From Histomonas meleagridis (lineage: Eukaryota > Parabasalia > Tritrichomonadida > Dientamoebidae): 64,000 bases of DNA. The stretch is taken from the NCBI GenBank assembly GCA_020186115.1, contig WSYJ01000092.1, positions 62,001-126,000 of the forward strand, written 5' to 3'. This document shows, piece after piece, positions 1 through 64,000 of the stretch; the first letter of the stretch is position 1; the number at the start of each line of letters is the position of its first letter. The notes below the pieces were generated by a model. It was not told the DNA's origin, searched no databases, and worked only from the letters and a program-made list of their open reading frames with translations. Made by a program: the position numbers and the translations under genes.

Positions 1-1323
1 ATCCATATATTTAAATATAACTTTTAAAAAGAATTTTAAAGAATTTTCTTCAGTATAATATTTATAAGCTGTTTCTGTAATGAAATTCGACATATTTATT
101 TCAATTGCCGTTTTAAATCCAAATGATATTTCTTTTGGATCATTTGAAGAACATATAAAATCCATAAAAATATCATACATAATACTTTGTAATGCACGAC
201 ACCTTAAATAAATATCTGGATTTAAGCCATAGATATGAACTGTTGAGCCAGCAAAAATATTTATAGCCATTTTAAAACATTCATTAAATTCTCCTTTTCT
301 AGACATATTTATTAAGTTTTCATTCCATGAAATAAATTGTATTGTAAACATTTTTTCTTTGTTAAAATAATATGGCGTTTCTCCATGAATAGATACATGA
401 GTTATTTTTCGAAGATTATTTTTTATAACTGAAGTTGTATAATATTGTTCTTCTATATTATTATTTTCATAATTTGCAACATCAAAAAGAGATCCATCAG
501 ATAAAAGAATTTGAACAGAAAAATCTATTAAAAACGCAGTTGTTATAATTTTCTTTAAAAATTTATGGGAATAATAAGGAATAATACTTCCTGAAATACT
601 ATCAATTCCAAAAATTTGAACTTCTAAACCAAACCAAACAATTAAAATCGTGATTCCATTTAGTTTAGTTTTTGCAATAAAATCAATTGTTCCTTCATTA
701 CATGAAGTAATATTAGTAACATTAGAAATAATTTCGTTTGCATTATAAAAATTTACACTTTTCTTTGTCGAAAAAATAAAAAATGATGAAGATGTTTTTG
801 GCATGAAAACTTTTCTTAAAACATTTGTACTCGTATATATACATTGTTCTTTAGGTGATAATAATGTACCTAATCTTGTAAAATGTAAAATTTTATGTTC
901 TTTCTCAATTGCAATACAAGATTGATCATCTTCTGAATAAGTAATATAAGTAATAACATTTCCATTTTCACGAATCATTTTTGAAATTAATGATTTCTTT
1001 TTTGCATTAAAAAATGATATGTTTCCACTAAAATGACCTGTGACAATATCTTCTGAAAGATGAGAAACAGAAGAACATAAAATTGGTTCTATGCACTTTT
1101 CAGGATCCCCAATTTGAAAAAATGAATGATCTCCATATAAAAGAACATATGGCATTGTACAATATTCAGAATACTCATGATTTCTTAGTGAATTAAAATG
1201 ATTTTTTCCATATATACAAATGAGCTTTTCATTATATGAAATTCCCTCTATCCTTTTTAACGAAGGAACAATTTTAAATTCATGTTCTTGATTAATTTTA
1301 ATTTGATGAATTTCAAAATTCAT
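1..1323 (-). CDS. Vps8-like WD40/vacuolar sorting protein, 5' part (runs off left edge)
   Basis: Reading the minus strand from the ATG at 1323 gives 441 codons without a stop to the window edge, so this is the N-terminal part of a longer protein. The first ~300 residues are beta-rich with short repeated strands, as in a beta-propeller. They are followed by a helical stretch (WNENLINMSRKGEFNECF, then a segment ending FAGSTVHIYGLNP). This resembles the point in Vps8, and related Vps/CORVET-HOPS subunits, where the propeller ends and the alpha-solenoid starts with a W...L....F..A...F.G pattern. If correct, it is an endosomal tethering subunit. The assignment rests on pattern memory only. A different WD40-solenoid trafficking protein (Vps41 type) is the main alternative. 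The ATG lies 468 bp from the divergent small gene at 1792. Confidence 0.55.
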   Translation of the reverse strand, partial: MNFEIHQIKINQEHEFKIVPSLKRIEGISYNEKLICIYGKNHFNSLRNHEYSEYCTMPYVLLYGDHSFFQIGDPEKCIEPILCSSVSHLSEDIVTGHFSGNISFFNAKKKSLISKMIRENGNVITYITYSEDDQSCIAIEKEHKILHFTRLGTLLSPKEQCIYTSTNVLRKVFMPKTSSSFFIFSTKKSVNFYNANEIISNVTNITSCNEGTIDFIAKTKLNGITILIVWFGLEVQIFGIDSISGSIIPYYSHKFLKKIITTAFLIDFSVQILLSDGSLFDVANYENNNIEEQYYTTSVIKNNLRKITHVSIHGETPYYFNKEKMFTIQFISWNENLINMSRKGEFNECFKMAINIFAGSTVHIYGLNPDIYLRCRALQSIMYDIFMDFICSSNDPKEISFGFKTAIEINMSNFITETAYKYYTEENSLKFFLKVIFKYMD

Positions 1324-1791
1324 TTTTTATTAAAAAAAGTTTAAGAAAACCAAAAATTAGTTTTATGAAAAATCCTTTTAGCAAAAACAAAAAACATGTA
1401 ACCTATTTTGACAGTATCTAAGTTGATAAAATCATATTTCTTAATTTACGTATTTTGTTAGCACTCGTGTATTGGTTTCGTTTAGGGAATTCCTTTCTTT
1501 GTGAAAGATACTATATGTGTATATGTCGAATTGAATGATTATTTTCGGAAATAATTTTTAATATCTGACGATTTTTTAATATTTTAACGTTAACTTAGCT
1601 TGCTTTACATAACAATTAAATTTATATTATTACGAGTATAAATTTTTTCTCCTTGAAAATGAAGACATGTCTTTATTTTTTGTTGGCGGGCTGATCATAA
1701 CGGTTTCGGTTCTATCTTTTTTTTAAAACAAGTTTTTGACAGCAGTATTCAATTTCAACAAAACGCCAAAAAGTCGGTTAACAGATATCAG
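1324..1791. promoter_or_regulatory. Divergent intergenic region with Myb-like element
   Basis: This is a 468-bp AT-rich gap between two divergently transcribed genes. It contains AACGGTT at 1699-1705 followed by CGGTTC, which resembles the AACNG core bound by Myb-type factors that act as promoter proteins in trichomonads. The same motif recurs in other intergenic regions of the window. No ORF or RNA gene is supported here. Confidence 0.3.
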
Positions 1792-2082
1792 ATGTGTAAG
1801 GAAGTTGACGAACCCTCATCATCATCAGATAAGAAGCCAAATAAGCAACAGGCCCAGGCTCCTTCTCCTCCTCCACCACAACCAGAAACGCCGGCTCCAC
1901 AACCATCGAGCCCACCACCAGCTCCTGTTACACCAGCGCCATCCGTTCCAGCTACACCACCAACTCCTGAAGCACCACCACGCAATCACAGTTCTGAATT
2001 TGTTACAGATGATTCATCATATTATTCTTATGGAAGCGATGGTTATTATACTGACGAATATTATACAACTACTGAGTCGTAA
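1792..2082 (+). CDS. Small proline-rich, Tyr-rich-tail protein
   Basis: A 96-residue ORF with an ATG start and TAA stop. It begins with a short acidic/Ser-rich segment (KEVDEPSSSSDKK), continues with about 45 residues that are nearly half proline (PPPPQPE, PSSPPPAP, PATPPTPEAPP), and ends in a Ser/Tyr/Asp-rich tail (DDSSYYSYGSDGYYTDEYY). There is no signal peptide or membrane segment. Proline-rich stretches of this kind often bind SH3, WW or profilin-like partners, and the Tyr/Ser tail could be phosphorylated; both are inference. Codon choice in the Pro block is richer in G and C than the flanks, and the antisense ORF over it is a shadow of the CC-rich codons. No homologue is recognised. Two overlapping ORFs downstream on opposite strands (2166-2463) look spurious. 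Confidence 0.6.
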   Translation: MCKEVDEPSSSSDKKPNKQQAQAPSPPPPQPETPAPQPSSPPPAPVTPAPSVPATPPTPEAPPRNHSSEFVTDDSSYYSYGSDGYYTDEYYTTTES

Positions 2083-3002
2083 TCTAAAAAATATTTTAAC
2101 CTTAATGCCTTTTTATTTTTTTTTTTAGGTTAATTAAACTTAATTCATTTTAATATTCAATCTTTTTAAATTTTTGTTTTGAGTAACTTGAAGTTTCTCT
2201 GTTTTGTTGTTGTGCACGTACATTCTTCAATCAAAATATTGAAAACAAGTTTTGGAGAAAGAAATGGACAATCTTTTCTGGTTGGCTTTTGTGTGAAAAA
2301 ATTCAATGGTGTAAACGGAGTTTTACACAGAAAAACTTGTATCGTAATGACGTTGCCAAGTGTAAACTTTTTAAGCTCCAAAAAGAACAGGTGGTTTCTT
2401 GTCCACTTTTTGAATGAAATTTCATCCACCGAAACCGATCAAAAAGTGCAATTGATTTTCTGAAACCAGGTTTGTTTCCTGGAACCATTATCAAAGCAGT
2501 GATAATCAGGCTGGTAAAAAAATCGGAAACATATTATGCTATAATAAAATTTTTTCTTAACACATTTTGTCAAGATTAATTTTAACTCGCTTGCGATCCA
2601 GATTTTGTCACAAAAAAATAACTGAATTACTTAAAACGAGTGTTAGTAAAATTCAAATTCCAATAAAATTTGTTATATCATTACAATTATTTTTGAAAAT
2701 AATTTATATTTTTTAAATCAAAATGGTAATTGATAAAAATTTAAATTTAAAAAGTCAAACGATGAAAATATTTATAAGTTTTCGAAGAATGAAAAAATTC
2801 CACTAACAAATGAAATAAAATCAACTTGATCAATCATCTTTTCAAATTGTATTTTTTTAAAAATTCTTGAAAACTGTATGCTTTTTAAAATCTTTAATTT
2901 TTTAATTATTAAAAGATGTTTAATTTGCTTTTTTGTATTTATTTTTTATTGCAAAGCTTTTTGTTTTTTGTGCAAATGACCAAATATAAGCGGTTTTTAT
3001 TC
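2083..3002. other. Intergenic region with CACTTTTTGA stem-loop
   Basis: A 920-bp AT-rich gap upstream of the Sec7 gene. It contains an inverted repeat: CACTTTTTGA at 2404-2413 and TCAAAAAGTG at 2439-2448, separated by a 25-nt loop that ends in AACCGA. A closely similar arrangement occurs at 7005-7045. A second short hairpin (ACCAGG...CCTGG) lies near 2465-2485. No convincing gene was seen; the ~90-codon ORFs on both strands lack ATG starts or family features. Confidence 0.4.
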
Positions 3003-6000
3003 ATGGAAAAGATTAAGGAATCCCTGATTTATTTAGGGAAAAATAGGGGTTGGGAGTCAATAAAATCGCCGTTTAAAAAGGTTGATATTAAAGAACTTCT
3101 TAAAAACAAAGAAACTTTTTCGCATGATTTTTTTTATCCATTAATAATATCATTAAAATCAAATGAAACAAATTTAATCGAAAAATCATTACAAGCTCTA
3201 TGTGAAGCTTATTGCCAAAAGCTTCTTGATTTTATAATCCCAGAAACAAATACGCATATTCTAATAGAAATTGGTAAAATTTTTTCAGAATTTTCACCAA
3301 AAATCTACAAAAATGCCAAACTCCAAATAGTTCGTTTTTCACTTGGCGTTATTTCAGGCGAAACATCCATCGAATCACCAGTACATAATGAAACATTACT
3401 AAATTATTTTCAAGCATTATTCGAATGCACTGTTACAAGTACAAACCATACTGAAGATTCAGCCTCAAAAGCAGCAATCTTTCAAGCTATTATTTCCATT
3501 GCAAATAGATTTGAAAAACCACCAATCTATGATACCGACGAGAAGTTAATTGGTTTTAGTGTAGCAAAAACTATCGTTTTTCGTAGCATGTTATCTGAAC
3601 TTTTTGAAATATTAGATAATCAATCTTTTATCCCAGAACCATATAATGTTTATGAATCCGACGGCCTACTTCTTTTGCGAACCATTTGTACTAATACCCT
3701 ATCCGATAATAAGAATCCTGAATTTTCAACATTATTATCCATTCAACTCATTATTAGTTTTCTTAATTGTGACAAAGAAATCATTCACACTTCATTTGGT
3801 TATCTGAAAATTATACGAAATTTAATTTGCTCAATCATTTTAATCTTATCAAAAACAACATCATATTCAGTTTTTACAAGTACACTACATCTTTGTCGGC
3901 TTACAATGACGAAATATCGCGAGATGCTTAAAGCTGAAACTTCAGTATTTTTTTCGACTTTATTTTTCGGTATAATTGATGGCGATTCACCTGAATTCTT
4001 TAAACTATCAGTCATTGAGCAAATTGGAAAATTTTCAGCTCCATATTTAGCTCAACTTTTTGTAAATTTTGATTGTGATTTAGATTTGCAAGAAGCTAAT
4101 ATCTTTGAGCGTATGATAAAATCATTAATGAACTCACCAAACAAGATAGAATCAATAAAAGCATTATCTATCATCTTAGAAAAGCTGAACAAATGGTCAT
4201 CAAACCAACATCCAAATTCTCAAACCGTTTTACCCTTTGAAAAAACGCATAAACTGAAAATAAAGTATTCAAAAGCTATCGACGAATTCAATTCGGATCC
4301 TGAACATAACTTGAAATCGTTAATTAAAAGTGGTCTTGTTAAAGAAGACCCTAAAAGCATTGCAACATTTTTTCATACGCATCGAAATCTATTAAGTTAT
4401 TCTGGAGTTGGGCTAATCTTAGGAAGTTCCAACAGTTTTTATAAGGAGATTATGCATGAGTATATTGACATCATCGATTTTTCTAACAAGTCATTATGCG
4501 AAGCATTATATTATTTTTTATCATTATTTAAATTACCACCTGAATCACAACAAATTGATCGAATCATAGAAAAATTTGCGCATTCATATTATCTAACACA
4601 TAAATCCGAATATCCATCAGCTTCATCAGTATATGATGCATCATTTGCAATTGTAATATTACATACTGATGCACATAATCCACAAGTTATCCATAAAATG
4701 CAGAAAAACGAGTTTTTAAAGCTATATCGAGATATGGATGAAGGCGATGCATTACCTGTTGAATTCATTGAGTCTATTTATGATTATGTCGTTTCACATG
4801 AAATTAAACTCATTAACTCAACAGATGTAATATCGATACAAGAAGATTTTCGTTCGCAAACACAAAAAGGTTTAGAATCATATAAGAAAAGTATCGATTA
4901 CATTAAAGAAGCGCAAAAACAAATGCGGAATTCAAAACATTCCGAAATTCGATGGATTTCAAACATTAATTCCGATTTAGTACGTCCAATATTCGAAATG
5001 ATTTGGATGCCATTAAATGCATTAGCATCGAATAATTTAAATGAAGATTGTAGTGAAGAATTAATCGAAAGTTCATTAAAGATATTAACATCATCGATAG
5101 GTATATCAGCACGATTTTATATGGAAATCGAATCGACTTATTGTATGTCTGCGTTATGTTCATTTGCTAAGTTACAACCATGGACAACAATTCGATATCA
5201 AAACTTAAAAGCGATTCGTGAATTACTTGATATGTCCAAAACATTTTCATCATATTATGAACCTGTTTGGGAGAAACTTATTACGTTATTTGCTCAAATT
5301 AATTATTTAATGTTAATCCATAATACCACAAATTTAAACAATGAAATTGTTAATAATAATGCGAAACTTATAGTAACTTATATACCATTAACAGAAGTTG
5401 ATTCATTGTTTGAAGCTTCTTCTAATTTCCCAAGTGTAGCAATTATATCATTTGTAAATGCATTATGTAAAGTGTCGAATAATGAATTAGCTCAACATCC
5501 GCCACGGACATTTTGCTTACAAAAAATAGTCGAAGTTACTTCGTTTAATATGGAAAGAGTTCGTTTCGTATGGACACAAATATGGAAACCTATAAGTAAT
5601 CATTTAATCGAAGCTGGTTGTTTCCCTAATGAATCAATTGCTTGTACAGCAGTTGATTCTTTAAGACAATTAGCAGGTCGATTTTTATCTCGTGAAGAAT
5701 TCCAAAGTTTTCATTATCAAAAGGATTTCTTAAAACCTTTTCATTCGATATTACGGAAAAGTAAATCGAAAAATATTCGATTACATGTATTACGATCATT
5801 AAATTATACAATTAATAAATATCATTCGAAGATGAAAAGTGGTTGGGAAGCAACTTTCTCAATGTTAGAATCAGCTGCGACTATTAAAGAAGTTAATCGA
5901 CTTGCATTAACTGTGTTAATTGATATTCTCGAATTACATTTGAATGAAATTATTAACGAGAAATTCATTAAAAATGTTTTTAATACAATTGATAAGTTTC

Positions 6001-6896
6001 TATTAATTGGTAAAAATATTACGTTATCAACTGTTTATATAATTGTTGGAATATATGAACAAATGATGAAATTAAATTCGGGTTTTAATGATTTTAAATA
6101 TTTGTTAAATTGTATTTGCGGAATTATAAAAAATAAAATTTACGCAAATATTTTATTAAAGAAAATGAAAAAAATTACCAAAAATTTGTATTGGAAAGTA
6201 ATATCAAACGATTTCTTAATTAAAATTATCGATGAAAATAAAAATGATGAAAATTGGTTAAATGAAATTGGTTATAAATTTGTGAAATTAATAATACCGA
6301 ATTGTTGTGAACAATGTATTAATGATGGAATTTCATTAATATTAAAATGTTCAAATGTTTTAAATCATAAAATCTTAAATATTTGTGTAATTAATATTAA
6401 AAAATTTAGGAATGATGAAAATAAAAATATTTTTATTGATGTAATTTCTAATTTGTTAAATTCCATTTCTATAAATATAAAAAATAATGAAAAAATCGAT
6501 TTAATGTCTGAATTAATCATTGATTTAATTGATTGTTTTCAACCTAATGACTTAAAATTAATTTCGAATTCATTAAAATCAAAAATAAATCAAAGTATTT
6601 TGGTGATAAAAACATTATTAATAATTTCGAAAAAAGAATTAAGTTTAAATATCATAGACATTAATGAATTCAAAAAGATTTGCGTAAATTTGTTTGAAGA
6701 ATCTGATGAAGGAAAAGTGGCAGTTATCGATGAGGTAACAAAATTGGATGATAAGCAATTCGTAGAGATAGCTCCTTCTTTGGCAGTGAATGCAGCGAAG
6801 GATATATCATGTGGTGAGAAAAAATTAAGTAACGCATTGGCAGCATTCTTCTTAAGAATGTCACAAAAATGTTTCTCGGAAAATATTGTTGAATAA
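3003..6896 (+). CDS. Large Sec7-domain Arf guanine-nucleotide exchange factor (BIG/Sec7-like)
   Basis: A large cytosolic Arf GEF that would load Arf GTPases with GTP on Golgi or endosomal membranes. The Sec7 domain spans roughly residues 430-605. It contains the catalytic glutamate loop (FKLPPESQQIDRIIEKFAHS, cf. LPGEAQKIDRMMEKFA) and the second conserved motif LHTDAHNPQV (usually NTDLHNP). Long helical-repeat regions on both sides correspond to the DCB/HUS and HDS parts of BIG/GBF-type GEFs, and the total of ~1,297 residues fits that class. The ORF is open from an earlier ATG at 2916, but the extra 29 residues are a hydrophobic FL-rich stretch untypical of this cytosolic family. The ATG at 3003 (MEKIKESLIYLGKNRGW) is therefore preferred. 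The last quarter (about 6100-6700) is unusually rich in Asn, Lys and Ile. The stop is TAAA. Confidence 0.85.
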   Translation: MEKIKESLIYLGKNRGWESIKSPFKKVDIKELLKNKETFSHDFFYPLIISLKSNETNLIEKSLQALCEAYCQKLLDFIIPETNTHILIEIGKIFSEFSPKIYKNAKLQIVRFSLGVISGETSIESPVHNETLLNYFQALFECTVTSTNHTEDSASKAAIFQAIISIANRFEKPPIYDTDEKLIGFSVAKTIVFRSMLSELFEILDNQSFIPEPYNVYESDGLLLLRTICTNTLSDNKNPEFSTLLSIQLIISFLNCDKEIIHTSFGYLKIIRNLICSIILILSKTTSYSVFTSTLHLCRLTMTKYREMLKAETSVFFSTLFFGIIDGDSPEFFKLSVIEQIGKFSAPYLAQLFVNFDCDLDLQEANIFERMIKSLMNSPNKIESIKALSIILEKLNKWSSNQHPNSQTVLPFEKTHKLKIKYSKAIDEFNSDPEHNLKSLIKSGLVKEDPKSIATFFHTHRNLLSYSGVGLILGSSNSFYKEIMHEYIDIIDFSNKSLCEALYYFLSLFKLPPESQQIDRIIEKFAHSYYLTHKSEYPSASSVYDASFAIVILHTDAHNPQVIHKMQKNEFLKLYRDMDEGDALPVEFIESIYDYVVSHEIKLINSTDVISIQEDFRSQTQKGLESYKKSIDYIKEAQKQMRNSKHSEIRWISNINSDLVRPIFEMIWMPLNALASNNLNEDCSEELIESSLKILTSSIGISARFYMEIESTYCMSALCSFAKLQPWTTIRYQNLKAIRELLDMSKTFSSYYEPVWEKLITLFAQINYLMLIHNTTNLNNEIVNNNAKLIVTYIPLTEVDSLFEASSNFPSVAIISFVNALCKVSNNELAQHPPRTFCLQKIVEVTSFNMERVRFVWTQIWKPISNHLIEAGCFPNESIACTAVDSLRQLAGRFLSREEFQSFHYQKDFLKPFHSILRKSKSKNIRLHVLRSLNYTINKYHSKMKSGWEATFSMLESAATIKEVNRLALTVLIDILELHLNEIINEKFIKNVFNTIDKFLLIGKNITLSTVYIIVGIYEQMMKLNSGFNDFKYLLNCICGIIKNKIYANILLKKMKKITKNLYWKVISNDFLIKIIDENKNDENWLNEIGYKFVKLIIPNCCEQCINDGISLILKCSNVLNHKILNICVINIKKFRNDENKNIFIDVISNLLNSISINIKNNEKIDLMSELIIDLIDCFQPNDLKLISNSLKSKINQSILVIKTLLIISKKELSLNIIDINEFKKICVNLFEESDEGKVAVIDEVTKLDDKQFVEIAPSLAVNAAKDISCGEKKLSNALAAFFLRMSQKCFSENIVE

Positions 6897-7527
6897 ATTT
6901 TGGTGTGTTTGTCGATATTCAAGAATTTGTTAGAATTTCTTCTGTGATAGTTATCCAATTTGTTATTGCTTAAACTGATGGAAAAAAATCGGCAGTATCG
7001 GTTTCACTTTTTGAACGTGATTCTATCATAACCGATCGAAAAGTGCTGCTTATTCCCCACAAACTGAGGTAACGGTTTCCCTTATTTCAAAAGTGTCATT
7101 CGGATGCCAAGTGGCCAAGCTAAAATCTTTTATCTTGGTGCTCTAAGGTACTCCAACACATAAACTCATGAAATGCATTTCTATCTTTATGGTTGTGCAG
7201 ATCATATGTTTTAAATTTTTTTAATTTTTATGAAAATTTTCAAATTTAAATTTTTAAAAAACATCTTACATAAATTGTTTTTTGATAAAAGCTTGAACAA
7301 GGTAATAGGTTGCTTCTTTTATTTCATGAGATCTCTGTTAATAATGATTTGATTTTTTTTAAATAAAATCTTTTTCGATTTTTTCAAACTTTGACTTTCC
7401 TTGTACTAGGAAATCAATTGATTATAAAATGTTCAATCTCAGTTATTGCACACTTTAAGTTGTGATGTCAGATTTATTTTTATTTAATTTAAAATTTTTT
7501 GAATATGTTTGAGTTGACGCTTAAAAA
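6897..7527. other. Intergenic region with second CACTTTTTGA stem-loop and Myb-like motif
   Basis: A 631-bp gap between two same-strand genes. CACTTTTTGA at 7005-7014 pairs, with one mismatch, with TCGAAAAGTG at 7036-7045, and the intervening loop again carries AACCGA. AACGGTT lies at 7071-7077. The layout repeats that at 2404-2448, so it may be a shared regulatory or RNA structure. No gene is supported. Confidence 0.4.
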
Positions 7528-10485
7528 ATGGAAGCGGAGGGGTTGCTTGAGTTAATGAGAGTTGCATCAGGAAGCGACAATGAAAGGCGTGCACAAGCTT
7601 CCTTAACTCTTCAGAAAATGACGTATTATATCGATAATATTCAACAGTTTGATAATGTATTAAATGCATGCACTACTGAAAGACCTTTACTTCATTTGTG
7701 TCTTGTTGCACTTCGTGATATACTTAATAATCGAGGTGTTTTACTTGATGAATCTGATATCCAAAAACATATGGATTATCTCCTACAAGTTTGTTCATCA
7801 ATGGCAGACAATTTAGCTTCAGATCCTCCAATTTTGAACATGCTTTCTGAAGCAATAGCCATAGGTTACCGACTAATTGTTGAAAGACATGTTGAAACAT
7901 TTAAACAATTATTCAAATTTTATAATGTTTCCAATTCACATAACATCATTCTCCTTAATGTCATGATATCAATTGTTCATTCATTTGAAAAGAGACTCAA
8001 GCATAATTCGAGAAATGACATGGAAACTCTTAAGAAGTCTTGTTCAAGATATTTAACATATGATTATGTTGATTGTGCTTTCAAACTTCTTATGATTGAT
8101 GATGAAAAAATTGTTCAATATTCTCTTCAACTTCTTATACAATGCTTTCAATTTAATACAGAAAAACCTGAAGAAAGAGCAAATGAAATCAAATCAAAAT
8201 ATCGTACATTTTATGAAACACCAACGATTCCTGATCGACTTTTTTTCCTCATTCGAAATTTACATCAGCCTATTAACGGTCTCTCACTTCACCTTCTATT
8301 TTTATATTCGAATGTAACAGAAAAAGCATGGTTTCATGCAAAAATTCCCACACCTTTTAATCAATATTGTAAGTACATTACTGATAATCTTAATGATTTA
8401 TTTGAAAACTCACCGCATGTTAATGATTTAATAAATTTTTTAAACAATTTTATTAAATTAATTAACTTAGAAACATTTCTTAAAGTTGAAGAAAATTTAC
8501 AATTTTTTATTTCAGTTTTTAACTTTACAATGAATAAAGGCACTAAAGAAATAATTAAATTTTGGGGAATTGTTGGCTCAAATAGTATTTCATTACCTGA
8601 AAGCTTAATTGAACAACTTCCAAATATTTTTGAATTTTATATTAAATTAATATTAAATGATTTCGAAAATGTATGTAATGAGTTTTATGAAAATTATGAA
8701 GAATCAATACATGTTCTAAAAGATTTATGGTTAACAGTAAGTAAATGTACATCACATGCAGTAAATTTTTTAGTCACTAAATTTAATGAAATAATACAAC
8801 AAGAAAATTTAACGAATGAAAGTTTCCAACAAATTATAATATTTATTAGATTAATTGATGCATATAGTCAATGTTTTAAAGACCACACAAAGTTTTTAGA
8901 TATAAATGATATATATCGAAGTTTTGCAATTCTTTTAAATTCTGTTTTTGATTATATATTAAGTACATCACCTAAAATTGGGATATTATTAAATAGTTTT
9001 CCAGAATATGTATGTAAATCAGAACAAGTATTAATATTATTAGCAGGTACAATAAAAAATAATGTTTTAAAACAAAAAATGGCATTGATAAATAGATTAG
9101 AAGAATACCTTGGTAAAAATAGGCAAGACATATATCATTTATTTGTTGATCGATTTATGAATGATTTAAATATATTTACGCAATATCCATTTATATTATA
9201 TCAAATCTTAAAATTTGTTGAAGAAATGTGTAATCCAAATATATCAACTACGTTAAGTAATTATGGAAAAAATAATAATTTATTATATAAATTAGCAAAC
9301 AGAGAAATAATATTTAACTTCGAAAATGTTGAATTTCCACAATTAAATAAATTATTACCAATGTTATATAAAATTTATACATATAATATCAATAATTGGC
9401 CCCAATTTTTAGCATGTTTTGATGAAGAAATCCAAAACATTGAACCTACTAATTCCGCGCAAATATTTATATTATGTCGAAAGTTATATGGAATATTTCC
9501 ATCATTAACTACTGAAAATAATATTTTTATGTTTTATCATTGGGTTTTTAGTCATTTAAATAACTTCATTATCTATATCCAATCGAATTCACAAATCAAA
9601 GAAGTAATCCATGCAATAATACAATTATGGTTACAAGTATGTATCCATAATAATAAGAAATTTCCACAAGGTTCCTCTTTTGGAATCGAATTATTTAGAG
9701 CAAACACACAAATACTATTGTTACTTAAAAATACTTGTAAAGATAGTGAATGGCTTGCAATGAAGATAATTCATTCTTGTATTACTGGTAGATATGCTAA
9801 TTTCGGTATTATGAATTTATATAATGATAATTCTTTGCAAGTTGTAATTGATTTGTTCTTTAACTTATTAAATAATTGGATAATTGGTGAAGATGATAAA
9901 AAATTAATTAAAACAACAGAATGTATAATGGGTATTGTCAACATTGGTTGTGGAATGTCCATCTTCGGTAATCAAGCTAATGCTGTACTTGAGTTTTTGA
10001 TACAAAATTTGTTGTTGAGACGTATAGATGTTTGGGGTATAACTTGTGAATGTTTATCTTGTTTAATGGTATTCGTTATGAACGCTAAAAAGTCTTTGAG
10101 ACCATTCTTACAACAAATTATAGTTTTGTTGGATGGTTTAATAAATTTGGATTTCGATATTCCCAAGAATCAACAGAAAAAGGGTCGTAATGACGATAAT
10201 TTGTTAAAGACAACTGCATTTCCTTTGTTTTATATGTGGCAATATGATAGACAAGCTTTGGTAAATGTGTTACAAGAAGTAATTAACACATTCGAACCAC
10301 GATTTCAAGAAGAAGTAAATGAAGTATTCCATAAGCCATTTACTGCTTATCCACCTGGCCCTAAACCATTTGATGATTTCTATAATAACATAAAAGTTTT
10401 CCAAAGCAATATACAAAGATTTCCTGTACAACTATCAAATATACCAACTTTCGCTCCAATATTCCATAGAAATCAGCCTAAATAA
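7528..10485 (+). CDS. Exportin-7-like karyopherin (importin-beta superfamily)
   Basis: A 985-residue, almost entirely alpha-helical protein with no membrane segments. The N-terminus (LLELMRVASGSDNERRAQAS, then LHLCLVALRDIL) resembles the importin-beta N-terminal HEAT repeats, where a bundle of short helices is followed by counting of partial cargo-free subunits. The middle has a TIPDRLFFL segment preceding a helical stretch and a KVEENLQFF region that recalls the exportin-7/RanBP17 layout, and the length (~1,000 residues) also fits. Its role would be Ran-dependent export of proteins from the nucleus. Exportin-4, CSE1 or another karyopherin-fold protein cannot be excluded from inspection alone. 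The start ATG follows a short AT-rich leader, and the stop is followed by A-rich sequence. The ~80 bp to the next gene hold its promoter. Confidence 0.55.
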   Translation: MEAEGLLELMRVASGSDNERRAQASLTLQKMTYYIDNIQQFDNVLNACTTERPLLHLCLVALRDILNNRGVLLDESDIQKHMDYLLQVCSSMADNLASDPPILNMLSEAIAIGYRLIVERHVETFKQLFKFYNVSNSHNIILLNVMISIVHSFEKRLKHNSRNDMETLKKSCSRYLTYDYVDCAFKLLMIDDEKIVQYSLQLLIQCFQFNTEKPEERANEIKSKYRTFYETPTIPDRLFFLIRNLHQPINGLSLHLLFLYSNVTEKAWFHAKIPTPFNQYCKYITDNLNDLFENSPHVNDLINFLNNFIKLINLETFLKVEENLQFFISVFNFTMNKGTKEIIKFWGIVGSNSISLPESLIEQLPNIFEFYIKLILNDFENVCNEFYENYEESIHVLKDLWLTVSKCTSHAVNFLVTKFNEIIQQENLTNESFQQIIIFIRLIDAYSQCFKDHTKFLDINDIYRSFAILLNSVFDYILSTSPKIGILLNSFPEYVCKSEQVLILLAGTIKNNVLKQKMALINRLEEYLGKNRQDIYHLFVDRFMNDLNIFTQYPFILYQILKFVEEMCNPNISTTLSNYGKNNNLLYKLANREIIFNFENVEFPQLNKLLPMLYKIYTYNINNWPQFLACFDEEIQNIEPTNSAQIFILCRKLYGIFPSLTTENNIFMFYHWVFSHLNNFIIYIQSNSQIKEVIHAIIQLWLQVCIHNNKKFPQGSSFGIELFRANTQILLLLKNTCKDSEWLAMKIIHSCITGRYANFGIMNLYNDNSLQVVIDLFFNLLNNWIIGEDDKKLIKTTECIMGIVNIGCGMSIFGNQANAVLEFLIQNLLLRRIDVWGITCECLSCLMVFVMNAKKSLRPFLQQIIVLLDGLINLDFDIPKNQQKKGRNDDNLLKTTAFPLFYMWQYDRQALVNVLQEVINTFEPRFQEEVNEVFHKPFTAYPPGPKPFDDFYNNIKVFQSNIQRFPVQLSNIPTFAPIFHRNQPK

Positions 10486-10522
10486 AAAATTTATGTATAT
10501 GAACAGACATTGTCAATTTTTA

Positions 10523-10560
10523 CCCTTTTTTGTGATTTTGCCCTTTTATAGGCCTTTTTT
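10523..10560 (+). promoter_or_regulatory. CCTTT-rich core promoter candidate
   Basis: Three CCTTT motifs (10524-10528, 10542-10546, 10553-10557) lie within 45 bp of the ATG at 10566. CCTTT corresponds to a described trichomonad core promoter element (M5) that can replace the Inr at the transcription start. The position close to the start codon fits the very short 5' UTRs of trichomonads. Start-site mapping is absent, so this is inference. Confidence 0.4.
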
Positions 10561-10565
10561 GGAAA

Positions 10566-12842
10566 ATGATTGATTTCAAGAATTATGAAATCAAGGAAAA
10601 AATATTTGATTGTAATGAAATGACTGTATTCAAAACAATAAAGAAAGATACAAATGAATCTCTTTTGTTAAAAATATTTCATTTGAACTTTATTTCTTTT
10701 CGTGGATACCAAAGATATATTCAGGCACTTGACGTATTCACAAATACAAAACATCCCTGCATTCAAAATATTCGTGAATTCTCAACTGTTGATCAAAATG
10801 GAAAATATGCTTTTGTTATTTCAACACCAATAATTCCAAACAATATGAAAAATTTATACAAAGAATTACATGAGAACAATTTCAAGCCATCTAAATCTCA
10901 ATTTCTTAAAATATTTTATTCAATTTCTTCAATTCTTAAACTTTTACATTCATCAAATGCGACACTTGGAAGATTTGATTCTACAGCTATTTATTTTTCA
11001 GATGATGAAGTTATTTTAACAACTGCTGGTATTGAACCACATTCAAATAAATTTGGAATTTTCCCATGGATGGCACCAGAACTTCTTCAACTCGATCCAA
11101 CACCACAAAGTGACGTATACTCTCTTGGTGTTATTTTATTTGAAATGATTACTGGAAAACTTCCACTTGAAGATTCTGCAGATAAAAATGATCTTATGAG
11201 CCGGATTAAAGATGGTGAACGAGATCCTCTTCCAGAGTCTGAATTTAAGAATATAATCGAAAACATGTTATCTCAAACACCAGAAAACCGCCCCAGCATC
11301 GATTCAATTTTTGAATTTCTCGGCGGTTATGAGTCAGAAATTTCTGAGTACATAAAACGCATCAAACTTGGCGAGCAATCATGCCATTGCGGATTTGAAG
11401 CTAATTTTGGGCATTTTGTGACTGAAGGTAATGCACTATTCCAACTCTTTAAAGCTACTTTATTACCAGAAAGTGAAAACGATCAAATTATTCAACTTAT
11501 ACATAATGCTGCCGAGAAAAAACTTCCACATGCAATGTTTGAGATCAGCATCCAATTAGAAGATGAAGATCCAAAGCGTTCACTAGAATTTCTAAAGAAT
11601 GCAGCTATTGAAGGACATATTCAAAGCATATCCAAATTAGGAATCGTTGCATTACAGAACAAAAACATCCAACAAGCAGCACAAATGTTTAAGATTAGTG
11701 CTGATGGAGGTGATATTTTTGGCATATCAAATTATGGCAAAATGTTATTAATCGGAGCTGGTGTACCACAAGACATTCCAAAAGGAATAGAATATTTACA
11801 AAAAGGTGTTGAACAAGGAGATTCAAATTGTCAATTTATATTAGGTTCATATTTAATTGAAAACGATAAATACGAAGAAGGCTTTAAACTACTACAATTA
11901 TCCGGTCAACAAGGGAATGTTCGTTCACAGTTATTAATGGCATTTGAGTTATCAGATAAAACATCACCAAAATACAATCCAGAATTTTCATACCTAATGT
12001 TACAACAACTAGCAAACAATGGAGTCATTGAAGCTATGTTAAAACTTGGCAACATATTAAAAGAAGGTAATGAATATATCAAACCTAATCCCAAAGAATC
12101 GTATGATATCTTTATGAAAGCCATGGCTAAAGGGTCACAAATTGCTATGATAGAAATTGCGGAGTTTTTAATTGAAGGGAAAGTTGTACCTAAAGATACT
12201 AAGAAAGGTATTGCTATGTTAGAGAAGCTTGTTACTTTACATAATGTTGAAGCAATGTTTCATTTATCTAAGTATGAGAATCATAATGAACTGCTTAAGA
12301 AAGCCGCTGATAATGGGCATCCGTTAGCGAATTACTTGTATGCGATAGAGAATAATTCAGAAGTTTATTTAAGAAATGCAGTGAAATTAAATTTGCCGAT
12401 AGCTATGAATTATTTGGGTGAATTAATTCTATCGAAAAAAGTTAACGGTACCGAAGATGAAGCGATGAATTTGTTTAAAACCGCCGCTAAAAAAGGTTTT
12501 GACAAAGCTAATTACAACGTCGGTTTATTGATGTTAGAAAAGAACGATAGAGTTAACGGTTTAAGTTATATTCAAAAAGCTGCTTTGAATGGTTTACCCG
12601 AGGCTGTATACAAAATGGGCGTAATGGTAATTAGTAATGAAATAGATGGTAACTTAAGTGAAGGCATAAAGTTAATTGAAGCTGCGGCTAATGACGGATA
12701 TCCATTAGCTTTGTACGAGTTGGGTATGCTGTATTTGGACGGCAAGAAAGTGGACAAAGATGAGGAAAAGGGAAAGAAGTTGCTGAGGGAAGCAGCTGAT
12801 AAAGGTTACGAAGAAGCGAAGAAAGCATTAAATAACATCTGA
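10566..12842 (+). CDS. Pseudokinase with C-terminal Sel1-like repeats
   Basis: A 758-residue protein combining a protein-kinase fold (residues ~5-260) with about a dozen Sel1-like repeats (~290-755). The kinase part keeps the beta3 lysine (LLLKIF), the APE motif (FGIFPWMAPELLQ), the helix F Asp (SDVYSLGVILFEMITGKLP) and a terminal R (NRPSID). The HRD catalytic loop is replaced (HSSNATLGRFDSTAI) and the DFG metal site is missing (ILTTAGIEPHS), so phosphotransfer is unlikely. Sel1 units such as GYPLALYELGMLYLDGKKV and GIKLIEAAANDG form an alpha-solenoid scaffold. Kinase/Sel1 fusions are a large expanded family in trichomonads. Inferred role: a scaffold or decoy pseudokinase. Three upstream CCTTT motifs may drive it. 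Confidence 0.85.
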   Translation: MIDFKNYEIKEKIFDCNEMTVFKTIKKDTNESLLLKIFHLNFISFRGYQRYIQALDVFTNTKHPCIQNIREFSTVDQNGKYAFVISTPIIPNNMKNLYKELHENNFKPSKSQFLKIFYSISSILKLLHSSNATLGRFDSTAIYFSDDEVILTTAGIEPHSNKFGIFPWMAPELLQLDPTPQSDVYSLGVILFEMITGKLPLEDSADKNDLMSRIKDGERDPLPESEFKNIIENMLSQTPENRPSIDSIFEFLGGYESEISEYIKRIKLGEQSCHCGFEANFGHFVTEGNALFQLFKATLLPESENDQIIQLIHNAAEKKLPHAMFEISIQLEDEDPKRSLEFLKNAAIEGHIQSISKLGIVALQNKNIQQAAQMFKISADGGDIFGISNYGKMLLIGAGVPQDIPKGIEYLQKGVEQGDSNCQFILGSYLIENDKYEEGFKLLQLSGQQGNVRSQLLMAFELSDKTSPKYNPEFSYLMLQQLANNGVIEAMLKLGNILKEGNEYIKPNPKESYDIFMKAMAKGSQIAMIEIAEFLIEGKVVPKDTKKGIAMLEKLVTLHNVEAMFHLSKYENHNELLKKAADNGHPLANYLYAIENNSEVYLRNAVKLNLPIAMNYLGELILSKKVNGTEDEAMNLFKTAAKKGFDKANYNVGLLMLEKNDRVNGLSYIQKAALNGLPEAVYKMGVMVISNEIDGNLSEGIKLIEAAANDGYPLALYELGMLYLDGKKVDKDEEKGKKLLREAADKGYEEAKKALNNI

Positions 12843-12916
12843 AATAAATATATAAGTAGTAACGTTTTGTTTTGCATTAACAATGTCGAAAGTAACAGCA
12901 CTTTGTATAGTCCGAC

Positions 12917-13190
12917 AACAAAAATTCATAAATTTTTGTATAGTTTTTTAGCAAATAGAAATTTTAACATATGTTCAGTCCCAAAAATATGAAAGAAAAT
13001 CGAGAAAAAAGATTTTTTTGGTGTTAAAGATAAGGTTATCTTTAGTGAAGTGAGTGGAAATAGGAATATCGCGAAAATTACAAAATTAAATAGATAAAAA
13101 ATTTATTAAATATATATTACTAAATATGTTCTCTATGAATAATGCTACAGTGTAGGCGTGAGTTATATCAAGGTGTCGTTCTACAGGTTT
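12917..13190. repeat. Dispersed intergenic repeat, copy 1
   Basis: About 270 bp that reappears in the same orientation at 31922-32209. Both copies share blocks such as TAGAAATTTTAACATAT, TTTAGTGAAGTGAGT and AAAATTACAAAATTAAAT. A 57-bp block is identical base for base (13104-13160 and 32105-32161) and includes the palindrome CTACACTGTAG (in complement). The conservation is uneven, with one highly conserved core in a diverged AT-rich body. This would fit a small RNA gene, a regulatory element or a MITE-like element. The 72-residue minus-strand ORF across it has no family features, and its frame is not kept in copy 2. Confidence 0.7.
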
Positions 13191-13413
13191 TTCAAGGCAA
13201 TATATGTTAACAGCAGCGATGAGAATCCAAAGAGCTCTAAGGACTGACGCCAATTTAACTTTTGCAAAAGAAGTCTGATTTGGGCGGCGCATTTCAAATA
13301 CCATTTATTTATATTTTGTATATAAGAATGTTTTATTCTTAGAAAAAAAAAGCTTACATGAAAACAAAAAAAATATTTGGGATAGAAAATTTTATTCGCT
13401 AAATTTGTTGAAT

Positions 13414-15000
13414 TCAAGCTAGGACAAAGAATAACATCGTCAAAGAAATGATAACCATAATTCCTAATAAGACCAGAAAAGCATTTGATGACTTCTTTGG
13501 TTTAAACTCATCATAGTCCTTATAAATATCAAGATCATAATAATTATTTTCTTCTTTGTTATGAAGTGGATTCCAAACTTGTGCAAAAAATGGATTAACT
13601 TTTGCTATTGCATCATAGTTCCATGGAATTGGATCACATTCAGGGCACCAGTGACCACCTTTTAATATTGTATTTGGTGTCATATCAAATATATGTCCAA
13701 AGGCACATTTCCATTTTAATGGTGTAAATAAATCACCTGATTTCATTTCATCAGATAAACATTCACCACCTCTAAATTTTGCAGCTTCTTTCATATCATT
13801 TATATTTAATTCATCGATTGGTTTTGTTTCATCATAACCATGATTTAAAACAATAGCTTTCTCTGATGGTCGACTAAGATCTGTTTTATCCCATGTTTTA
13901 GGTAATGATTCCCATTCTTTATATGATCCAAAGAATGCACTGATTCGTTTTTCATCTTTATTCTTAATCCATGTAAGTGTACCAAATCGTTTATCATTTG
14001 CAATCAATCGCATAAATTCTTTTCCAATAAAGTTTGCAAAAAGAAATGATAACCTAAAGAACCATGGAGACTTTTTCTTGAGATCATTAAAATATTCTTT
14101 GATTGGAACATTATGTCGAAAATGTAAAATATTTTCTAATTCATCACTATCTAAATACCATTGACCATGGAAATTACGTGTTATAAACCAATTTGGTTCA
14201 AATATTTTCTTTGGTGCATCATGACCCATTCCAAGTGAATAAAGAATTTTTTCTTCAAATTCATAATTCGTCATTCTATATTCTTTTCCTGATCCAATAT
14301 TATAAAAACGTCTCCAAAATGTTTCTGGGACTGAATCATCAAGAACATTACACATAAGTGTTGCACTATCTTCAAGAGTTGCCCATTCAAGAACACCACG
14401 TAAAACAATATGAAAAACGATAGGTCCAATATTATAAAGAAGACCTGGATGTAAAATACCTGATTGACGTAATGAAACCCAATGTTTTAAACCTGATTCT
14501 GCAAAAATTCGTTCTGCTTGAACTTTAGATACACCATAATGATCATAAATAGAGATATTAATCGGATCACCACATCTTCCCCAATGAATTGGATCATTAC
14601 GATCTCCTGTTTGTGCAACTGTTCCGATATAAACGACTTTAATATCATCTGAATTAGGCTGTGATTTAACTGCTTTAACAATATTTTCTGCTGCTGTTAC
14701 ATTTGTTGCAAGTGTTTCTTTCGGTAAAAAATCAGCACGTGGTGAAACTAATCCTCCAATATGTAAAACATAATTACAGCCATCAATTGCTTTTTTGACA
14801 TCATCATAATTCTTTAAATCTCCCCAAACTATTGTCACCCTTGAATCTTTTTCATATGAAGAAAATAATTGACGATTTCTAAATTTATCTCTAAGTAATA
14901 GAACGATATCAAAATCTTTCCTCTTATTATATATCTCGAGGAATGAGGCATGACCCATAACTCCAGATGCTCCAGATATAAATACCTTTTTACTTGTCAT
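13414..15000 (-). CDS. NAD-dependent epimerase/dehydratase with zinc-ribbon and C-terminal membrane anchor
   Basis: A 528-residue protein in three parts. Residues ~1-330 are an extended-SDR Rossmann domain with the NAD motif GASGVMG at the N-terminus, the strand-end DGCNYVLHIGG, and the catalytic YxxxK (YDHYGVSK). It resembles sugar-nucleotide epimerases or 3beta-HSD-like dehydrogenases. Around residues 425-470 lies a Cys/His cluster (KWKCAFGHIFDMTPNTILKG, then HWCPEC), resembling the bacterial treble-clef zinc domain that binds nucleic acid or serves structure. The last ~22 residues form one transmembrane helix (AFLVLLGIMVIISLTMLFFVLA), giving a tail-anchored protein facing the cytosol. The fusion is unusual for a eukaryotic SDR and a bacterial source by lateral transfer is possible. 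The ATG at 15000 is preceded by TTTTTCATTG, an Inr-like TCAYT sequence. The substrate is unknown. Confidence 0.75.
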   Translation of the reverse strand: MTSKKVFISGASGVMGHASFLEIYNKRKDFDIVLLLRDKFRNRQLFSSYEKDSRVTIVWGDLKNYDDVKKAIDGCNYVLHIGGLVSPRADFLPKETLATNVTAAENIVKAVKSQPNSDDIKVVYIGTVAQTGDRNDPIHWGRCGDPINISIYDHYGVSKVQAERIFAESGLKHWVSLRQSGILHPGLLYNIGPIVFHIVLRGVLEWATLEDSATLMCNVLDDSVPETFWRRFYNIGSGKEYRMTNYEFEEKILYSLGMGHDAPKKIFEPNWFITRNFHGQWYLDSDELENILHFRHNVPIKEYFNDLKKKSPWFFRLSFLFANFIGKEFMRLIANDKRFGTLTWIKNKDEKRISAFFGSYKEWESLPKTWDKTDLSRPSEKAIVLNHGYDETKPIDELNINDMKEAAKFRGGECLSDEMKSGDLFTPLKWKCAFGHIFDMTPNTILKGGHWCPECDPIPWNYDAIAKVNPFFAQVWNPLHNKEENNYYDLDIYKDYDEFKPKKSSNAFLVLLGIMVIISLTMLFFVLA

Positions 15001-15509
15001 TGCAATGAAAAATTATGGAAGAAAAATTCTAAGGATATTCAAAACTCGAGAATTGAATGGTTATGGTTATCGTTTAACACCGTTATGTTCAAAATTCAAT
15101 AAGATAATGACCGGTGTAAAACCGTTGATAACTTTTTCAGTTAATTTCTCATTTTTGAGAAATATGATCCCAAAAAATTGAAAAACACCGGTACAGCATG
15201 ATCAATTTCTTATCTGAACCTCAGGCACGTCAGTAACATTAAATACAACAAAAAATCAATGTCAACAACGATAAATATCACCTCATTGTGAGCATAAAAA
15301 CAATTCAAATAATCAATATCATCATATTCGATATATGAAAGTATAGAATATCATCAAGATTATCATCAATGTTATTAACATACAAAATTTTTAGTAAATA
15401 TAAGAAGCATATCCGAAAAAATCAAAAATATTCTTACACGACGACCGTTAATTTCTTTTTTTTGTGTAAACAAATTTTGAATATTTTACACCATCCCAAA
15501 CCCATTACG
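15001..15509. promoter_or_regulatory. Divergent intergenic region with AACCGTT/CCGGTG motifs
   Basis: The gap between the divergent epimerase and membrane-protein genes. It carries several Myb-like elements: ACCGTTATG near 15080, CCGGTG at 15111, AACCGTT at 15120-15126 and ACCGGT near 15187. An upstream ATG at 15369 is in frame with the next gene, but the 47 residues it would add look unlike the family N-terminus. No other gene was seen. Confidence 0.35.
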
Positions 15510-16430
15510 ATGGGATTTATTGACGATTATGAATGCCTTTCAGGAAGTACAATTGGTTCATGTGGTGCTCATGTATTCATAGTTCTTTTGATGATTGCAC
15601 AATCAATATCTTCATTGGTATTATTTTATTTTTTAGCGACTTATGCACGCAAATACTATTTAAGTCCAACTAAAGCCAATAAAAATATGATATTTTTGGT
15701 ACTTCCTGGCCTTTTTTACTCTGTTTCCAATGCTCTTCTCTGTTTTTTCCCATATTATGAAGATTCAGTTCAATATCTTTATTCAGTAAGTTCTAACCTC
15801 AAATGTTTTACTTATGTTGTCGCAATTGATCAAGCTATTTTTCTTATTCGTTTAATATCGACCAAGTATGCAAGTCTATTACGCTTTGTTATGTTTTTCA
15901 CGATGGCTTTTATTATCATAGAACTATGCATTGTATTAATTCGATCCATGACACCCATAAAGCAATTTGATGATCATTTTTTACAATTTTGTTCAATAGT
16001 AATTGAAACCTATACAATTAGTCTTTATACCTTCACATGTACTGTTGGTTTTGTGATTTCAGATCAAACAGAGTGGGTACTTTCACCCTCATACTGCAAA
16101 GCCATGAAATATGTAATTTTCATTAATTCATTTTTACATTTTTTTTACATCATCTTGAATGTAACTGATGATTTTGGTGACTCTACGACTATATTTTACG
16201 TCTATTATGTCGTTTATCATTTTGGCACTGAGAAGCGTCGCAGCATAAGTCTGTTTCTCGTCTTCTTGAAAACTTTCGTCACCGGAAATTTGCCTGTGCT
16301 CATAACTGTGGTGGCGATGCTCTTCATGAAGCCGACTAATCAGGATCCTTTGGACGAAAACACAGACGCTTACTCCGGACACACATCAATGAGTTTCTTG
16401 CACGAGAAATTACTTGAGCCAAGTGCGTGA
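15510..16430 (+). CDS. Multi-pass (about seven-helix) membrane protein
   Basis: A 306-residue protein beginning MGFIDDYECLSG. About seven hydrophobic segments follow, including VFIVLLMIAQSISSLVLFYFL, MIFLVLPGLFYSVSNALLCFF, FVMFFTMAFIIIELCIVLI and SLFLVFLKTFVTGNLPVLIT, and then a short polar C-terminal tail. There is no cleavable signal peptide. The seven-helix count, extracellular-looking N-terminus and conserved-looking polar loops recall GPCR-like or TOM1/THH1-like membrane proteins, but no diagnostic motif identifies a family, so the function is unknown. An ATG at 15369 would add 47 basic residues. The start at 15510 is preferred because the compact N-terminus begins there. The 3' end has somewhat higher GC than the rest. 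It is convergent with the next gene. Confidence 0.65.
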   Translation: MGFIDDYECLSGSTIGSCGAHVFIVLLMIAQSISSLVLFYFLATYARKYYLSPTKANKNMIFLVLPGLFYSVSNALLCFFPYYEDSVQYLYSVSSNLKCFTYVVAIDQAIFLIRLISTKYASLLRFVMFFTMAFIIIELCIVLIRSMTPIKQFDDHFLQFCSIVIETYTISLYTFTCTVGFVISDQTEWVLSPSYCKAMKYVIFINSFLHFFYIILNVTDDFGDSTTIFYVYYVVYHFGTEKRRSISLFLVFLKTFVTGNLPVLITVVAMLFMKPTNQDPLDENTDAYSGHTSMSFLHEKLLEPSA

Positions 16431-17015
16431 TTTGTGCGATTTTATTTGTTTGTGCGTCTTTTTATTAGTAAACATTTTTATTTTGTACTTATTTTAATCA
16501 ATTTTATAATGTAAGTATTAACGAAAATAATTTCAACTGAGTAATTGATATTTCGTAATTTTTATATAGTGTTACACATAAAATAATGATTTAATCTATT
16601 TTATAATGTTCTTTTCGTTTTAGAATTTATAATTTTTGGCAATTGTTAAACATAAGTGATTTAATTGTTTTCATAAAATAAGTTCAATGATAGCAATTCC
16701 AACTGAGTAATTGATAATTCATAATTTTTAAAAATTATTAAACGTGAGTGATTTTATTGTTTTCATAAAATAACAATTTCAACTAAGTAATTGATAATTT
16801 AACATTTTTACACAGAAATCAATGTTTCAATTGATTTTATTATGTAAGTAAGGATGAAAAAATTTATAGCTACACATCTACCATTTAATGATAAATTCAT
16901 TTATGGCTGAAGGAAATAAATATTATCATTTAAACGAATTGCAAATATTTTGTCGACAGCGACTTCTTACGCAAAAATAAAAAATTTCGTTTTATTCAAA
17001 AAAATAATATTTTCC
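16431..17015. repeat. Degenerate tandem repeats between convergent genes
   Basis: This 585-bp convergent intergenic region contains three or four imperfect copies of an 80-165 bp motif. Recurring pieces are CAACTGAGTAATTGAT (near 16535, 16699 and, with one change, 16776), TAAACATAAGTGATTTAA (near 16645, diverged at 16739) and TTGTTTTCATAAAATAA (near 16663 and 16758). The repeats are AT-rich and encode nothing. They may be remnants of a local duplication or a 3'-end processing region shared by both genes. Confidence 0.5.
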
Positions 17016-19238
17016 TCAATTGTTTGTGAATTCCCTATAAAACCGATCGGATATTCCGAACCATTTTCTTAAGTTTTCGAATTTTTCGAATATTTCTTCG
17101 GAAATTGGGTTTTTAATTGTATTCAAGTTTGGAATTCTTTGGAACTTATCGGTGTACAACTCCTTAATCACGCACAACGTTTGTATCAAAGTAGCTCTAA
17201 AGTACAAAGGCTCATTATACTGCAACAACGGCGAAATAATTTTTTGGTAATATGCCAAATTGTTGTTACTGTTATCCTTCACGTTCTTAAACTCGGGTCC
17301 AATTCTTCGTTCTATTTCCAAGAAGAGACGAATCTTTTCTCCGATGAAGAACATTTCCAAGTTCTTTTCGAACAATGCCTTAAATCCATTTTCGGCCAAT
17401 ATCAAAATGTTTCCGATATCTTTTAGCATTGGGATTCTTATTGATATTATTGGGTCATTTATATCGATGTTATTCGCAGATAATACATAAGGTGTAACAG
17501 TTGAACAAGCGTCAACTAAACTTAATAAGAAATCAACTCGATTCTTAGATGTAATACCTTGGAATGGTATTGCGATCTTAGATATATCTGCAAGTAATAA
17601 CGAAAATGTAATATCTTTAAAGATGTTCGTATAAAATTCCATCTTCGGCATAAACGAATTGTTTTTTGCAACAGATAACATAACTTTAACTTTGTTCGTC
17701 TTATCATTATTAAACATGTTCGCCCATTTGTTTTGAATATTAATCGCAGCATAAACAATTGTTTCATGTAATTGTTTACCGCTTTCTAAAAGCTCTTCAA
17801 TATTCGATGATATTGCTGTTAATTGATTATTCGGAAATCCAACACTTGTTTGTCTTTCGACATAATCGAACAATAATTTCGATGGCTTCACAAAGATATC
17901 CAATAAATTTAATGATAAATATTCGACTTGTGTCTTAAGGAATTTAATTGGATATGTATCTTCAAATGATAACATTTGACTTATCGAATAATTATCACAT
18001 ACTAATTGTAATATATGTTGTAACGATGTAAGCATTATTTCGATCTCTTTTAAGCCATGTGAATGTTCAATTAAAAATTCATGCGCTCTTTTGTTGTCTT
18101 GGAACTTCTTTAACGTGAATTCTTTCGAAGTTTCTGTGGGCTCTGGTGGTCTTGACTTAGGTATAATAGCTATATTAAATGACTTTAAATGGAATGCATC
18201 TTCAATGAACGTTGTGTTCGTTGCATTCGGATTATCCATTTTCTTACGTACCGATTGATATAACTTTGTCGCGATTGTTATATCTGCAACTGAGAATTGG
18301 AAATCAAGTCCGCCATAGAATATAATTTGTTGGATTTCGGGTAATACTGAATATATTCGTGTGTTAAATATGTTGAAAACTTCATGACATAAATCATTGG
18401 AAACAATGTCATTTAACATGTTGATGATTAAGTTGGTGATTTTAATGGACTTGAAATCATTCGGATTTTCAGGTGACGAAAGTTGGATAATGGTATTAGT
18501 GGTGGAATAAAGTGGATGATTATTCCATAACTTAACAAAAGGATATAAAAATTCATCAAAAATGGCTTCTTTAGCTCGGATTCGATCGGAATGAATGATT
18601 TCATTAGCAATTGTGATTTGTTGCTGAGTTAAACATGAAACACATTTCCGTAACGTGTCTAAAAATGTATATTTGATGTCTGATATGTTCGTGCTAAATT
18701 GCTGTGGATCAATGCTATGGAAAAATAAATGAATAAATCGATCTTGAAAAACATATGAATGCATTAAAAATGTACCAATAAGTTTGGGGGCTAATGGATC
18801 ATTGATATGCCGAAGAAGAAAATTTAATGCTTGCTCAGAATACTCAGCACAACAAAAATGCCCATAGATTGATGGAAATGTTGAATAGACAAAATATGTA
18901 GTGGCTAATGAGGTGTTGGGATATGCTGCTTGTAGAACATCTGAAAGCCTTTGATCGGTTACATAAGGCTTGATATTTTGTAAAACATTTATTATATTTT
19001 TTTCCATCGACGTGGGTTTGGCATCATCATAAGTAATAAAAACATCCGGCAAATTTATGTCTTTAAAGCTGATGTTTCGAAATCGAATCAAAGAAAGAAA
19101 TTTGGAAAAAGAAATATAATTTACAAAAGCTTGGCTGTTAGTTTCGATGAATTGATCTTTTAGCTTTGCTGCATCGAATGAGTAATTGTATTTGAGCGTT
19201 TTAAGTTCCTTACGACTCGATTTGGTTTCAGTTTCCAT
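17016..19238 (-). CDS. Large alpha-helical protein, unrecognised (possible RasGAP-like fold)
   Basis: A 740-residue protein with ATG start and no membrane segments or signal peptide, largely helical with many short hydrophobic helices. A segment near residues 120-220 (EQALNFLLRHINDP, FLMHSYVFQDRFIHLFF, then AKEAIFDEFLYPFVKLW) faintly recalls RasGAP-like domains of the GAPVD1/IQGAP type, with a helical bundle ending in an F..P pattern. No arginine finger or FLR motif could be pinned down, so this is a weak suggestion. The C-terminal half contains an Asn-rich linker (DNPNATNTTF). Many proteins of this kind in trichomonads remain uncharacterised. It is convergent with the membrane protein to its left and has a ~1.9-kb gap upstream. 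Confidence 0.6.
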   Translation of the reverse strand: METETKSSRKELKTLKYNYSFDAAKLKDQFIETNSQAFVNYISFSKFLSLIRFRNISFKDINLPDVFITYDDAKPTSMEKNIINVLQNIKPYVTDQRLSDVLQAAYPNTSLATTYFVYSTFPSIYGHFCCAEYSEQALNFLLRHINDPLAPKLIGTFLMHSYVFQDRFIHLFFHSIDPQQFSTNISDIKYTFLDTLRKCVSCLTQQQITIANEIIHSDRIRAKEAIFDEFLYPFVKLWNNHPLYSTTNTIIQLSSPENPNDFKSIKITNLIINMLNDIVSNDLCHEVFNIFNTRIYSVLPEIQQIIFYGGLDFQFSVADITIATKLYQSVRKKMDNPNATNTTFIEDAFHLKSFNIAIIPKSRPPEPTETSKEFTLKKFQDNKRAHEFLIEHSHGLKEIEIMLTSLQHILQLVCDNYSISQMLSFEDTYPIKFLKTQVEYLSLNLLDIFVKPSKLLFDYVERQTSVGFPNNQLTAISSNIEELLESGKQLHETIVYAAINIQNKWANMFNNDKTNKVKVMLSVAKNNSFMPKMEFYTNIFKDITFSLLLADISKIAIPFQGITSKNRVDFLLSLVDACSTVTPYVLSANNIDINDPIISIRIPMLKDIGNILILAENGFKALFEKNLEMFFIGEKIRLFLEIERRIGPEFKNVKDNSNNNLAYYQKIISPLLQYNEPLYFRATLIQTLCVIKELYTDKFQRIPNLNTIKNPISEEIFEKFENLRKWFGISDRFYREFTNN

Positions 19239-20548
19239 TTTTGGAAATTTATTGTTCGAGCTATTTTCAATGGTCTGTTTGCAAAAATTTTTTCTGTGGC
19301 GTTAAAAGTATAGAAAAAGCTTTTTTTGTTTGTCTTGGCACTTTTTGCAAATGAATTGCACAACATAAGATAACATAAAGAAGTCACCATTTTTCAACTT
19401 TATGCTGAAATTTTAGGAGCTTTTTTCCAAAACAGTGATCGCCATTTAATGGATACACTTTGTTTTCATTTTGTTTCATGATGAAATGTAACCTAAGCTC
19501 TTTATCATCTTTTTGACTTTTCTATCTTTTTTGTTCTGACTAATTACACATTTAAAAAGTTTTTATAAAGTTAAGAAATAGTATTAACTTTTATTCTTTT
19601 CATTACGCATTAAAACAATTTTGTGTAATTTTTATTTTTTCATTTATTTAATTTGTGTTATACATTTAGATTTGTTGTTTTTATAATACTGATAAGTTAC
19701 TTTGGTTTTAAATGTTGTTGAAGAAAATTTTTTCTTGTTGGTAATTACCAACAATAGGGTCGAATGAATGATAAGTCATCGTAATTATATTCAAAAACTG
19801 AAAGAGGTTAAAAGCCTTTCTGCAATCAGCTTTATTATATAGGTCATTATGATTTCAGTACAGTAATTGTGCTAATCAATCCATATTTGATAAAGGTTTG
19901 ATGTAATTTTATTCGTTGAACATTTGGTTTGATTTCGCTCAACAAAAGTTAAAAATTTGTGACTCAAAAGTGACTATGTGGCAAAACCACCCCCCACAAC
20001 AAATTTGTTGAAAAAGTCAGTCATAAAACTGTAAACAGAACAAATTCATTGGGAATTGGAATAACATCAACCGTAACTATTGAAAGAACGTACGTTCCAT
20101 GGGACCCCACTTTTTGAACTCTTAGTGCAGGACAATTTTTTTTTCCAAATTTCTTCTTTCACAACAACGATGATCCAAGATCATTACGTACGATTAGCAA
20201 TGATCAACCAACTTTTTACAACCAATATAAGAAATATATTAACACTTAATGAAAATTCTGGGATTCACAAATATATGAAGAATCATCAAGAAAATATGAT
20301 AATTAATTTGATGACACATGTATCCATTTGTTACAATGATTGTTTCATAGATTTTATATATCATTTGATAAATCAAATTATTAATTTTTTGAGTCCTTAT
20401 TCATTATTATTTATAATATTGTGTCTTTTATATCATTTCAGATTGAAATTAAAATGTGAAGCGATCAATTGAATTACTTAAGGTTAATCATTATAATAAT
20501 AATATCAAGCACAAAAAAGATATTGGCTAATATGGTTTTCTAATTTAT
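19239..20548. other. Long AT-rich intergenic region
   Basis: About 1.3 kb upstream of the unrecognised helical gene. A 101-codon open frame from the ATG at 20170 to 20472 (MIQDHYVRLAMINQLF start, hydrophobic Ile/Leu-rich end) has no recognisable family and may be a decayed gene piece. Another copy of CACTTTTTGA lies at 20108-20117, just after a GTACGTTCCATGGGACC stretch. Nothing else is supported. Confidence 0.3.
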
Positions 20549-20704
20549 TTGAATCAATTTGAATATTCAAAACAAATTTCTAATTCAGAGCCATTCATAA
20601 TAACTGAAGAAAATGATTTTTATAATTCAACTCAAACTTCGGCTGGATATATTATTATTTCAAATGGAATCACTGAAATTCCAGACAGAGACTTAAATAT
20701 TTAA
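20549..20704 (+). pseudogene. Remnant of a BspA-like LRR_5 protein
   Basis: An open stretch of about 50 codons ending in TAA encodes an N-terminal-like LRR_5 piece with the pattern GYIIISNGITEIPDRDLNI, resembling the VxIPxGVTEIPxxAF unit of BspA-like surface proteins. It has no start codon and no continuing LRRs. It is read as a fragment of a dead or transposed gene copy. Confidence 0.5.
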
Positions 20705-21133
20705 ATATTCATATATAACACATTTAAATAGTTAATACATTGATGTGGCTATCCCAGTTCTATCATGTTTAGAATATTTCCAAATGCGTATTTCAATATC
20801 ATGTTAAAATAAAATGTTTGAAAAATTATTTTTTAAAAATCTTCATGTTCCAAATAAAATTTATGATAAGTTTATTTTTGATATTGTATATATATATACA
20901 AATGAATGATAGTATTTATTTTTTTAGAAGGAAAAACTGTATGTTTTGTTACAGTTGAATGTTTGGTCCTAACATTAAGGATTTATTTGAAACATAATTT
21001 TATAATTAAAAACAAATCATAAGAGGGAAGTACTTTAACGATAGGGTTATTTTACATTGGAACCGTTTGAAAACATTCAAAAACTTTAACGGGCGACAGC
21101 CGTTTTTAGCAGTTATTTGAGAAAATTGATAAA
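20705..21133. other. Intergenic region upstream of RhoGAP gene
   Basis: A 429-bp AT-rich gap. The last ~60 bp before the ATG are less AT-rich and contain AACCGTTTGAAAACATT and AACGGGCGAC, possible Myb-like promoter elements. No gene or RNA was recognised. Confidence 0.3.
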
Positions 21134-22150
21134 ATGGCATCCGAAGAACCCAGATATTTCGAGCTACCACTAGAATCTTACAACGGCAAGATTCCATTTA
21201 TTGTTGTTGATTTGATTGAAGAGATGCGACGTCGTCATGTTGAAAATTTTGTCGGTATATTTCGTCTTAATGGTTCTGATAGTCGTGTTAAAGAAATTAT
21301 CGAAAGATATAATCATGGTCCTATCAATGATCTTTCTTCATATACCGATATCAATAATCTTTCCACTACACTCAAACGTTATTTTCGCTACATGGCTGAA
21401 CAACATCGTCCTTTAATTCCATACGAATTATATGACTGCTTCATAGGTCTTATGGGATGTGGTGTTGAAGAACGTGAAATCGAAGTTTCCAAATCTCTTG
21501 TTAAAAACATGACACCCTGTAGTTTAAAGACTCTTGCATATCTCTGTAAGTTTCTAAAAGATATCACAGAAAATCAAGCAGTCAACAACATGACATCTAG
21601 TAATTTAGCCATCTGTATTGCTCCTAATATTTTAGTTCCACAATCACCGACCGAATCATTAATGACAGAAAGTGGTCTTTCCAACTCAGCGCTTGATTTA
21701 ATGATCAGGTGTTATGATCAAATATTTGATGATGTTGTGATCACAGAAGATGACTTTTGCAATGACGAAGACATTGCATCGCTCAATGCGCCTAAAGTAA
21801 ACATTGAAAAACTTAAGCATCTCATTGCAAGATGCAAGCTAAGGGAAGGCTCGCTCATTCCCTACATCCCGATCTGCAGACTCCTCAAGAGCCCATGCTA
21901 CGCGCGGCCCACGAAGGAGCCTCCGCACTTCGACGACGTCAAACCCGCTGAGCCTGTGGCACCTGTTGTACCTGAGGCGCCAGCTCCGCCTGTTGAGCCA
22001 GTCGAACAAGATGAACATGTCGATGCTGTAGAGCAAGCGGAGGATGATGCGCCTGCGGAACCTGTGGAACCTGAGGAACATGTTGAGCATGTTGATGATA
22101 TTGAACCTGATGTATCTGTTGAGCCTGTTGCAGAAAATCCCGTCGAATAA
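21134..22150 (+). CDS. RhoGAP-domain protein with acidic Pro/Val/Glu tail
   Basis: A 338-residue protein whose first ~205 residues form a RhoGAP domain that would stimulate GTP hydrolysis by Rho/Rac GTPases and so control actin. The arginine finger is visible as GIFRLNGSD (Arg44). The LKRYFRYMAEQHRPLIPYEL segment matches the conserved LKxFLRELPEPLIP helix, and NNMTSSNLAICIAPNIL matches the NLAxxFGPxL motif. Residues ~235-338 are a low-complexity tail of PVEPVE/EHVE/APPVEP units. They may be an unstructured docking region. The tail DNA (21840-22140) is markedly richer in G+C than anything nearby, which also produces long shadow ORFs on the opposite strand. The ATG follows GATAAA with no earlier in-frame ATG. 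Confidence 0.9.
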   Translation: MASEEPRYFELPLESYNGKIPFIVVDLIEEMRRRHVENFVGIFRLNGSDSRVKEIIERYNHGPINDLSSYTDINNLSTTLKRYFRYMAEQHRPLIPYELYDCFIGLMGCGVEEREIEVSKSLVKNMTPCSLKTLAYLCKFLKDITENQAVNNMTSSNLAICIAPNILVPQSPTESLMTESGLSNSALDLMIRCYDQIFDDVVITEDDFCNDEDIASLNAPKVNIEKLKHLIARCKLREGSLIPYIPICRLLKSPCYARPTKEPPHFDDVKPAEPVAPVVPEAPAPPVEPVEQDEHVDAVEQAEDDAPAEPVEPEEHVEHVDDIEPDVSVEPVAENPVE

Positions 22151-23599
22151 ACCAATTTTTTGATTTTTTGTTAAATAGGCTTAATACAGTAAATTATGTA
22201 ATGATGTTTTTGGTAATAATTGTTATTTTGAGAAATTTATGCCTGATGAATGGTTTAGATTACTGTTTCGGGTTTAAATTTTTGAAACATGTAATGTGTT
22301 TAAATACTGATCATAATGCTTTAAAATATTATTTTCTAAAAAAACAATACGTTATTAATTGAAGAAATTTTTTTTTAATAAACGAAAACATCTACAAATA
22401 TTTTTTCTAAATTTATTTTTATTATATATACTTAGAAGATAATTTTGTTTAATTTTTATAATCACTGATAAAAAGATATTTTGTAATTTTGGTTTTTAAT
22501 AAATATATCATTTTTCAAAAGATATTTTTTGATTTCTTAATGTAATTTGTTAGTGAGTACATATTTATTATGACAACTCAGTTGATACATTCTAGATAAC
22601 AAAATGCATTTTTAATTAAAAAAGTATAAAAAATATAGCTTAATGACTGATCAACTTCAACGATAGACTAAAATGAATAAAAAACCATCGTATTCCAACT
22701 CAAAACCCGAAACAGAAGGAAAACATTTTTCTATCTTGAAAATATAAAAATTGTATTGAAGTCTTTATTAATAAGGAAAATAGACACTTATTCGGCAAGT
22801 TATGATATAATGATTTTTTTTTTTTTTTTAATTTTTCTTATACAAATTTTTTCCTTGTAAATGTATCTTTCGATATCTCTGAAATATTTCCAAATATTTA
22901 CCTTTGTAATGCAGCGTTATATGTTTTATTTATTATTTTTATTAAAATTTTTAATAATATTTCATAAAACATTATAAAACCAATTGAGTTTACTTATTTT
23001 TCTATAAGTTTGATACAGTTCCTCGCATACAGTTGTTAACGAAGATGATAATAATATATATTGTATTTTTATGATTTTAGTTATATTTCTTTCAACGCAA
23101 ACTTATCTCTTCCATGAGTACTTTTTCCTTTTAAGAGAAAATTTGTCAATAATTGATAATAATATGAATTCAGATAATTATGACGCAATTTCAGATTAGT
23201 TGTAATAATTAGATCAGTGGCTTTTGATTGCGGATCATAAAAATTCTGATAAAGAATTGATTGTACTGGAACATCTTACAAACTTATGGATATTCTTTCC
23301 AGGAGGGAAATGCGGATTTTCTATTTTTTTGATGACAATTTATTTTTTTGAGCTCTAAAATCAGATGAAAAATCATGCCCCTTTGAATTTTTGAATTCAC
23401 CGATGATTATCCTATCAATCAACACATTCAAAAAGTAATTATCGCAAAATTTTGGCATACGTAATGATGCCAAAAGTTGGCCAGGAAGCAATAGAAAAAT
23501 TCCAAAAACGGGCTCAAAAAACGTTAAAGCTTTAACAAATTCTGGTTTTGTGTGCTTTATAGCTTATCGTAATTTTTTTTTCATTGTCAATTAGGCGAA
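22151..23599. other. Long AT-rich intergenic region
   Basis: About 1.45 kb with long A and T runs and no supported gene. The last bases before the next ATG contain TTTTTTTTTCATTGTC, an Inr-like TCAYT sequence about 18 bp from the start codon of the ankyrin gene. A 64-codon frame at 22168-22362 lacks any family features. Confidence 0.4.
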
Positions 23600-26500
23600 A
23601 TGCAGCAAAATCCCCCTGTCCAAACAAAAATGGACTGTGATCAACAAGGGAAACAAGAAGTGGGAAAGGGGGTCCCAAATAAACATGCAATGAATTATAA
23701 TCCACAAGTTTTTCAGACAAATTTCCCAAATCAACATTTCTTTCAAAGTGATCCACATCAACCAATGAAGATACAAGAACATGCAACATACCAAAAGGGG
23801 CTTCAAATTTATACCCAATCAACTGATAGAACATATACAGAACCTCAATTCTTTTCTCAAATTCCTCCTGGAATGCAAGTGCAAACTCGACCAGGAGTTC
23901 AACAAATATTTAATTCGTCACAATCTCCTAATGTTTTCGATAAACATATTCATCCAGATCATCGACCCAACATTTATGCACGACGTCCAGTTACACAGCC
24001 ACCTTTTAGTGAAACAATCCGAGTTCAACGATCTCCACCTATGCAAACCATCATTAATAATCAAATCTTTACTACAGAAATAAAGAAAACATCTGAACAT
24101 ACACAAACGCACTGCCGTGACACTGGCCCATCACTACAACCGAAACAAGTCATTATTATCAAGCGACCAGTTCAATCTACATCAACCCTCAAAAACGCAT
24201 CGAACATCATTAGCAAAGCTCTCTTTGACTGCGATGACCCATGTGTTGCCACGCAACTTATAGCTGATGGTGCTGATGTCAATTATGTTGATGAAGAAAA
24301 TCGCACGGCATTATTCAAATGCAAAAACGTTGAAGTTGCTAACATCTTAATTAAGTCAGGCATTAATATCAATGCGCGAGACAAGAGCGGGCGCACAGCC
24401 TTATTTTGTAACAACGAAGATATTGTAGAATTACTTATTCAGAATGGGGCAGATGTTAATGCCAAAGATAACAATGACGAGAACGCTTTATTTTGTAGTA
24501 ACTTTGCTGTTATCAAACTTCTTATTAAAGCTGGTATTGATATTAATGCGCGAAACAAAGAAGGAAAGACGGCATTATTTGGGGCGAAGACACAAGCGTC
24601 ATTAGCATTAATTAAATCAGGGATTAACATTAATATCAAAGATAATAATGGACGGACTCCATTATTTGGTAATAACTCGTCACAAATCGTTAAGTTATTA
24701 ATCAAAAATGGAATTGACTTTAATGCTATTGATAATCAAGGAAGGAATGCATTGTTTGGTTGTAATAATGTATTAATCATTAGAGCATTAATTGAAGCTG
24801 GAATCAATGTTAATATTGTCGATATGTATGGTAAGACAGCTTTGTTCGGCGCTAAGCCTAAAGCGTCAAGCGAACTAATTAAGGCAGGAATCAATTATAG
24901 AGTTAGAGATAGGGAAGGGAAAACGGCATTCTATTTAAGACCGAAAACAGAAGTAACAAAAATACTTAAAGATGGAGGAGTGGAAGAAGTCAGTCAACAA
25001 ATGATACAGGAGCTGTGCCAACAAGATCGAAGTCAAACGAGCTTCAGTACATATCAAATGTATGGCCAAGAAATGTCACAGCAAAATGTGTACCAGAAAC
25101 AACAAATGTATAATTCAGTACCAAATGAACAACAGCAGCAAATGTTCGAAGGATTATCGCAACAACAAATAAATCGAAATGACTTCGAACGAACGAATTA
25201 TCAACAACAGATATTCCAAAAAATACCGCAGCAACAAATAAATCGAAGTGACATCGAACAAACGAATTATCAGCCGCAGATATATAAAGCAATGACACAG
25301 CAACAAATAGAACAAAATGACACAGAACAACATATATTCCAAAAAATACCACAACTACAAATAAATCGAAGTGACATCGAACAAACGAATTATCAGCCGC
25401 AGATATATAAAGCAATGACACAGCAACAAATAGAACAAAATGACACAGAACAACATATATTCCAAAAAATACCACAACTACAAATAAATCGAAGTGACAT
25501 TGAACAAACGAATTATCAGCCACAGCAACAAATGTTTCAAGAAACAAATCAAAACGACGTTAATCAAATCTTCAAAACAATGCCGCACCAAGGCACACAT
25601 CATATTGAGCAAACGGAGATGAATTACAATCCGCAGCAGCAACAAATTTATCCTCGCAATCTATATGTAGCGCAACAAATTAATGACCTTAAACAAACAG
25701 AAATAAAATATCAACAACAAATGTTTGAAACAATGCCACAGCCAAATCAACAGATATATCAAGAAGTACCACAGAATATATATTATCAACAACGAATTCC
25801 AATAAACATAAATACGCAACCACAATCGCCTAAAGTAATGAATCAACAAATTTATCCAAATATTAATGTACAACAACAAATGTATCCACAACAACAAATG
25901 TATCCAAAAATTATCCAAATTCCACAACAACAACAAATAATTTATTCACCACAACAACAAACATATTCACTTAATCAACTCCAAAACATTTATCAAAAAC
26001 AATCGTACATAGTCCCTCCAGTACATAATTATCAAACTTATATTAATCAGAACAAAATGTTCCAACCATATCAAGTTGAACAACCACCACAACCAAAAAC
26101 GATATTTAATTGTAATAACATTAATGAGTTAATCCAACTCTTAAACAATGGTGTCAATGTTAATTCTGTTGATAACTTAGGCCGCACAGCATTATTTAAT
26201 TGTAAGAGCAAAGAGATTGCTCAACTGTTAATTGAAGTTGGCATTAACATTAATGCCAAAGACAAAAATGGTCGCACAGCATTATTCTGTAATGACTATG
26301 ATGTAATGCAATTATTACTTCAGTCTGGTATCGATATTAATTCACGAAATAAAAATGGGAAAACAGCACTGTTTGGACAAACGAATCCGAATAATGCATT
26401 ACTATTAATACATAATGGAATTGACGTGAATTTAAAAGATAATAATTATCAAACAGCTTTGTTCAATTGTAATGATACACGTATTGTAACAGCTCTAATT

Positions 26501-26671
26501 AATGCGGGTGTTGATATTAACGCAAAGGATAAAGACGGAAAGACGGCGCTCTTCACTTGCACTAACCCAAGAGTTGCAAAGTTATTAATAGACGCAGGAG
26601 CAGACGTAAATGTGCAGGACAAATTCGGTAAGACTGCACCTTTGGCCAGGAATTTAAAACAAAAAAAATAA
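23600..26671 (+). CDS. Ankyrin-repeat protein with central Gln-rich prion-like region
   Basis: A 1,023-residue protein in four parts. Residues ~1-195 are a Gln/Pro/Asn-rich leader. Residues ~200-450 carry about eight ankyrin repeats of the trichomonad type (NAKDNNDENALFCSN, DINARNKEGKTALFG). Residues ~455-830 are a very Gln/Asn/Tyr/Met-rich low-complexity region. Residues ~835-1020 carry a second block of five to six ankyrin repeats (NSVDNLGRTALFNC). The Q-rich centre contains nearly identical 41-residue tandem copies (25241-25520). Ankyrin blocks bind protein partners. The Gln/Asn-rich centre resembles aggregation- or condensate-prone prion-like domains (inference). No membrane segment, signal peptide or catalytic domain was seen. 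The antisense ORF over the Q-rich part is a composition shadow. The start follows an Inr-like TTCATTG. Confidence 0.85.
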   Translation: MQQNPPVQTKMDCDQQGKQEVGKGVPNKHAMNYNPQVFQTNFPNQHFFQSDPHQPMKIQEHATYQKGLQIYTQSTDRTYTEPQFFSQIPPGMQVQTRPGVQQIFNSSQSPNVFDKHIHPDHRPNIYARRPVTQPPFSETIRVQRSPPMQTIINNQIFTTEIKKTSEHTQTHCRDTGPSLQPKQVIIIKRPVQSTSTLKNASNIISKALFDCDDPCVATQLIADGADVNYVDEENRTALFKCKNVEVANILIKSGININARDKSGRTALFCNNEDIVELLIQNGADVNAKDNNDENALFCSNFAVIKLLIKAGIDINARNKEGKTALFGAKTQASLALIKSGININIKDNNGRTPLFGNNSSQIVKLLIKNGIDFNAIDNQGRNALFGCNNVLIIRALIEAGINVNIVDMYGKTALFGAKPKASSELIKAGINYRVRDREGKTAFYLRPKTEVTKILKDGGVEEVSQQMIQELCQQDRSQTSFSTYQMYGQEMSQQNVYQKQQMYNSVPNEQQQQMFEGLSQQQINRNDFERTNYQQQIFQKIPQQQINRSDIEQTNYQPQIYKAMTQQQIEQNDTEQHIFQKIPQLQINRSDIEQTNYQPQIYKAMTQQQIEQNDTEQHIFQKIPQLQINRSDIEQTNYQPQQQMFQETNQNDVNQIFKTMPHQGTHHIEQTEMNYNPQQQQIYPRNLYVAQQINDLKQTEIKYQQQMFETMPQPNQQIYQEVPQNIYYQQRIPININTQPQSPKVMNQQIYPNINVQQQMYPQQQMYPKIIQIPQQQQIIYSPQQQTYSLNQLQNIYQKQSYIVPPVHNYQTYINQNKMFQPYQVEQPPQPKTIFNCNNINELIQLLNNGVNVNSVDNLGRTALFNCKSKEIAQLLIEVGININAKDKNGRTALFCNDYDVMQLLLQSGIDINSRNKNGKTALFGQTNPNNALLLIHNGIDVNLKDNNYQTALFNCNDTRIVTALINAGVDINAKDKDGKTALFTCTNPRVAKLLIDAGADVNVQDKFGKTAPLARNLKQKK
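25241..25520 (+). repeat. 123-bp in-frame tandem repeat inside the ankyrin gene
   Basis: Copies begin at 25241, 25364 and 25487 (spacing exactly 123 bp, 41 codons). The unit runs from INRSDIEQTNYQPQ through KAMTQQQIEQND to HIFQKIPQLQ. The second and third copies differ at very few bases, the third is incomplete, and a more diverged copy precedes them. Length in multiples of three keeps the frame. This is a recent expansion by slippage or unequal exchange. Confidence 0.85.
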
Positions 26672-26808
26672 TTTTTCATATGTTCTGTAATGGAATATTT
26701 TATTTAGAATTTCATGTTTTATCATGAAAATGATCCTTGAATTGGATTAAAATGTTTTATTTAATAAAATAAAAATAAAAAATATTTTAATGAATTTTAT
26801 CGTATGAA
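26672..26808. other. Short AT-rich gap
   Basis: 137 bp of AT-rich sequence between the ankyrin gene and an LRR remnant. Nothing is recognised in it. Confidence 0.5.
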
Positions 26809-27235
26809 ATGCGTCAGAAAAACTTTGAAACGGATCTTCTGCTTCTTCTGCTTCTTCTCGTTTTTATGGAGCATTTGACTGATTTTTGGTGCTGCGTTCC
26901 AAAAAATGTAAACAGATTAAATTCTTTTTGTTTTGTTTTTGCTATATTTATGTTTGATGAAGCAACAAGAGCACTCACAATAACAAATTTAAGTATGATA
27001 ACTAATGATTGCATTTGCATAGATAAACATAATAGAATTTCTGTAATTGATATTCCAATTCAATCATTTGGAAGATGGCATTGAAATAGGCGATTCTGTT
27101 AACACGATATTTTTGGAAGCTTTTTATTTGAGTCACTTCATAGAATCAGTTATCATAGGGAAAGATGCTACAACAATAGATTCATATTCTTTTTGCTGGA
27201 TGCTATTCAAATATGAAACGCATTTTTTCCCCTAA
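26809..27235 (+). pseudogene. Frameshifted BspA-like LRR fragment
   Basis: Two overlapping frames (26809-27084 and 27047-27235) together read like one degenerate LRR_5 segment. The second frame contains IESVIIGKDATTIDSYSFCW, which fits the LxxVIIGxxVTTIxxxAFxxC unit, and the first contains SVIDIP. A frameshift near 27047-27084 separates them. There is no complete repeat array, signal peptide or membrane anchor, so this is a dead fragment. It abuts the duplicated DUF3447 piece directly. Confidence 0.5.
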
Positions 27236-27250
27236 TTTTTTAATTTTGTT

Positions 27251-27674
27251 AATATTATTTTCATAAATATATTTAAAGATATCATTTCTATTAAACATAA
27301 TTGCTGTTTCATATGTTTTATAAAATGATGAATGATTTTGCTCACATAAATGAATGATTTCTTCATTCCCACCTGCAACAGAGTATTTACCTGTGTTTAT
27401 TACATTTGCTCCATTCATAAGTAAATATTTAAAACATTTAACTGATCCGAAAAATGCTGCATAATCAATTAATGTAACATTTGGTTTGTTAATAAATGAA
27501 TATCTTTCATAAAGTGATGGTTCAATTATTTGATTAAAATTAAAATTTGTTTGTGATGACATTTCTTGAAGTTTTTCTACTTCATCATTACGAATTATTG
27601 TTGCAATTTTATTTGGATTATGTCCTTCTTTAATGAATTGCTTGTGAAGTTCAAAATTTTCAGAAAGATCTTTG
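27251..27674 (-). pseudogene. Truncated recent copy of a DUF3447/ankyrin gene
   Basis: This segment repeats 30491-30914 at a constant offset of 3,240 bp. Across about 410 bp I see only two or three base differences (for example at 27289 and 27292). The copy starts abruptly at the CAGAAAGATCTTTG junction (27661-27674 against 30901-30914) and loses similarity beyond it. It encodes the middle of a DUF3447-type region (MSSQTNFNF to FKYIYENN, 27562 down to about 27250), then a short unrelated tail. It has neither the N-terminal part nor the ankyrin repeats. It is a pseudogene created by a recent local duplication. Confidence 0.85.
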
Positions 27675-27682
27675 TTTTTTTT

Positions 27683-28775
27683 AATCGATTTTCTAGTATG
27701 AAATTAATTCTTTTAAATAATTATTATATACATGATTAACATCGGCAAAACAATGTATTGATAATAGTTAATTGAATTTTTATTTACAGCAATTTGATAT
27801 TAATTCCATAACTGAGTGTAATCCAATATATTATGTCATTTTTAATAGTTTGTTATCAATTGTTCAAGTAATAGAGAAAATTTATATGTTAGTTTATACC
27901 AGTGAATCAATATATATATTAAAATATATTATTGGATTATAAAAAATGATGAACGATCAATATTTGAGAGGAATTGAATATATCGTCTTCCCCGATAGAT
28001 TTTGATTGATTTTTGATCGGACAAAGGGTAATTTCTTGTTGTAAAAAAAACCATAAAAAATTTGAATGAAAATGTCTCACCTCAAATCAAGGAATTTTTA
28101 TGCCAAGAAATTTTTGTATTAAAATATCAAATGCCAATAATTGGAATTGATCAATCAAATTTTAATGACTGAATGTTAAATAAAAATCAATAAAACTTTT
28201 GTTAAAGTTAAAATATGTAATGCCCTTCTAAATTCTTTTGAAATGAGAAAAAACTATTCAGTATTTATTTTAAAACACATTCTGCAATTTTAGGTAAAAA
28301 ATTATATATTATAAATGATCCACCATTATTTTACCTACACAACAGTTATTCTCAATATATAATAATATTCGAAAAGGGATATATCTATAGTTTTCCGGAA
28401 ATTACTTTTTGTTCTTGGAAATAAATTATGTAATGAGGAATTTTGAATTTTTTCCAAAAAATCTTCGATTTTTTCCAAGTAAACCTCAGAAAAATTAACG
28501 TGCAAAATTTTACTACTCGAGTAGACACTTAATGAGATATTCATTTTTTTTCAAATTCCGAAGACCGCTATGCTCTGGAAATATGGTTGTTTGTATATTT
28601 ATATCAACTTTTGTTTTACTTTTCTTTCTAGTGTTTCTTGCGAACATTTGATCTTCAAGTTGATTTTAATGTTATTAGCAATATATGCTTTATTTCCATT
28701 TCTTATTGAAAATAAAGATTTGATGTAGAAGAGGAATCTGAATTAAAATTTTTGTTTGTACTTTATTTTTTATTT
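27683..28775. other. AT-rich region without supported genes
   Basis: About 1.1 kb between the truncated copy and the ankyrin array. A 69-codon minus-strand frame with ATG at 28544 (VYLEKIEDFLEKIQ) shows no family features and is not called. No repeat or RNA gene was recognised. Confidence 0.4.
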
Positions 28776-30146
28776 TTATTTTTTTTCATGAAGTAAATTT
28801 ACTATTTCTGTGTAACCTTTTTGGTGTGCAATTTGAAATGCTGTCTCAAATTATTGAAACATAAATAAAATTATTCAAATGAATTATTTTTGCATTAACA
28901 TCAATTCCTTTATCTAAAAGTATTTTTACTATTTCTATTTTATTATTTCTAGCTGCTATATGAAGTGCTGTTTCAAATTATTAAAACATATTCCAAATTA
29001 TTAAAACATATATAAAATTATTAAAACATATTTTAAATTATTCAAATGAATATCTTTTGCATTCACATCAATTCCTTTATCTAAAAGTATTTTTATTATT
29101 TCTATATTATTATTTCCAACTGCTATATGAAGTGCTGTTTCAAATTATTAAAACATATTCTAAATTATTAAAACATATATTAAATTATTCAAATGAATAT
29201 TTTTTGCATTAACATCAATTCCTTCTTTATCTAAAAGTAATTTTACTATTTCTATATTATTATTTCCAACTGCTATATGAAGTGCTGTTTTAAATTATTA
29301 AAACATATTCCAAATTATTAAAACATATATAAAATTATTAAAACATATATAAAATTATTCAAATGAATATTTTTTGCATTAACATCAATTCCTTTATCTA
29401 AAAGTAATTTTACTATTTCTATTTTATTATTTTTAACTGCTATATGAAGTGCTGTTTCAAATTATTAAAACATATTATAAATTATTAAAACATATTTCAA
29501 ATTATTAAAACATATTACAAATTATTATAACATATTATAAATTATTAAAACATATTCCAAATTATTAAAACATATTATAAATTATTAAAACATATTCTAA
29601 ATTATTAAAACATATATAAAATTATTAAAACATATTATAAATTATTAAAACATATTCTAAATTATTCAAATGAATATTTTTTGCATTAACATCAATTCCT
29701 TCTTTATCTAAAAGTAATTTTACTATTTCTATATTATTATTTCCAACTGCTATATGAAGTGCTGTTTCAAATTATTAAAACATATTCCAAATTATTAAAA
29801 CATATTATAAATTATTAAAACATATTCTAAATTATTAAAACATATCCAAAATTATTAAAACATATATCAAATTATTAAAACATATTCTAAATTATTCAAA
29901 TGAATATTTTTTGTATTAACATCAATTCCTTCTTTATCTAAAAGTAATTTTACTATTTCTATATTATTATTTCCAACTGCTATATGAAGTGCTGTTTCAA
30001 ATTATTAAAACATATTCCAAATTATTAAAACATATATAAAATTATTCAAATGAATATTTTTTGCATTAACATCAATTCCTTTTTCTATAAGGAATTTTAC
30101 TATTTCTATATTATTTATTTTTAACTGCTATATGAAGTGCTGGTTT
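28776..30146 (-). repeat. Ankyrin modules interrupted by 20-bp minisatellite spacers
   Basis: On the minus strand eight ankyrin modules are arranged in tandem: 30047-30146, 29897-29998, 29667-29768, 29360-29458, 29190-29291, 29043-29141, 28876-28974 and the C-terminal 28776-28847 ending in TAA. Modules 2-7 are exactly 99 or 102 bp (33 or 34 codons, ETALHIAVGNNNIEIVKLLL type). Between modules, always at the same codon, lie spacers of 48, 128, 208, 68, 48, 68 and 28 bp. Each equals n copies of a 20-bp unit (AAATTATTAAAACAT plus 5 variable bases, plus-strand reading) plus a final AAATTATT, so length is 20n+8. Every spacer is flanked by TTTGAA (minus strand), and every spacer breaks the frame or adds a stop. 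Module 8 has one extra base. Confidence 0.9.
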
Positions 30147-30217
30147 AAATTTTATAATAAAAATTTAAGTCATATTTTAAAATATCAAATTGTTTTAATA
30201 AAATTTCAATAAAATTT

Positions 30218-31456
30218 TCAAACACTTCTCTTTAAATTAATATATTTATGATTAATAAGGTAGTCAAAAAATTCTTCCTTGATAGAAATCTCTGAAATCT
30301 CTAAAAAATTTAATGAAATTTTATTGTTTCCGAGGAAATATAAAAAAATAATAATATTTCCTGTTCTAATAGAATTGATGATATGATTCTTATTGATATT
30401 CATTCCTTCTTCTTTTAAAAATGAAAGAAGATCAAAATTATCATGTAAAATACATTCTTTTCCTAATTCTTCTAAATTATTATCAGGATTAATTTTGTTT
30501 TCATAAATATATTTAAAGATATCATTTCGATGAAACATAATTGCTGTTTCATATGTTTTATAAAATGATGAATGATTTTGCTCACATAAATGAATGATTT
30601 CTTCATTCCCACCTGCAACAGAGTATTTACCTGTGTTTATTACATTTGCTCCATTCATAAGTAAATATTTAAAACATTTAACTGATCCGAAAAATGCTGC
30701 ATAATCAATTAATGTAACATTTGGTTTGTTAATAAATGAATATCTTTCATAAAGTGATGGTTCAATTATTTGATTAAAATTAAAATTTGTTTGTGATGAC
30801 ATTTCTTGAAGTTTTTCTACTTCATCATTACGAATTATTGTTGCAATTTTATTTGGATTATGTCCTTCTTTAATGAATTGCTTGTGAAGTTCAAAATTTT
30901 CAGAAAGATCTTTGAAATTATTTTCATTTTTGAATTTAAACCTTTGAGATTGCAGTTTTATGAATTCTTCTTCTGAAACATAATGTATATAAAAAGGATT
31001 ATTTTTATTTTGAATAATTTTTGATTCTATTAATTTACTTTCAATCATTTTTTCAAGAAGATAATTTGATTCTTCGTTATTAATTGATAACAAAAATTGA
31101 GTAACAACATTAATTAAGGTATTATTCGATTTTATTTCTGCTTTCTGTAAATACTTGATGCATAATTTTTCAAAGCCTTTGGAAACAAAATATGAATAAA
31201 TAATTCTGCTAATAATGTGAAGGAATGAAATTGGAAATTCTTGAGAAAAGTATTGAAAAGAAGATTCGACTGATTGATCAATATTTTCCTCGTTTAAATC
31301 GAAAATAATTCTCTCAATAGCTTGCAATATTTGAAGGTTTTCGTTGTATTTGATAATCGCTTGACTTTGATTTCCCCCCACTTGAAATAAATTGATTAAT
31401 TGATAAGATTTTGTTTGCTTTTTGATCGACAAATAGTGGTTTTTTGTTCGAAACAA
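30218..31456 (-). pseudogene. DUF3447 N-terminal region of a trichomonad ankyrin gene (broken)
   Basis: An open frame of 412 codons encodes the helical DUF3447-type N-terminal half (YNENLQILQAIERII, then SVKCFKYLLMNGANV and SVAGGNEEIIHLCEQNHSSF) typical of trichomonad ankyrin proteins. The frame opens at a TTG after a stop, and the first ATG lies far inside, so the native start is missing or in another frame (an ATG at 31587 is in a different frame). It ends at TGA (30218). The sequence then continues as recognisable protein (ENFIEILLKQFDILKYDL) in the next frame and leads into the ankyrin array at 30146. Three single-base shifts between 30218 and 30080 add up to three. The gene is probably dead, though indels in A/T runs could be assembly errors. 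Confidence 0.7.
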
Positions 31457-31921
31457 TGAAAATTTATGTCACTCGTATTTTGAATAAAAATAAAATAAGC
31501 CATATTCAATTTTCCAACCTTATTGTGCGACATCTGAAATATTTCAAGTGGGTGAAATGATCCATATAAATACTTGGTAACCACCATAACAACCTAAATA
31601 ATGCATAATTATAACAAAATTACCACAACAATATTTACTTAATTAAAATTGCAAGAAAAGAAGTAATAATGCATAAGTTTTACTGTTCAATACCAATCCT
31701 AATAAAGCAAATAATTCAAGCTAGCATTATGAATTATGCACAACATTAACAAATTTTTGATTCATCTAGACATAAGAATTATATCACAATATCCAAATAA
31801 GCATAATCATAATGTTTCACAAAATATAATTTTGTAAAGCATTTGCGATTTAATCTGGATAAATTTTTTAATTCATTAATACTCTATATACATAGTTGTC
31901 ATGAAAAACATGTACATAGAA
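31457..31921. other. AT-rich intergenic region
   Basis: 465 bp upstream of the DUF3447 remnant. A 63-codon frame from the ATG at 31587 could have supplied the lost N-terminus but shows no family similarity. Nothing else is supported. Confidence 0.35.
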
Positions 31922-32209
31922 AACAAAAATTCATATAAATCATAAATTTTTATACAGTTTGTTAGTAAATAGAAATTTTAACATATATTCAGTTTCAAAA
32001 ATATGAATTAATTAAAAAGATTTTTTCATTTTAACATCCTCTTTAGTGAAGTGAGTTAAAAATCGGAATATTGCAAAAATTACAAAATTAAATTGAAAAA
32101 AAATTATTAAATATATATTACTAAATATGTTCTCTATGAATAATGCTACAGTGTAGGCGTGGATTATATTAAAGTGTCTGTGTACAGGTTACTCACTGCA
32201 GTGTATATA
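31922..32209. repeat. Dispersed intergenic repeat, copy 2
   Basis: Second copy of the element at 12917-13190, about 19 kb away in the same orientation. The 57-bp block 32105-32161 is identical to 13104-13160, and TTTAGTGAAGTGAGT (32042-32056) is also unchanged, while the rest has diverged by substitutions and small indels. The neighbours of the two copies are unrelated genes, so the element moves or is duplicated independently of them. No ORF is shared by both copies. Confidence 0.7.
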
Positions 32210-32389
32210 AAATCTAGGAAAACCCTTAGTTAAAGGTTTTTAACCCTGCTCTTCATGTAAAAATTATTCGTTCAAAGAATTCACTCATAATTGTAACTTG
32301 TTTTTTAATTGAACGGATAGAGAAACAAAAATTATAACTTACCAAACACAGCTATAAAAATTGGATAAATTAAGTTATTTTTACAAAAA

Positions 32390-34429
32390 TTAGAGTTCGT
32401 TTTCTATTTTAACTAAAATGTCCCCAAAAGTCGCAGCACCAATTGATGTAACTTCTTTCGGATTAATGTTTTTTAATATTTCTTTTCCATTAAAATATTC
32501 CTGCACAATTTCTTGTGATTGCGGAATAAGCGATGAGCCGCCTGCCAAAACAACTTTGTCGATTTCGTTCTTTTCTATTTTTGCATCATTCAAAATATCT
32601 TTAATTGGATCAAGTAACTTTTGGAAGATGTCTTTGTTGAGTTCTTCAAATTGTTCGCGTGTAATTGTTTCGACAAAATTTTCTTCATCAATTTTGATTA
32701 TTGTTTCATTTGAAAATGTCACTACTTAATTTTGCTATCATTGTTAAGTTCTTTCCGGTCTTTTTTTGGTATTTATTCGAAATAAAATTATTGATATACT
32801 CACCGCCAATTTGTAAATCGCTAAAAGAGAGAAGATCAAGGTACCTAAAATCGTTTTCGAGGAGCAATACGCTTAATGTAGTACTACCAAAGTCAAAAAT
32901 CAATATTTTGCTCCTATCGTATTTATATTTATTAAGGTCATAAGCAATCGCAATGGAAACTGGTTTGTAAAGAAGTCTAATGATGTTTAAACCTTATCGA
33001 TAAGGTATCGGAATTGATTATTGATTTACGTTGAAAATCATTGAAATAGGTTGGAATTCCAACTTCATGGCAAGATGTTTTTCTGAGTTTTCTTTAGTAA
33101 CTTAAGAATAATGATGATTTCTTCGGGAGAAAAATGTTGTTGGATTTTAACATGTGGATAACCTTCTTTGCTTTTGGGAGGAAATTGATTTCGTATTGAG
33201 TTTGGTTGTCAGAGGAATGATGTCTTGCATAAAAGTTAACAAAAGAAGTATCATTTTTAGCTAACGAAGTAAATTTTTGACCTGTTTCAACAAATTGTGT
33301 GGTTGGCGATTCTTCCGACAAAAATATTTCTAAACCATTTTTTAAATGTATATTTTCATTTCCAAGTAAATCCAAGTACACCGTTGGCAAATTACAAATA
33401 TAAACTTTTGCATTATTTCTTCTTTTATATATCAAACTAATTTTCGAGTGTTCCACATTTAAATCCATCACAAGGTGTAAATCCTCATTTGAATGTTTAT
33501 AATGTTTTCCCACAGAATTACATATTAATTCTCCGTTATACAGATTTATGTAATAATTTTTATCAGAAGATAAAATCCATCATAATAACCATATGGTTCT
33601 TTAGCTAAAAACAAGAAATTCTTTGGTAATATCATTAATTCAAATTTATCAAATATATATTGGTTTGCATTATATTTTATATTATCTTTTTCACATACAT
33701 TTTTTCCCAATTAATATTTTCTTCTTTACCTAAAATGAAATATTCACTTAATCTTATTCGTCTTAAAAATAAATTTAATTCTTTATCATTAAGTTTAATT
33801 ATGTATTTATTAATAATTTCATTAAATTTTAATTCTGGTGAATCACAATTTATTAAATCGAAAACAAATTTTTGGAAAATAGAATTTGTTTTTATTTGTA
33901 ATTCGGAATTATTCATATAAATAACTCTCAAAATTAAGAATAAATTTTGTGTTAAATAAAAATATTTTTTATCTTCTAAAAACAAAACATTTGATCTAAA
34001 TCTAACTTCATATATAATAATTACACAACATTCATCAAAATCGAATACATTATTCATTTCAAATTTTTCTATTTTTTGATTAAATGAATTCATAATTGAA
34101 GATTTCAAATGATTTATTTTATTATCCGAAGTTTTTATTTCAGTTTCATTAAAAGTTTTAGGAACTTCATAAGGAATATCCATTTTTTAAATCGCATTTT
34201 GTCCAATTGGACCTAATTCAGTTAATAATTGTATAAAAGATTTTGGTGAATAAGTTTTATATTTAAATCTTTGATACATTAAAGTAATAAAATCATGTTT
34301 TGGAATTTTATTAATTAAATCTTCAAGATTTAGAACATATGATATATTACATGTAGTATTACTTTTATTTAAAGGTTTACCTTTATTAATAAAAGATTTA
34401 TAATAAGTTATTTCGGTAACTTTTTGTAA
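32390..34429 (-). pseudogene. Shattered Hsp70-like gene with N-terminal extension
   Basis: The minus strand reads as an Hsp70-type ATPase domain broken into at least five frames. In order: LVMDLNVEHSKISLI (position of the GIDLGTTYS loop, glycines lost; around 33465), FSPEEIIIILKLLKKTQ, VGIPTYFNDFQRKSI (cf. VPAYFNDAQRQA), SIAIAYDLNK, IFDFGSTTLSVLLLE (cf. DLGGGTFDVS), LQIGGEYINNF, REQFEEL and finally KVVLAGGSSLIPQSQ with FNGKEILKNINPKEVTSIGA. The frame stops at 32390 just after the ATPase domain, with no substrate-binding domain. Upstream, 33600-34429 holds an unrecognised helical region interrupted by an in-frame TAA just before 34183 and a shift near 33680. The ATPase loop is also non-canonical, so the ancestral protein was already divergent or decay is old. 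Confidence 0.75.
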
Positions 34430-35129
34430 TGTTTATATTTATAACTTTTTGATATGTTTATTTTTCCAACTTTATGATTCGGGGTGCCGATACCACTTTT
34501 TGAATATGAAAAGAGTTTGTTCACAACAATTACAGTCAATCTTTCCTATCAATATCTGAAGATGAACATATTTATATTGGAACAGAAATCATATATACAT
34601 GCATTGTGGTTTAATACTCTTTTTAATATAATATTATTATATATTTTATACGTTGATATATCAAAATGCTGAAAAGCAAAACAATAAACTATAAGCAGCA
34701 GATTTTAATGAAAGTAATGAATATGTTAAAATATAAATATAAATTAAATAATTTTTTTTGTTTCTTTCGAAAAATTTAGCGCACACCCGTGAATAATGAC
34801 CACCACTATATGCTGAGCATATTTTATGGCATAGAATGAACAATACAAAGAAGTGCATTAGAGAATACCTGCCAGCATGGCATTGTGCATCATGCATCGT
34901 CGAACGGCAATTTAATGTCACAATTAAATGAGATTTTCATAAATAAGTTTGATGCTATGACACTCCGCATCATGCCTTGAACCTCTGTAAAATTCCATTG
35001 ATATCTAAAAAATGAAGTATTTCACTTGTGCCAAAGACACTAAAGTTTCCATCGTACTAAGGAAAAAGTTTATTTAATATCAAAATTCAAAGAATTATTA
35101 TATCGTTATTTCAGATCACATTTCACAAA
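34430..35129. other. AT-rich intergenic region
   Basis: 700 bp without a supported gene. It carries CACTTTTTGA at 34494-34503 following CCGATAC, another instance of the motif seen at 2404, 7005 and 20108. A 62-codon plus-strand frame and an 86-codon minus-strand frame here have no family features. Confidence 0.35.
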
Positions 35130-38100
35130 TTAATAGTCTTCGTCCTCATCATCCGTTACAGTAATATACAATTGAAGAGCTTCTTCTTCTTGCCGCTTTT
35201 TAGTCCTGTATATCTTTAACGCTACTATAACTCCGATTACAATGACAACTATAACTGCTAATGCGATTAAAGAATACAATATAACTTGCTTTGTCGTAGA
35301 AATCTGTTCGTCTTGTGACTCAAGACATATTTCGAAGTAATTGTCAGGAGGATTTCCGAAGATTCCTTTCCATACGTCATCTCCATAATTTTTATAATCA
35401 ACTTTATATGGTAAGCACAAGTTAATTGGGATTGCCTCGACACCGTTTTTCACTATCCTTGGTATGCCTGTTGAGTTAAAAGCAGAATCATTAAATTCAT
35501 TTGGCTCAGTAGATGGCAAGTCAATACGTGTTAAACTTGTACAATTTTCGAAGATATCTAAAAAGCTTGGCGTAACGTATGATAACTTAGGCATTATAAT
35601 AGTTTTAAGATTTGAACAATTCATAAATAGACCTTTTGCCTCATTAAGGAATTGAAAAGCTCTTAATGCCACCTTCTGTAACGAGCTGCAATACGCGAAA
35701 GCTTTTTCTTTAATAGTTTCAACATTTGATCCTATTGTTAAATCTATTAAAGAAGTACAACCATAAAATGCTTGATTTCCAACATACTTAACAGCTGGTA
35801 GATAAGCCTTTTGTAAAGAAACGCAGTTCTTAAAAGCGTAATCATCTACATGAGTTGCACATTCGAAGGAAACCTCTTCCAATCCGTTATGATCCATAAA
35901 CGGTCCACGCAAAACGTATTTCAAGTAGTCAAATTTTATGCTTTTCAAAGCTTTACAATACACCAATTGAGTTGCCAACAATTTCAATGGTGGGCAGTCA
36001 ATTATTTGTAAACGTATGCAATTCACTAGTGAACCTTCTAATATGCATGTGCATTTTGGTATATGAATATCATATAAATTAGTACAATCATTAAACATCC
36101 CTTTTGTAATATCATGGATTTTCGGTAATGTTATCGAAGATAATGTGGTACAACTTGAAAAACAATCGCCTTGTATAAATTGACAATTAGGTAATTCGAC
36201 CGTTTGTAATAACTGACAATTATTAAAAGTGCAATTTGTCAGATATATTACGTTTGGTAATTTGGTCGTGTTTAAGCCACCATTACAAAAGCTTCCATGA
36301 CCTACTTTCGCTAGTGATGGGAGTTCAACATTTAATAATCTACTACATTTATAAAATGACATTTTACCAATTTCTTTGATTTTGGGTAATTCAATTCCAA
36401 TTAAATACTCACAATAACTTAGCATATAATCTCCAGCATATTCAAGGTTTTCAAGTTTGACATAAGTTGTTTCAGACGAATTATAAAATGCATAGTCCTT
36501 AACGCTTTTTAAACTAGGAAATTCAAAACTTAAATAAATACCCTCTAGAAATCCTGATTGGGCAGATTGAAGCTTAGGCATTTCCATTTTTTTGATGGGG
36601 CAATAAATAAATACTTGTGTACCAATGGAAATGCATTCAGGAAAATTTACTACTGACAAGTTCAAGCAATATGCGAATACAAAATTTGAACATTTTTTCA
36701 GATAATTTAATTCTAATATCGTTAATTTTTGACAATTAAAGAATGCATATGATTCAATTTCTTCTACCTTTGGTAATATTAATGTTTCTAATGAACGACA
36801 ATTGTAAAAAGCTTCAAATGAAACAAATTTAGCTGATGAGAAATTAGCTTTTTTTAACGAGTATATATAGCGTAAGAAATACTCTGGAATTTCTGTAAGC
36901 TTTGCAAACTCGACATCAGAAGTATCACTTCCGATTCCATATAACATTGAACTATTACAAGATTCTAATGATTGGAATTTTAATGTAGTAAGCTTCCTGC
37001 AGCCTTGGAATAAGTAATTGCCGGCTATTTGGAGACTTGGTAATGATACTCTTTGTAAGAAGAAAGAATCTTCAAATGCGCGGAAAAATATTTGTTTGAC
37101 TTTTGGAAACTCGACTTCTTCCAAGGAAACACAGGCGCGAAATCCATAGGAGCCAATGATTTCGGCATTGGATAAGTTGACATGGATTAATGATGAGCAA
37201 TATTCAAACGCATGTTGCGAGATATATTGAGCGTTGGGCAAGTCAATTGATTTAAGTTTGACACAACACGAAAAGCAGCTCTCTGAGACGTTTGTGACTT
37301 CCGGAATTTGAATGTACTCCAGACGTAAAAAGTTCTTAAACATGCCCGGAGTGGTACTTTGGAGTGATAAACAATCGATTTCTTGAATATAAGTTTTGAT
37401 TTGTTGAATGAGATAATCGGGAATTGTTGTCATGATCGAGAGATTTAGTTTGGCAATGGTACAGCCTATGAACGTGGTTGAAGTGAAGTTGTTAACAGAG
37501 GGAAAAACTGCATTGTATATGGAACAATATGAAAACGAATAATCATCAAGAAATTCTGTATCGGGTAATTTGACTTCTTTGATGTCACAGCCTGAAAATG
37601 CATCACTGGGAATCGTTTTGATATTGCAAATGGTGACATTAGATAAAACTGAATTTTTAAATGCTGAGTTTTTGATGATTTGACAGTTTAAAAATTCATA
37701 AGAAAGTAATGACTCATCACTACCAGTTCCACTTAGTGATTCAAATCCTATTTCAATACAATTTGGAATTGAAAAAAAATTCAGATTTTTGCACTGACTA
37801 AATGCCTTTTCACCTATAATGATATTAGGTGATTCTATGATAAGGCATTTAAGCTCTGTATGTGAATAAAAGGAATAATCCGGAATTCGATCATTTTCAA
37901 AATTTACATCTGAATATACAATAAAATCATGACAATTATAATATCTTACTGAAAAGTTTTGAATATCTGCTTGTGTAATTGTTCCTTCATAAAATTTTAA
38001 AGAATTTACATTTGAAAAATTTGTTACAGTTATATTAACTATTGCTTCTAATGAGTCACCAGAACTGTTTGTGATGTCGTTTACATTTACTGTGATTTGA

Positions 38101-38138
38101 CTGATAGATAAAACAACAAATATTATGTAGAAAGACAT
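35130..38138 (-). CDS. BspA-like leucine-rich-repeat surface protein with transmembrane anchor
   Basis: From the ATG at 38138 this is a 1,002-residue type I membrane protein. A signal peptide (MSFYIIFVVLSISQIT) is followed by about 35 LRR_5/TpLRR repeats of the form FxNCxxLxxIxLPxxxxIxxxAF (CSSLIHVNLSNAEIIGSYGF, CTSLIDLTIGSNVETIKEKA). One strong membrane helix (VILYSLIALAVIVVIVIGVI) comes next, and a short acidic cytoplasmic tail ends in DDEDEDY. BspA-like proteins form the largest surface family of trichomonads and are linked to adherence to host cells and bacteria. Here the role is inferred from family membership. The frame is open upstream to an ATG at 38297, but those 53 residues lack signal features, so 38138 is preferred. 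It is divergent with the phosphoesterase gene. Confidence 0.9.
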   Translation of the reverse strand: MSFYIIFVVLSISQITVNVNDITNSSGDSLEAIVNITVTNFSNVNSLKFYEGTITQADIQNFSVRYYNCHDFIVYSDVNFENDRIPDYSFYSHTELKCLIIESPNIIIGEKAFSQCKNLNFFSIPNCIEIGFESLSGTGSDESLLSYEFLNCQIIKNSAFKNSVLSNVTICNIKTIPSDAFSGCDIKEVKLPDTEFLDDYSFSYCSIYNAVFPSVNNFTSTTFIGCTIAKLNLSIMTTIPDYLIQQIKTYIQEIDCLSLQSTTPGMFKNFLRLEYIQIPEVTNVSESCFSCCVKLKSIDLPNAQYISQHAFEYCSSLIHVNLSNAEIIGSYGFRACVSLEEVEFPKVKQIFFRAFEDSFFLQRVSLPSLQIAGNYLFQGCRKLTTLKFQSLESCNSSMLYGIGSDTSDVEFAKLTEIPEYFLRYIYSLKKANFSSAKFVSFEAFYNCRSLETLILPKVEEIESYAFFNCQKLTILELNYLKKCSNFVFAYCLNLSVVNFPECISIGTQVFIYCPIKKMEMPKLQSAQSGFLEGIYLSFEFPSLKSVKDYAFYNSSETTYVKLENLEYAGDYMLSYCEYLIGIELPKIKEIGKMSFYKCSRLLNVELPSLAKVGHGSFCNGGLNTTKLPNVIYLTNCTFNNCQLLQTVELPNCQFIQGDCFSSCTTLSSITLPKIHDITKGMFNDCTNLYDIHIPKCTCILEGSLVNCIRLQIIDCPPLKLLATQLVYCKALKSIKFDYLKYVLRGPFMDHNGLEEVSFECATHVDDYAFKNCVSLQKAYLPAVKYVGNQAFYGCTSLIDLTIGSNVETIKEKAFAYCSSLQKVALRAFQFLNEAKGLFMNCSNLKTIIMPKLSYVTPSFLDIFENCTSLTRIDLPSTEPNEFNDSAFNSTGIPRIVKNGVEAIPINLCLPYKVDYKNYGDDVWKGIFGNPPDNYFEICLESQDEQISTTKQVILYSLIALAVIVVIVIGVIVALKIYRTKKRQEEEALQLYITVTDDEDEDY

Positions 38139-38513
38139 CAGTTGTAACTGAAGGATTCTCGTACCGTTAAAACTGTCAGAGTGCCGACAACGATAAAAAT
38201 TTACCTTAAGAGTCACTTTTGTCGTAAATAATAACCTCATCCAAAAAGCAACTGATAATATCTTCTTTTCTATACAATTATTCACAGTAATAATCATCAG
38301 AGTTGATATAGTGATATGCTTTGGTTTATTTTCATTTTAAAAATTATAATTTGTTTGTAATGTAAAAGTTAGATCATCACATATTAAATTAGTTGGATTC
38401 AAAAATATTACCAATTTTACTAAATGTCCTCTTTAGTACATCTAAAAATATATAATTATGGAAGTATAAATCGATTTGTGGATTTTAAACCACTATTGAA
38501 TGATTTTTAATCG
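38139..38513. promoter_or_regulatory. Divergent intergenic region
   Basis: 375 bp between the divergent BspA-like and TMEM62-like genes, presumed to hold both promoters. AT-rich. GTACCGTTAAAACTG near 38161 is a possible Myb-like site close to the BspA-like start. No strong core element was recognised. Confidence 0.3.
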
Positions 38514-40475
38514 ATGGTTTCTTTCAAATATTTGTATGAGAAGATTCAATTCAATTTGACTTTAATGATTGGCAAGCTCATTGCTTCCCAGTTTATTTGG
38601 GTTATAATTTTTGCCGTCATTTTTATTCCTCTAACATTAACTTATTATCAAAAAAACATTTCTGGGCCAATTTCAAGTGTATCTTCCGGATGGAAAAGAA
38701 GTTCAATACCATTTATTTTTGTACATGTCACAGATACACACATTAACTCTCTCAATGAGCAATATGAAAAGAATTTACGAAAAGCAATATCATCAAGTTC
38801 TCTTTTTCATCCAGATGCATTTTTACATACAGGAGATGGTGTTGATGATTGGACCAGAATTAAGCGCCCTCGCTTTGGTACGCAACTTCCTCAAGAACAT
38901 CAAAAATACCAAGAATTAATTCAAGATTTTTTCCCAAATTTTACATATGTTTTTGGTACAACTGGTAATCATGATCTCTTTCATTTATATAGCTATGATT
39001 CCGACAATCTAAACTATCGTAAATATTTTCCATATCAAAACAAATTTAATTCATATGAAGAATTTATGGTTTCCAAGTATGAAACCCAAGACCTTACCTT
39101 TATTTTCTTGAATGGTGTTAATTTCCCTACGTGTCATACCTCATTATCATTTTGGATTAATCCATCTGTTCAATTTCTTGATCGTCTTGAAGCAGTTCTT
39201 GATAATTGTAGTACCACCAAAAAGATAATTCTTGCAGGACATCATCCTATCGATAGTTATCTTGGTGATAGTAAATCAAGTTCATCGAAGACGTTTAAAG
39301 AAATAATTGACGACGATCGTATTATCGGTTTCTTTTCCGGACACCATCATCCGTCCACACCCAAGTATGAGCACCAAAACTCGTACATTGATTATATTGG
39401 CTGTGATGTTAAGCAACGTGGTACTTATGGCTTAGTTACTGTTGATAATGATCGAATCTTTTATCATAACATTAATCCGAATAACCCACCAACAGCACTT
39501 CTAACATATCCTATCCCATATGATCAAACATCTAGTGTCAGTGGGTTTGATGAAGATCAATCTACAATACGAATTATCTCATTTGGCGATTCGCCAATTA
39601 ACATCTCAATCACTGGCGATATCACTGCCGACATAGAAGACGTCCATTCCATTAAGCCAGGAATGTTTTTATACCGATATCCATTAAATGAATTAACCGA
39701 AGGCAAACATTATTTAAAATTTACGGGAGACTTCGAATATGAAATTGAGTTCCAATACAAAGGAATGATCACAAACATTGAAGTCAACATTGATAACAAA
39801 CGAAATCTAATCGACATCATGAAGTTAGGTCTTGGCATCTTATGGGCGTTTTTGATATATGTTACATTTCCAGTTGACAAAATCTTTAACTCGTTTAATA
39901 TCCGATATCGAGTCTGGGTCATAGCTAAAGAGACATTAGTTTTACCTAAGTATTGGATCATTGCAATCAGCGGCTTAGGACTGCGGTCAATGTTTTTAGG
40001 AATACCAATAATCCAACGCATTATAATATTTGTAATTGTTATGTATCATATCTTTTTGCCATTGTTTTTCACCGATTGCGAGGGAAAGGTTACGATGTAT
40101 TGGACCTTCGGCACGATTGTCGGAGGGAAAATAATCAACGACGATTATTCCCCGTATTATGTTTTAGTGTTTTTCATCGCTGTGATTATTCCGATGGTTA
40201 TTGTGATGGCTTCGATTGGTGTGGGTATGAATAGATTGGTGTCGTTGATAGAAATGGGAATAGCTGTGGCGCTGGGTATAGCTTTGATGTATATATTTTA
40301 CTTTTTGCCGGCGTCTGAGGCAACGGGAATAGGATACCAATTGTCGGCGGTCGACTATTGGTTCACTTTGTTAATTTACGTTTTGGTGTTATATACACTG
40401 ATAAAAGTGGAGCCGGGTGTGGCACACTCAATGACAGTGACGTTGTTGGATCAGAGTTTCGATTTTGGTGTGTAA
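38514..40475 (+). CDS. TMEM62-like membrane metallophosphoesterase
   Basis: A 653-residue protein. An N-terminal membrane helix (~residues 24-45) precedes a calcineurin-like phosphoesterase domain with the metal-binding motifs FVHVTDTHI (D-H), HTGDGVDDW (GD), GTTGNHD (GNHD), LAGHHP and FSGHHHPS. A beta-rich linker and about six to seven C-terminal transmembrane helices (ILWAFLIYVTF, IIIFVIVMYHIFLPLFF, YVLVFFIAVIIPMVIVMASI, ALMYIFYFLP) follow. This arrangement matches the eukaryotic TMEM62 family of unknown substrate. The catalytic domain would face the lumen or the exterior. All metal ligands appear intact. The start ATG is the first of the frame, and the stop is TAAA. Codon third positions become richer in G toward the 3' end (after ~40000). 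Confidence 0.8.
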   Translation: MVSFKYLYEKIQFNLTLMIGKLIASQFIWVIIFAVIFIPLTLTYYQKNISGPISSVSSGWKRSSIPFIFVHVTDTHINSLNEQYEKNLRKAISSSSLFHPDAFLHTGDGVDDWTRIKRPRFGTQLPQEHQKYQELIQDFFPNFTYVFGTTGNHDLFHLYSYDSDNLNYRKYFPYQNKFNSYEEFMVSKYETQDLTFIFLNGVNFPTCHTSLSFWINPSVQFLDRLEAVLDNCSTTKKIILAGHHPIDSYLGDSKSSSSKTFKEIIDDDRIIGFFSGHHHPSTPKYEHQNSYIDYIGCDVKQRGTYGLVTVDNDRIFYHNINPNNPPTALLTYPIPYDQTSSVSGFDEDQSTIRIISFGDSPINISITGDITADIEDVHSIKPGMFLYRYPLNELTEGKHYLKFTGDFEYEIEFQYKGMITNIEVNIDNKRNLIDIMKLGLGILWAFLIYVTFPVDKIFNSFNIRYRVWVIAKETLVLPKYWIIAISGLGLRSMFLGIPIIQRIIIFVIVMYHIFLPLFFTDCEGKVTMYWTFGTIVGGKIINDDYSPYYVLVFFIAVIIPMVIVMASIGVGMNRLVSLIEMGIAVALGIALMYIFYFLPASEATGIGYQLSAVDYWFTLLIYVLVLYTLIKVEPGVAHSMTVTLLDQSFDFGV

Positions 40476-41787
40476 AAACTAAGTAAAAAAATATTTTTTT
40501 TATGATGAAAAACTGTTTTGGAATTAACATAAATTCAAAGTAGAAATTGTTTTTATAATTAAAATTCAAATTTCCAATTGGTTGACATTCAATATTTGAA
40601 AAGAAAAATATTCATAATCATATGTTTGATAAAAAATATGAAATTTATCAATTTTTAGCCAAAATCTGTAAATGGTGTTTTTCTATTATTGAAGATTTTT
40701 ACTATACCTTAAAGTTAAAATAATTTTATTTTTTAAATATATTTTTTTTTTAATATACATGAACAAATTCTATATACCATACTTTCTTAAATTTCTATAT
40801 TTTAGCAATGTTCGGAGAATTGATTCCATTATCGGGATCGAAAATTAATGATTCAATTTTTTTTCCTTTGTTATGTATATTAAAAAATTTCAACAAGTTT
40901 AGAGTCTGTTATTCTTGGAAATAATGTTAAAACAATTGGTAATGGAGTATTTAAAAATTGTATTTTATTAGAAAATATTATGATACCGAAATCAGTTACT
41001 TCAATTGGATATAATCATATTGAGAAACTGAATATGATATCAATGAGCACATTTTATTTCCATATTTACTAATAATTATAATAAGTATAAATTCTATATT
41101 ATAATTTTTATTTAATATTTTTATATGATAACTATAGATATTTGTAGAAAAAGTAAATTATCAATTTCAAATACACGATATAATTGATTCAATTAATATT
41201 AAATTTATGAAGTAAATATGTTATTAGATTAATCATTTGAAAAAAAAATTAAAAAAGGAAAATTAGGGGGAGGGGAAAAAAACAAAAGAAAAAGAGAGGT
41301 AAAAAGAAATAAGGAGAAAAAAACTTTGTAATTAATAAAAAAAAAAACATAATAAAAAACATGAGGTGAGCTGGTTGTTATGATTTACTTCTTAAATTTA
41401 AAATTAATTGAATCAATTATATCGTGGATTATTATTATATCGCAGGCGCCTGCGCCAATAAAGGAACAAAAATGATCAATTTTTTTTTTTAAAAAACACG
41501 TATACATTTCTATGATACATAACATTTAGAATTAACTTACAATGTATATTCTTATGTTTATAAATATTTAGAATTTTATGGAACATATGCTGAGAAATTT
41601 GAATTTTTTGTTTAAAGCGTCAGTTTTTCACCTCTTTTCTCATAAAAAAAACGTTTAAAATTGAATACATTTTCCATAACCGTTTGTGACTTTTCCGCTT
41701 CAAACCTCATGCAGCCGTTACAATTTCTGTTGAAAAACCGAACAAACCTATGAGTTTTTGAATACATTCCCACCAAAAACAAATAAA
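40476..41787. other. Long AT-rich intergenic region with purine-rich tract
   Basis: 1.3 kb between two same-strand genes. It contains the LRR remnant listed separately (40902-41072), a 100-bp purine-rich tract (about 41238-41350, runs of A and G) and, near the next start, AACCGTT at 41678-41684, a Myb-like element that recurs in the window. CAGGCGCCTGCGCC near 41443 is an isolated GC-rich near-palindrome. Confidence 0.4.
40902..41072 (+). pseudogene. Remnant of BspA-like LRR protein
   Basis: Fifty-six codons ending in TAA encode about two LRR_5 units: ESVILGNNVKTIGNGVFKNC, then LLENIMIPKSVTSIGYNH. The fit to LxxVxLGxxVxxIxxxAFxxCxxLxxIxIPxSVTxIG is good. There is no start codon, signal peptide or anchor, so it is a fragment. 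It is the third such remnant in the window, after 20549-20704 and 26809-27235. Confidence 0.65.
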
Positions 41788-42723
41788 ATGGAGATAGGAA
41801 GGAAAAGAAAAAGGATTCCTGCAGGTGGTGAACGCAAAGTATATGATCATCTCCCAATGATTCCATATCTAGATTTTGGTGAGTGTGTTGGTCAAGGACA
41901 TTTTTCTCATGTATATAAAGCTCTTTATAAAAAAGAGCATCTTGCAGCAGTAAAAATTGTTGAAAGAGGAAGCGAGCGACTAATTAAAAACGAAATACAA
42001 CTTCTCCAGGAACTAAAAGGTGCTCCTCATATTGTTCAATTGTATGAAGTCATTGAACAGGAGCAAACACTTCTTGTTTTTGAGTACCTCCAAAGCATCG
42101 ACCAAAGCCAAATTTTCGCACACTTAAGTTTGAATCGGCTAAGATTCCTTCTCAGCTCCGTTCTTGAAGGTCTTGCTGCAGCACATGCACTTGGCATTGT
42201 TCACAGAGATGTTAAAATTGGTAATATCAATATTTCACCCCATTTCAAAGATGTCAAATTACTTGATTGGGGTTGTGGAATTCATGTCTCCAACGATATG
42301 TCTTCAAAAGCAGGTTCTAGACAGTGTAGGTCACCTGAAATGCTTATGGGGTATCGTGATTATGGTACAGGCTGCGATACTTGGGCTGTTGGTATATTCA
42401 TTATTTATCTGCTCTCAAACGGAAACATTCCTTGGAAGGCAAGAACAACAGTTCTAGCACTCAAAGAAATGACACACTACTTCGGTGGAAGGAATTTCAT
42501 GGAAATTGCACATAAACTGAATCTAGTTATTACCCCTGAGATGGAAGAAGATTGGGTTCAAGAGCCAGATAAGCAGATAGAATCATGTTTTTCTCCACAG
42601 TTGAAACATTTGCAAGATCCAGATTTAATTGATTTAATGCACAAGCTGCTAAATTTGAACATTAAAAAGAGAATTTCGGCAGAACAAGCATTACAACACC
42701 CCTTTTTCAAAAAATCCAAATAA
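41788..42723 (+). CDS. Casein kinase 2 alpha-like protein kinase
   Basis: A 311-residue Ser/Thr kinase resembling the catalytic subunit of CK2. The Gly loop is CVGQGHFSHVYKA, the ATP lysine is in AAVKIV (Lys56), the catalytic loop is HRDVKIGNINI, and the metal site reads DWG (LLDWGCGIHV), a hallmark of CK2alpha in place of DFG. The activation segment AGSRQCRSPEMLMGYRDYGT parallels the CK2 [21 protein letters not shown] segment, with the unusual deviation that the RYFKGPEL stretch is RQCRSPEM. The basic cluster KRKRI near the N-terminus could be a nuclear signal. The length is a little short of CK2alpha (~330). A stretch upstream to a TTG at 41758 is in frame but ATG at 41788 is the natural start. 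CK2 regulates many pathways, and a divergent paralogue is more likely than the main enzyme. Confidence 0.8.
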   Translation: MEIGRKRKRIPAGGERKVYDHLPMIPYLDFGECVGQGHFSHVYKALYKKEHLAAVKIVERGSERLIKNEIQLLQELKGAPHIVQLYEVIEQEQTLLVFEYLQSIDQSQIFAHLSLNRLRFLLSSVLEGLAAAHALGIVHRDVKIGNINISPHFKDVKLLDWGCGIHVSNDMSSKAGSRQCRSPEMLMGYRDYGTGCDTWAVGIFIIYLLSNGNIPWKARTTVLALKEMTHYFGGRNFMEIAHKLNLVITPEMEEDWVQEPDKQIESCFSPQLKHLQDPDLIDLMHKLLNLNIKKRISAEQALQHPFFKKSK

Positions 42724-42815
42724 AGAAAATACTCTATTAATACAATTTAATAACAGATTATGTAAACCATTCTTTTTTTCAGAACAAAGTGGTTATTTCC
42801 ACTTTTTAAATATAT

Positions 42816-43223
42816 CTAATCGTTGTTTGATGAGCTCAGCAAAACCAATTTTTCATTTTGCAATTCTTGTTGAAAAGTCCAATGTTTGTTTTCTGATGTT
42901 ATTTCTTTTTCTTTTTGGTGGAAACAATATCGGTAATTGCAAAGTTTGCATTTCACAATAATAGAATCTGAATGATAAGAAATGTCTGCAGTGGTTGGTG
43001 GGATCAATGGTGACTTGCATTTCTTACAAAACATCCTTTTTGGGCTGAGTCTAATTTTTGATTTTTTTGCTGTTAAATCCATTTCTGTTCCAAGGTATTG
43101 TGAAAGGCAAATCAATTCCTCATCCAACGCAGCTACCTTTGAAATCTCTGACAGAAAATTAATTCTTTCATAAATATTTCTTTGTTGAAGCTTTTGTGGT
43201 GCCTTTATGTTTGGCTTGCTCAT
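42816..43223 (-). CDS. RNase P/MRP subunit, Rpr2/Rpp21/Snm1 family
   Basis: A 135-residue protein. The N-terminal helical part (QRNIYERINFLSEISKVAAL, then YLGTEMDLTAKKSKIRLSP) and the zinc ribbon (FCKKCKSPLIPPTT, then KCKLCNYRYCF) match the Rpr2/Rpp21/Snm1 layout: R.NFL..A, an M..I..K.K.RL segment, then C-x2-C...C-x2-C. This protein binds RNase P or MRP RNA and helps 5' tRNA maturation or rRNA processing in the nucleus. All four zinc cysteines are present. The ATG at 43223 is 90 bp from the ATG of the divergent gene at 43313, so the two probably share a promoter. Confidence 0.75.
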   Translation of the reverse strand: MSKPNIKAPQKLQQRNIYERINFLSEISKVAALDEELICLSQYLGTEMDLTAKKSKIRLSPKRMFCKKCKSPLIPPTTADISYHSDSIIVKCKLCNYRYCFHQKEKEITSENKHWTFQQELQNEKLVLLSSSNND

Positions 43224-43312
43224 CTTTTATTTCACAAAGTTTGTTCGAATGCTTGAAATGATAAAACTCATAGAATTAATTGAATATAATTTAACAAAGA
43301 AGAAGAATCAAC
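43224..43312. promoter_or_regulatory. Short shared promoter of a divergent pair
   Basis: Only 89 bp separate the start codons of the RNase P subunit gene and the acidic protein gene, so the promoters must be compact and probably bidirectional. No clear Inr (TCAYT) or CCTTT element is seen next to either ATG. Confidence 0.4.
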
Positions 43313-43714
43313 ATGGAAACCCAATCTGAAGAAGAAGAAAGACAAAATACACAACCAACCTCAACAGAAGAATACGATAGTGATGGGAGAAGCGAATTTT
43401 TAAATTCATCTCAAGATGTAAAAAATATTTATGAAGAGGAAGAAGAAGAGGAAGAGGAGGAAGAAGCAGAAGGGCCTGAACAACAGGATGAAGTTCAACA
43501 TAATGGTAGACAAAAAGTTCAAAAACCAAAAAATAAACAGATAAATCCACCAAAGTCAAATTCAACTCCAAATAAAAAAGAAATCTCTTCAAATACAAGT
43601 AGGATTTGTCCTACTTGCATAAACGTTCCTTTTGATTTGCCAAAGGAATTCTATTTCCTTTGGGCAATTGGAAATACAAAGCAATTTTCCCAGCCTGCGA
43701 TCAAAGAAAATTAA
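43313..43714 (+). CDS. Acidic low-complexity protein
   Basis: A 133-residue protein with ATG start. The first 65 residues are acidic, including an uninterrupted glutamate run (about residues 41-51). A Lys/Pro/Asn-rich middle (KPKNKQINPPKSNS) follows. The C-terminal ~45 residues contain a C-x2-C pair (CPTCINVPF) and an aromatic segment (FYFLWAIGN) that may be a small fold. No family is recognised. A regulatory or chromatin-associated role is a guess from composition only. The antisense ORF at 43308-43598 is a shadow of the GAA/GAG codons. Confidence 0.6.
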   Translation: METQSEEEERQNTQPTSTEEYDSDGRSEFLNSSQDVKNIYEEEEEEEEEEEAEGPEQQDEVQHNGRQKVQKPKNKQINPPKSNSTPNKKEISSNTSRICPTCINVPFDLPKEFYFLWAIGNTKQFSQPAIKEN

Positions 43715-44013
43715 TGCTTTTGAGTTTAAATAATATATATTATAATAAATCTGATTTTGATAAAAAATTAAAAAAAATTCTTTCATTGTATCAAACATAC
43801 ATTCACATCTTCGACGGATAGATATCTAATGAAAATAATTATAAGGTTAACCTTAGTTAGAAATCATCTTTTTTTAAAGGTGCGTGTAAATAACGTATTT
43901 TTCAAGATCAAAAATTGTCCACAAATCCAGCTCTTGTTATCCGTCCAGCAATTTCTTCGAAGCCTCAAACAGCAGATTCATCCAGGCAAGTCAGGAAAGA
44001 TGTTATTAGTCGA

Positions 44014-47000
44014 ATGAGGCATTCAATGACACATCAAGAAACACAAAGAAATGTTTATGATCAAATTGACCTCAAAACATTTTCCATTCCGGAAATAGGT
44101 TTATTAACTTCCATACGTGATTCTCTTCGAATATTATATCAAATGACAGATGATGTAATTCGTGAAAATGACACGACACCCGATATTGTAAATCAATTAG
44201 AACCAGCTCTTTACTCCGTTAAAGAAACGTATCCTATTTTACATAATGCAGGTGTGAAATATTTTCAAAATTATTATGCCATTAAATCCAAAGCTACTCA
44301 AATTCTTAGTTCAGCAGCTGTTCGCATTCCCTTACAAAACTTTAAAAATAGCTGGAATAATTTTAAAACAGTTGTTGATGAAATGTCATCACTTCGCCCT
44401 CCACCACATGCCAAACAAATCACAGCCAAATTCAAAGCAATTAGGTCATCCTTAGATAGTATTCGTAAAGTCAACGAAAGTAAAAAATGCCCAACTCCTA
44501 GTGTTACTGAAAGTGTAGAAAAAATTTTATGTTTAAACAAAACACTTTCGAACAATATCATTACAATGTTTTCGAGTAACTTTGAGTCGAATTTATTTGA
44601 ACCATTTAAACGAGATGTTAAAGCATATTTAAAGATTATTAATGAAGCTTTTTCAACAGAATATGTTCAAAGCGGAGTTATGGTTTATGATTTACAGCGA
44701 ATTAAATCGAATATTTATACTGATTGTAATGAAATCATTGAATCATTAAAAGCGGCATTTATATTCCCAAAACATATGAAAGAAATTGTTACTTTAAAAG
44801 ATAATATTAATATCGAACTTAATAATATATTAAGTAAACTTTCGATTCCTTTTGTAGTTGTTAAAGCAAATACAAAACCAGAAGATAATAAAACAAATGA
44901 AAATGAAACAAATGAAGAAAACGATGAAAATATAAATAATGAAAAAGATGTTGAAAATGAAGAAGAAGATATTGAAGATATAAATCGAAAAATTCATGAA
45001 ACTATAAGACAAATGTTTCTAATTATGGAAATTGAGTTTAATCCGAATATTAATGTGAATGAATTAGATAATTTAAAGAAGTTAAAAAACGAATTAGAAA
45101 AATGGAAATCAAATTTAAATGAAAAAGATAAATTAATTAAATTAAAGCAAACAGAAATAATTAAATTGAAAAATGAATCAAAAGAAAACGAACAATTAAT
45201 GGAACAAAAAAATAAAATTGTTCAAAATGCTTTATCAGATAATGCAATGACAATCGAAAATTTAAAAAAAGAAATTAATGAATTAAATGAAAAGAACAAT
45301 GATCTTATTGAACAATTAAAATTAGAAAAAGAACATATCAATATAATCAATGAAAAATGTAATCTTGACTTATTTCGATCGAAAATTCTTTCGATTTCTT
45401 CTGATTTAAATATTAAGTTATATAATGATCCAAGAAGTGAATTTATAAATCTTTTAAATTCATTTCATTCATCTGTTCGACAAGAATTTAATATAAAAAA
45501 CGAAAAAATAAATGATTTACAAAAGCAAATTGATGAAAGTAAAGAATTATTATGGAATTTAAGTGAGAAAACTGAATTAATTTATAATGAAGAAAAAAAT
45601 TTCATTAAATCACAAAAGAAAGAAAACAATTCTTTATTAAGTATATCAATTCCAGACAATTTGAAATTAACTGAAGAAAAGAAAATGAATCAATCGACTT
45701 CATTTGAACAAAAAAAGAAGAAAAATAAAAAATCTGTTTTATTAGAAGATGAAACGTCATTCAAAAATAGTAATACCAATTTAATTCATAGTAAAAAGAA
45801 TAATAAAACAGCGTCTAATTTCCCACGACATTATTTAATACCGAAAATGAATAATAAAACTAATGAAAAATTACCAAATATTAATTCAACACTTAAAACA
45901 GAAACTTTACATTCATTAATTGATTCGATTTCGGATTTAATTCCAGAAATTGATAATAATTTTAAGGATTTAACTAAAACAATTCCTAAATCGAAATTAG
46001 CGTTTATTAATTCGATTTTATTAATATCACAAAAACAATCGAAAGAAGAATTATTAACGAAATCAGCAAATGAATTAATTGAATTTCTTCATGAGAAAAT
46101 TAAAGAAATTTTGGAAAATCAAAACAATTTAATACAAACATTTCAAAACAAAGAAAAACAATATATTAAAACGTTAGTTCAAATTAGTAATAAAATTAAT
46201 AAATCAATTGATCAAAACAAAATTGAAATAAATGAATCTGAAGATTTAACTGAACAAAGAAATAAAATTATTACATTAATCAGTACACAATTAACAATAA
46301 TAACTAAAACAATTTCTAAATTAAAAAATAAAATCGAAAAATATAAAACAAATTATATCAAAATACAAAATAATTTGTTAAATAATAAAAAAGAAATTTG
46401 TGATTTGTTTTCTATTCCTCAAACAGATGATTTCATTAATGAATGTTCATTAAAATTAAATGAAATTAAAAACGAATATGAAAAACAAATACAAAAAGTT
46501 AATATGGAAAAAGATGAAATTTTATCTAAAAAAGAAGCGCTTGAAATCAAAATTAAAGGTTTGAGTTCGAATGATATTAATAATTCTTTTGATATCATTG
46601 ATACATTTCAGAATGAAAAAGAGAAAAATAAAGAGAAAAATGAAATTTTGGAAAATAAATTAATAAATGCAATCAAAAGTTTACAATCAATTTCATTAAT
46701 AATTTTCGGTGATTCATATGAAAATATTTATTCACTTTCAGATGATGAATTAATAAAAAAAGTTCAAAGTTATTGCGATAAATATGACGAAAATGATTCC
46801 GCTTTAAATGTTAATGAAATTGTCGAAATATTCAATAATGTTTTAGTAGAAAATGAAAAAATTGATAAAGGAAAACCAAAAATTTATTTGCAGAAAATTG
46901 CTGAAAACACAGAAAAATGTAATAAATTAATTTCGTTGTGCAAAAATACATATTCATACATTAAATCTATAGAGCAATTGATTTCATTACAATTAAATGA

Positions 47001-47157
47001 GGAATCAAGGAAAAATATCGAATATATGATACAGAAATATAAAACATCGTTTGATGAAGCAAAATATTTACAAGATGATGTTTATAAAACTGTCGAAGTC
47101 TTGTCAAATATTGTTATTGAGTTGTGTAATGTTGTCGAAAAGATGCATCCATTTTGA
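44014..47157 (+). CDS. Long coiled-coil protein
   Basis: Using the first in-frame ATG (44014) this is 1,047 residues. The N-terminal ~300 residues are helical without strong heptads. From about residue 320 come Glu/Asn/Lys-rich stretches and long coiled coils (LKKEINELNEKNNDLIEQLK, ENEKEKNKEKNEILENKL-type heptads), with an Asn/Lys-rich linker near residues 585-650. No membrane segment or known domain was seen. Such proteins in trichomonads are often cytoskeletal or tethering factors (inference). The frame is open about 40 codons upstream of the ATG to a stop at 43891 without another ATG. The sequence there (ALVIRPAISSKPQTADSS) looks protein-like, so a 5' exon or a frameshift may be hiding the true N-terminus. 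Confidence 0.7.
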   Translation: MRHSMTHQETQRNVYDQIDLKTFSIPEIGLLTSIRDSLRILYQMTDDVIRENDTTPDIVNQLEPALYSVKETYPILHNAGVKYFQNYYAIKSKATQILSSAAVRIPLQNFKNSWNNFKTVVDEMSSLRPPPHAKQITAKFKAIRSSLDSIRKVNESKKCPTPSVTESVEKILCLNKTLSNNIITMFSSNFESNLFEPFKRDVKAYLKIINEAFSTEYVQSGVMVYDLQRIKSNIYTDCNEIIESLKAAFIFPKHMKEIVTLKDNINIELNNILSKLSIPFVVVKANTKPEDNKTNENETNEENDENINNEKDVENEEEDIEDINRKIHETIRQMFLIMEIEFNPNINVNELDNLKKLKNELEKWKSNLNEKDKLIKLKQTEIIKLKNESKENEQLMEQKNKIVQNALSDNAMTIENLKKEINELNEKNNDLIEQLKLEKEHINIINEKCNLDLFRSKILSISSDLNIKLYNDPRSEFINLLNSFHSSVRQEFNIKNEKINDLQKQIDESKELLWNLSEKTELIYNEEKNFIKSQKKENNSLLSISIPDNLKLTEEKKMNQSTSFEQKKKKNKKSVLLEDETSFKNSNTNLIHSKKNNKTASNFPRHYLIPKMNNKTNEKLPNINSTLKTETLHSLIDSISDLIPEIDNNFKDLTKTIPKSKLAFINSILLISQKQSKEELLTKSANELIEFLHEKIKEILENQNNLIQTFQNKEKQYIKTLVQISNKINKSIDQNKIEINESEDLTEQRNKIITLISTQLTIITKTISKLKNKIEKYKTNYIKIQNNLLNNKKEICDLFSIPQTDDFINECSLKLNEIKNEYEKQIQKVNMEKDEILSKKEALEIKIKGLSSNDINNSFDIIDTFQNEKEKNKEKNEILENKLINAIKSLQSISLIIFGDSYENIYSLSDDELIKKVQSYCDKYDENDSALNVNEIVEIFNNVLVENEKIDKGKPKIYLQKIAENTEKCNKLISLCKNTYSYIKSIEQLISLQLNEESRKNIEYMIQKYKTSFDEAKYLQDDVYKTVEVLSNIVIELCNVVEKMHPF

Positions 47158-47545
47158 CTTTTCCAACAGTCAATTTTCGGTAGAATTATCGGCCAAATTC
47201 TTTCAAATGATTTGTATGTACTCTTTCTCAAACCGATTTTGATATAACGGTTTCATAAAAAATGATCAGAAAATCATCTCCTAAACGTTCAGAAATAACC
47301 GAACGGTTAATTATTGGATTTTACAACACGAAGTTTTTGACATAAACCGCTATCAAAAAGTAAGAAAAATCACCGGAGATAGTCATATGACGTGGTTTGT
47401 GATTTGAATGTGTTAGAGCGGTTTTGAATTGCGGTTTTAAACGGCATTAAAAATGCCAAAATTTCGGATTAATTTCTGGCAAATTATGATAAAAGCTTTT
47501 AGCTAAAAAATAGAAAAAAATATGAATACGAAAGGTATATTTATT
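47158..47545. other. Convergent intergenic region rich in AACGGTT/AACCG motifs
   Basis: 388 bp between two convergent genes. AACCGAT near 47231, AACGGTT at 47246-47252 and 47302-47308, AACCGCTATC near 47343, CGGTTTTG and TTTTAAACGGC follow each other. An inverted repeat TTTTTGA...TCAAAAA lies near 47334-47358. Such density of promoter-like motifs at a 3'-3' junction is unexpected. Confidence 0.4.
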
Positions 47546-48310
47546 TTACTCTTTCTTTACCTTTTCTTGCTTCTTTTGCATTCTGCAGATGAAGTATTGT
47601 GCAGTAACTGTGATAAAGCATTCCATGATTGAAACATAGCACCAGATGGATGACCTTTCTCCGTCTTCGATTGGGTTGAAGAAGAGAGCAATAAGAGGTC
47701 CAGTGCAGAATAAGATAACTGAACCAACCCATTGTCCCATAAGAATTGGGGCAACAAACATGTTCAAGAAATGAACTGCAATGCTTGGGAATGGGTATGA
47801 TGGCTTGAGCATTTTGAATGTCCAATTAATATGATATAATCCGGAATATGAGCATGTTCTTGGAGCACACATACCTTCAATGGACTTAGTGCAAGGAATA
47901 GTGAATTGAGTTTGCTTGTTGTAAATGGCTGGGATGATTAATCTTAATGACATCAATGTACCAGCAACAAAGCAAAACTTAAGAATATAACCCCATGTTT
48001 CTTGTCGTTCCTTCTTTGTGTTTCTGCCATCAAGTGCTGATAAAGCAAGATTTGAGAATAATGGTTGGTAAGCAATATGGATCCAGCCAAGAGCTGTGAA
48101 AATAATATTAACAAGGTTTGAGCAGTCATCTAAAACCAAATATTGAACAAATTGTAGAAATTCCATTCCGGCGAAGTACCAGAAGCATGAAGCAATTCTA
48201 ATCCTTCTCCATTTCTCTATTCTCCATATTGATTTCCCTGACATCACCCATATGCCAATTAGGATTGAGGCGATTGTAAAACCAAGGGTCATTTCCTTGT
48301 TGAAGCACAT
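47546..48310 (-). CDS. Multi-pass membrane protein (DUF5765-like)
   Basis: A 254-residue protein beginning MCFNKEMTLGF with about seven hydrophobic segments (MTLGFTIASILIGIWVM, LVNIIFTALGWIHIAYQPLF, AVHFLNMFVAPILM, SVILFCTGPLIALFF and others). The opening MCxNxExT, the FAGMEFLQFVQY helix and the DDCSNLVNIIFTALGWIHIA segment resemble a small family of membrane proteins of unknown function (DUF5765) whose members carry W..MExxQ and C..N..LT..LHIAFQP patterns. Conserved His and Glu in helices suggest an enzymatic or binding site, but no substrate is known. The family call is from memory of the pattern only. The start ATG is the first of the frame, and the tail is Lys/Gln-rich. Confidence 0.6.
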   Translation of the reverse strand: MCFNKEMTLGFTIASILIGIWVMSGKSIWRIEKWRRIRIASCFWYFAGMEFLQFVQYLVLDDCSNLVNIIFTALGWIHIAYQPLFSNLALSALDGRNTKKERQETWGYILKFCFVAGTLMSLRLIIPAIYNKQTQFTIPCTKSIEGMCAPRTCSYSGLYHINWTFKMLKPSYPFPSIAVHFLNMFVAPILMGQWVGSVILFCTGPLIALFFNPIEDGERSSIWCYVSIMECFITVTAQYFICRMQKKQEKVKKE

Positions 48311-48949
48311 TTGAAAATGTTTTTCTTCAGAAAATTTGACTTAAACATCCTTTATTTTGTGTTCTAAACGGTGGTTATTTTATTGAAAAGGTTCGATCGA
48401 TAGAAAATATGCTCTAATTGAATGTCAAAGAAAAGCATTGAAATTACGGTGGTTACTGGAGTTTTGTCAGATCGCAAGAAATCTTTTAAAAATGGCATTT
48501 ATTGGAGTCAATATGTAAATGGCATTTAATGTTTTTGCGACAATAACTAGAAAAAATGGTAAAAATTGATTTTTTTTGATAAAACTAAAAACCATTATTA
48601 CTCATCGCAATGAAGACGAGATGCATCTTTTTTTTAAAATGTGCAAGCTTATTCAAACGGCCCGAAATTTGTATATTTTACATTGAAATTCATTCAAAAA
48701 ATAATAAACTGATTTAAGCAATAAAATTTTTTTTCTATTTGGAACGAAAAAAAAAAACATTAAATTTTGATAAATAATAGAGCAGATCAGATACTGCAAA
48801 CTGGTATTATATGAAATGCAAAAAAAATCGATTTTTTTTTTGATCCAATAATTATTGATTTTTGTGGTAAAGAAAATATTACCTTATTTACCTACTTAAA
48901 AGAAAAACCATAATCCAAAAAATATTTCTTTAATTACATGTTTGTAATT
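48311..48949. other. AT-rich intergenic region
   Basis: 639 bp with long homopolymer runs (A and T tracts near 48740 and 48830) and TAAACGGTGGTTATT near 48363 (Myb-like) close to the membrane-protein start. No gene was seen. Confidence 0.35.
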
Positions 48950-50562
48950 TCAATCCAAGTTTCCTCCTTCCAATAATTCTGTTGCTGTTCTACAAATCAA
49001 ATTAAATGAATCCGTTGATCCCTCCAAAATCTGGAACTTTAATTTTGTTTCCTCACCTGCTAATTCGGGATCACATTGTATCAAAAGAGTTATACCCATA
49101 GTCTCATTACGACACAAGATTGTATACTCATCAGGATGAAACCATTGCATTCCGAGTTGTTTCATCATCTTTTGCATCAAGAGCATAGCATCGGTGATCT
49201 GGAGACCGTTACAGTCAATTTCGTTTGTTTGTATGGCCTCAATCGACTGCGTCTCCGGAATGTCCCAGTCGGGGCGATTCACCACAGAGTTCAAATATGA
49301 TGCTGCGTCAAATTGAGAAGAAGAATCACCATTGCTAGTACCGCTATACCCGTACTGAGGACCAAGAAAAAGCTCTTGTTCAAGAAAGGAGTCTGAGGCA
49401 TTGCTCCCAGAATCAACAGATAAGGACCAATCAATGGATTGATCTAATAATGAACGACTCATTAACATGTGATAAAATGCTTTGGCCATGGTATGCTCAT
49501 TGGATGTAAGGTCGGCTCGAAGCTCTTTTTCATCGTCATAGCCAATCTTTTTGAGAATGTCAATTATGTCATATGGAACATTGGCCATGTCAACGGGTTG
49601 AGAAATGTGTGGAATTGGAATGGGTGTGGGAACTATATAATCTTCGGGAAGATTAATTCTGAAAATTGGTAACTTTTTGATTTCGGAAATTGTAATGCGT
49701 TTAGCTGGATCAACTGTCAATAAGCCTTTGATTAACTCCTTGGCTCCATCACTAAATGTTGATTGGAGAGTATATTTCCCTTGTTTGACTTTTGATAATA
49801 ATGTTCGTATTGATGTATCATCAAATGGTAAAAAACCCTATGTGTTAGATGTAAAATTAAAAGATCTTCAAAACAACAAAAAATTTTATAATTTTTTGTT
49901 ACTGTTTTGAAGATCTAAAAAAAACATACTGCTAAAAGAGCGTATAAAATAACACCACAACTCCATATGTCGGCTTTCCTTCCATCATAAGGATGACCTT
50001 TTATGATTTCAGGTGCTGCATAGTGTGGTGAACCGCATGATGTTTCTGCAATATTTGTTTTGGTAAATCTTGCAAAGCCAAAATCTGCGATTTTGACATT
50101 TAGGTTCTCGTCAAGAAGAATATTTTCTGGTTTTAAGTCACGATGGCAAATGCCAAGAGAATGGAGATATTCAACACCGTATATTATTTGTCGGAAGAAC
50201 TTCATTGCAAGTCCCTCCGGTAAGCATGTATGTTCTACAAGGTAATCGAACAATTCGCCTTTTGAACTATATTCAAGGACAATGTATAAGTGCTTAGATG
50301 ACTCTAAAAAGTCAACTAATTTAAGTATATGTGGATGATCAACAAGACGCATAAGTACAATTTCTCTTTGAATTTTTTTAAAAGTATCTGGATGATTATG
50401 AAATGCACTTTTCTTAATTATTTTTACAGCGAATTGTTGACCTGATTCCTTGTGAACTGCTAGTTTTACTTTCCCGGCTGAACCGGACCCTATAGAATGT
50501 AAGATTCGATAGGGTCCAACACATGGCTGTGTTTCCTCCATTAGATTCAAAAGGCAATTCAT
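48950..50562 (-). CDS. AMPK/BRSK-type protein kinase (kinase-UBA-KA1), one intron
   Basis: Joining exon 1 (50562-49930, 211 codons) and exon 2 (49837-48950) gives a 506-residue kinase with an uninterrupted frame across the splice (ALLA then GFLPFDD). The kinase domain has GSGSAGKVKLA, AVKIIKK (ATP lysine), HRDLKPEN, DFGFARF and the activation loop TSCGSPHYAAPE. This is followed by a UBA-like helix bundle (PYDIIDILKKIGYDDEKEL) and a C-terminal KA1-like beta segment (QWFHPDEYTILCRNETMGIT, then LIQCDPELAG). This order is that of AMPK-related kinases of the BRSK/SAD/SNF1 group, which respond to energy or polarity signals. All catalytic residues are intact, so it should be active. The start may be at 50541 (METQ-like MEETQPCVG) instead. 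The first exon alone would end at a stop just after the 5' splice site. Confidence 0.9.
49838..49929 (-). other. Spliceosomal intron (92 nt) with internal hairpin
   Basis: The minus strand reads GTATGT at the 5' splice site (49929-49924) and CTAACACATAG at the 3' end (to 49838), which matches the trichomonad combined branch/3' splice motif (ACTAACACACAG-like). Removing the 92 nt restores a perfect kinase frame. Inside lies a near-perfect inverted repeat: 49862-49885 pairs with 49890-49916 over about 24 bp with one 2-3 nt bulge, AGATCTTCAAAACA at its base and a 4-nt loop. The hairpin leaves 12-13 nt after the donor and about 24 nt before the acceptor, so it brings the two splice sites close together. 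Confidence 0.9.
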
Positions 50563-51343
50563 AGGTTTATTTTTAACGACATAGAAAAGATATCGTCCGT
50601 GACAAAAAAAATGTTTTTTATAAAAACCAAAATATCTTTTTTAATAATTGAAATAACATATGTTTTTATCTTTTTTATATTTTAAGTAATTTGGGAGATA
50701 TTTTGACATTTTATTGTTTCTTTGTATCCTTAGAAATAATAAGATATTTTAGGTTTATTTTATGTAACAAAAGAGAGAGATTTCTGCTTTCGAATTTTTC
50801 TGAGCCATGTTTCAACGAAAACATCAAAAAACACTGGAAAAATAGGCTCGTCTATTTATTTGTAGATTTTTTATAATCATTTATTAGTTACAAATAATTG
50901 GGTGTTTTAATGACAAGCAAAATTAGAAAAAATAGTCAAAAATTATTGCAAAAATATTATTTTTTTGTTTTTTTGCTTTTCCGGTACCGGAAACCCCATT
51001 CAAATTCACATAAAATATTGAAAGATGCCCATAAAATATGGACAGGATGAAATAACAGATATATCTTGCTCAAAACATTACTAAAAACCATAAAAATCGA
51101 AATGCTGAATGTTAAAACAAATGAATTTCTATTACTAAGTGTAAATAGTGATGTTTTTCAATTTTTTTTGGAAAATCTAACAATTGCATTCTAAACCAAA
51201 AAATTTAAACTAGAACAAAAACACATGGAAGTGTCTCTGATTTAAGTCATAAATCAACCAAAAAAATATCTCCTGGCAATATTTTTAGACAGAAGACAGG
51301 TTTTTGGTTTTCGAACGTTAACGTCTAAAGGTTGCCAAAAATT
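50563..51343. other. Divergent AT-rich intergenic region
   Basis: 781 bp between the divergent kinase and mannosyltransferase genes. It contains a GGTACCGGAAACCCC stretch near 50983 and AACGTTAACGTC near 51315 close to the mannosyltransferase start. A 61-codon frame at 50691-50876 has no family features. Confidence 0.35.
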
Positions 51344-52681
51344 ATGACTTTTCCTTCTTCTCCAAGCATTAAAGCTTTTTTTATACTATTTTTTATTAAT
51401 TCTTTACTTTCCATTATATGTCAGTCATTTTTTGTACCAGATGAATATTGGCAATCTCTTGAAGTTGCACACAAAATTGTTTTTGGCGTTGGACATTTAA
51501 CATGGGAATGGCGCGACGGTATTAGGTCATTCATATTTCCAACATTCTTTATAATAATTTACAAATTTTTACAAATTTTTCATATTGATAATTATTACAC
51601 CTTAGTATATCTTCCAAGGATTTTTATGTCATTTATTTTAACACTTTCGGAGCTTGTTATTTGGAAATTTTCTTCATTTAAATCAATGATTTTATATGCA
51701 ACATTATGGTCCACACCATATTTTGGAACTCGAACGCTTTTTAATTCATTTGAAACATTTCTTACTTTACTTCTCTATTATTATGAAGCCCCTGTTTTTC
51801 TTGTTGTTTTTTCATTTTGGGTACGACCCACAACAATTTTTGCGAGTTTAATTTTTTTCAACTTTAAAAAGAATTTTACATTACGTAATATCTTTATAGG
51901 TATTATATCTGTTATCTTTTTTAATTTATATGATATTTTCTGGTATCGCCTTATTGGATCTGAGCCATATTTATTTACTCCTTTCAGATTTCATTATTTT
52001 AACTTTGTTAAAGAGGTTGCTAAAAAATATGGAACTCAACCATTTCTATTTTATATATATTCTGTAATTCCATCCATATTAGGACCATTATTAATATATT
52101 TACCAAAAATTAAAGAGTTTAAATCACGAAAATTTATATTTTGTGTTGTAAGTCTTTTAGTTTTTTCTTTGTCGAGTCATAAAGAAATTCGATTTTTAAT
52201 GCAAATCTTTCCATTTTTAATCATTTTGATATCTAAATATGTATCAAAGCGTATGATGATATTCAACATAATTCTTCAATTTATTGTTTTTATATTTCTG
52301 TCACAATTTCATCAAATTGGTAAAACAAACATAATGCATTACGTATATGATAATATGAAATCAACTTTGTTTTTGATGCCTTGTCATTCAACGCCATTTT
52401 ATTCTCATGCACATCATAATATAAAAATGGATTTCTTTAAATGTCCTTATGAAGGATATTCGGAATCAAAAGATTTCATACAAAATCCTTTGGAATTTGT
52501 TAATAAAATTAATGTTTCGGAATATGAACAAATTGTTACATATTCATCATTCGAAAATATATTAAATAATTGGTTAAGGAAAAATAATTTCGTTAAAAAA
52601 GTCCAAATATATAATTCACTGTTTTTCATAGATGATATAAATGAAAGTCATGTAGTGTTACTACAGAAAGAACAAATATAA
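51344..52681 (+). CDS. GT22 mannosyltransferase, PIG-B/Gpi10-like
   Basis: A 445-residue multi-pass membrane protein of the GT22 family. The N-terminal helix is followed by the luminal loop FVPDEYWQSLEVAHKIVFG and LTWEWRDGIRSFIFP, matching the DE-Y-Q-x-E-x-AH and TWEW...RS..FP motifs. The later SHKEIRFLMQIFPF matches the HKExRF...PF motif. This variant of the motifs is the one of PIG-B/Gpi10, which adds the third mannose to GPI anchor precursors in the ER from dolichol-phosphate-mannose. PIG-Z, ALG9 or ALG12 are related alternatives. About ten hydrophobic segments are visible. An in-frame TTG at 51332 is not the start; ATG at 51344 (MTFPSSPSIKAF) is. The stop is TAATC. Confidence 0.8.
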   Translation: MTFPSSPSIKAFFILFFINSLLSIICQSFFVPDEYWQSLEVAHKIVFGVGHLTWEWRDGIRSFIFPTFFIIIYKFLQIFHIDNYYTLVYLPRIFMSFILTLSELVIWKFSSFKSMILYATLWSTPYFGTRTLFNSFETFLTLLLYYYEAPVFLVVFSFWVRPTTIFASLIFFNFKKNFTLRNIFIGIISVIFFNLYDIFWYRLIGSEPYLFTPFRFHYFNFVKEVAKKYGTQPFLFYIYSVIPSILGPLLIYLPKIKEFKSRKFIFCVVSLLVFSLSSHKEIRFLMQIFPFLIILISKYVSKRMMIFNIILQFIVFIFLSQFHQIGKTNIMHYVYDNMKSTLFLMPCHSTPFYSHAHHNIKMDFFKCPYEGYSESKDFIQNPLEFVNKINVSEYEQIVTYSSFENILNNWLRKNNFVKKVQIYNSLFFIDDINESHVVLLQKEQI

Positions 52682-52789
52682 TCAAATATTTGTTTATTTA
52701 TGAAATAAAAAATGTAAAAAAAATAGAAACTTTTTGTGTTGTTTATTGGAAATTGACATGATGATACGGATTCAATAGTTTATTTTAAA

Positions 52790-53662
52790 ATGGAAGCGTT
52801 CACAAGATTTCTTCCACCTCTGAGTTCTTCACGTTATAAGGGACAGGCAGGAAAAATAGCAATCATTGGTGGATGTTTCGAATATACTGGCGCTCCTTAT
52901 TTTGCAGGTGCTGCTGTTCTTCGTTTCGGTGGTGATTTATCTCATATTTTTTGCGCAAAATCTGCAGCAACCCCAATAAAATCATATGCACCAGAACAAA
53001 TTGTTCATCCTTATTTACCAGATAATGATGAATTCCAAAATATTGATATTGCTGTGAAAAAAGTTATGGATTGGGCTCCATCAATGCAATCATTTGTTAT
53101 TGGCCCTGGCCTTGGAAGAAATCGTGCTACGTTAGACTTTACCGAAAAGATAATTGAAAATCTTAAATCCACAGATAAACCAGTAATTCTTGATGGTGAT
53201 GCTATTTTTTTAGTTTCCGAAAAGCCACAAATTGTTAATTCATGCAAGCGCTTTATTCTCACGCCAAATGGCGGAGAATTTATTCGTCTTCAAAATTCAC
53301 TTAAATTACCCAAAGGATGCAGTTGCGCGGACATTGCGAATGCTCTCGGAGGTGTTACGGTGTTTGCCAAGGGTAAAATCGATGTTGTCAGTAATGGCCA
53401 AATCACCAAAGAATTCAATTTTCCATCATCCAAAAGACGCGTTGGCGGCCAAGGCGACATCACTGCTGGAGCGCTTGGTTTATTTGCTGCTTGGGCGCCT
53501 GATAACTACTTCGAAGCTGCCGCTGCTGCATCTGAAGCTGTTCGCAAGGCCGCTGTTTTGGCATTTAGTAAAAAGCATCGCTCGACAATCACAAGCGATA
53601 TAATCGATGAAATTTGTAACACTTTGCCGGAGACATGGAGAAAAGCTGAAGAAGATGAATAA
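52790..53662 (+). CDS. ATP-dependent NAD(P)H-hydrate dehydratase (NAXD/CARKD)
   Basis: A 290-residue ribokinase-fold enzyme that repairs hydrated NADH and NADPH using ATP. Family landmarks in order: KGQAGKIAIIGGCFEYTGAP (the GKxGxxxIIGGxxxYTGAP opening), AATPIKSYAPEQIVHP, FVIGPGLGRN, VILDGDAIFLV, LTPNGGEF and the ATP-site GGQGDITAGALGLF (usually GSGDxLxG). The length equals that of the eukaryotic enzyme without a targeting peptide, so it is probably cytosolic; a hydrogenosomal form cannot be judged. No epimerase domain is fused. The ATG at 52790 is the first in frame, and the stop is TAAATT. The GC content of the 3' half is higher than that of the neighbours. Confidence 0.9.
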   Translation: MEAFTRFLPPLSSSRYKGQAGKIAIIGGCFEYTGAPYFAGAAVLRFGGDLSHIFCAKSAATPIKSYAPEQIVHPYLPDNDEFQNIDIAVKKVMDWAPSMQSFVIGPGLGRNRATLDFTEKIIENLKSTDKPVILDGDAIFLVSEKPQIVNSCKRFILTPNGGEFIRLQNSLKLPKGCSCADIANALGGVTVFAKGKIDVVSNGQITKEFNFPSSKRRVGGQGDITAGALGLFAAWAPDNYFEAAAAASEAVRKAAVLAFSKKHRSTITSDIIDEICNTLPETWRKAEEDE

Positions 53663-53921
53663 ATTCATAAACCGAAAAATGTTTAAAACTTTTTTCTCTT
53701 TAGTGATGTAACACAAAATATTAAATTGTTTCGTAATCAAAATAAAAAATTAACGAATTATGTTGCCATGAAATTGGTTATTGATTAATCAAGATGGATA
53801 TCTATAGAAAGAGAATGAGTTATGATTGCAAAAATAAAAATATTTCTTTTGAGTGAAAAAATCAAAATAAAAAATTATTTTTTATTAGATCAGTTTTAGT
53901 AAAAAAATGAGAGAACTTTTT

Positions 53922-54166
53922 TTACTTATCTTGAAGTAATTCAACGATATCTTGGTGATCATTATGAGCTGCTTTCGCCAATGCTGTATAAAGTAAAACA
54001 TATAAATCCCAAATCTCGTTTTTAAACACCAAAAAATTTTGATAAACTTTATAAAACTCAAAGAAATGTTTGTAACTTTAACATCAATGTCGTTTCTTTC
54101 AAGAAGCAATAACACGATTTCTGAAGCGCCTTTTTCTGCAGCAAAAATCAAAGGAGTGTTGAACAA
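53922..54166 (-). pseudogene. Broken ankyrin-repeat fragment
   Basis: The minus strand encodes an ankyrin repeat (NTPLIFAAEKGASEIVLLLL, then ERNDIDVKVTN), then about 80 bases of non-ankyrin sequence, and then the last repeat and end (YTALAKAAHNDHQDIVELLQDK and stop at 53922) in a different frame. The frame has no ATG at its 5' end. The interruption lies at the same place in the repeat (between the DV.. loop and TAL) as in the array at 28776-30146. It is a dead fragment, or a gene piece with an unrecognised intron. Confidence 0.6.
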
Positions 54167-54257
54167 ATTGAAGAAATATTAAAACATTTTAATAAACAAG
54201 ATAATTAAAGTGAAATTTGAAACTAGATATAGTTTTCTTTATTAAGTTTTGTATTGC

Positions 54258-55034
54258 TTATGCAAGCAATAATGATTGAGAAGTTTTGTCACCCTTATCC
54301 TTTGGGAAGATTGTCTTACGAACTCTCCACCAAACAATAACTGTGCAGAATGCTCCTAAACACAAACCAGCAAGTACGTCATCAAAGTGATGCCTGAAAT
54401 CTCTGATTCTTGTGCAACCAACGTAAATTGCAAGAGCAGGGAAAATGAAGCAAACAATTGTCCAGAGCATATACCTGGTCTTGACAAGCTTCTGCAAGAA
54501 GAGGCATGGGTATAATAAGCCGGACATTGCACCTGATGAGTGACCACTTGGGAATGATTTGAACTCTTCATCAATATCGCAGGTTGTAGTAGAATTATAT
54601 CCACAGTAAGCATACATATCTGGGCGAGCACGTCCTACATAAGATTTGAAGAGATTTGTGGTCGTATTATTGAATGCAAAAATAGCAAGACCAATATAAA
54701 AAGCTGTCATGGGGTTGAACTTTCTCATAATTTTAGGTGCTTTGAGTGAAATAAAATAGATGGCCCAATAAAAAACAAAAGATCCAATAATGATGATTGT
54801 AACCATAAGTTCAAAATTGACTTGATCCTTTTTTGCACGTGGGTAGTTGGAAAGGTCATCTTCTGGTGGGACATATAACTTTTGAAGAGGGGTGTATTTC
54901 GATGCAACCCATGTAATGCAAAGAATGGCTGCACAAAGAAGATTTGGCCAATCCAAAAAATAAAGGATTCTATCTTTTGTGAAAAATCCTTTGGATTTGA
55001 CGTCATTGCCGTTAATGTATTCTTGTTGCAACAT
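54258..55034 (-). CDS. PAP2-family lipid phosphate phosphatase
   Basis: A 258-residue membrane phosphatase. The three PAP2 signatures are intact: KSYVGRARPDMY (motif 1, K..R.RP), FPSGHSSGA (motif 2, PSGHS) and TRIRDFRHHFDDVLAG (motif 3, R....HH..D). Six membrane helices are visible, for example LLCAAILCITWVAS, VTIIIIGSFVFYWAIYFI and LGAFCTVIVWW. Such enzymes dephosphorylate phosphatidate, lysophosphatidate or related lipid phosphates, and dolichyl or sphingolipid phosphates are alternatives. The active site faces the lumen or the outside. The ATG at 55034 is the first in frame. The 3' end lies only 91 bp from the ankyrin fragment. Confidence 0.9.
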   Translation of the reverse strand: MLQQEYINGNDVKSKGFFTKDRILYFLDWPNLLCAAILCITWVASKYTPLQKLYVPPEDDLSNYPRAKKDQVNFELMVTIIIIGSFVFYWAIYFISLKAPKIMRKFNPMTAFYIGLAIFAFNNTTTNLFKSYVGRARPDMYAYCGYNSTTTCDIDEEFKSFPSGHSSGAMSGLLYPCLFLQKLVKTRYMLWTIVCFIFPALAIYVGCTRIRDFRHHFDDVLAGLCLGAFCTVIVWWRVRKTIFPKDKGDKTSQSLLLA

Positions 55035-57065
55035 TAACCCAATATGTCTGATTCAATAGTCTTTGAATATTTCAGAATAGAAAGCGGTTAAGGTGTTTTT
55101 TTATACACATTGTTTCTTTGTCGTTCTAACCACTTCACATTTAACAGTTTAATTCTTCTTCACCAATATATAAAATCTGATTTTTTGCTTTTATGAATGT
55201 TTTTCTTATGCTATTTGTTCTTCATTAGATTAGTGCGTTTGGATTTTACAGATTGGCATGACACATATCAAATGATGCATTATGAGATCCTTAATTCAAA
55301 TAAATATAATAAATTCGGTAGATTATGTTCCAGAATTGTCGACGATGTTAATTCAAGTAGTTCAATTTATTAGGATATAAAACCCCAAATCAATAATTTT
55401 AAAACAAAACAATTTCAAAAATTATCAGAAAATATATAAAATTCTGCTCGAATAATTGAAGAGAAAAACATCAAAAACATCAGAAATAATTCAAAATCTA
55501 AGTTGAAGGAATCATTAAATCAGAAATAAGAGATCTCGAAACTAATATTATGAATAAATCAATATCACAATTATATGAATACACTATAGAAGAAGTAAGT
55601 AAATCTATCATAGAAAAGTGTATATCAAACCTTCGGCAGCGAATACAAGAACAAGACACTAATCATAGTTATGTTTAAACAAGAAAAGTGACAATTGTAC
55701 CAAGTCTAATAATATATAGTATTAATAGATACTACTCTTCAAGTTTCCTTGAAGTGCCATCTTTTAGAAAGAAATAATTTTTAATTTAATAAGAAATTTT
55801 ATTAAATGACTGATATTTTCCTTCGGAATCTTAATAATCTTCACTAAATCCAGTGCGAACCGAATGTTTTTAATTTCAAGAAATTTTAATTCTTCTAATA
55901 TAGTTAGTGCAAACTTTTTTTTTAAATTTTAATAATATATAGAATCAATTTGAAAATGAAATTTCCTCCGAAGTTATAAATGAATATTATGATAATATCA
56001 GAATTACATTATATAAAGTAAAAAGCATTGCAATTGAAAATATTATATCAAGACAAAATTAAAAATGATATTCAGGAGATAGAAAAAGATATTTACAACA
56101 ATGATAATGTTCAAAGTTTTAATGAAATTTATCAAATTGTTTCAAATAAAGCAAAAACAATACTTCGTTTTTATAACCAGTGAAATCGAAGAAAATAATG
56201 AAAGTTTAAAACTTCGAAACATTGCAAAATATCAAGAAATCACTGCGCTAAAGGATTTCATTCGATTGACATTGACAACTGCATCAAAAGAAGATACTAA
56301 TTCACAAAGGATAATTTTGTTAAAAATTATTGACGTCTTCACTGAAAAAGAAGTTGAACAACAAAAACTAAAAGTTACAAATAATCCAAATTAGCAGATG
56401 ATATCTTCAAATTAGAAAAAATGTGAAAACAGAATTAATTTTAAATATTTCAGAGGCAAATCTCTTAAAAGCGAAATTAAGAATTATCTTGATGCAAATT
56501 TAAATATCCAAAATATATATATATATAAAAGATGAAGCTATGAAATATATTGATAAAGAAGTTTCACACATCAAAAAAATTATAGATAAAAATATAGAAA
56601 GTAATCCAAGCCATTTCTTATATAATATAATATCAAGATTTTTATCAATGAGAAATGATGAATTGGAAAATTTAATTAGAACAGATCAAAAATAAAAATT
56701 ACTGTGAAAATGAAACCGTCAAAAATCGTGTTGACGAATTTCTTATGAATGAGTTAAAGAAAAGATAAATTATTATGATAATAGTTTTAAGAATGTATAT
56801 ATATATATTGATGTTAATGTCCTTCAATTCTTATTTATATAAATTTATAAAAAGTTAAATTTTCATGTATTAATGTAAATAATTAATTGTTTGAATGTAT
56901 TTTTAGATTATAGCTTCGAAAAAAGATACATATCATAAAATTATTAGTTTTATTTGTTATTTCATTATTATATAATTTGATCATAAGCTTATTATACGTA
57001 AAATATTTTAAAATAAAATATTAATGTAATTCTGCTGTTTATTGATTCCAAGAGAGCACATAAAT
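55035..57065. pseudogene. Decayed coiled-coil gene region
   Basis: About 2 kb of AT-rich sequence without an intact gene. Several plus-strand open stretches of 40-100 codons in different frames read like pieces of one helical protein: about 55220-55370 (WHDTYQMMHYEIL), 55550-55677 (MNKSISQLYEYTIEEVSKSI), 56101-56394 (EITALKDFIRLTLTTASKED) and about 56530-56694 (HIKKIIDKNIESNPSHFLYN). All are Lys/Glu/Ile/Asn-rich. Frame breaks between them, short TATATA runs (56514, 56800) and the lack of a start argue for a dead gene. Its family is unknown. Confidence 0.4.
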
Positions 57066-58919
57066 TTATTTGTTCATTTTCCGATGTTCTTCTTTCATTT
57101 GCATTTTAACAAGTTCATAGTAATATCCTTTTTTCTTGATCAAAGAAGAATGTGTACCTTTTTCTCTTATTTCTCCTGAATCAAATAAATAAATGATATT
57201 TGCATTCTGAATTGTGCTTAATCGATGAGCAACAACAACAGATGTTCGATTTTTCATGACTTTATTGAGGGCTAATTGAACCTTTTTTTCGCTTTCTGCA
57301 TCAAGAGCAGATGTTGCTTCATCAGTTAATAAAATAACAGGATCTCTAATTAATGCACGTGCAATTGCAATTCTTTGTCTTTGACCACCACTAACAGAAT
57401 CACCTTTTTCTCCAACAAAATAATTAAATTTGCCTTCTAATTTTTCAATAAAGTTTAAAGCATTTGATTTTTTAGCTGCTTTAATAACCATTTCTTTTGT
57501 TGCATCTCTTTTGCCATATTTAATATTATCTTCAACAGATAATTGAAATAGTATTGGCTCTTGTGATACAAGACTAATTTTTTGATGGAGCCAATGTGGA
57601 TCAAGTGTTTTAATATCTTTACCATCAAGTAAAATTTTACCATCTGTAGCATCATAAAATCTTTCTAAGAGTTGAATACAAGTCGATTTTCCTGATCCTG
57701 AATGACCTACAAGAGCTCCCATTTCTCCAGGTTTAATTTCGAAAGAAACATTTTTTAATACATGAACATCACGAGATGGATATTTAAATGAAACATCCTT
57801 AAATTCAATGTGTCCTTTAAAGTTTTCAATTATATCACCTCCATCAAATGGAATAGATGGTTCTTGATCTAAAATAGCAAAAAGAAGCATTCCTGAAATT
57901 AATGCACGGTCTTCTTCTTGGAAAAGCATTTGAAACATTATAATTCCCATAAAACCAAAAAATATAAAACCGAAAAGTGATATTAAATCACTTGATATAA
58001 TTTCTCCTTTGTCAACTAATTGAGCACCATAATACATATTACCAATAACAACGATCCAAACACTTAAATCAATCAAAGTATTTAAACAAAACAGGAAAAA
58101 TCCTGATTTTTGATCTTCTTTAACAGCCATTTTTGTTGCATCCATGAATCTTTTACATTCTGATTCTTCATGATTAAATCCACGAACTGTTCGAATTGAT
58201 GATAATGTCTCATCTGCAATAGTAATTGATATTCCAGTGTACATATAAAGAAGATTATAATGCTGACCCATTAACATTCCAAAAACAATGATTAAAATTA
58301 TAAAATATGGTAATGTACAGGTTGCAATTAAAGCAATTTTCCAACAATAAAAGTATGAAAGAATAATTCCCAACAAAAATTGACCTATATATTGAAGTTC
58401 TTTTCCTTTCGTTTGTCCAAATGTAGCTTGAACAAATTCAGTTTCTTGACCAAGCAATGTTAACATATCACCAATAGAACTTTGATCAAAGAATGAAATA
58501 TCACTCTTCATAATTTTTTCAAAAACATTTGATTTCAAATTATTCGTAAATTCTGAACCAACTTTCGGCCATAAAAATTCATCAAGAAATTTACAAATCC
58601 CTGTAATTATTGCAATGATTGTTAAATAAAGCGCATTGTTTTTGATTTCATTATAATCATAAATTTGAGATGATTCAAAATCACTAATAACTTTAATTAT
58701 TCTTCCAACAAATAAAAATGTCATAATAGGGATCGCACCAACAACAAGTGAAGGAATTATTCCAAGTAATGCTTTGGGATATTTAAATAACATTTTATAT
58801 AATCTAACTCTTGTCTCAAAAAGTTGTTTCACATCAAAATCATTTGGTCCGCCTTGTTGATTTGCATCCATGTTTGACTCTTCTGTGGGCCTTTGATGTT
58901 GAGAATCTTCAAAATCCAT
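57066..58919 (-). CDS. ABCB-type half-transporter
   Basis: From the ATG at 58919 this is a 617-residue half ABC transporter: a membrane domain of six helices (~residues 50-335; ALLGIIPSLVVGAIPIMTFLF and others) and a nucleotide-binding domain. The NBD shows Walker A GHSGSGKST, Q-loop SQEPILF, signature VSGGQRQRIAIARA, Walker B VILLTDEATSALD with the catalytic Glu, and the H-loop AHRLST. All ATPase elements are intact. The ORF frame is open upstream to a TTG at 59015, but the ATG at 58919 (MDFEDSQHQRP) fits. It is head-to-head with a second half-transporter starting at 59127, which suggests coexpression and possibly a heterodimer. Localisation (plasma membrane or endolysosome) and substrate are unknown. 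Confidence 0.9.
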   Translation of the reverse strand: MDFEDSQHQRPTEESNMDANQQGGPNDFDVKQLFETRVRLYKMLFKYPKALLGIIPSLVVGAIPIMTFLFVGRIIKVISDFESSQIYDYNEIKNNALYLTIIAIITGICKFLDEFLWPKVGSEFTNNLKSNVFEKIMKSDISFFDQSSIGDMLTLLGQETEFVQATFGQTKGKELQYIGQFLLGIILSYFYCWKIALIATCTLPYFIILIIVFGMLMGQHYNLLYMYTGISITIADETLSSIRTVRGFNHEESECKRFMDATKMAVKEDQKSGFFLFCLNTLIDLSVWIVVIGNMYYGAQLVDKGEIISSDLISLFGFIFFGFMGIIMFQMLFQEEDRALISGMLLFAILDQEPSIPFDGGDIIENFKGHIEFKDVSFKYPSRDVHVLKNVSFEIKPGEMGALVGHSGSGKSTCIQLLERFYDATDGKILLDGKDIKTLDPHWLHQKISLVSQEPILFQLSVEDNIKYGKRDATKEMVIKAAKKSNALNFIEKLEGKFNYFVGEKGDSVSGGQRQRIAIARALIRDPVILLTDEATSALDAESEKKVQLALNKVMKNRTSVVVAHRLSTIQNANIIYLFDSGEIREKGTHSSLIKKKGYYYELVKMQMKEEHRKMNK

Positions 58920-59126
58920 TAAAATGTGATGTGATCTGAACAAGGCCCAACATTTCTGTGGAACGACTATTGAATATTTCAATGTAAATTTCAAAAATTG
59001 GTCGTCAAATTTCAATCAAAAACTGCTTTAAGTATTGAAATCACAAGCTTAACCCAAAAACTTTCTTCATGAAAAATTGTGTGAGAAATTGTACGAAAAT
59101 TTTTGGAATTTACACATCACTATTAT
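58920..59126. promoter_or_regulatory. Bidirectional promoter of the ABC pair
   Basis: 207 bp between the start codons of two divergently transcribed ABCB half-transporters. They presumably share regulatory sequence and would be produced together. No specific element stands out. Confidence 0.4.
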
Positions 59127-60885
59127 ATGGAAAAACCATTGGAAGGAAATCAGAACAGTAGAAAAGGAGGAGAATACTTCAAAATTATGAGCTATATCAA
59201 AAATAAATGGGCAGTTGTATTGACCATAATATTGCATTTTGTTGTTGGAGCATTACCAGTTATAATGACAATTTTACTCGGAGATATGGTTGATGTTTTT
59301 TCTAGTGAAAATTTTTTTGGTGATTTCATTCCTGTTGTTTTAAATATGATATATTATGTTATTGGAATGTTTTTAGCATCAGTTATTTCATATGCAATTA
59401 GAATTTGGTGTAACTCAACATTTCCGAGAGATTTAAGAGAAAGAATTTATTGTAATTTGATTGAACAAGGAATTGATTTCTTTGATCGAACTCCTACAGG
59501 TGTTCTCATTGGAAAATTATCTCAAGAAATTACAATGATGCAGGAAACTTATTATCAAAAATTACTTAATTCTGTTCAAAAAACTGGTGAATCCATTGCA
59601 GGAATAATTGTTGCTTTTATCAAATGTTGGAGGCTTGCTCTTCCTGGTGGAATAGTTATTTTGTTATGTCTTATAATTTATATTATAGGTGATAAAATAA
59701 TTGAAAACATTTGGTTTAAGTATAATGAATGTTTATCAGCAGCAAATAATAAAGCAGAAGAAGCAATTACATCATTTAGAACCATAAAATCATTCGATAA
59801 TGAACTTTACGAAGCAGCAAATTATAAAAAGCAATTAGATACTGTTGATAATGTATGTTTGAAAACAAGTCTTACTCAAGGAACAAAAGATGGAATTATT
59901 TACATACTTTCAAATTTAATGGTTGCAGCTATTTGTTATTATGGTGGAGATTTAGCAATTCACAAGCCATATTATGGGTACCATAGTGGTGATGTTTTTA
60001 TTGTTTTTTTTTCCAATGATTATGGCTGTTGATGGTTTAACACAAGCAATATCAATTTCCAATGATATGAACAAATCAGCAGTATCAGCTCAAAAAATCA
60101 TTGAACTTATTGAGATGAAACCTGAAGTTGATCGTAAAGAAGGTGGGGAACTTAAAAATGTCAAAGGAAAAATTGAATTTCGAAATGTTTATTTCAAATA
60201 TCAAAACTCAGAAAAATATGCTGTTCAAAATCTTAGTTTTGTAATTAATCAAGGACAAACAGTTGCATTTGTTGGTGAAAGTGGATGTGGTAAATCGAAA
60301 ACACTTCAATTGCTTCAACGATTTTACGAAATTGAAAGTGGACAAATATTAATTGACAATCAAGATATATCTAAAATATCAGCTGTTAATCTTCGATCTT
60401 ATATTTCAACAGTTCCTCAAACACCTGTACTTTTTTCAACTTCAATTTTAGATAACATCCAATATTCAAAAGAAGATGCAAATATGGACGAGGTTATTAA
60501 AGCAGCTCAAATTGGTAACGCACATGATTTCATAACACAATTACCAGATGGTTATCAATCAATTGTTCACCAAACGAGTTTAAGTGGTGGACAAAAACAA
60601 AGAATTTGTATATCAAGAGCAATTTTAGCTAATTCACCAATATTATTGTTGGATGAAGCTACATCTGCACTTGATACTGAAAGTGAAAGATTAATACATG
60701 AATCTCTTGAAAAGTTTAGAAATGATAGAACAGTGATTTTGGTAGCTCATAGATTAGCAACAGTTATGAATGCAGACAAAATTTTACTCTTTAAAGATGG
60801 ACAAGTAATTGAAGAAGGAACACATCAAGAACTAATGGCAAGAAATGGTTTTTATGCTAACCTTGTCAAATACCAACTTCAATAA
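59127..60885 (+). CDS. ABCB-type half-transporter with a single-base frameshift
   Basis: The second half-transporter of a head-to-head pair. The membrane domain (from ATG 59127, MEKPLEGNQ) runs to a stop just after 60020. The protein resumes in the next frame at VFF|PMIMAVDGLTQAISIS and continues through Walker A GESGCGKSKT, the Q loop VPQTPVLF, signature LSGGQKQRICISRAI, Walker B ILLLDEATSALD and the H-loop AHRLATV. The break is one extra T in the run 60004-60012 (nine Ts where eight would keep the frame). Both halves are otherwise intact and well conserved. A homopolymer sequencing error is at least as likely as a fresh loss of function. With the frame restored the protein is ~585 residues. 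Confidence 0.85.
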
Positions 60886-61253
60886 ACATAATGCATCACA
60901 ATTCTTAAGTACCTTTATTAATCTACAATAACATTAATTTGTATTTTAAAGATAAATGTATTGATGCATCAATTAAGATATATAAATAAGAGATGATAAT
61001 TGTAATTCCATTGTTGATTTCAGATGTGTTTTGTGAGAATTATATTAGATATGATATATAAATATTCAACATTATTCGATCTAATAAGAAAACGGATATA
61101 AAAAACATATTGTCAAAAAAAATACTTTTTAATACCTTGTGAAAAGCATTTATTTTGGAATGATAAATATTATCGCATTATCTAATCACATACAAATGAA
61201 TGAATATATTAAACTTTTTTAACAATCGTTTACGCACAAACATATACATTTAA
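60886..61253. other. Convergent AT-rich gap
   Basis: 368 bp between the ABC transporter and the ArfGAP gene, which converge on it. It has the expected A/T-rich 3' flanks and nothing else recognisable. Confidence 0.4.
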
Positions 61254-61679
61254 TTATGACAGGGGAAGAAGGTCAAAAGTTGGAATTTGTACTGGGGGAA
61301 AGTAGATTGGCTGATTATTTTTCTTCACCCACTTTTTGTTTATATATTTATCTTTTATAAAGCTTCCTACATCGTCGCCATTATCCCATGAAGGGCGTTT
61401 AAAATCTGGGTCAAGTCTTGCTTCATAATAATTATTTGATTTTATATTTCCGTTTTTATACATTGACAATAATTGCTCCTTTGTCCATGTGTCCAACGAG
61501 CATGAATGAACTTTTGATATATTTGTTCCTAAAGATCTGTGAATTCCAGAGCATTTAATGCAAATAAATATACCTAAGTTTGTGCTTGCCCATGTTGGAT
61601 TCCTTTTACCACAATCCGCGCAAGTGTCGTTTCCTTTCATTTTCATTATTTGGCGAATTGATGGCACATTAGAACTCAT
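61254..61679 (-). CDS. Small ArfGAP
   Basis: From the ATG at 61679 this is a 141-residue protein that is almost entirely an ArfGAP domain, which would stimulate GTP hydrolysis by Arf proteins. The zinc finger has Cys20, Cys23, Cys40 and Cys43 ([11 protein letters not shown] then FICIKCSG; C-x2-C-x16-C-x2-C), and the arginine finger is Arg48 in GIHRSLG. The following [12 protein letters not shown] and NNYYEARL match the conserved V.S..LD.W.......N.....E motif. It lacks the coiled coils, ankyrin repeats or PH domains of larger ArfGAPs and resembles SMAP-type proteins. The frame is open to a TTG at 61763, but the ATG at 61679 is the natural start. Together with the Sec7 GEF (3003) both halves of the Arf cycle are present in this window. 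Confidence 0.9.
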
Positions 61680-61790
61680 TTTGATGATCAAGCAATGGTC
61701 GGCAGTTTTTATCGTTATTGATTTTAACGGTCGTGATATGGATACAAACGGTTTCAAGCCCAATAAAAAAGTGAAAATTTTGTTTTCTAT

Positions 61791-62915
61791 TTATTCTTCA
61801 GCTGTTTCTTCCTCTTCCTCTCCTTCAAGATCGCTAATATTTTCAACTTCTTGGATCAATTCTTCTGGAAGCTGGAAAGATACAGCCTTTATATCAATTG
61901 ATACAGGTGCTCCTTGTCCAAGTGCAATGAAAGAATTAACATCTTCCCCACTGCAAGCACCCAGAACATGTGATTGCATTTCAGATATGTTGAACTCTTC
62001 TTCAATGATAGGTGGTTTTGCAAACCATTTCCATTCGCCACTTGTAAACTTCTCGACAAACTTCTCTGGGACTTCCTGTTTCGAAACACCGATTTTATGT
62101 GCATAAGAAACGAGTAGGTTTCCTGGTGTATTTTCCATTTTGATTCCCATCAGATTGCATATGTTTTCACCATCAACTCTTTCAAGAGTATCAACAGCAA
62201 GTTCTCGGATTCGACCCTTCCATGGAACTGAGTTTGTTAGTGCAAGTGAGTTTCCACAATTTGTCCATTGCCATTTATCTGTATCGAGAAGAGGCTGACC
62301 AACTAAATTACATAGTGTAGTTTTGCCGGTGCCAGGAGCGCCAACAACAGCAATTTGTGTAGCATTTGGAGCAACTGCTGTGATTGTCTGTTTAACTAAT
62401 TCAGCTGATTCTGTTGGAAGCTTTTCTAAGGAAGTTGCTATTGTTGGTGCAGTCTTTGATAAGAAAGCAATCCAACCTGAGATTTCTTGTGCTGGAACTA
62501 AATCTATCTTATTGATTAATATGATTAAAGAGGTTCCATTATGGGAAAGTTCGCCTTCGAGGTCCAAAAACCTGAATGAATAAGGATCACGTGCATCAAC
62601 AATTTCGATCACACATTGAGAATTTTCTATTGCTTTGAGTAATGAGTCATATGAGGTTTGAGCAGCCATAACACGATCAAGAAAAGTTTGGTTCGGAAGT
62701 TTCTTGACATGAACCATTTCTTTTGGTGAAGGGAATAATGTTGGATATGTTTTTTTGAGGTATTCTTGGTGATCACGTGCTCTTTCGGCAACTTTAGAAA
62801 AGAAATCCTTCCTCTTCCTTTTAAGTTTTAAATCCCTGTTACGCTTGCCACTTAACTTTCGACGTGGATTCCTTATAAGTTTTTCTTTTGCGCGTGCAGT
62901 TCTATGTCTTCCCAT
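61791..62915 (-). CDS. Nucleostemin/GNL3-like circularly permuted nucleolar GTPase
   Basis: A 374-residue protein starting with a very basic segment (MGRHRTARAKEKLIRNPRRK, KRNRDLKLKRKRKDFF) for nucleolar targeting, as in GNL3/Grn1. The GTPase motifs are in permuted order: DARDP near residue 107, NKID (G4) near residue 137, then the P-loop GAPGTGKTT (G1) about 60 residues later. The P-loop differs from the family's GxPNVGKSS. The C-terminus is acidic (EGEEEEETAEE). Members are needed for 60S ribosomal subunit export and maturation. The start ATG is directly followed by the basic cluster; 81 bp away lies the divergent gene at 62997. The plus-strand ORF at 61558-62106 is a shadow. Confidence 0.9.
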   Translation of the reverse strand: MGRHRTARAKEKLIRNPRRKLSGKRNRDLKLKRKRKDFFSKVAERARDHQEYLKKTYPTLFPSPKEMVHVKKLPNQTFLDRVMAAQTSYDSLLKAIENSQCVIEIVDARDPYSFRFLDLEGELSHNGTSLIILINKIDLVPAQEISGWIAFLSKTAPTIATSLEKLPTESAELVKQTITAVAPNATQIAVVGAPGTGKTTLCNLVGQPLLDTDKWQWTNCGNSLALTNSVPWKGRIRELAVDTLERVDGENICNLMGIKMENTPGNLLVSYAHKIGVSKQEVPEKFVEKFTSGEWKWFAKPPIIEEEFNISEMQSHVLGACSGEDVNSFIALGQGAPVSIDIKAVSFQLPEELIQEVENISDLEGEEEEETAEE

Positions 62916-62996
62916 TTTTTTGCTTGACCAAAACCCAAGCGAACAGACACTGTCAAAAATTCAAACAATTACAACGCGCAAGGAGGCCGTTTACTT
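62916..62996. promoter_or_regulatory. Compact shared promoter of a divergent pair
   Basis: Only 81 bp separate the GTPase start and the ATG at 62997. The gap holds GAACAGACACTGTC (also GAACAGACATTGTC at 10501-10514 upstream of the pseudokinase gene) and TACAACGCGC. The shared 14-mer, one base apart, in two promoters is notable. Confidence 0.45.
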
Positions 62997-64000
62997 ATGA
63001 AAAGAAATTCTCCACTTGGTGAAGATTGTCTTGAGCCAAAGGGACCAGTGCCTCCTCCTTTATTAATATCAGATGAAGGAGTTAATGAAAAAGCAACATC
63101 ACAAGTTTTTAAGCCAAGTTCAACTTCATTTCTTGAATTTCTTTTTAAAATTCCTTTAATTTCTTTCAATCCTTTTATTTTTCTTCAAAGCCAAGATCAG
63201 GAACCAAGTGATCTTCTTCCAGGCTCTCTACTTGAAACTTCAAATTTATTTGGGATAGAGATTGATCGTCAGTCACATATCAAAAAAGCGGAAACATTCT
63301 TTACAGATTTAAACCATAGCGTAGAGAGAAACACACAAAATTTAGATTTCATAAATTCCAATTTTTACGTTATTAACTTTCAAACTCAAATAATATCACA
63401 TAATAACAAGGACATCTCACTTCAATCTGATCATGCTGTTGATTGTGATGGTGTAATTTTCCAAATTATCGATGATTCAATTCATATCCAAATCCACACC
63501 ACAAAAAAATCATTAACAATTGAATCCTATTCAAGTCTTATAATCGACAAAATCACCAGCAATTTAAATCAACTCCGGATAATATCGGAAAATCTTACAA
63601 TTGATGCAAAACTTCAATGTGATTCACTTCACTTGATTTCAAATGAATTTATAACAATTAACGAAAAGATACAAATCAATAATTCATGTTTACTTCAATC
63701 CAACGAAATCAACATTCGAAATGAAGTCAATGGAAATTCAGTTCTTATATCCAATGAATGTTCCATTACAAAATCGACTTTTAATTCTAATTTTTCTTTT
63801 ATATATTCCAAAGAATCATTAACAATTTCATCAATTTTTAATGTTAATACATTAGTACTTCAAAGCCCAAAAATTAATTTAGCAACAAAAGAAGAAAATA
63901 TAATAACAAATGTTTTCATTAAATCGAAATCAGTTTCAATTTCATCGAAAATTAAATCGGAAAAAATGATAATTGAAACCGAAACAATTACATTTGATTC
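62997..64000 (+). CDS. Beta-helix-like repetitive protein, 5' part (runs off right edge)
   Basis: The plus strand is open from the ATG at 62997 to the window edge (334 codons), so this is a partial gene. After a ~75-residue polar leader (LGEDCLEPKGPVPPPLL), the rest consists of many short beta strands ending in hydrophobic triplets: KSLTIESYSSLIIDK, LRIISENLTIDAKL, SLHLISNEFITINEKI, VLISNECSITKST and VFIKSKSVSISSKIKSEKMI. The ~20-residue spacing of alternating I/S/N strands resembles a right-handed parallel beta-helix as in filamentous adhesins. There is no signal peptide. No family could be named, and the C-terminal part is needed. It is divergent from the GNL3-like gene with 81 bp between starts. 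Confidence 0.6.
   Translation, partial: MKRNSPLGEDCLEPKGPVPPPLLISDEGVNEKATSQVFKPSSTSFLEFLFKIPLISFNPFIFLQSQDQEPSDLLPGSLLETSNLFGIEIDRQSHIKKAETFFTDLNHSVERNTQNLDFINSNFYVINFQTQIISHNNKDISLQSDHAVDCDGVIFQIIDDSIHIQIHTTKKSLTIESYSSLIIDKITSNLNQLRIISENLTIDAKLQCDSLHLISNEFITINEKIQINNSCLLQSNEINIRNEVNGNSVLISNECSITKSTFNSNFSFIYSKESLTISSIFNVNTLVLQSPKINLATKEENIITNVFIKSKSVSISSKIKSEKMIIETETITFD

What the first reader, a model, noticed from the sequence alone, without database searches (positions are those of the whole stretch)
28776..30146. Ankyrin array with frame-keeping modules split by 20n+8 bp minisatellite spacers
Seven spacers (28, 68, 48, 68, 208, 128, 48 bp) all fit 20n+8 with n = 1, 3, 2, 3, 10, 6, 2. Each sits at exactly the same codon of the repeat and is flanked by TTTGAA (minus strand). 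The modules between them are exactly 99 or 102 bp and differ by in-frame substitutions and a whole-codon indel, while the spacers break the frame. If the whole array were dead DNA one would expect indels of any size inside modules. The pattern fits either amplification of one interrupted ankyrin unit as a higher-order satellite, or spacers removed from the RNA (an introner-like element). Removing all seven spacers gives a continuous frame from module 7 to the native stop.
Basis: partly seen in the sequence, partly recalled or inferred. Interest (0 to 1): 0.85.

Follow-up and report, generated by a model that had tools for sequence, protein, structure and literature searches.

The report
Ankyrin genes split by intron-like spacers
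In a poultry parasite, the repeat units of many ankyrin genes look like protein-coding sequence, yet frame-breaking non-coding spacers sit between them at one fixed codon, as introns would but without recognisable splice sites.

Summary
The window is Histomonas meleagridis; the spacers lie in a DUF3447-ankyrin gene. The pattern is genome-wide: the spacer-module boundary ATTATTTNNNACAGCACTT occurs 2,393 times, reversed control 0. In 42 module chains, 233 of 286 gaps above 10 nt are 20n+8. In diverged genes 80 of 122 spacers are exactly 68 nt, at the same codon, with mean identity 62%. Modules evolve like coding sequence: 37 nearest pairs show no stop-making change (null minimum 36) and twice the neutral synonymous share, though the 8 closest pairs alone are not significant. 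Spacers lack a synonymous excess in the incoming frame. So the modules are probably translated and the spacers removed or bypassed. There is no GT-AG and no conserved RNA fold; a single -1 frameshift fails for 30 of 79. Best reading: intron-like elements removed from RNA by an unknown route. No transcript was available, exact ends are unresolved, and the window's own copy has a frameshift in module 1.

The parts
30218..31456 (-). DUF3447-ankyrin gene body, open frame of 412 aa (listed start TTG)
   Evidence: PF11929 E=5.8e-9
30144..30223 (-). eighth spacer, 68 nt of diverged type, plus 12-nt linker; holds the stop of the 412-aa frame
   Evidence: my count
30056..30143 (-). ankyrin module 1, 88 nt, one extra base, frame broken
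29996..30055 (-). spacer 48 nt plus 12-nt linker
29906..29995 (-). ankyrin module 2
29766..29905 (-). spacer 128 nt plus linker
29676..29765 (-). ankyrin module 3
29456..29675 (-). spacer 208 nt plus linker
29369..29455 (-). ankyrin module 4
29289..29368 (-). spacer 68 nt plus linker
29199..29288 (-). ankyrin module 5
29139..29198 (-). spacer 48 nt plus linker
29052..29138 (-). ankyrin module 6
28972..29051 (-). spacer 68 nt plus linker
28885..28971 (-). ankyrin module 7
28845..28884 (-). spacer 28 nt plus linker
28776..28844 (-). terminal ankyrin repeat, 22 codons and stop, in the frame of the modules

Best explanation
The array belongs to a large DUF3447-ankyrin gene family of Histomonas meleagridis in which ankyrin repeats are followed, at one fixed codon of the linker, by a non-coding A/T-rich spacer of typically 68 nt with an internal 20-nt period. 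The spacers act like introns: the repeats are translated as one protein after the spacers are taken out of the RNA, by a route that uses neither GT-AG ends nor a conserved RNA fold. In some genes, including the window's, the spacer has become a minisatellite of one 20-nt unit (spacers of 28 to 887 nt) and module-plus-spacer units have been amplified. SHOWN: position, lengths, copy number, a coding signature in modules, its absence in spacers, no GT-AG at 16 registers of 68 nt, no conserved fold. INFERRED: that full-length protein is made, that removal is at RNA level, where the exact ends are. The window copy itself (frameshift in module 1) may be decayed or hold an assembly error.
For: Same codon in 13 of 13 independently chosen genes and in 19 of 20 regions chosen by the minisatellite. 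Modules: 37 nearest pairs, synonymous share .239 against a null maximum of .165, stop-making changes 0 against a null minimum of 36; 33 pairs .384 against .207 and 43 minisatellite-type pairs .293 against .275. Inner modules without a stop: 104 of 104 in diverged and 138 of 140 in minisatellite chains. Spacers.170 against a null of .180 in the incoming frame. Spacer phases are mixed (158, 81 and 47 gaps in the three phases), so their removal or bypass is needed for one frame. Several genes end with a degenerate last repeat and a stop in the modules' frame. A natural spacer-free first junction in L029 keeps exactly the four linker codons expected after a 68-nt removal. Of 92 body matches of P0003, by my count 66 end at residues 392-411, where its linker codon is 395/396.
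Against: No RNA was seen. The 8 closest pairs give .183, inside the null (maximum .266), and by simple site counts synonymous, non-synonymous and spacer differences are alike there (.158.155.134). Minisatellite-type modules are less constrained (omega-like .44 against .28). Stop-making changes in spacers are somewhat few in the two outer frames (26 against 38.7 and 25 against 35.2 expected), and columns 57-77 had a synonymous share above the null (.239, upper bound .218), although one search counted otherwise and found it inside. 49 of 79 spacers could be read with one -1 shift, more than any shuffle. No single 68-nt register leaves all 79 linkers free of stops (6 at best). Modules were sought on stop-free stretches. 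Gene bodies are broken or partial in 8 of the 20 minisatellite regions, and the window copy has a frameshift.
Confidence: 0.58

Rival explanations
1. The functional protein ends at the first spacer (DUF3447 plus one ankyrin repeat, about 400 aa); downstream modules are untranslated relics, and arrays are higher-order satellites kept alike by recombination.
For: Open frames end there in many genes; database homologues of unnamed source end at the same codon; closest module pairs look near neutral; the window copy is broken.
Against: Across wider distances modules show 0 stop-making changes and a clear synonymous excess; inner modules stay open; the last repeat often ends with a stop in frame.
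Confidence: 0.16
2. Ribosomes pass the spacers by bypassing or frameshifting, so nothing is removed from the RNA.
For: 49 of 79 spacers allow a single -1 shift, null maximum 41 or 38; stop-making changes are somewhat few in the two outer frames; TTTAAAT stands at column 66 in 16 of 79.
Against: 30 of 79 cannot be read so; no synonymous excess in the incoming frame; minisatellite spacers reach 887 nt and fall in all three phases; many steps in a row would be needed per protein (inference).
Confidence: 0.1
3. The spacers are ordinary spliceosomal introns with very degenerate sites.
For: Exon/intron-like pattern of constraint; column 1 is A or G in 73 of 79 and column 2 is T in 77; in 19 of 79 some GT and AG near the ends would be frame-compatible.
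Against: GT and AG together in 0 of 79 at each of 16 registers; the Trichomonas 3' motif (recalled) has 3 places in the genome against 2 for its control.
Confidence: 0.08
4. Spaced modules are silent donor cassettes that recombine into expressed spacer-free genes, or the spacers are cut out of DNA at some stage.
For: Would keep modules coding-like without removal from RNA (inference).
Against: Patterns of the spacer-free junction with up to one mismatch find 7 and 5 places in the genome, some with an ankyrin glycine absent from this family, against 2,393 spaced boundaries. These patterns need the common codons, so other spacer-free genes would be missed.
Confidence: 0.06

Closest known systems
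Nonconventional introns of euglenids (PMC4770533, abstract read)
   Same: Inserts in nuclear genes with non-canonical borders, removed by an unknown mechanism, direct repeats at some ends
   Different: Theirs form a stable RNA structure bringing the ends together; none is conserved here. Here one element per protein repeat, typical length 68, 20-nt period, one gene family
Spliceosomal introns of trichomonads (PMC12316389, passages read)
   Same: Non-coding inserts between coding segments
   Different: No GT-AG in register, far more per gene; the published H. meleagridis annotation has at most one intron per gene, 573 in all (PMC8529796, passages read)
Introner elements (recalled)
   Same: Many related copies in one genome
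   Different: As far as read, all here lie at one codon of one repeat type, with no known splice sites
Translational bypass elements, T4 gene 60 and yeast mitochondrial byps (recalled; one search was a listing only)
   Same: Frame-breaking inserts inside live genes
   Different: Here far longer and more variable, many per gene
Coding or intronic minisatellites (general knowledge)
   Same: Tandem unit with variable copy number
   Different: 17-nt core kept and 3 nt free; spacer also exists in diverged, non-minisatellite form

Membership tests
Spliceosomal intron | GT at the 5' end and AG at the 3' end in register | tested here: not met
   0 of 79 with both at each of 16 registers
Spliceosomal intron | absent from mature transcript | not testable with these tools
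   no transcript data
Spliceosomal intron | non-coding insert between coding segments | tested here: met
Euglenid nonconventional intron | RNA structure joining the ends | tested here: not met
   RNAalifold 0.0 kcal/mol with no pair; single-sequence z +0.21
Euglenid nonconventional intron | pairing of +4..+6 with -8..-6 | tested here: inconclusive
   55 of 79 at one of 16 registers, 2 to 13 at the others; invariant T and A columns, so chance is not excluded
Introner element | copies in many unrelated genes | tested here: inconclusive
   302,946 nt searched (0.7% of the genome), enriched for this family; not all outside hits were read
-1 programmed frameshift site | readable frames on both sides of a shift | tested here: not met
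   30 of 79 not readable
Non-coding higher-order satellite | modules change neutrally | tested here: not met
   the 8 closest pairs alone are compatible with neutrality
Non-coding higher-order satellite | tandem composite units | tested here: met
DUF3447-ankyrin protein | Pfam PF11929 with ankyrin repeats | tested here: met
   150 of 150 scored (of 1,695 candidates) over the cut-off in the genome

The most novel reading that the evidence does not exclude
Several thousand intron-like elements of a class without recognisable splice sites or RNA fold interrupt one gene family at one codon per protein repeat; they are removed from RNA by a machinery that reads the 20-nt period (17-nt core) and tolerates any number of units.
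Probability: 0.4. Interest if true: 0.95.

Novelty: new variant of a known kind. Interest (0 to 1): 0.84.

Why it matters
If transcripts lack the spacers, the genome holds at least four times as many intron-like elements (2,393 boundaries of one exact type) as its 573 annotated introns (PMC8529796, passages), of a kind without known splice signals and in an intron-poor lineage. The origin and mechanism of non-canonical introns would become testable in a 43-Mb genome, and the gene models of a large family would need revision. If transcripts keep the spacers, a large family that is truncated at one codon but keeps coding-like remains would need another explanation.

Tried and rejected
Reading the spacers as protein with a frameshift: rejected as a general rule (30 of 79 unreadable; no synonymous excess in the incoming frame). 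Conserved RNA fold: none found. Canonical introns: none in register. IQ-TREE codon models did not optimise omega (it stayed at 1.000), so counts against simulated neutral change were used. A test of length constraint through indels in 3' flanks failed, since most flanks did not align as clear homologues; no claim of length constraint rests on it. GG as a mark of the last unit was not borne out in minisatellite arrays (.28 in the last unit.22-.26 elsewhere). The exact ends could not be fixed: 68 nt fits the spacer-free junction of L029; a 71-nt removal (columns 4-74) would avoid the stops seen (inference). Columns 60-77 as exon: rejected, since 15 of 79 have a stop at column 72. Eight paper searches listed nothing on these spacers; that library lacks most subscription journals and all preprints. 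Papers seen as passages: PMC8529796, PMC12316389, PMC3111441, PMC11415386, PMC12428144, PMC10063853; abstract: PMC4770533.

Full report
What was checked. The window is stretch C55:62001-126000 of an assembly of 43,276,120 bases in 121 contigs. A Histomonas meleagridis protein lies on a contig of 3,384,422 bases, the length of contig C120 here, and the published virulent-strain assembly has that largest contig and an N50 of 673,467, the length of contig C63 here (PMC8529796, passages; its totals, 43,414,808 bases in 187 contigs, are slightly larger). The finding is the 3' part of a minus-strand gene whose open 412-aa body carries DUF3447. The seven spacer lengths are as reported; an eighth 68-nt spacer of unlike sequence precedes module 1, and module 1 has one extra base (my count).

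The pattern is general. A mainly minisatellite stretch of the window finds 345 matches in the genome. I fetched 20 regions around such matches; 19 of them hold chains of three or more modules, L025 does not. A profile of the 30-residue ankyrin unit, run on 37 sources (the window and L009-L044), gave 42 chains with 289 gaps; one chain is the ordinary ankyrin gene at 24382-24733. Gap minus four linker codons is 68 in 117, 48 in 25 and 51 in 12, and is 8 modulo 20 in 233 of the 286 gaps above 10 nt. In the diverged set (18 chains, 122 gaps) 80 are exactly 68; in the minisatellite set (21 chains, 161 gaps) 151 are 20n+8. The 51 and 71 classes look like 48 and 68 plus one extra exon codon (my reading); 69 (8) and 70 (4) do not fit. 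Thirteen genes chosen by a protein search all show the spacers after the body and between modules.

Copy number. ATTATTTNNNACAGCACTT, the end of a spacer and the start of a module, occurs 2,393 times (1,232 and 1,161), its reversed control 0 times. ATATGTTTTAATAATTTNNNACAGCACTTCA occurs 338 times, control 0. The DUF3447 search scored 150 of 1,695 candidates and all 150 passed the cut-off, so 150 is a lower bound.

The modules look translated. With disjoint nearest pairs and a neutral model using the substitution spectrum of the spacers, diverged modules have a synonymous share of .384 against a null mean of .151 and maximum of .207 (33 pairs), minisatellite-type modules .293 against a maximum of .275 (43 pairs). 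When pairs are chosen by module plus spacer distance, 37 pairs give .239 against a maximum of .165, with 0 stop-making changes where the simulations made at least 36; 18 pairs give .257 against .191; the 8 closest pairs give .183, inside the null (maximum .266). Counts over all, non-independent pairs point the same way for diverged modules and are closer to neutral for the minisatellite type. All 104 inner modules of diverged chains are free of stops, and 138 of 140 in the minisatellite set. Modules were found on stop-free stretches, which is a bias; but a lost module would leave a long gap, and in the diverged set there are two such gaps (194 in L029, 209 in L044).

The spacers do not. The 79 distinct diverged 68-nt spacers from 17 chains share 62% identity on average and 38% at least; columns 1-80 are 54% T, 33% A, 9% G, 4% C, with a loose 20-nt motif and one strong internal signal, GG at columns 58-59 in 74 and 75 of 79. 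There is no synonymous excess in the incoming frame (.170 against .180); in the outgoing frame the share is .169 against .135, inside the null, but columns 57-77 alone gave .239, above it, and stop-making changes are somewhat few in both frames. A second count put columns 60-77 inside the null, with 19 stop-making changes against 14.9 expected. All 79 are open up to column 3 and from column 78, with stops between. So the non-coding block is about 68 to 74 nt; the ends are not fixed, and the best 68-nt registers leave a stop in 6 of 79 linkers.

How it could work. GT and AG never occur together at any of 16 registers; RNAalifold finds no pair; single folds are no more stable than shuffles. The Trichomonas vaginalis 3' splice motif (letters recalled) is not enriched (3 places against 2). 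A -1 frameshift could serve 49 of 79, more than the null maxima of 41 and 38, but not the other 30, nor the minisatellite spacers, which fall in all three phases. I hold removal from RNA by an unknown route as most likely, with the limit that no RNA was seen. A spacer-free junction at the first repeat of L029 has exactly the four linker codons expected after a 68-nt removal; P0003, from an unnamed source and 60% identical to that gene, is spacer-free at the same place. L031 keeps 9 nt more there, and L048 looks spacer-free too.

Relatives. Of the homologues marked ena without a name, 20 whose letters I read reach this codon; P0001, P0005, P0007, P0009, P0010, P0031, P0036, P0037 and P0039 end exactly one residue after the K-D position, P0030 ends at it, and eight run on for some residues without a second repeat; P0003 and P0032 pass one junction. 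The second search behind this scored only the 7,992 best candidates. Whether these contigs are DNA or cDNA is unknown; if cDNA, they would be evidence that the first spacer is retained. Tritrichomonas foetus P0015 has ankyrin junctions without an insert, while P0046 has a hydrophobic stretch at one such junction, perhaps an in-frame spacer.

Minisatellite form. In 887 units of the minisatellite set the 17-nt core is 90 to 100% conserved at each place while the first three places vary (commonest base .42 to .86), in first, inner and last units alike. This is unexplained; it would fit selection on each unit, or a way of growth that leaves three free bases. Neither was tested. Gene bodies match in one piece without stops in 12 of the 20 minisatellite regions and are broken or partial in 8.

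Verdict. Transcript data decide.

Noticed in passing
window 27203-27680, minus strand: Partial second copy of the same gene body (residues 182-330 at 95% identity; DUF3447 in an open frame of 119 aa), downstream of the array.
   Followed up: partly
window about 53900-54250, minus strand: Just after a PAP2 gene (54258-55034) lies a remnant of the family: two ankyrin modules with a spacer between them, matched by the spacer profile at E=6.5e-6.
   Followed up: partly
L009-L028 and window 28845-30055: The 20-nt unit is a nearly fixed 17-nt core plus three hypervariable bases, in first, inner and last units alike.
   Followed up: partly
P0046 (Tritrichomonas foetus TRFO_07820, protein database): A hydrophobic stretch sits at one ankyrin junction, where Histomonas genes have the spacer; the interruption may be older than Histomonas.
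   Followed up: no
window 25163-25525: The spacer-free ankyrin gene at 23600-26671 holds a 123-nt tandem repeat inside its open frame.
   Followed up: no
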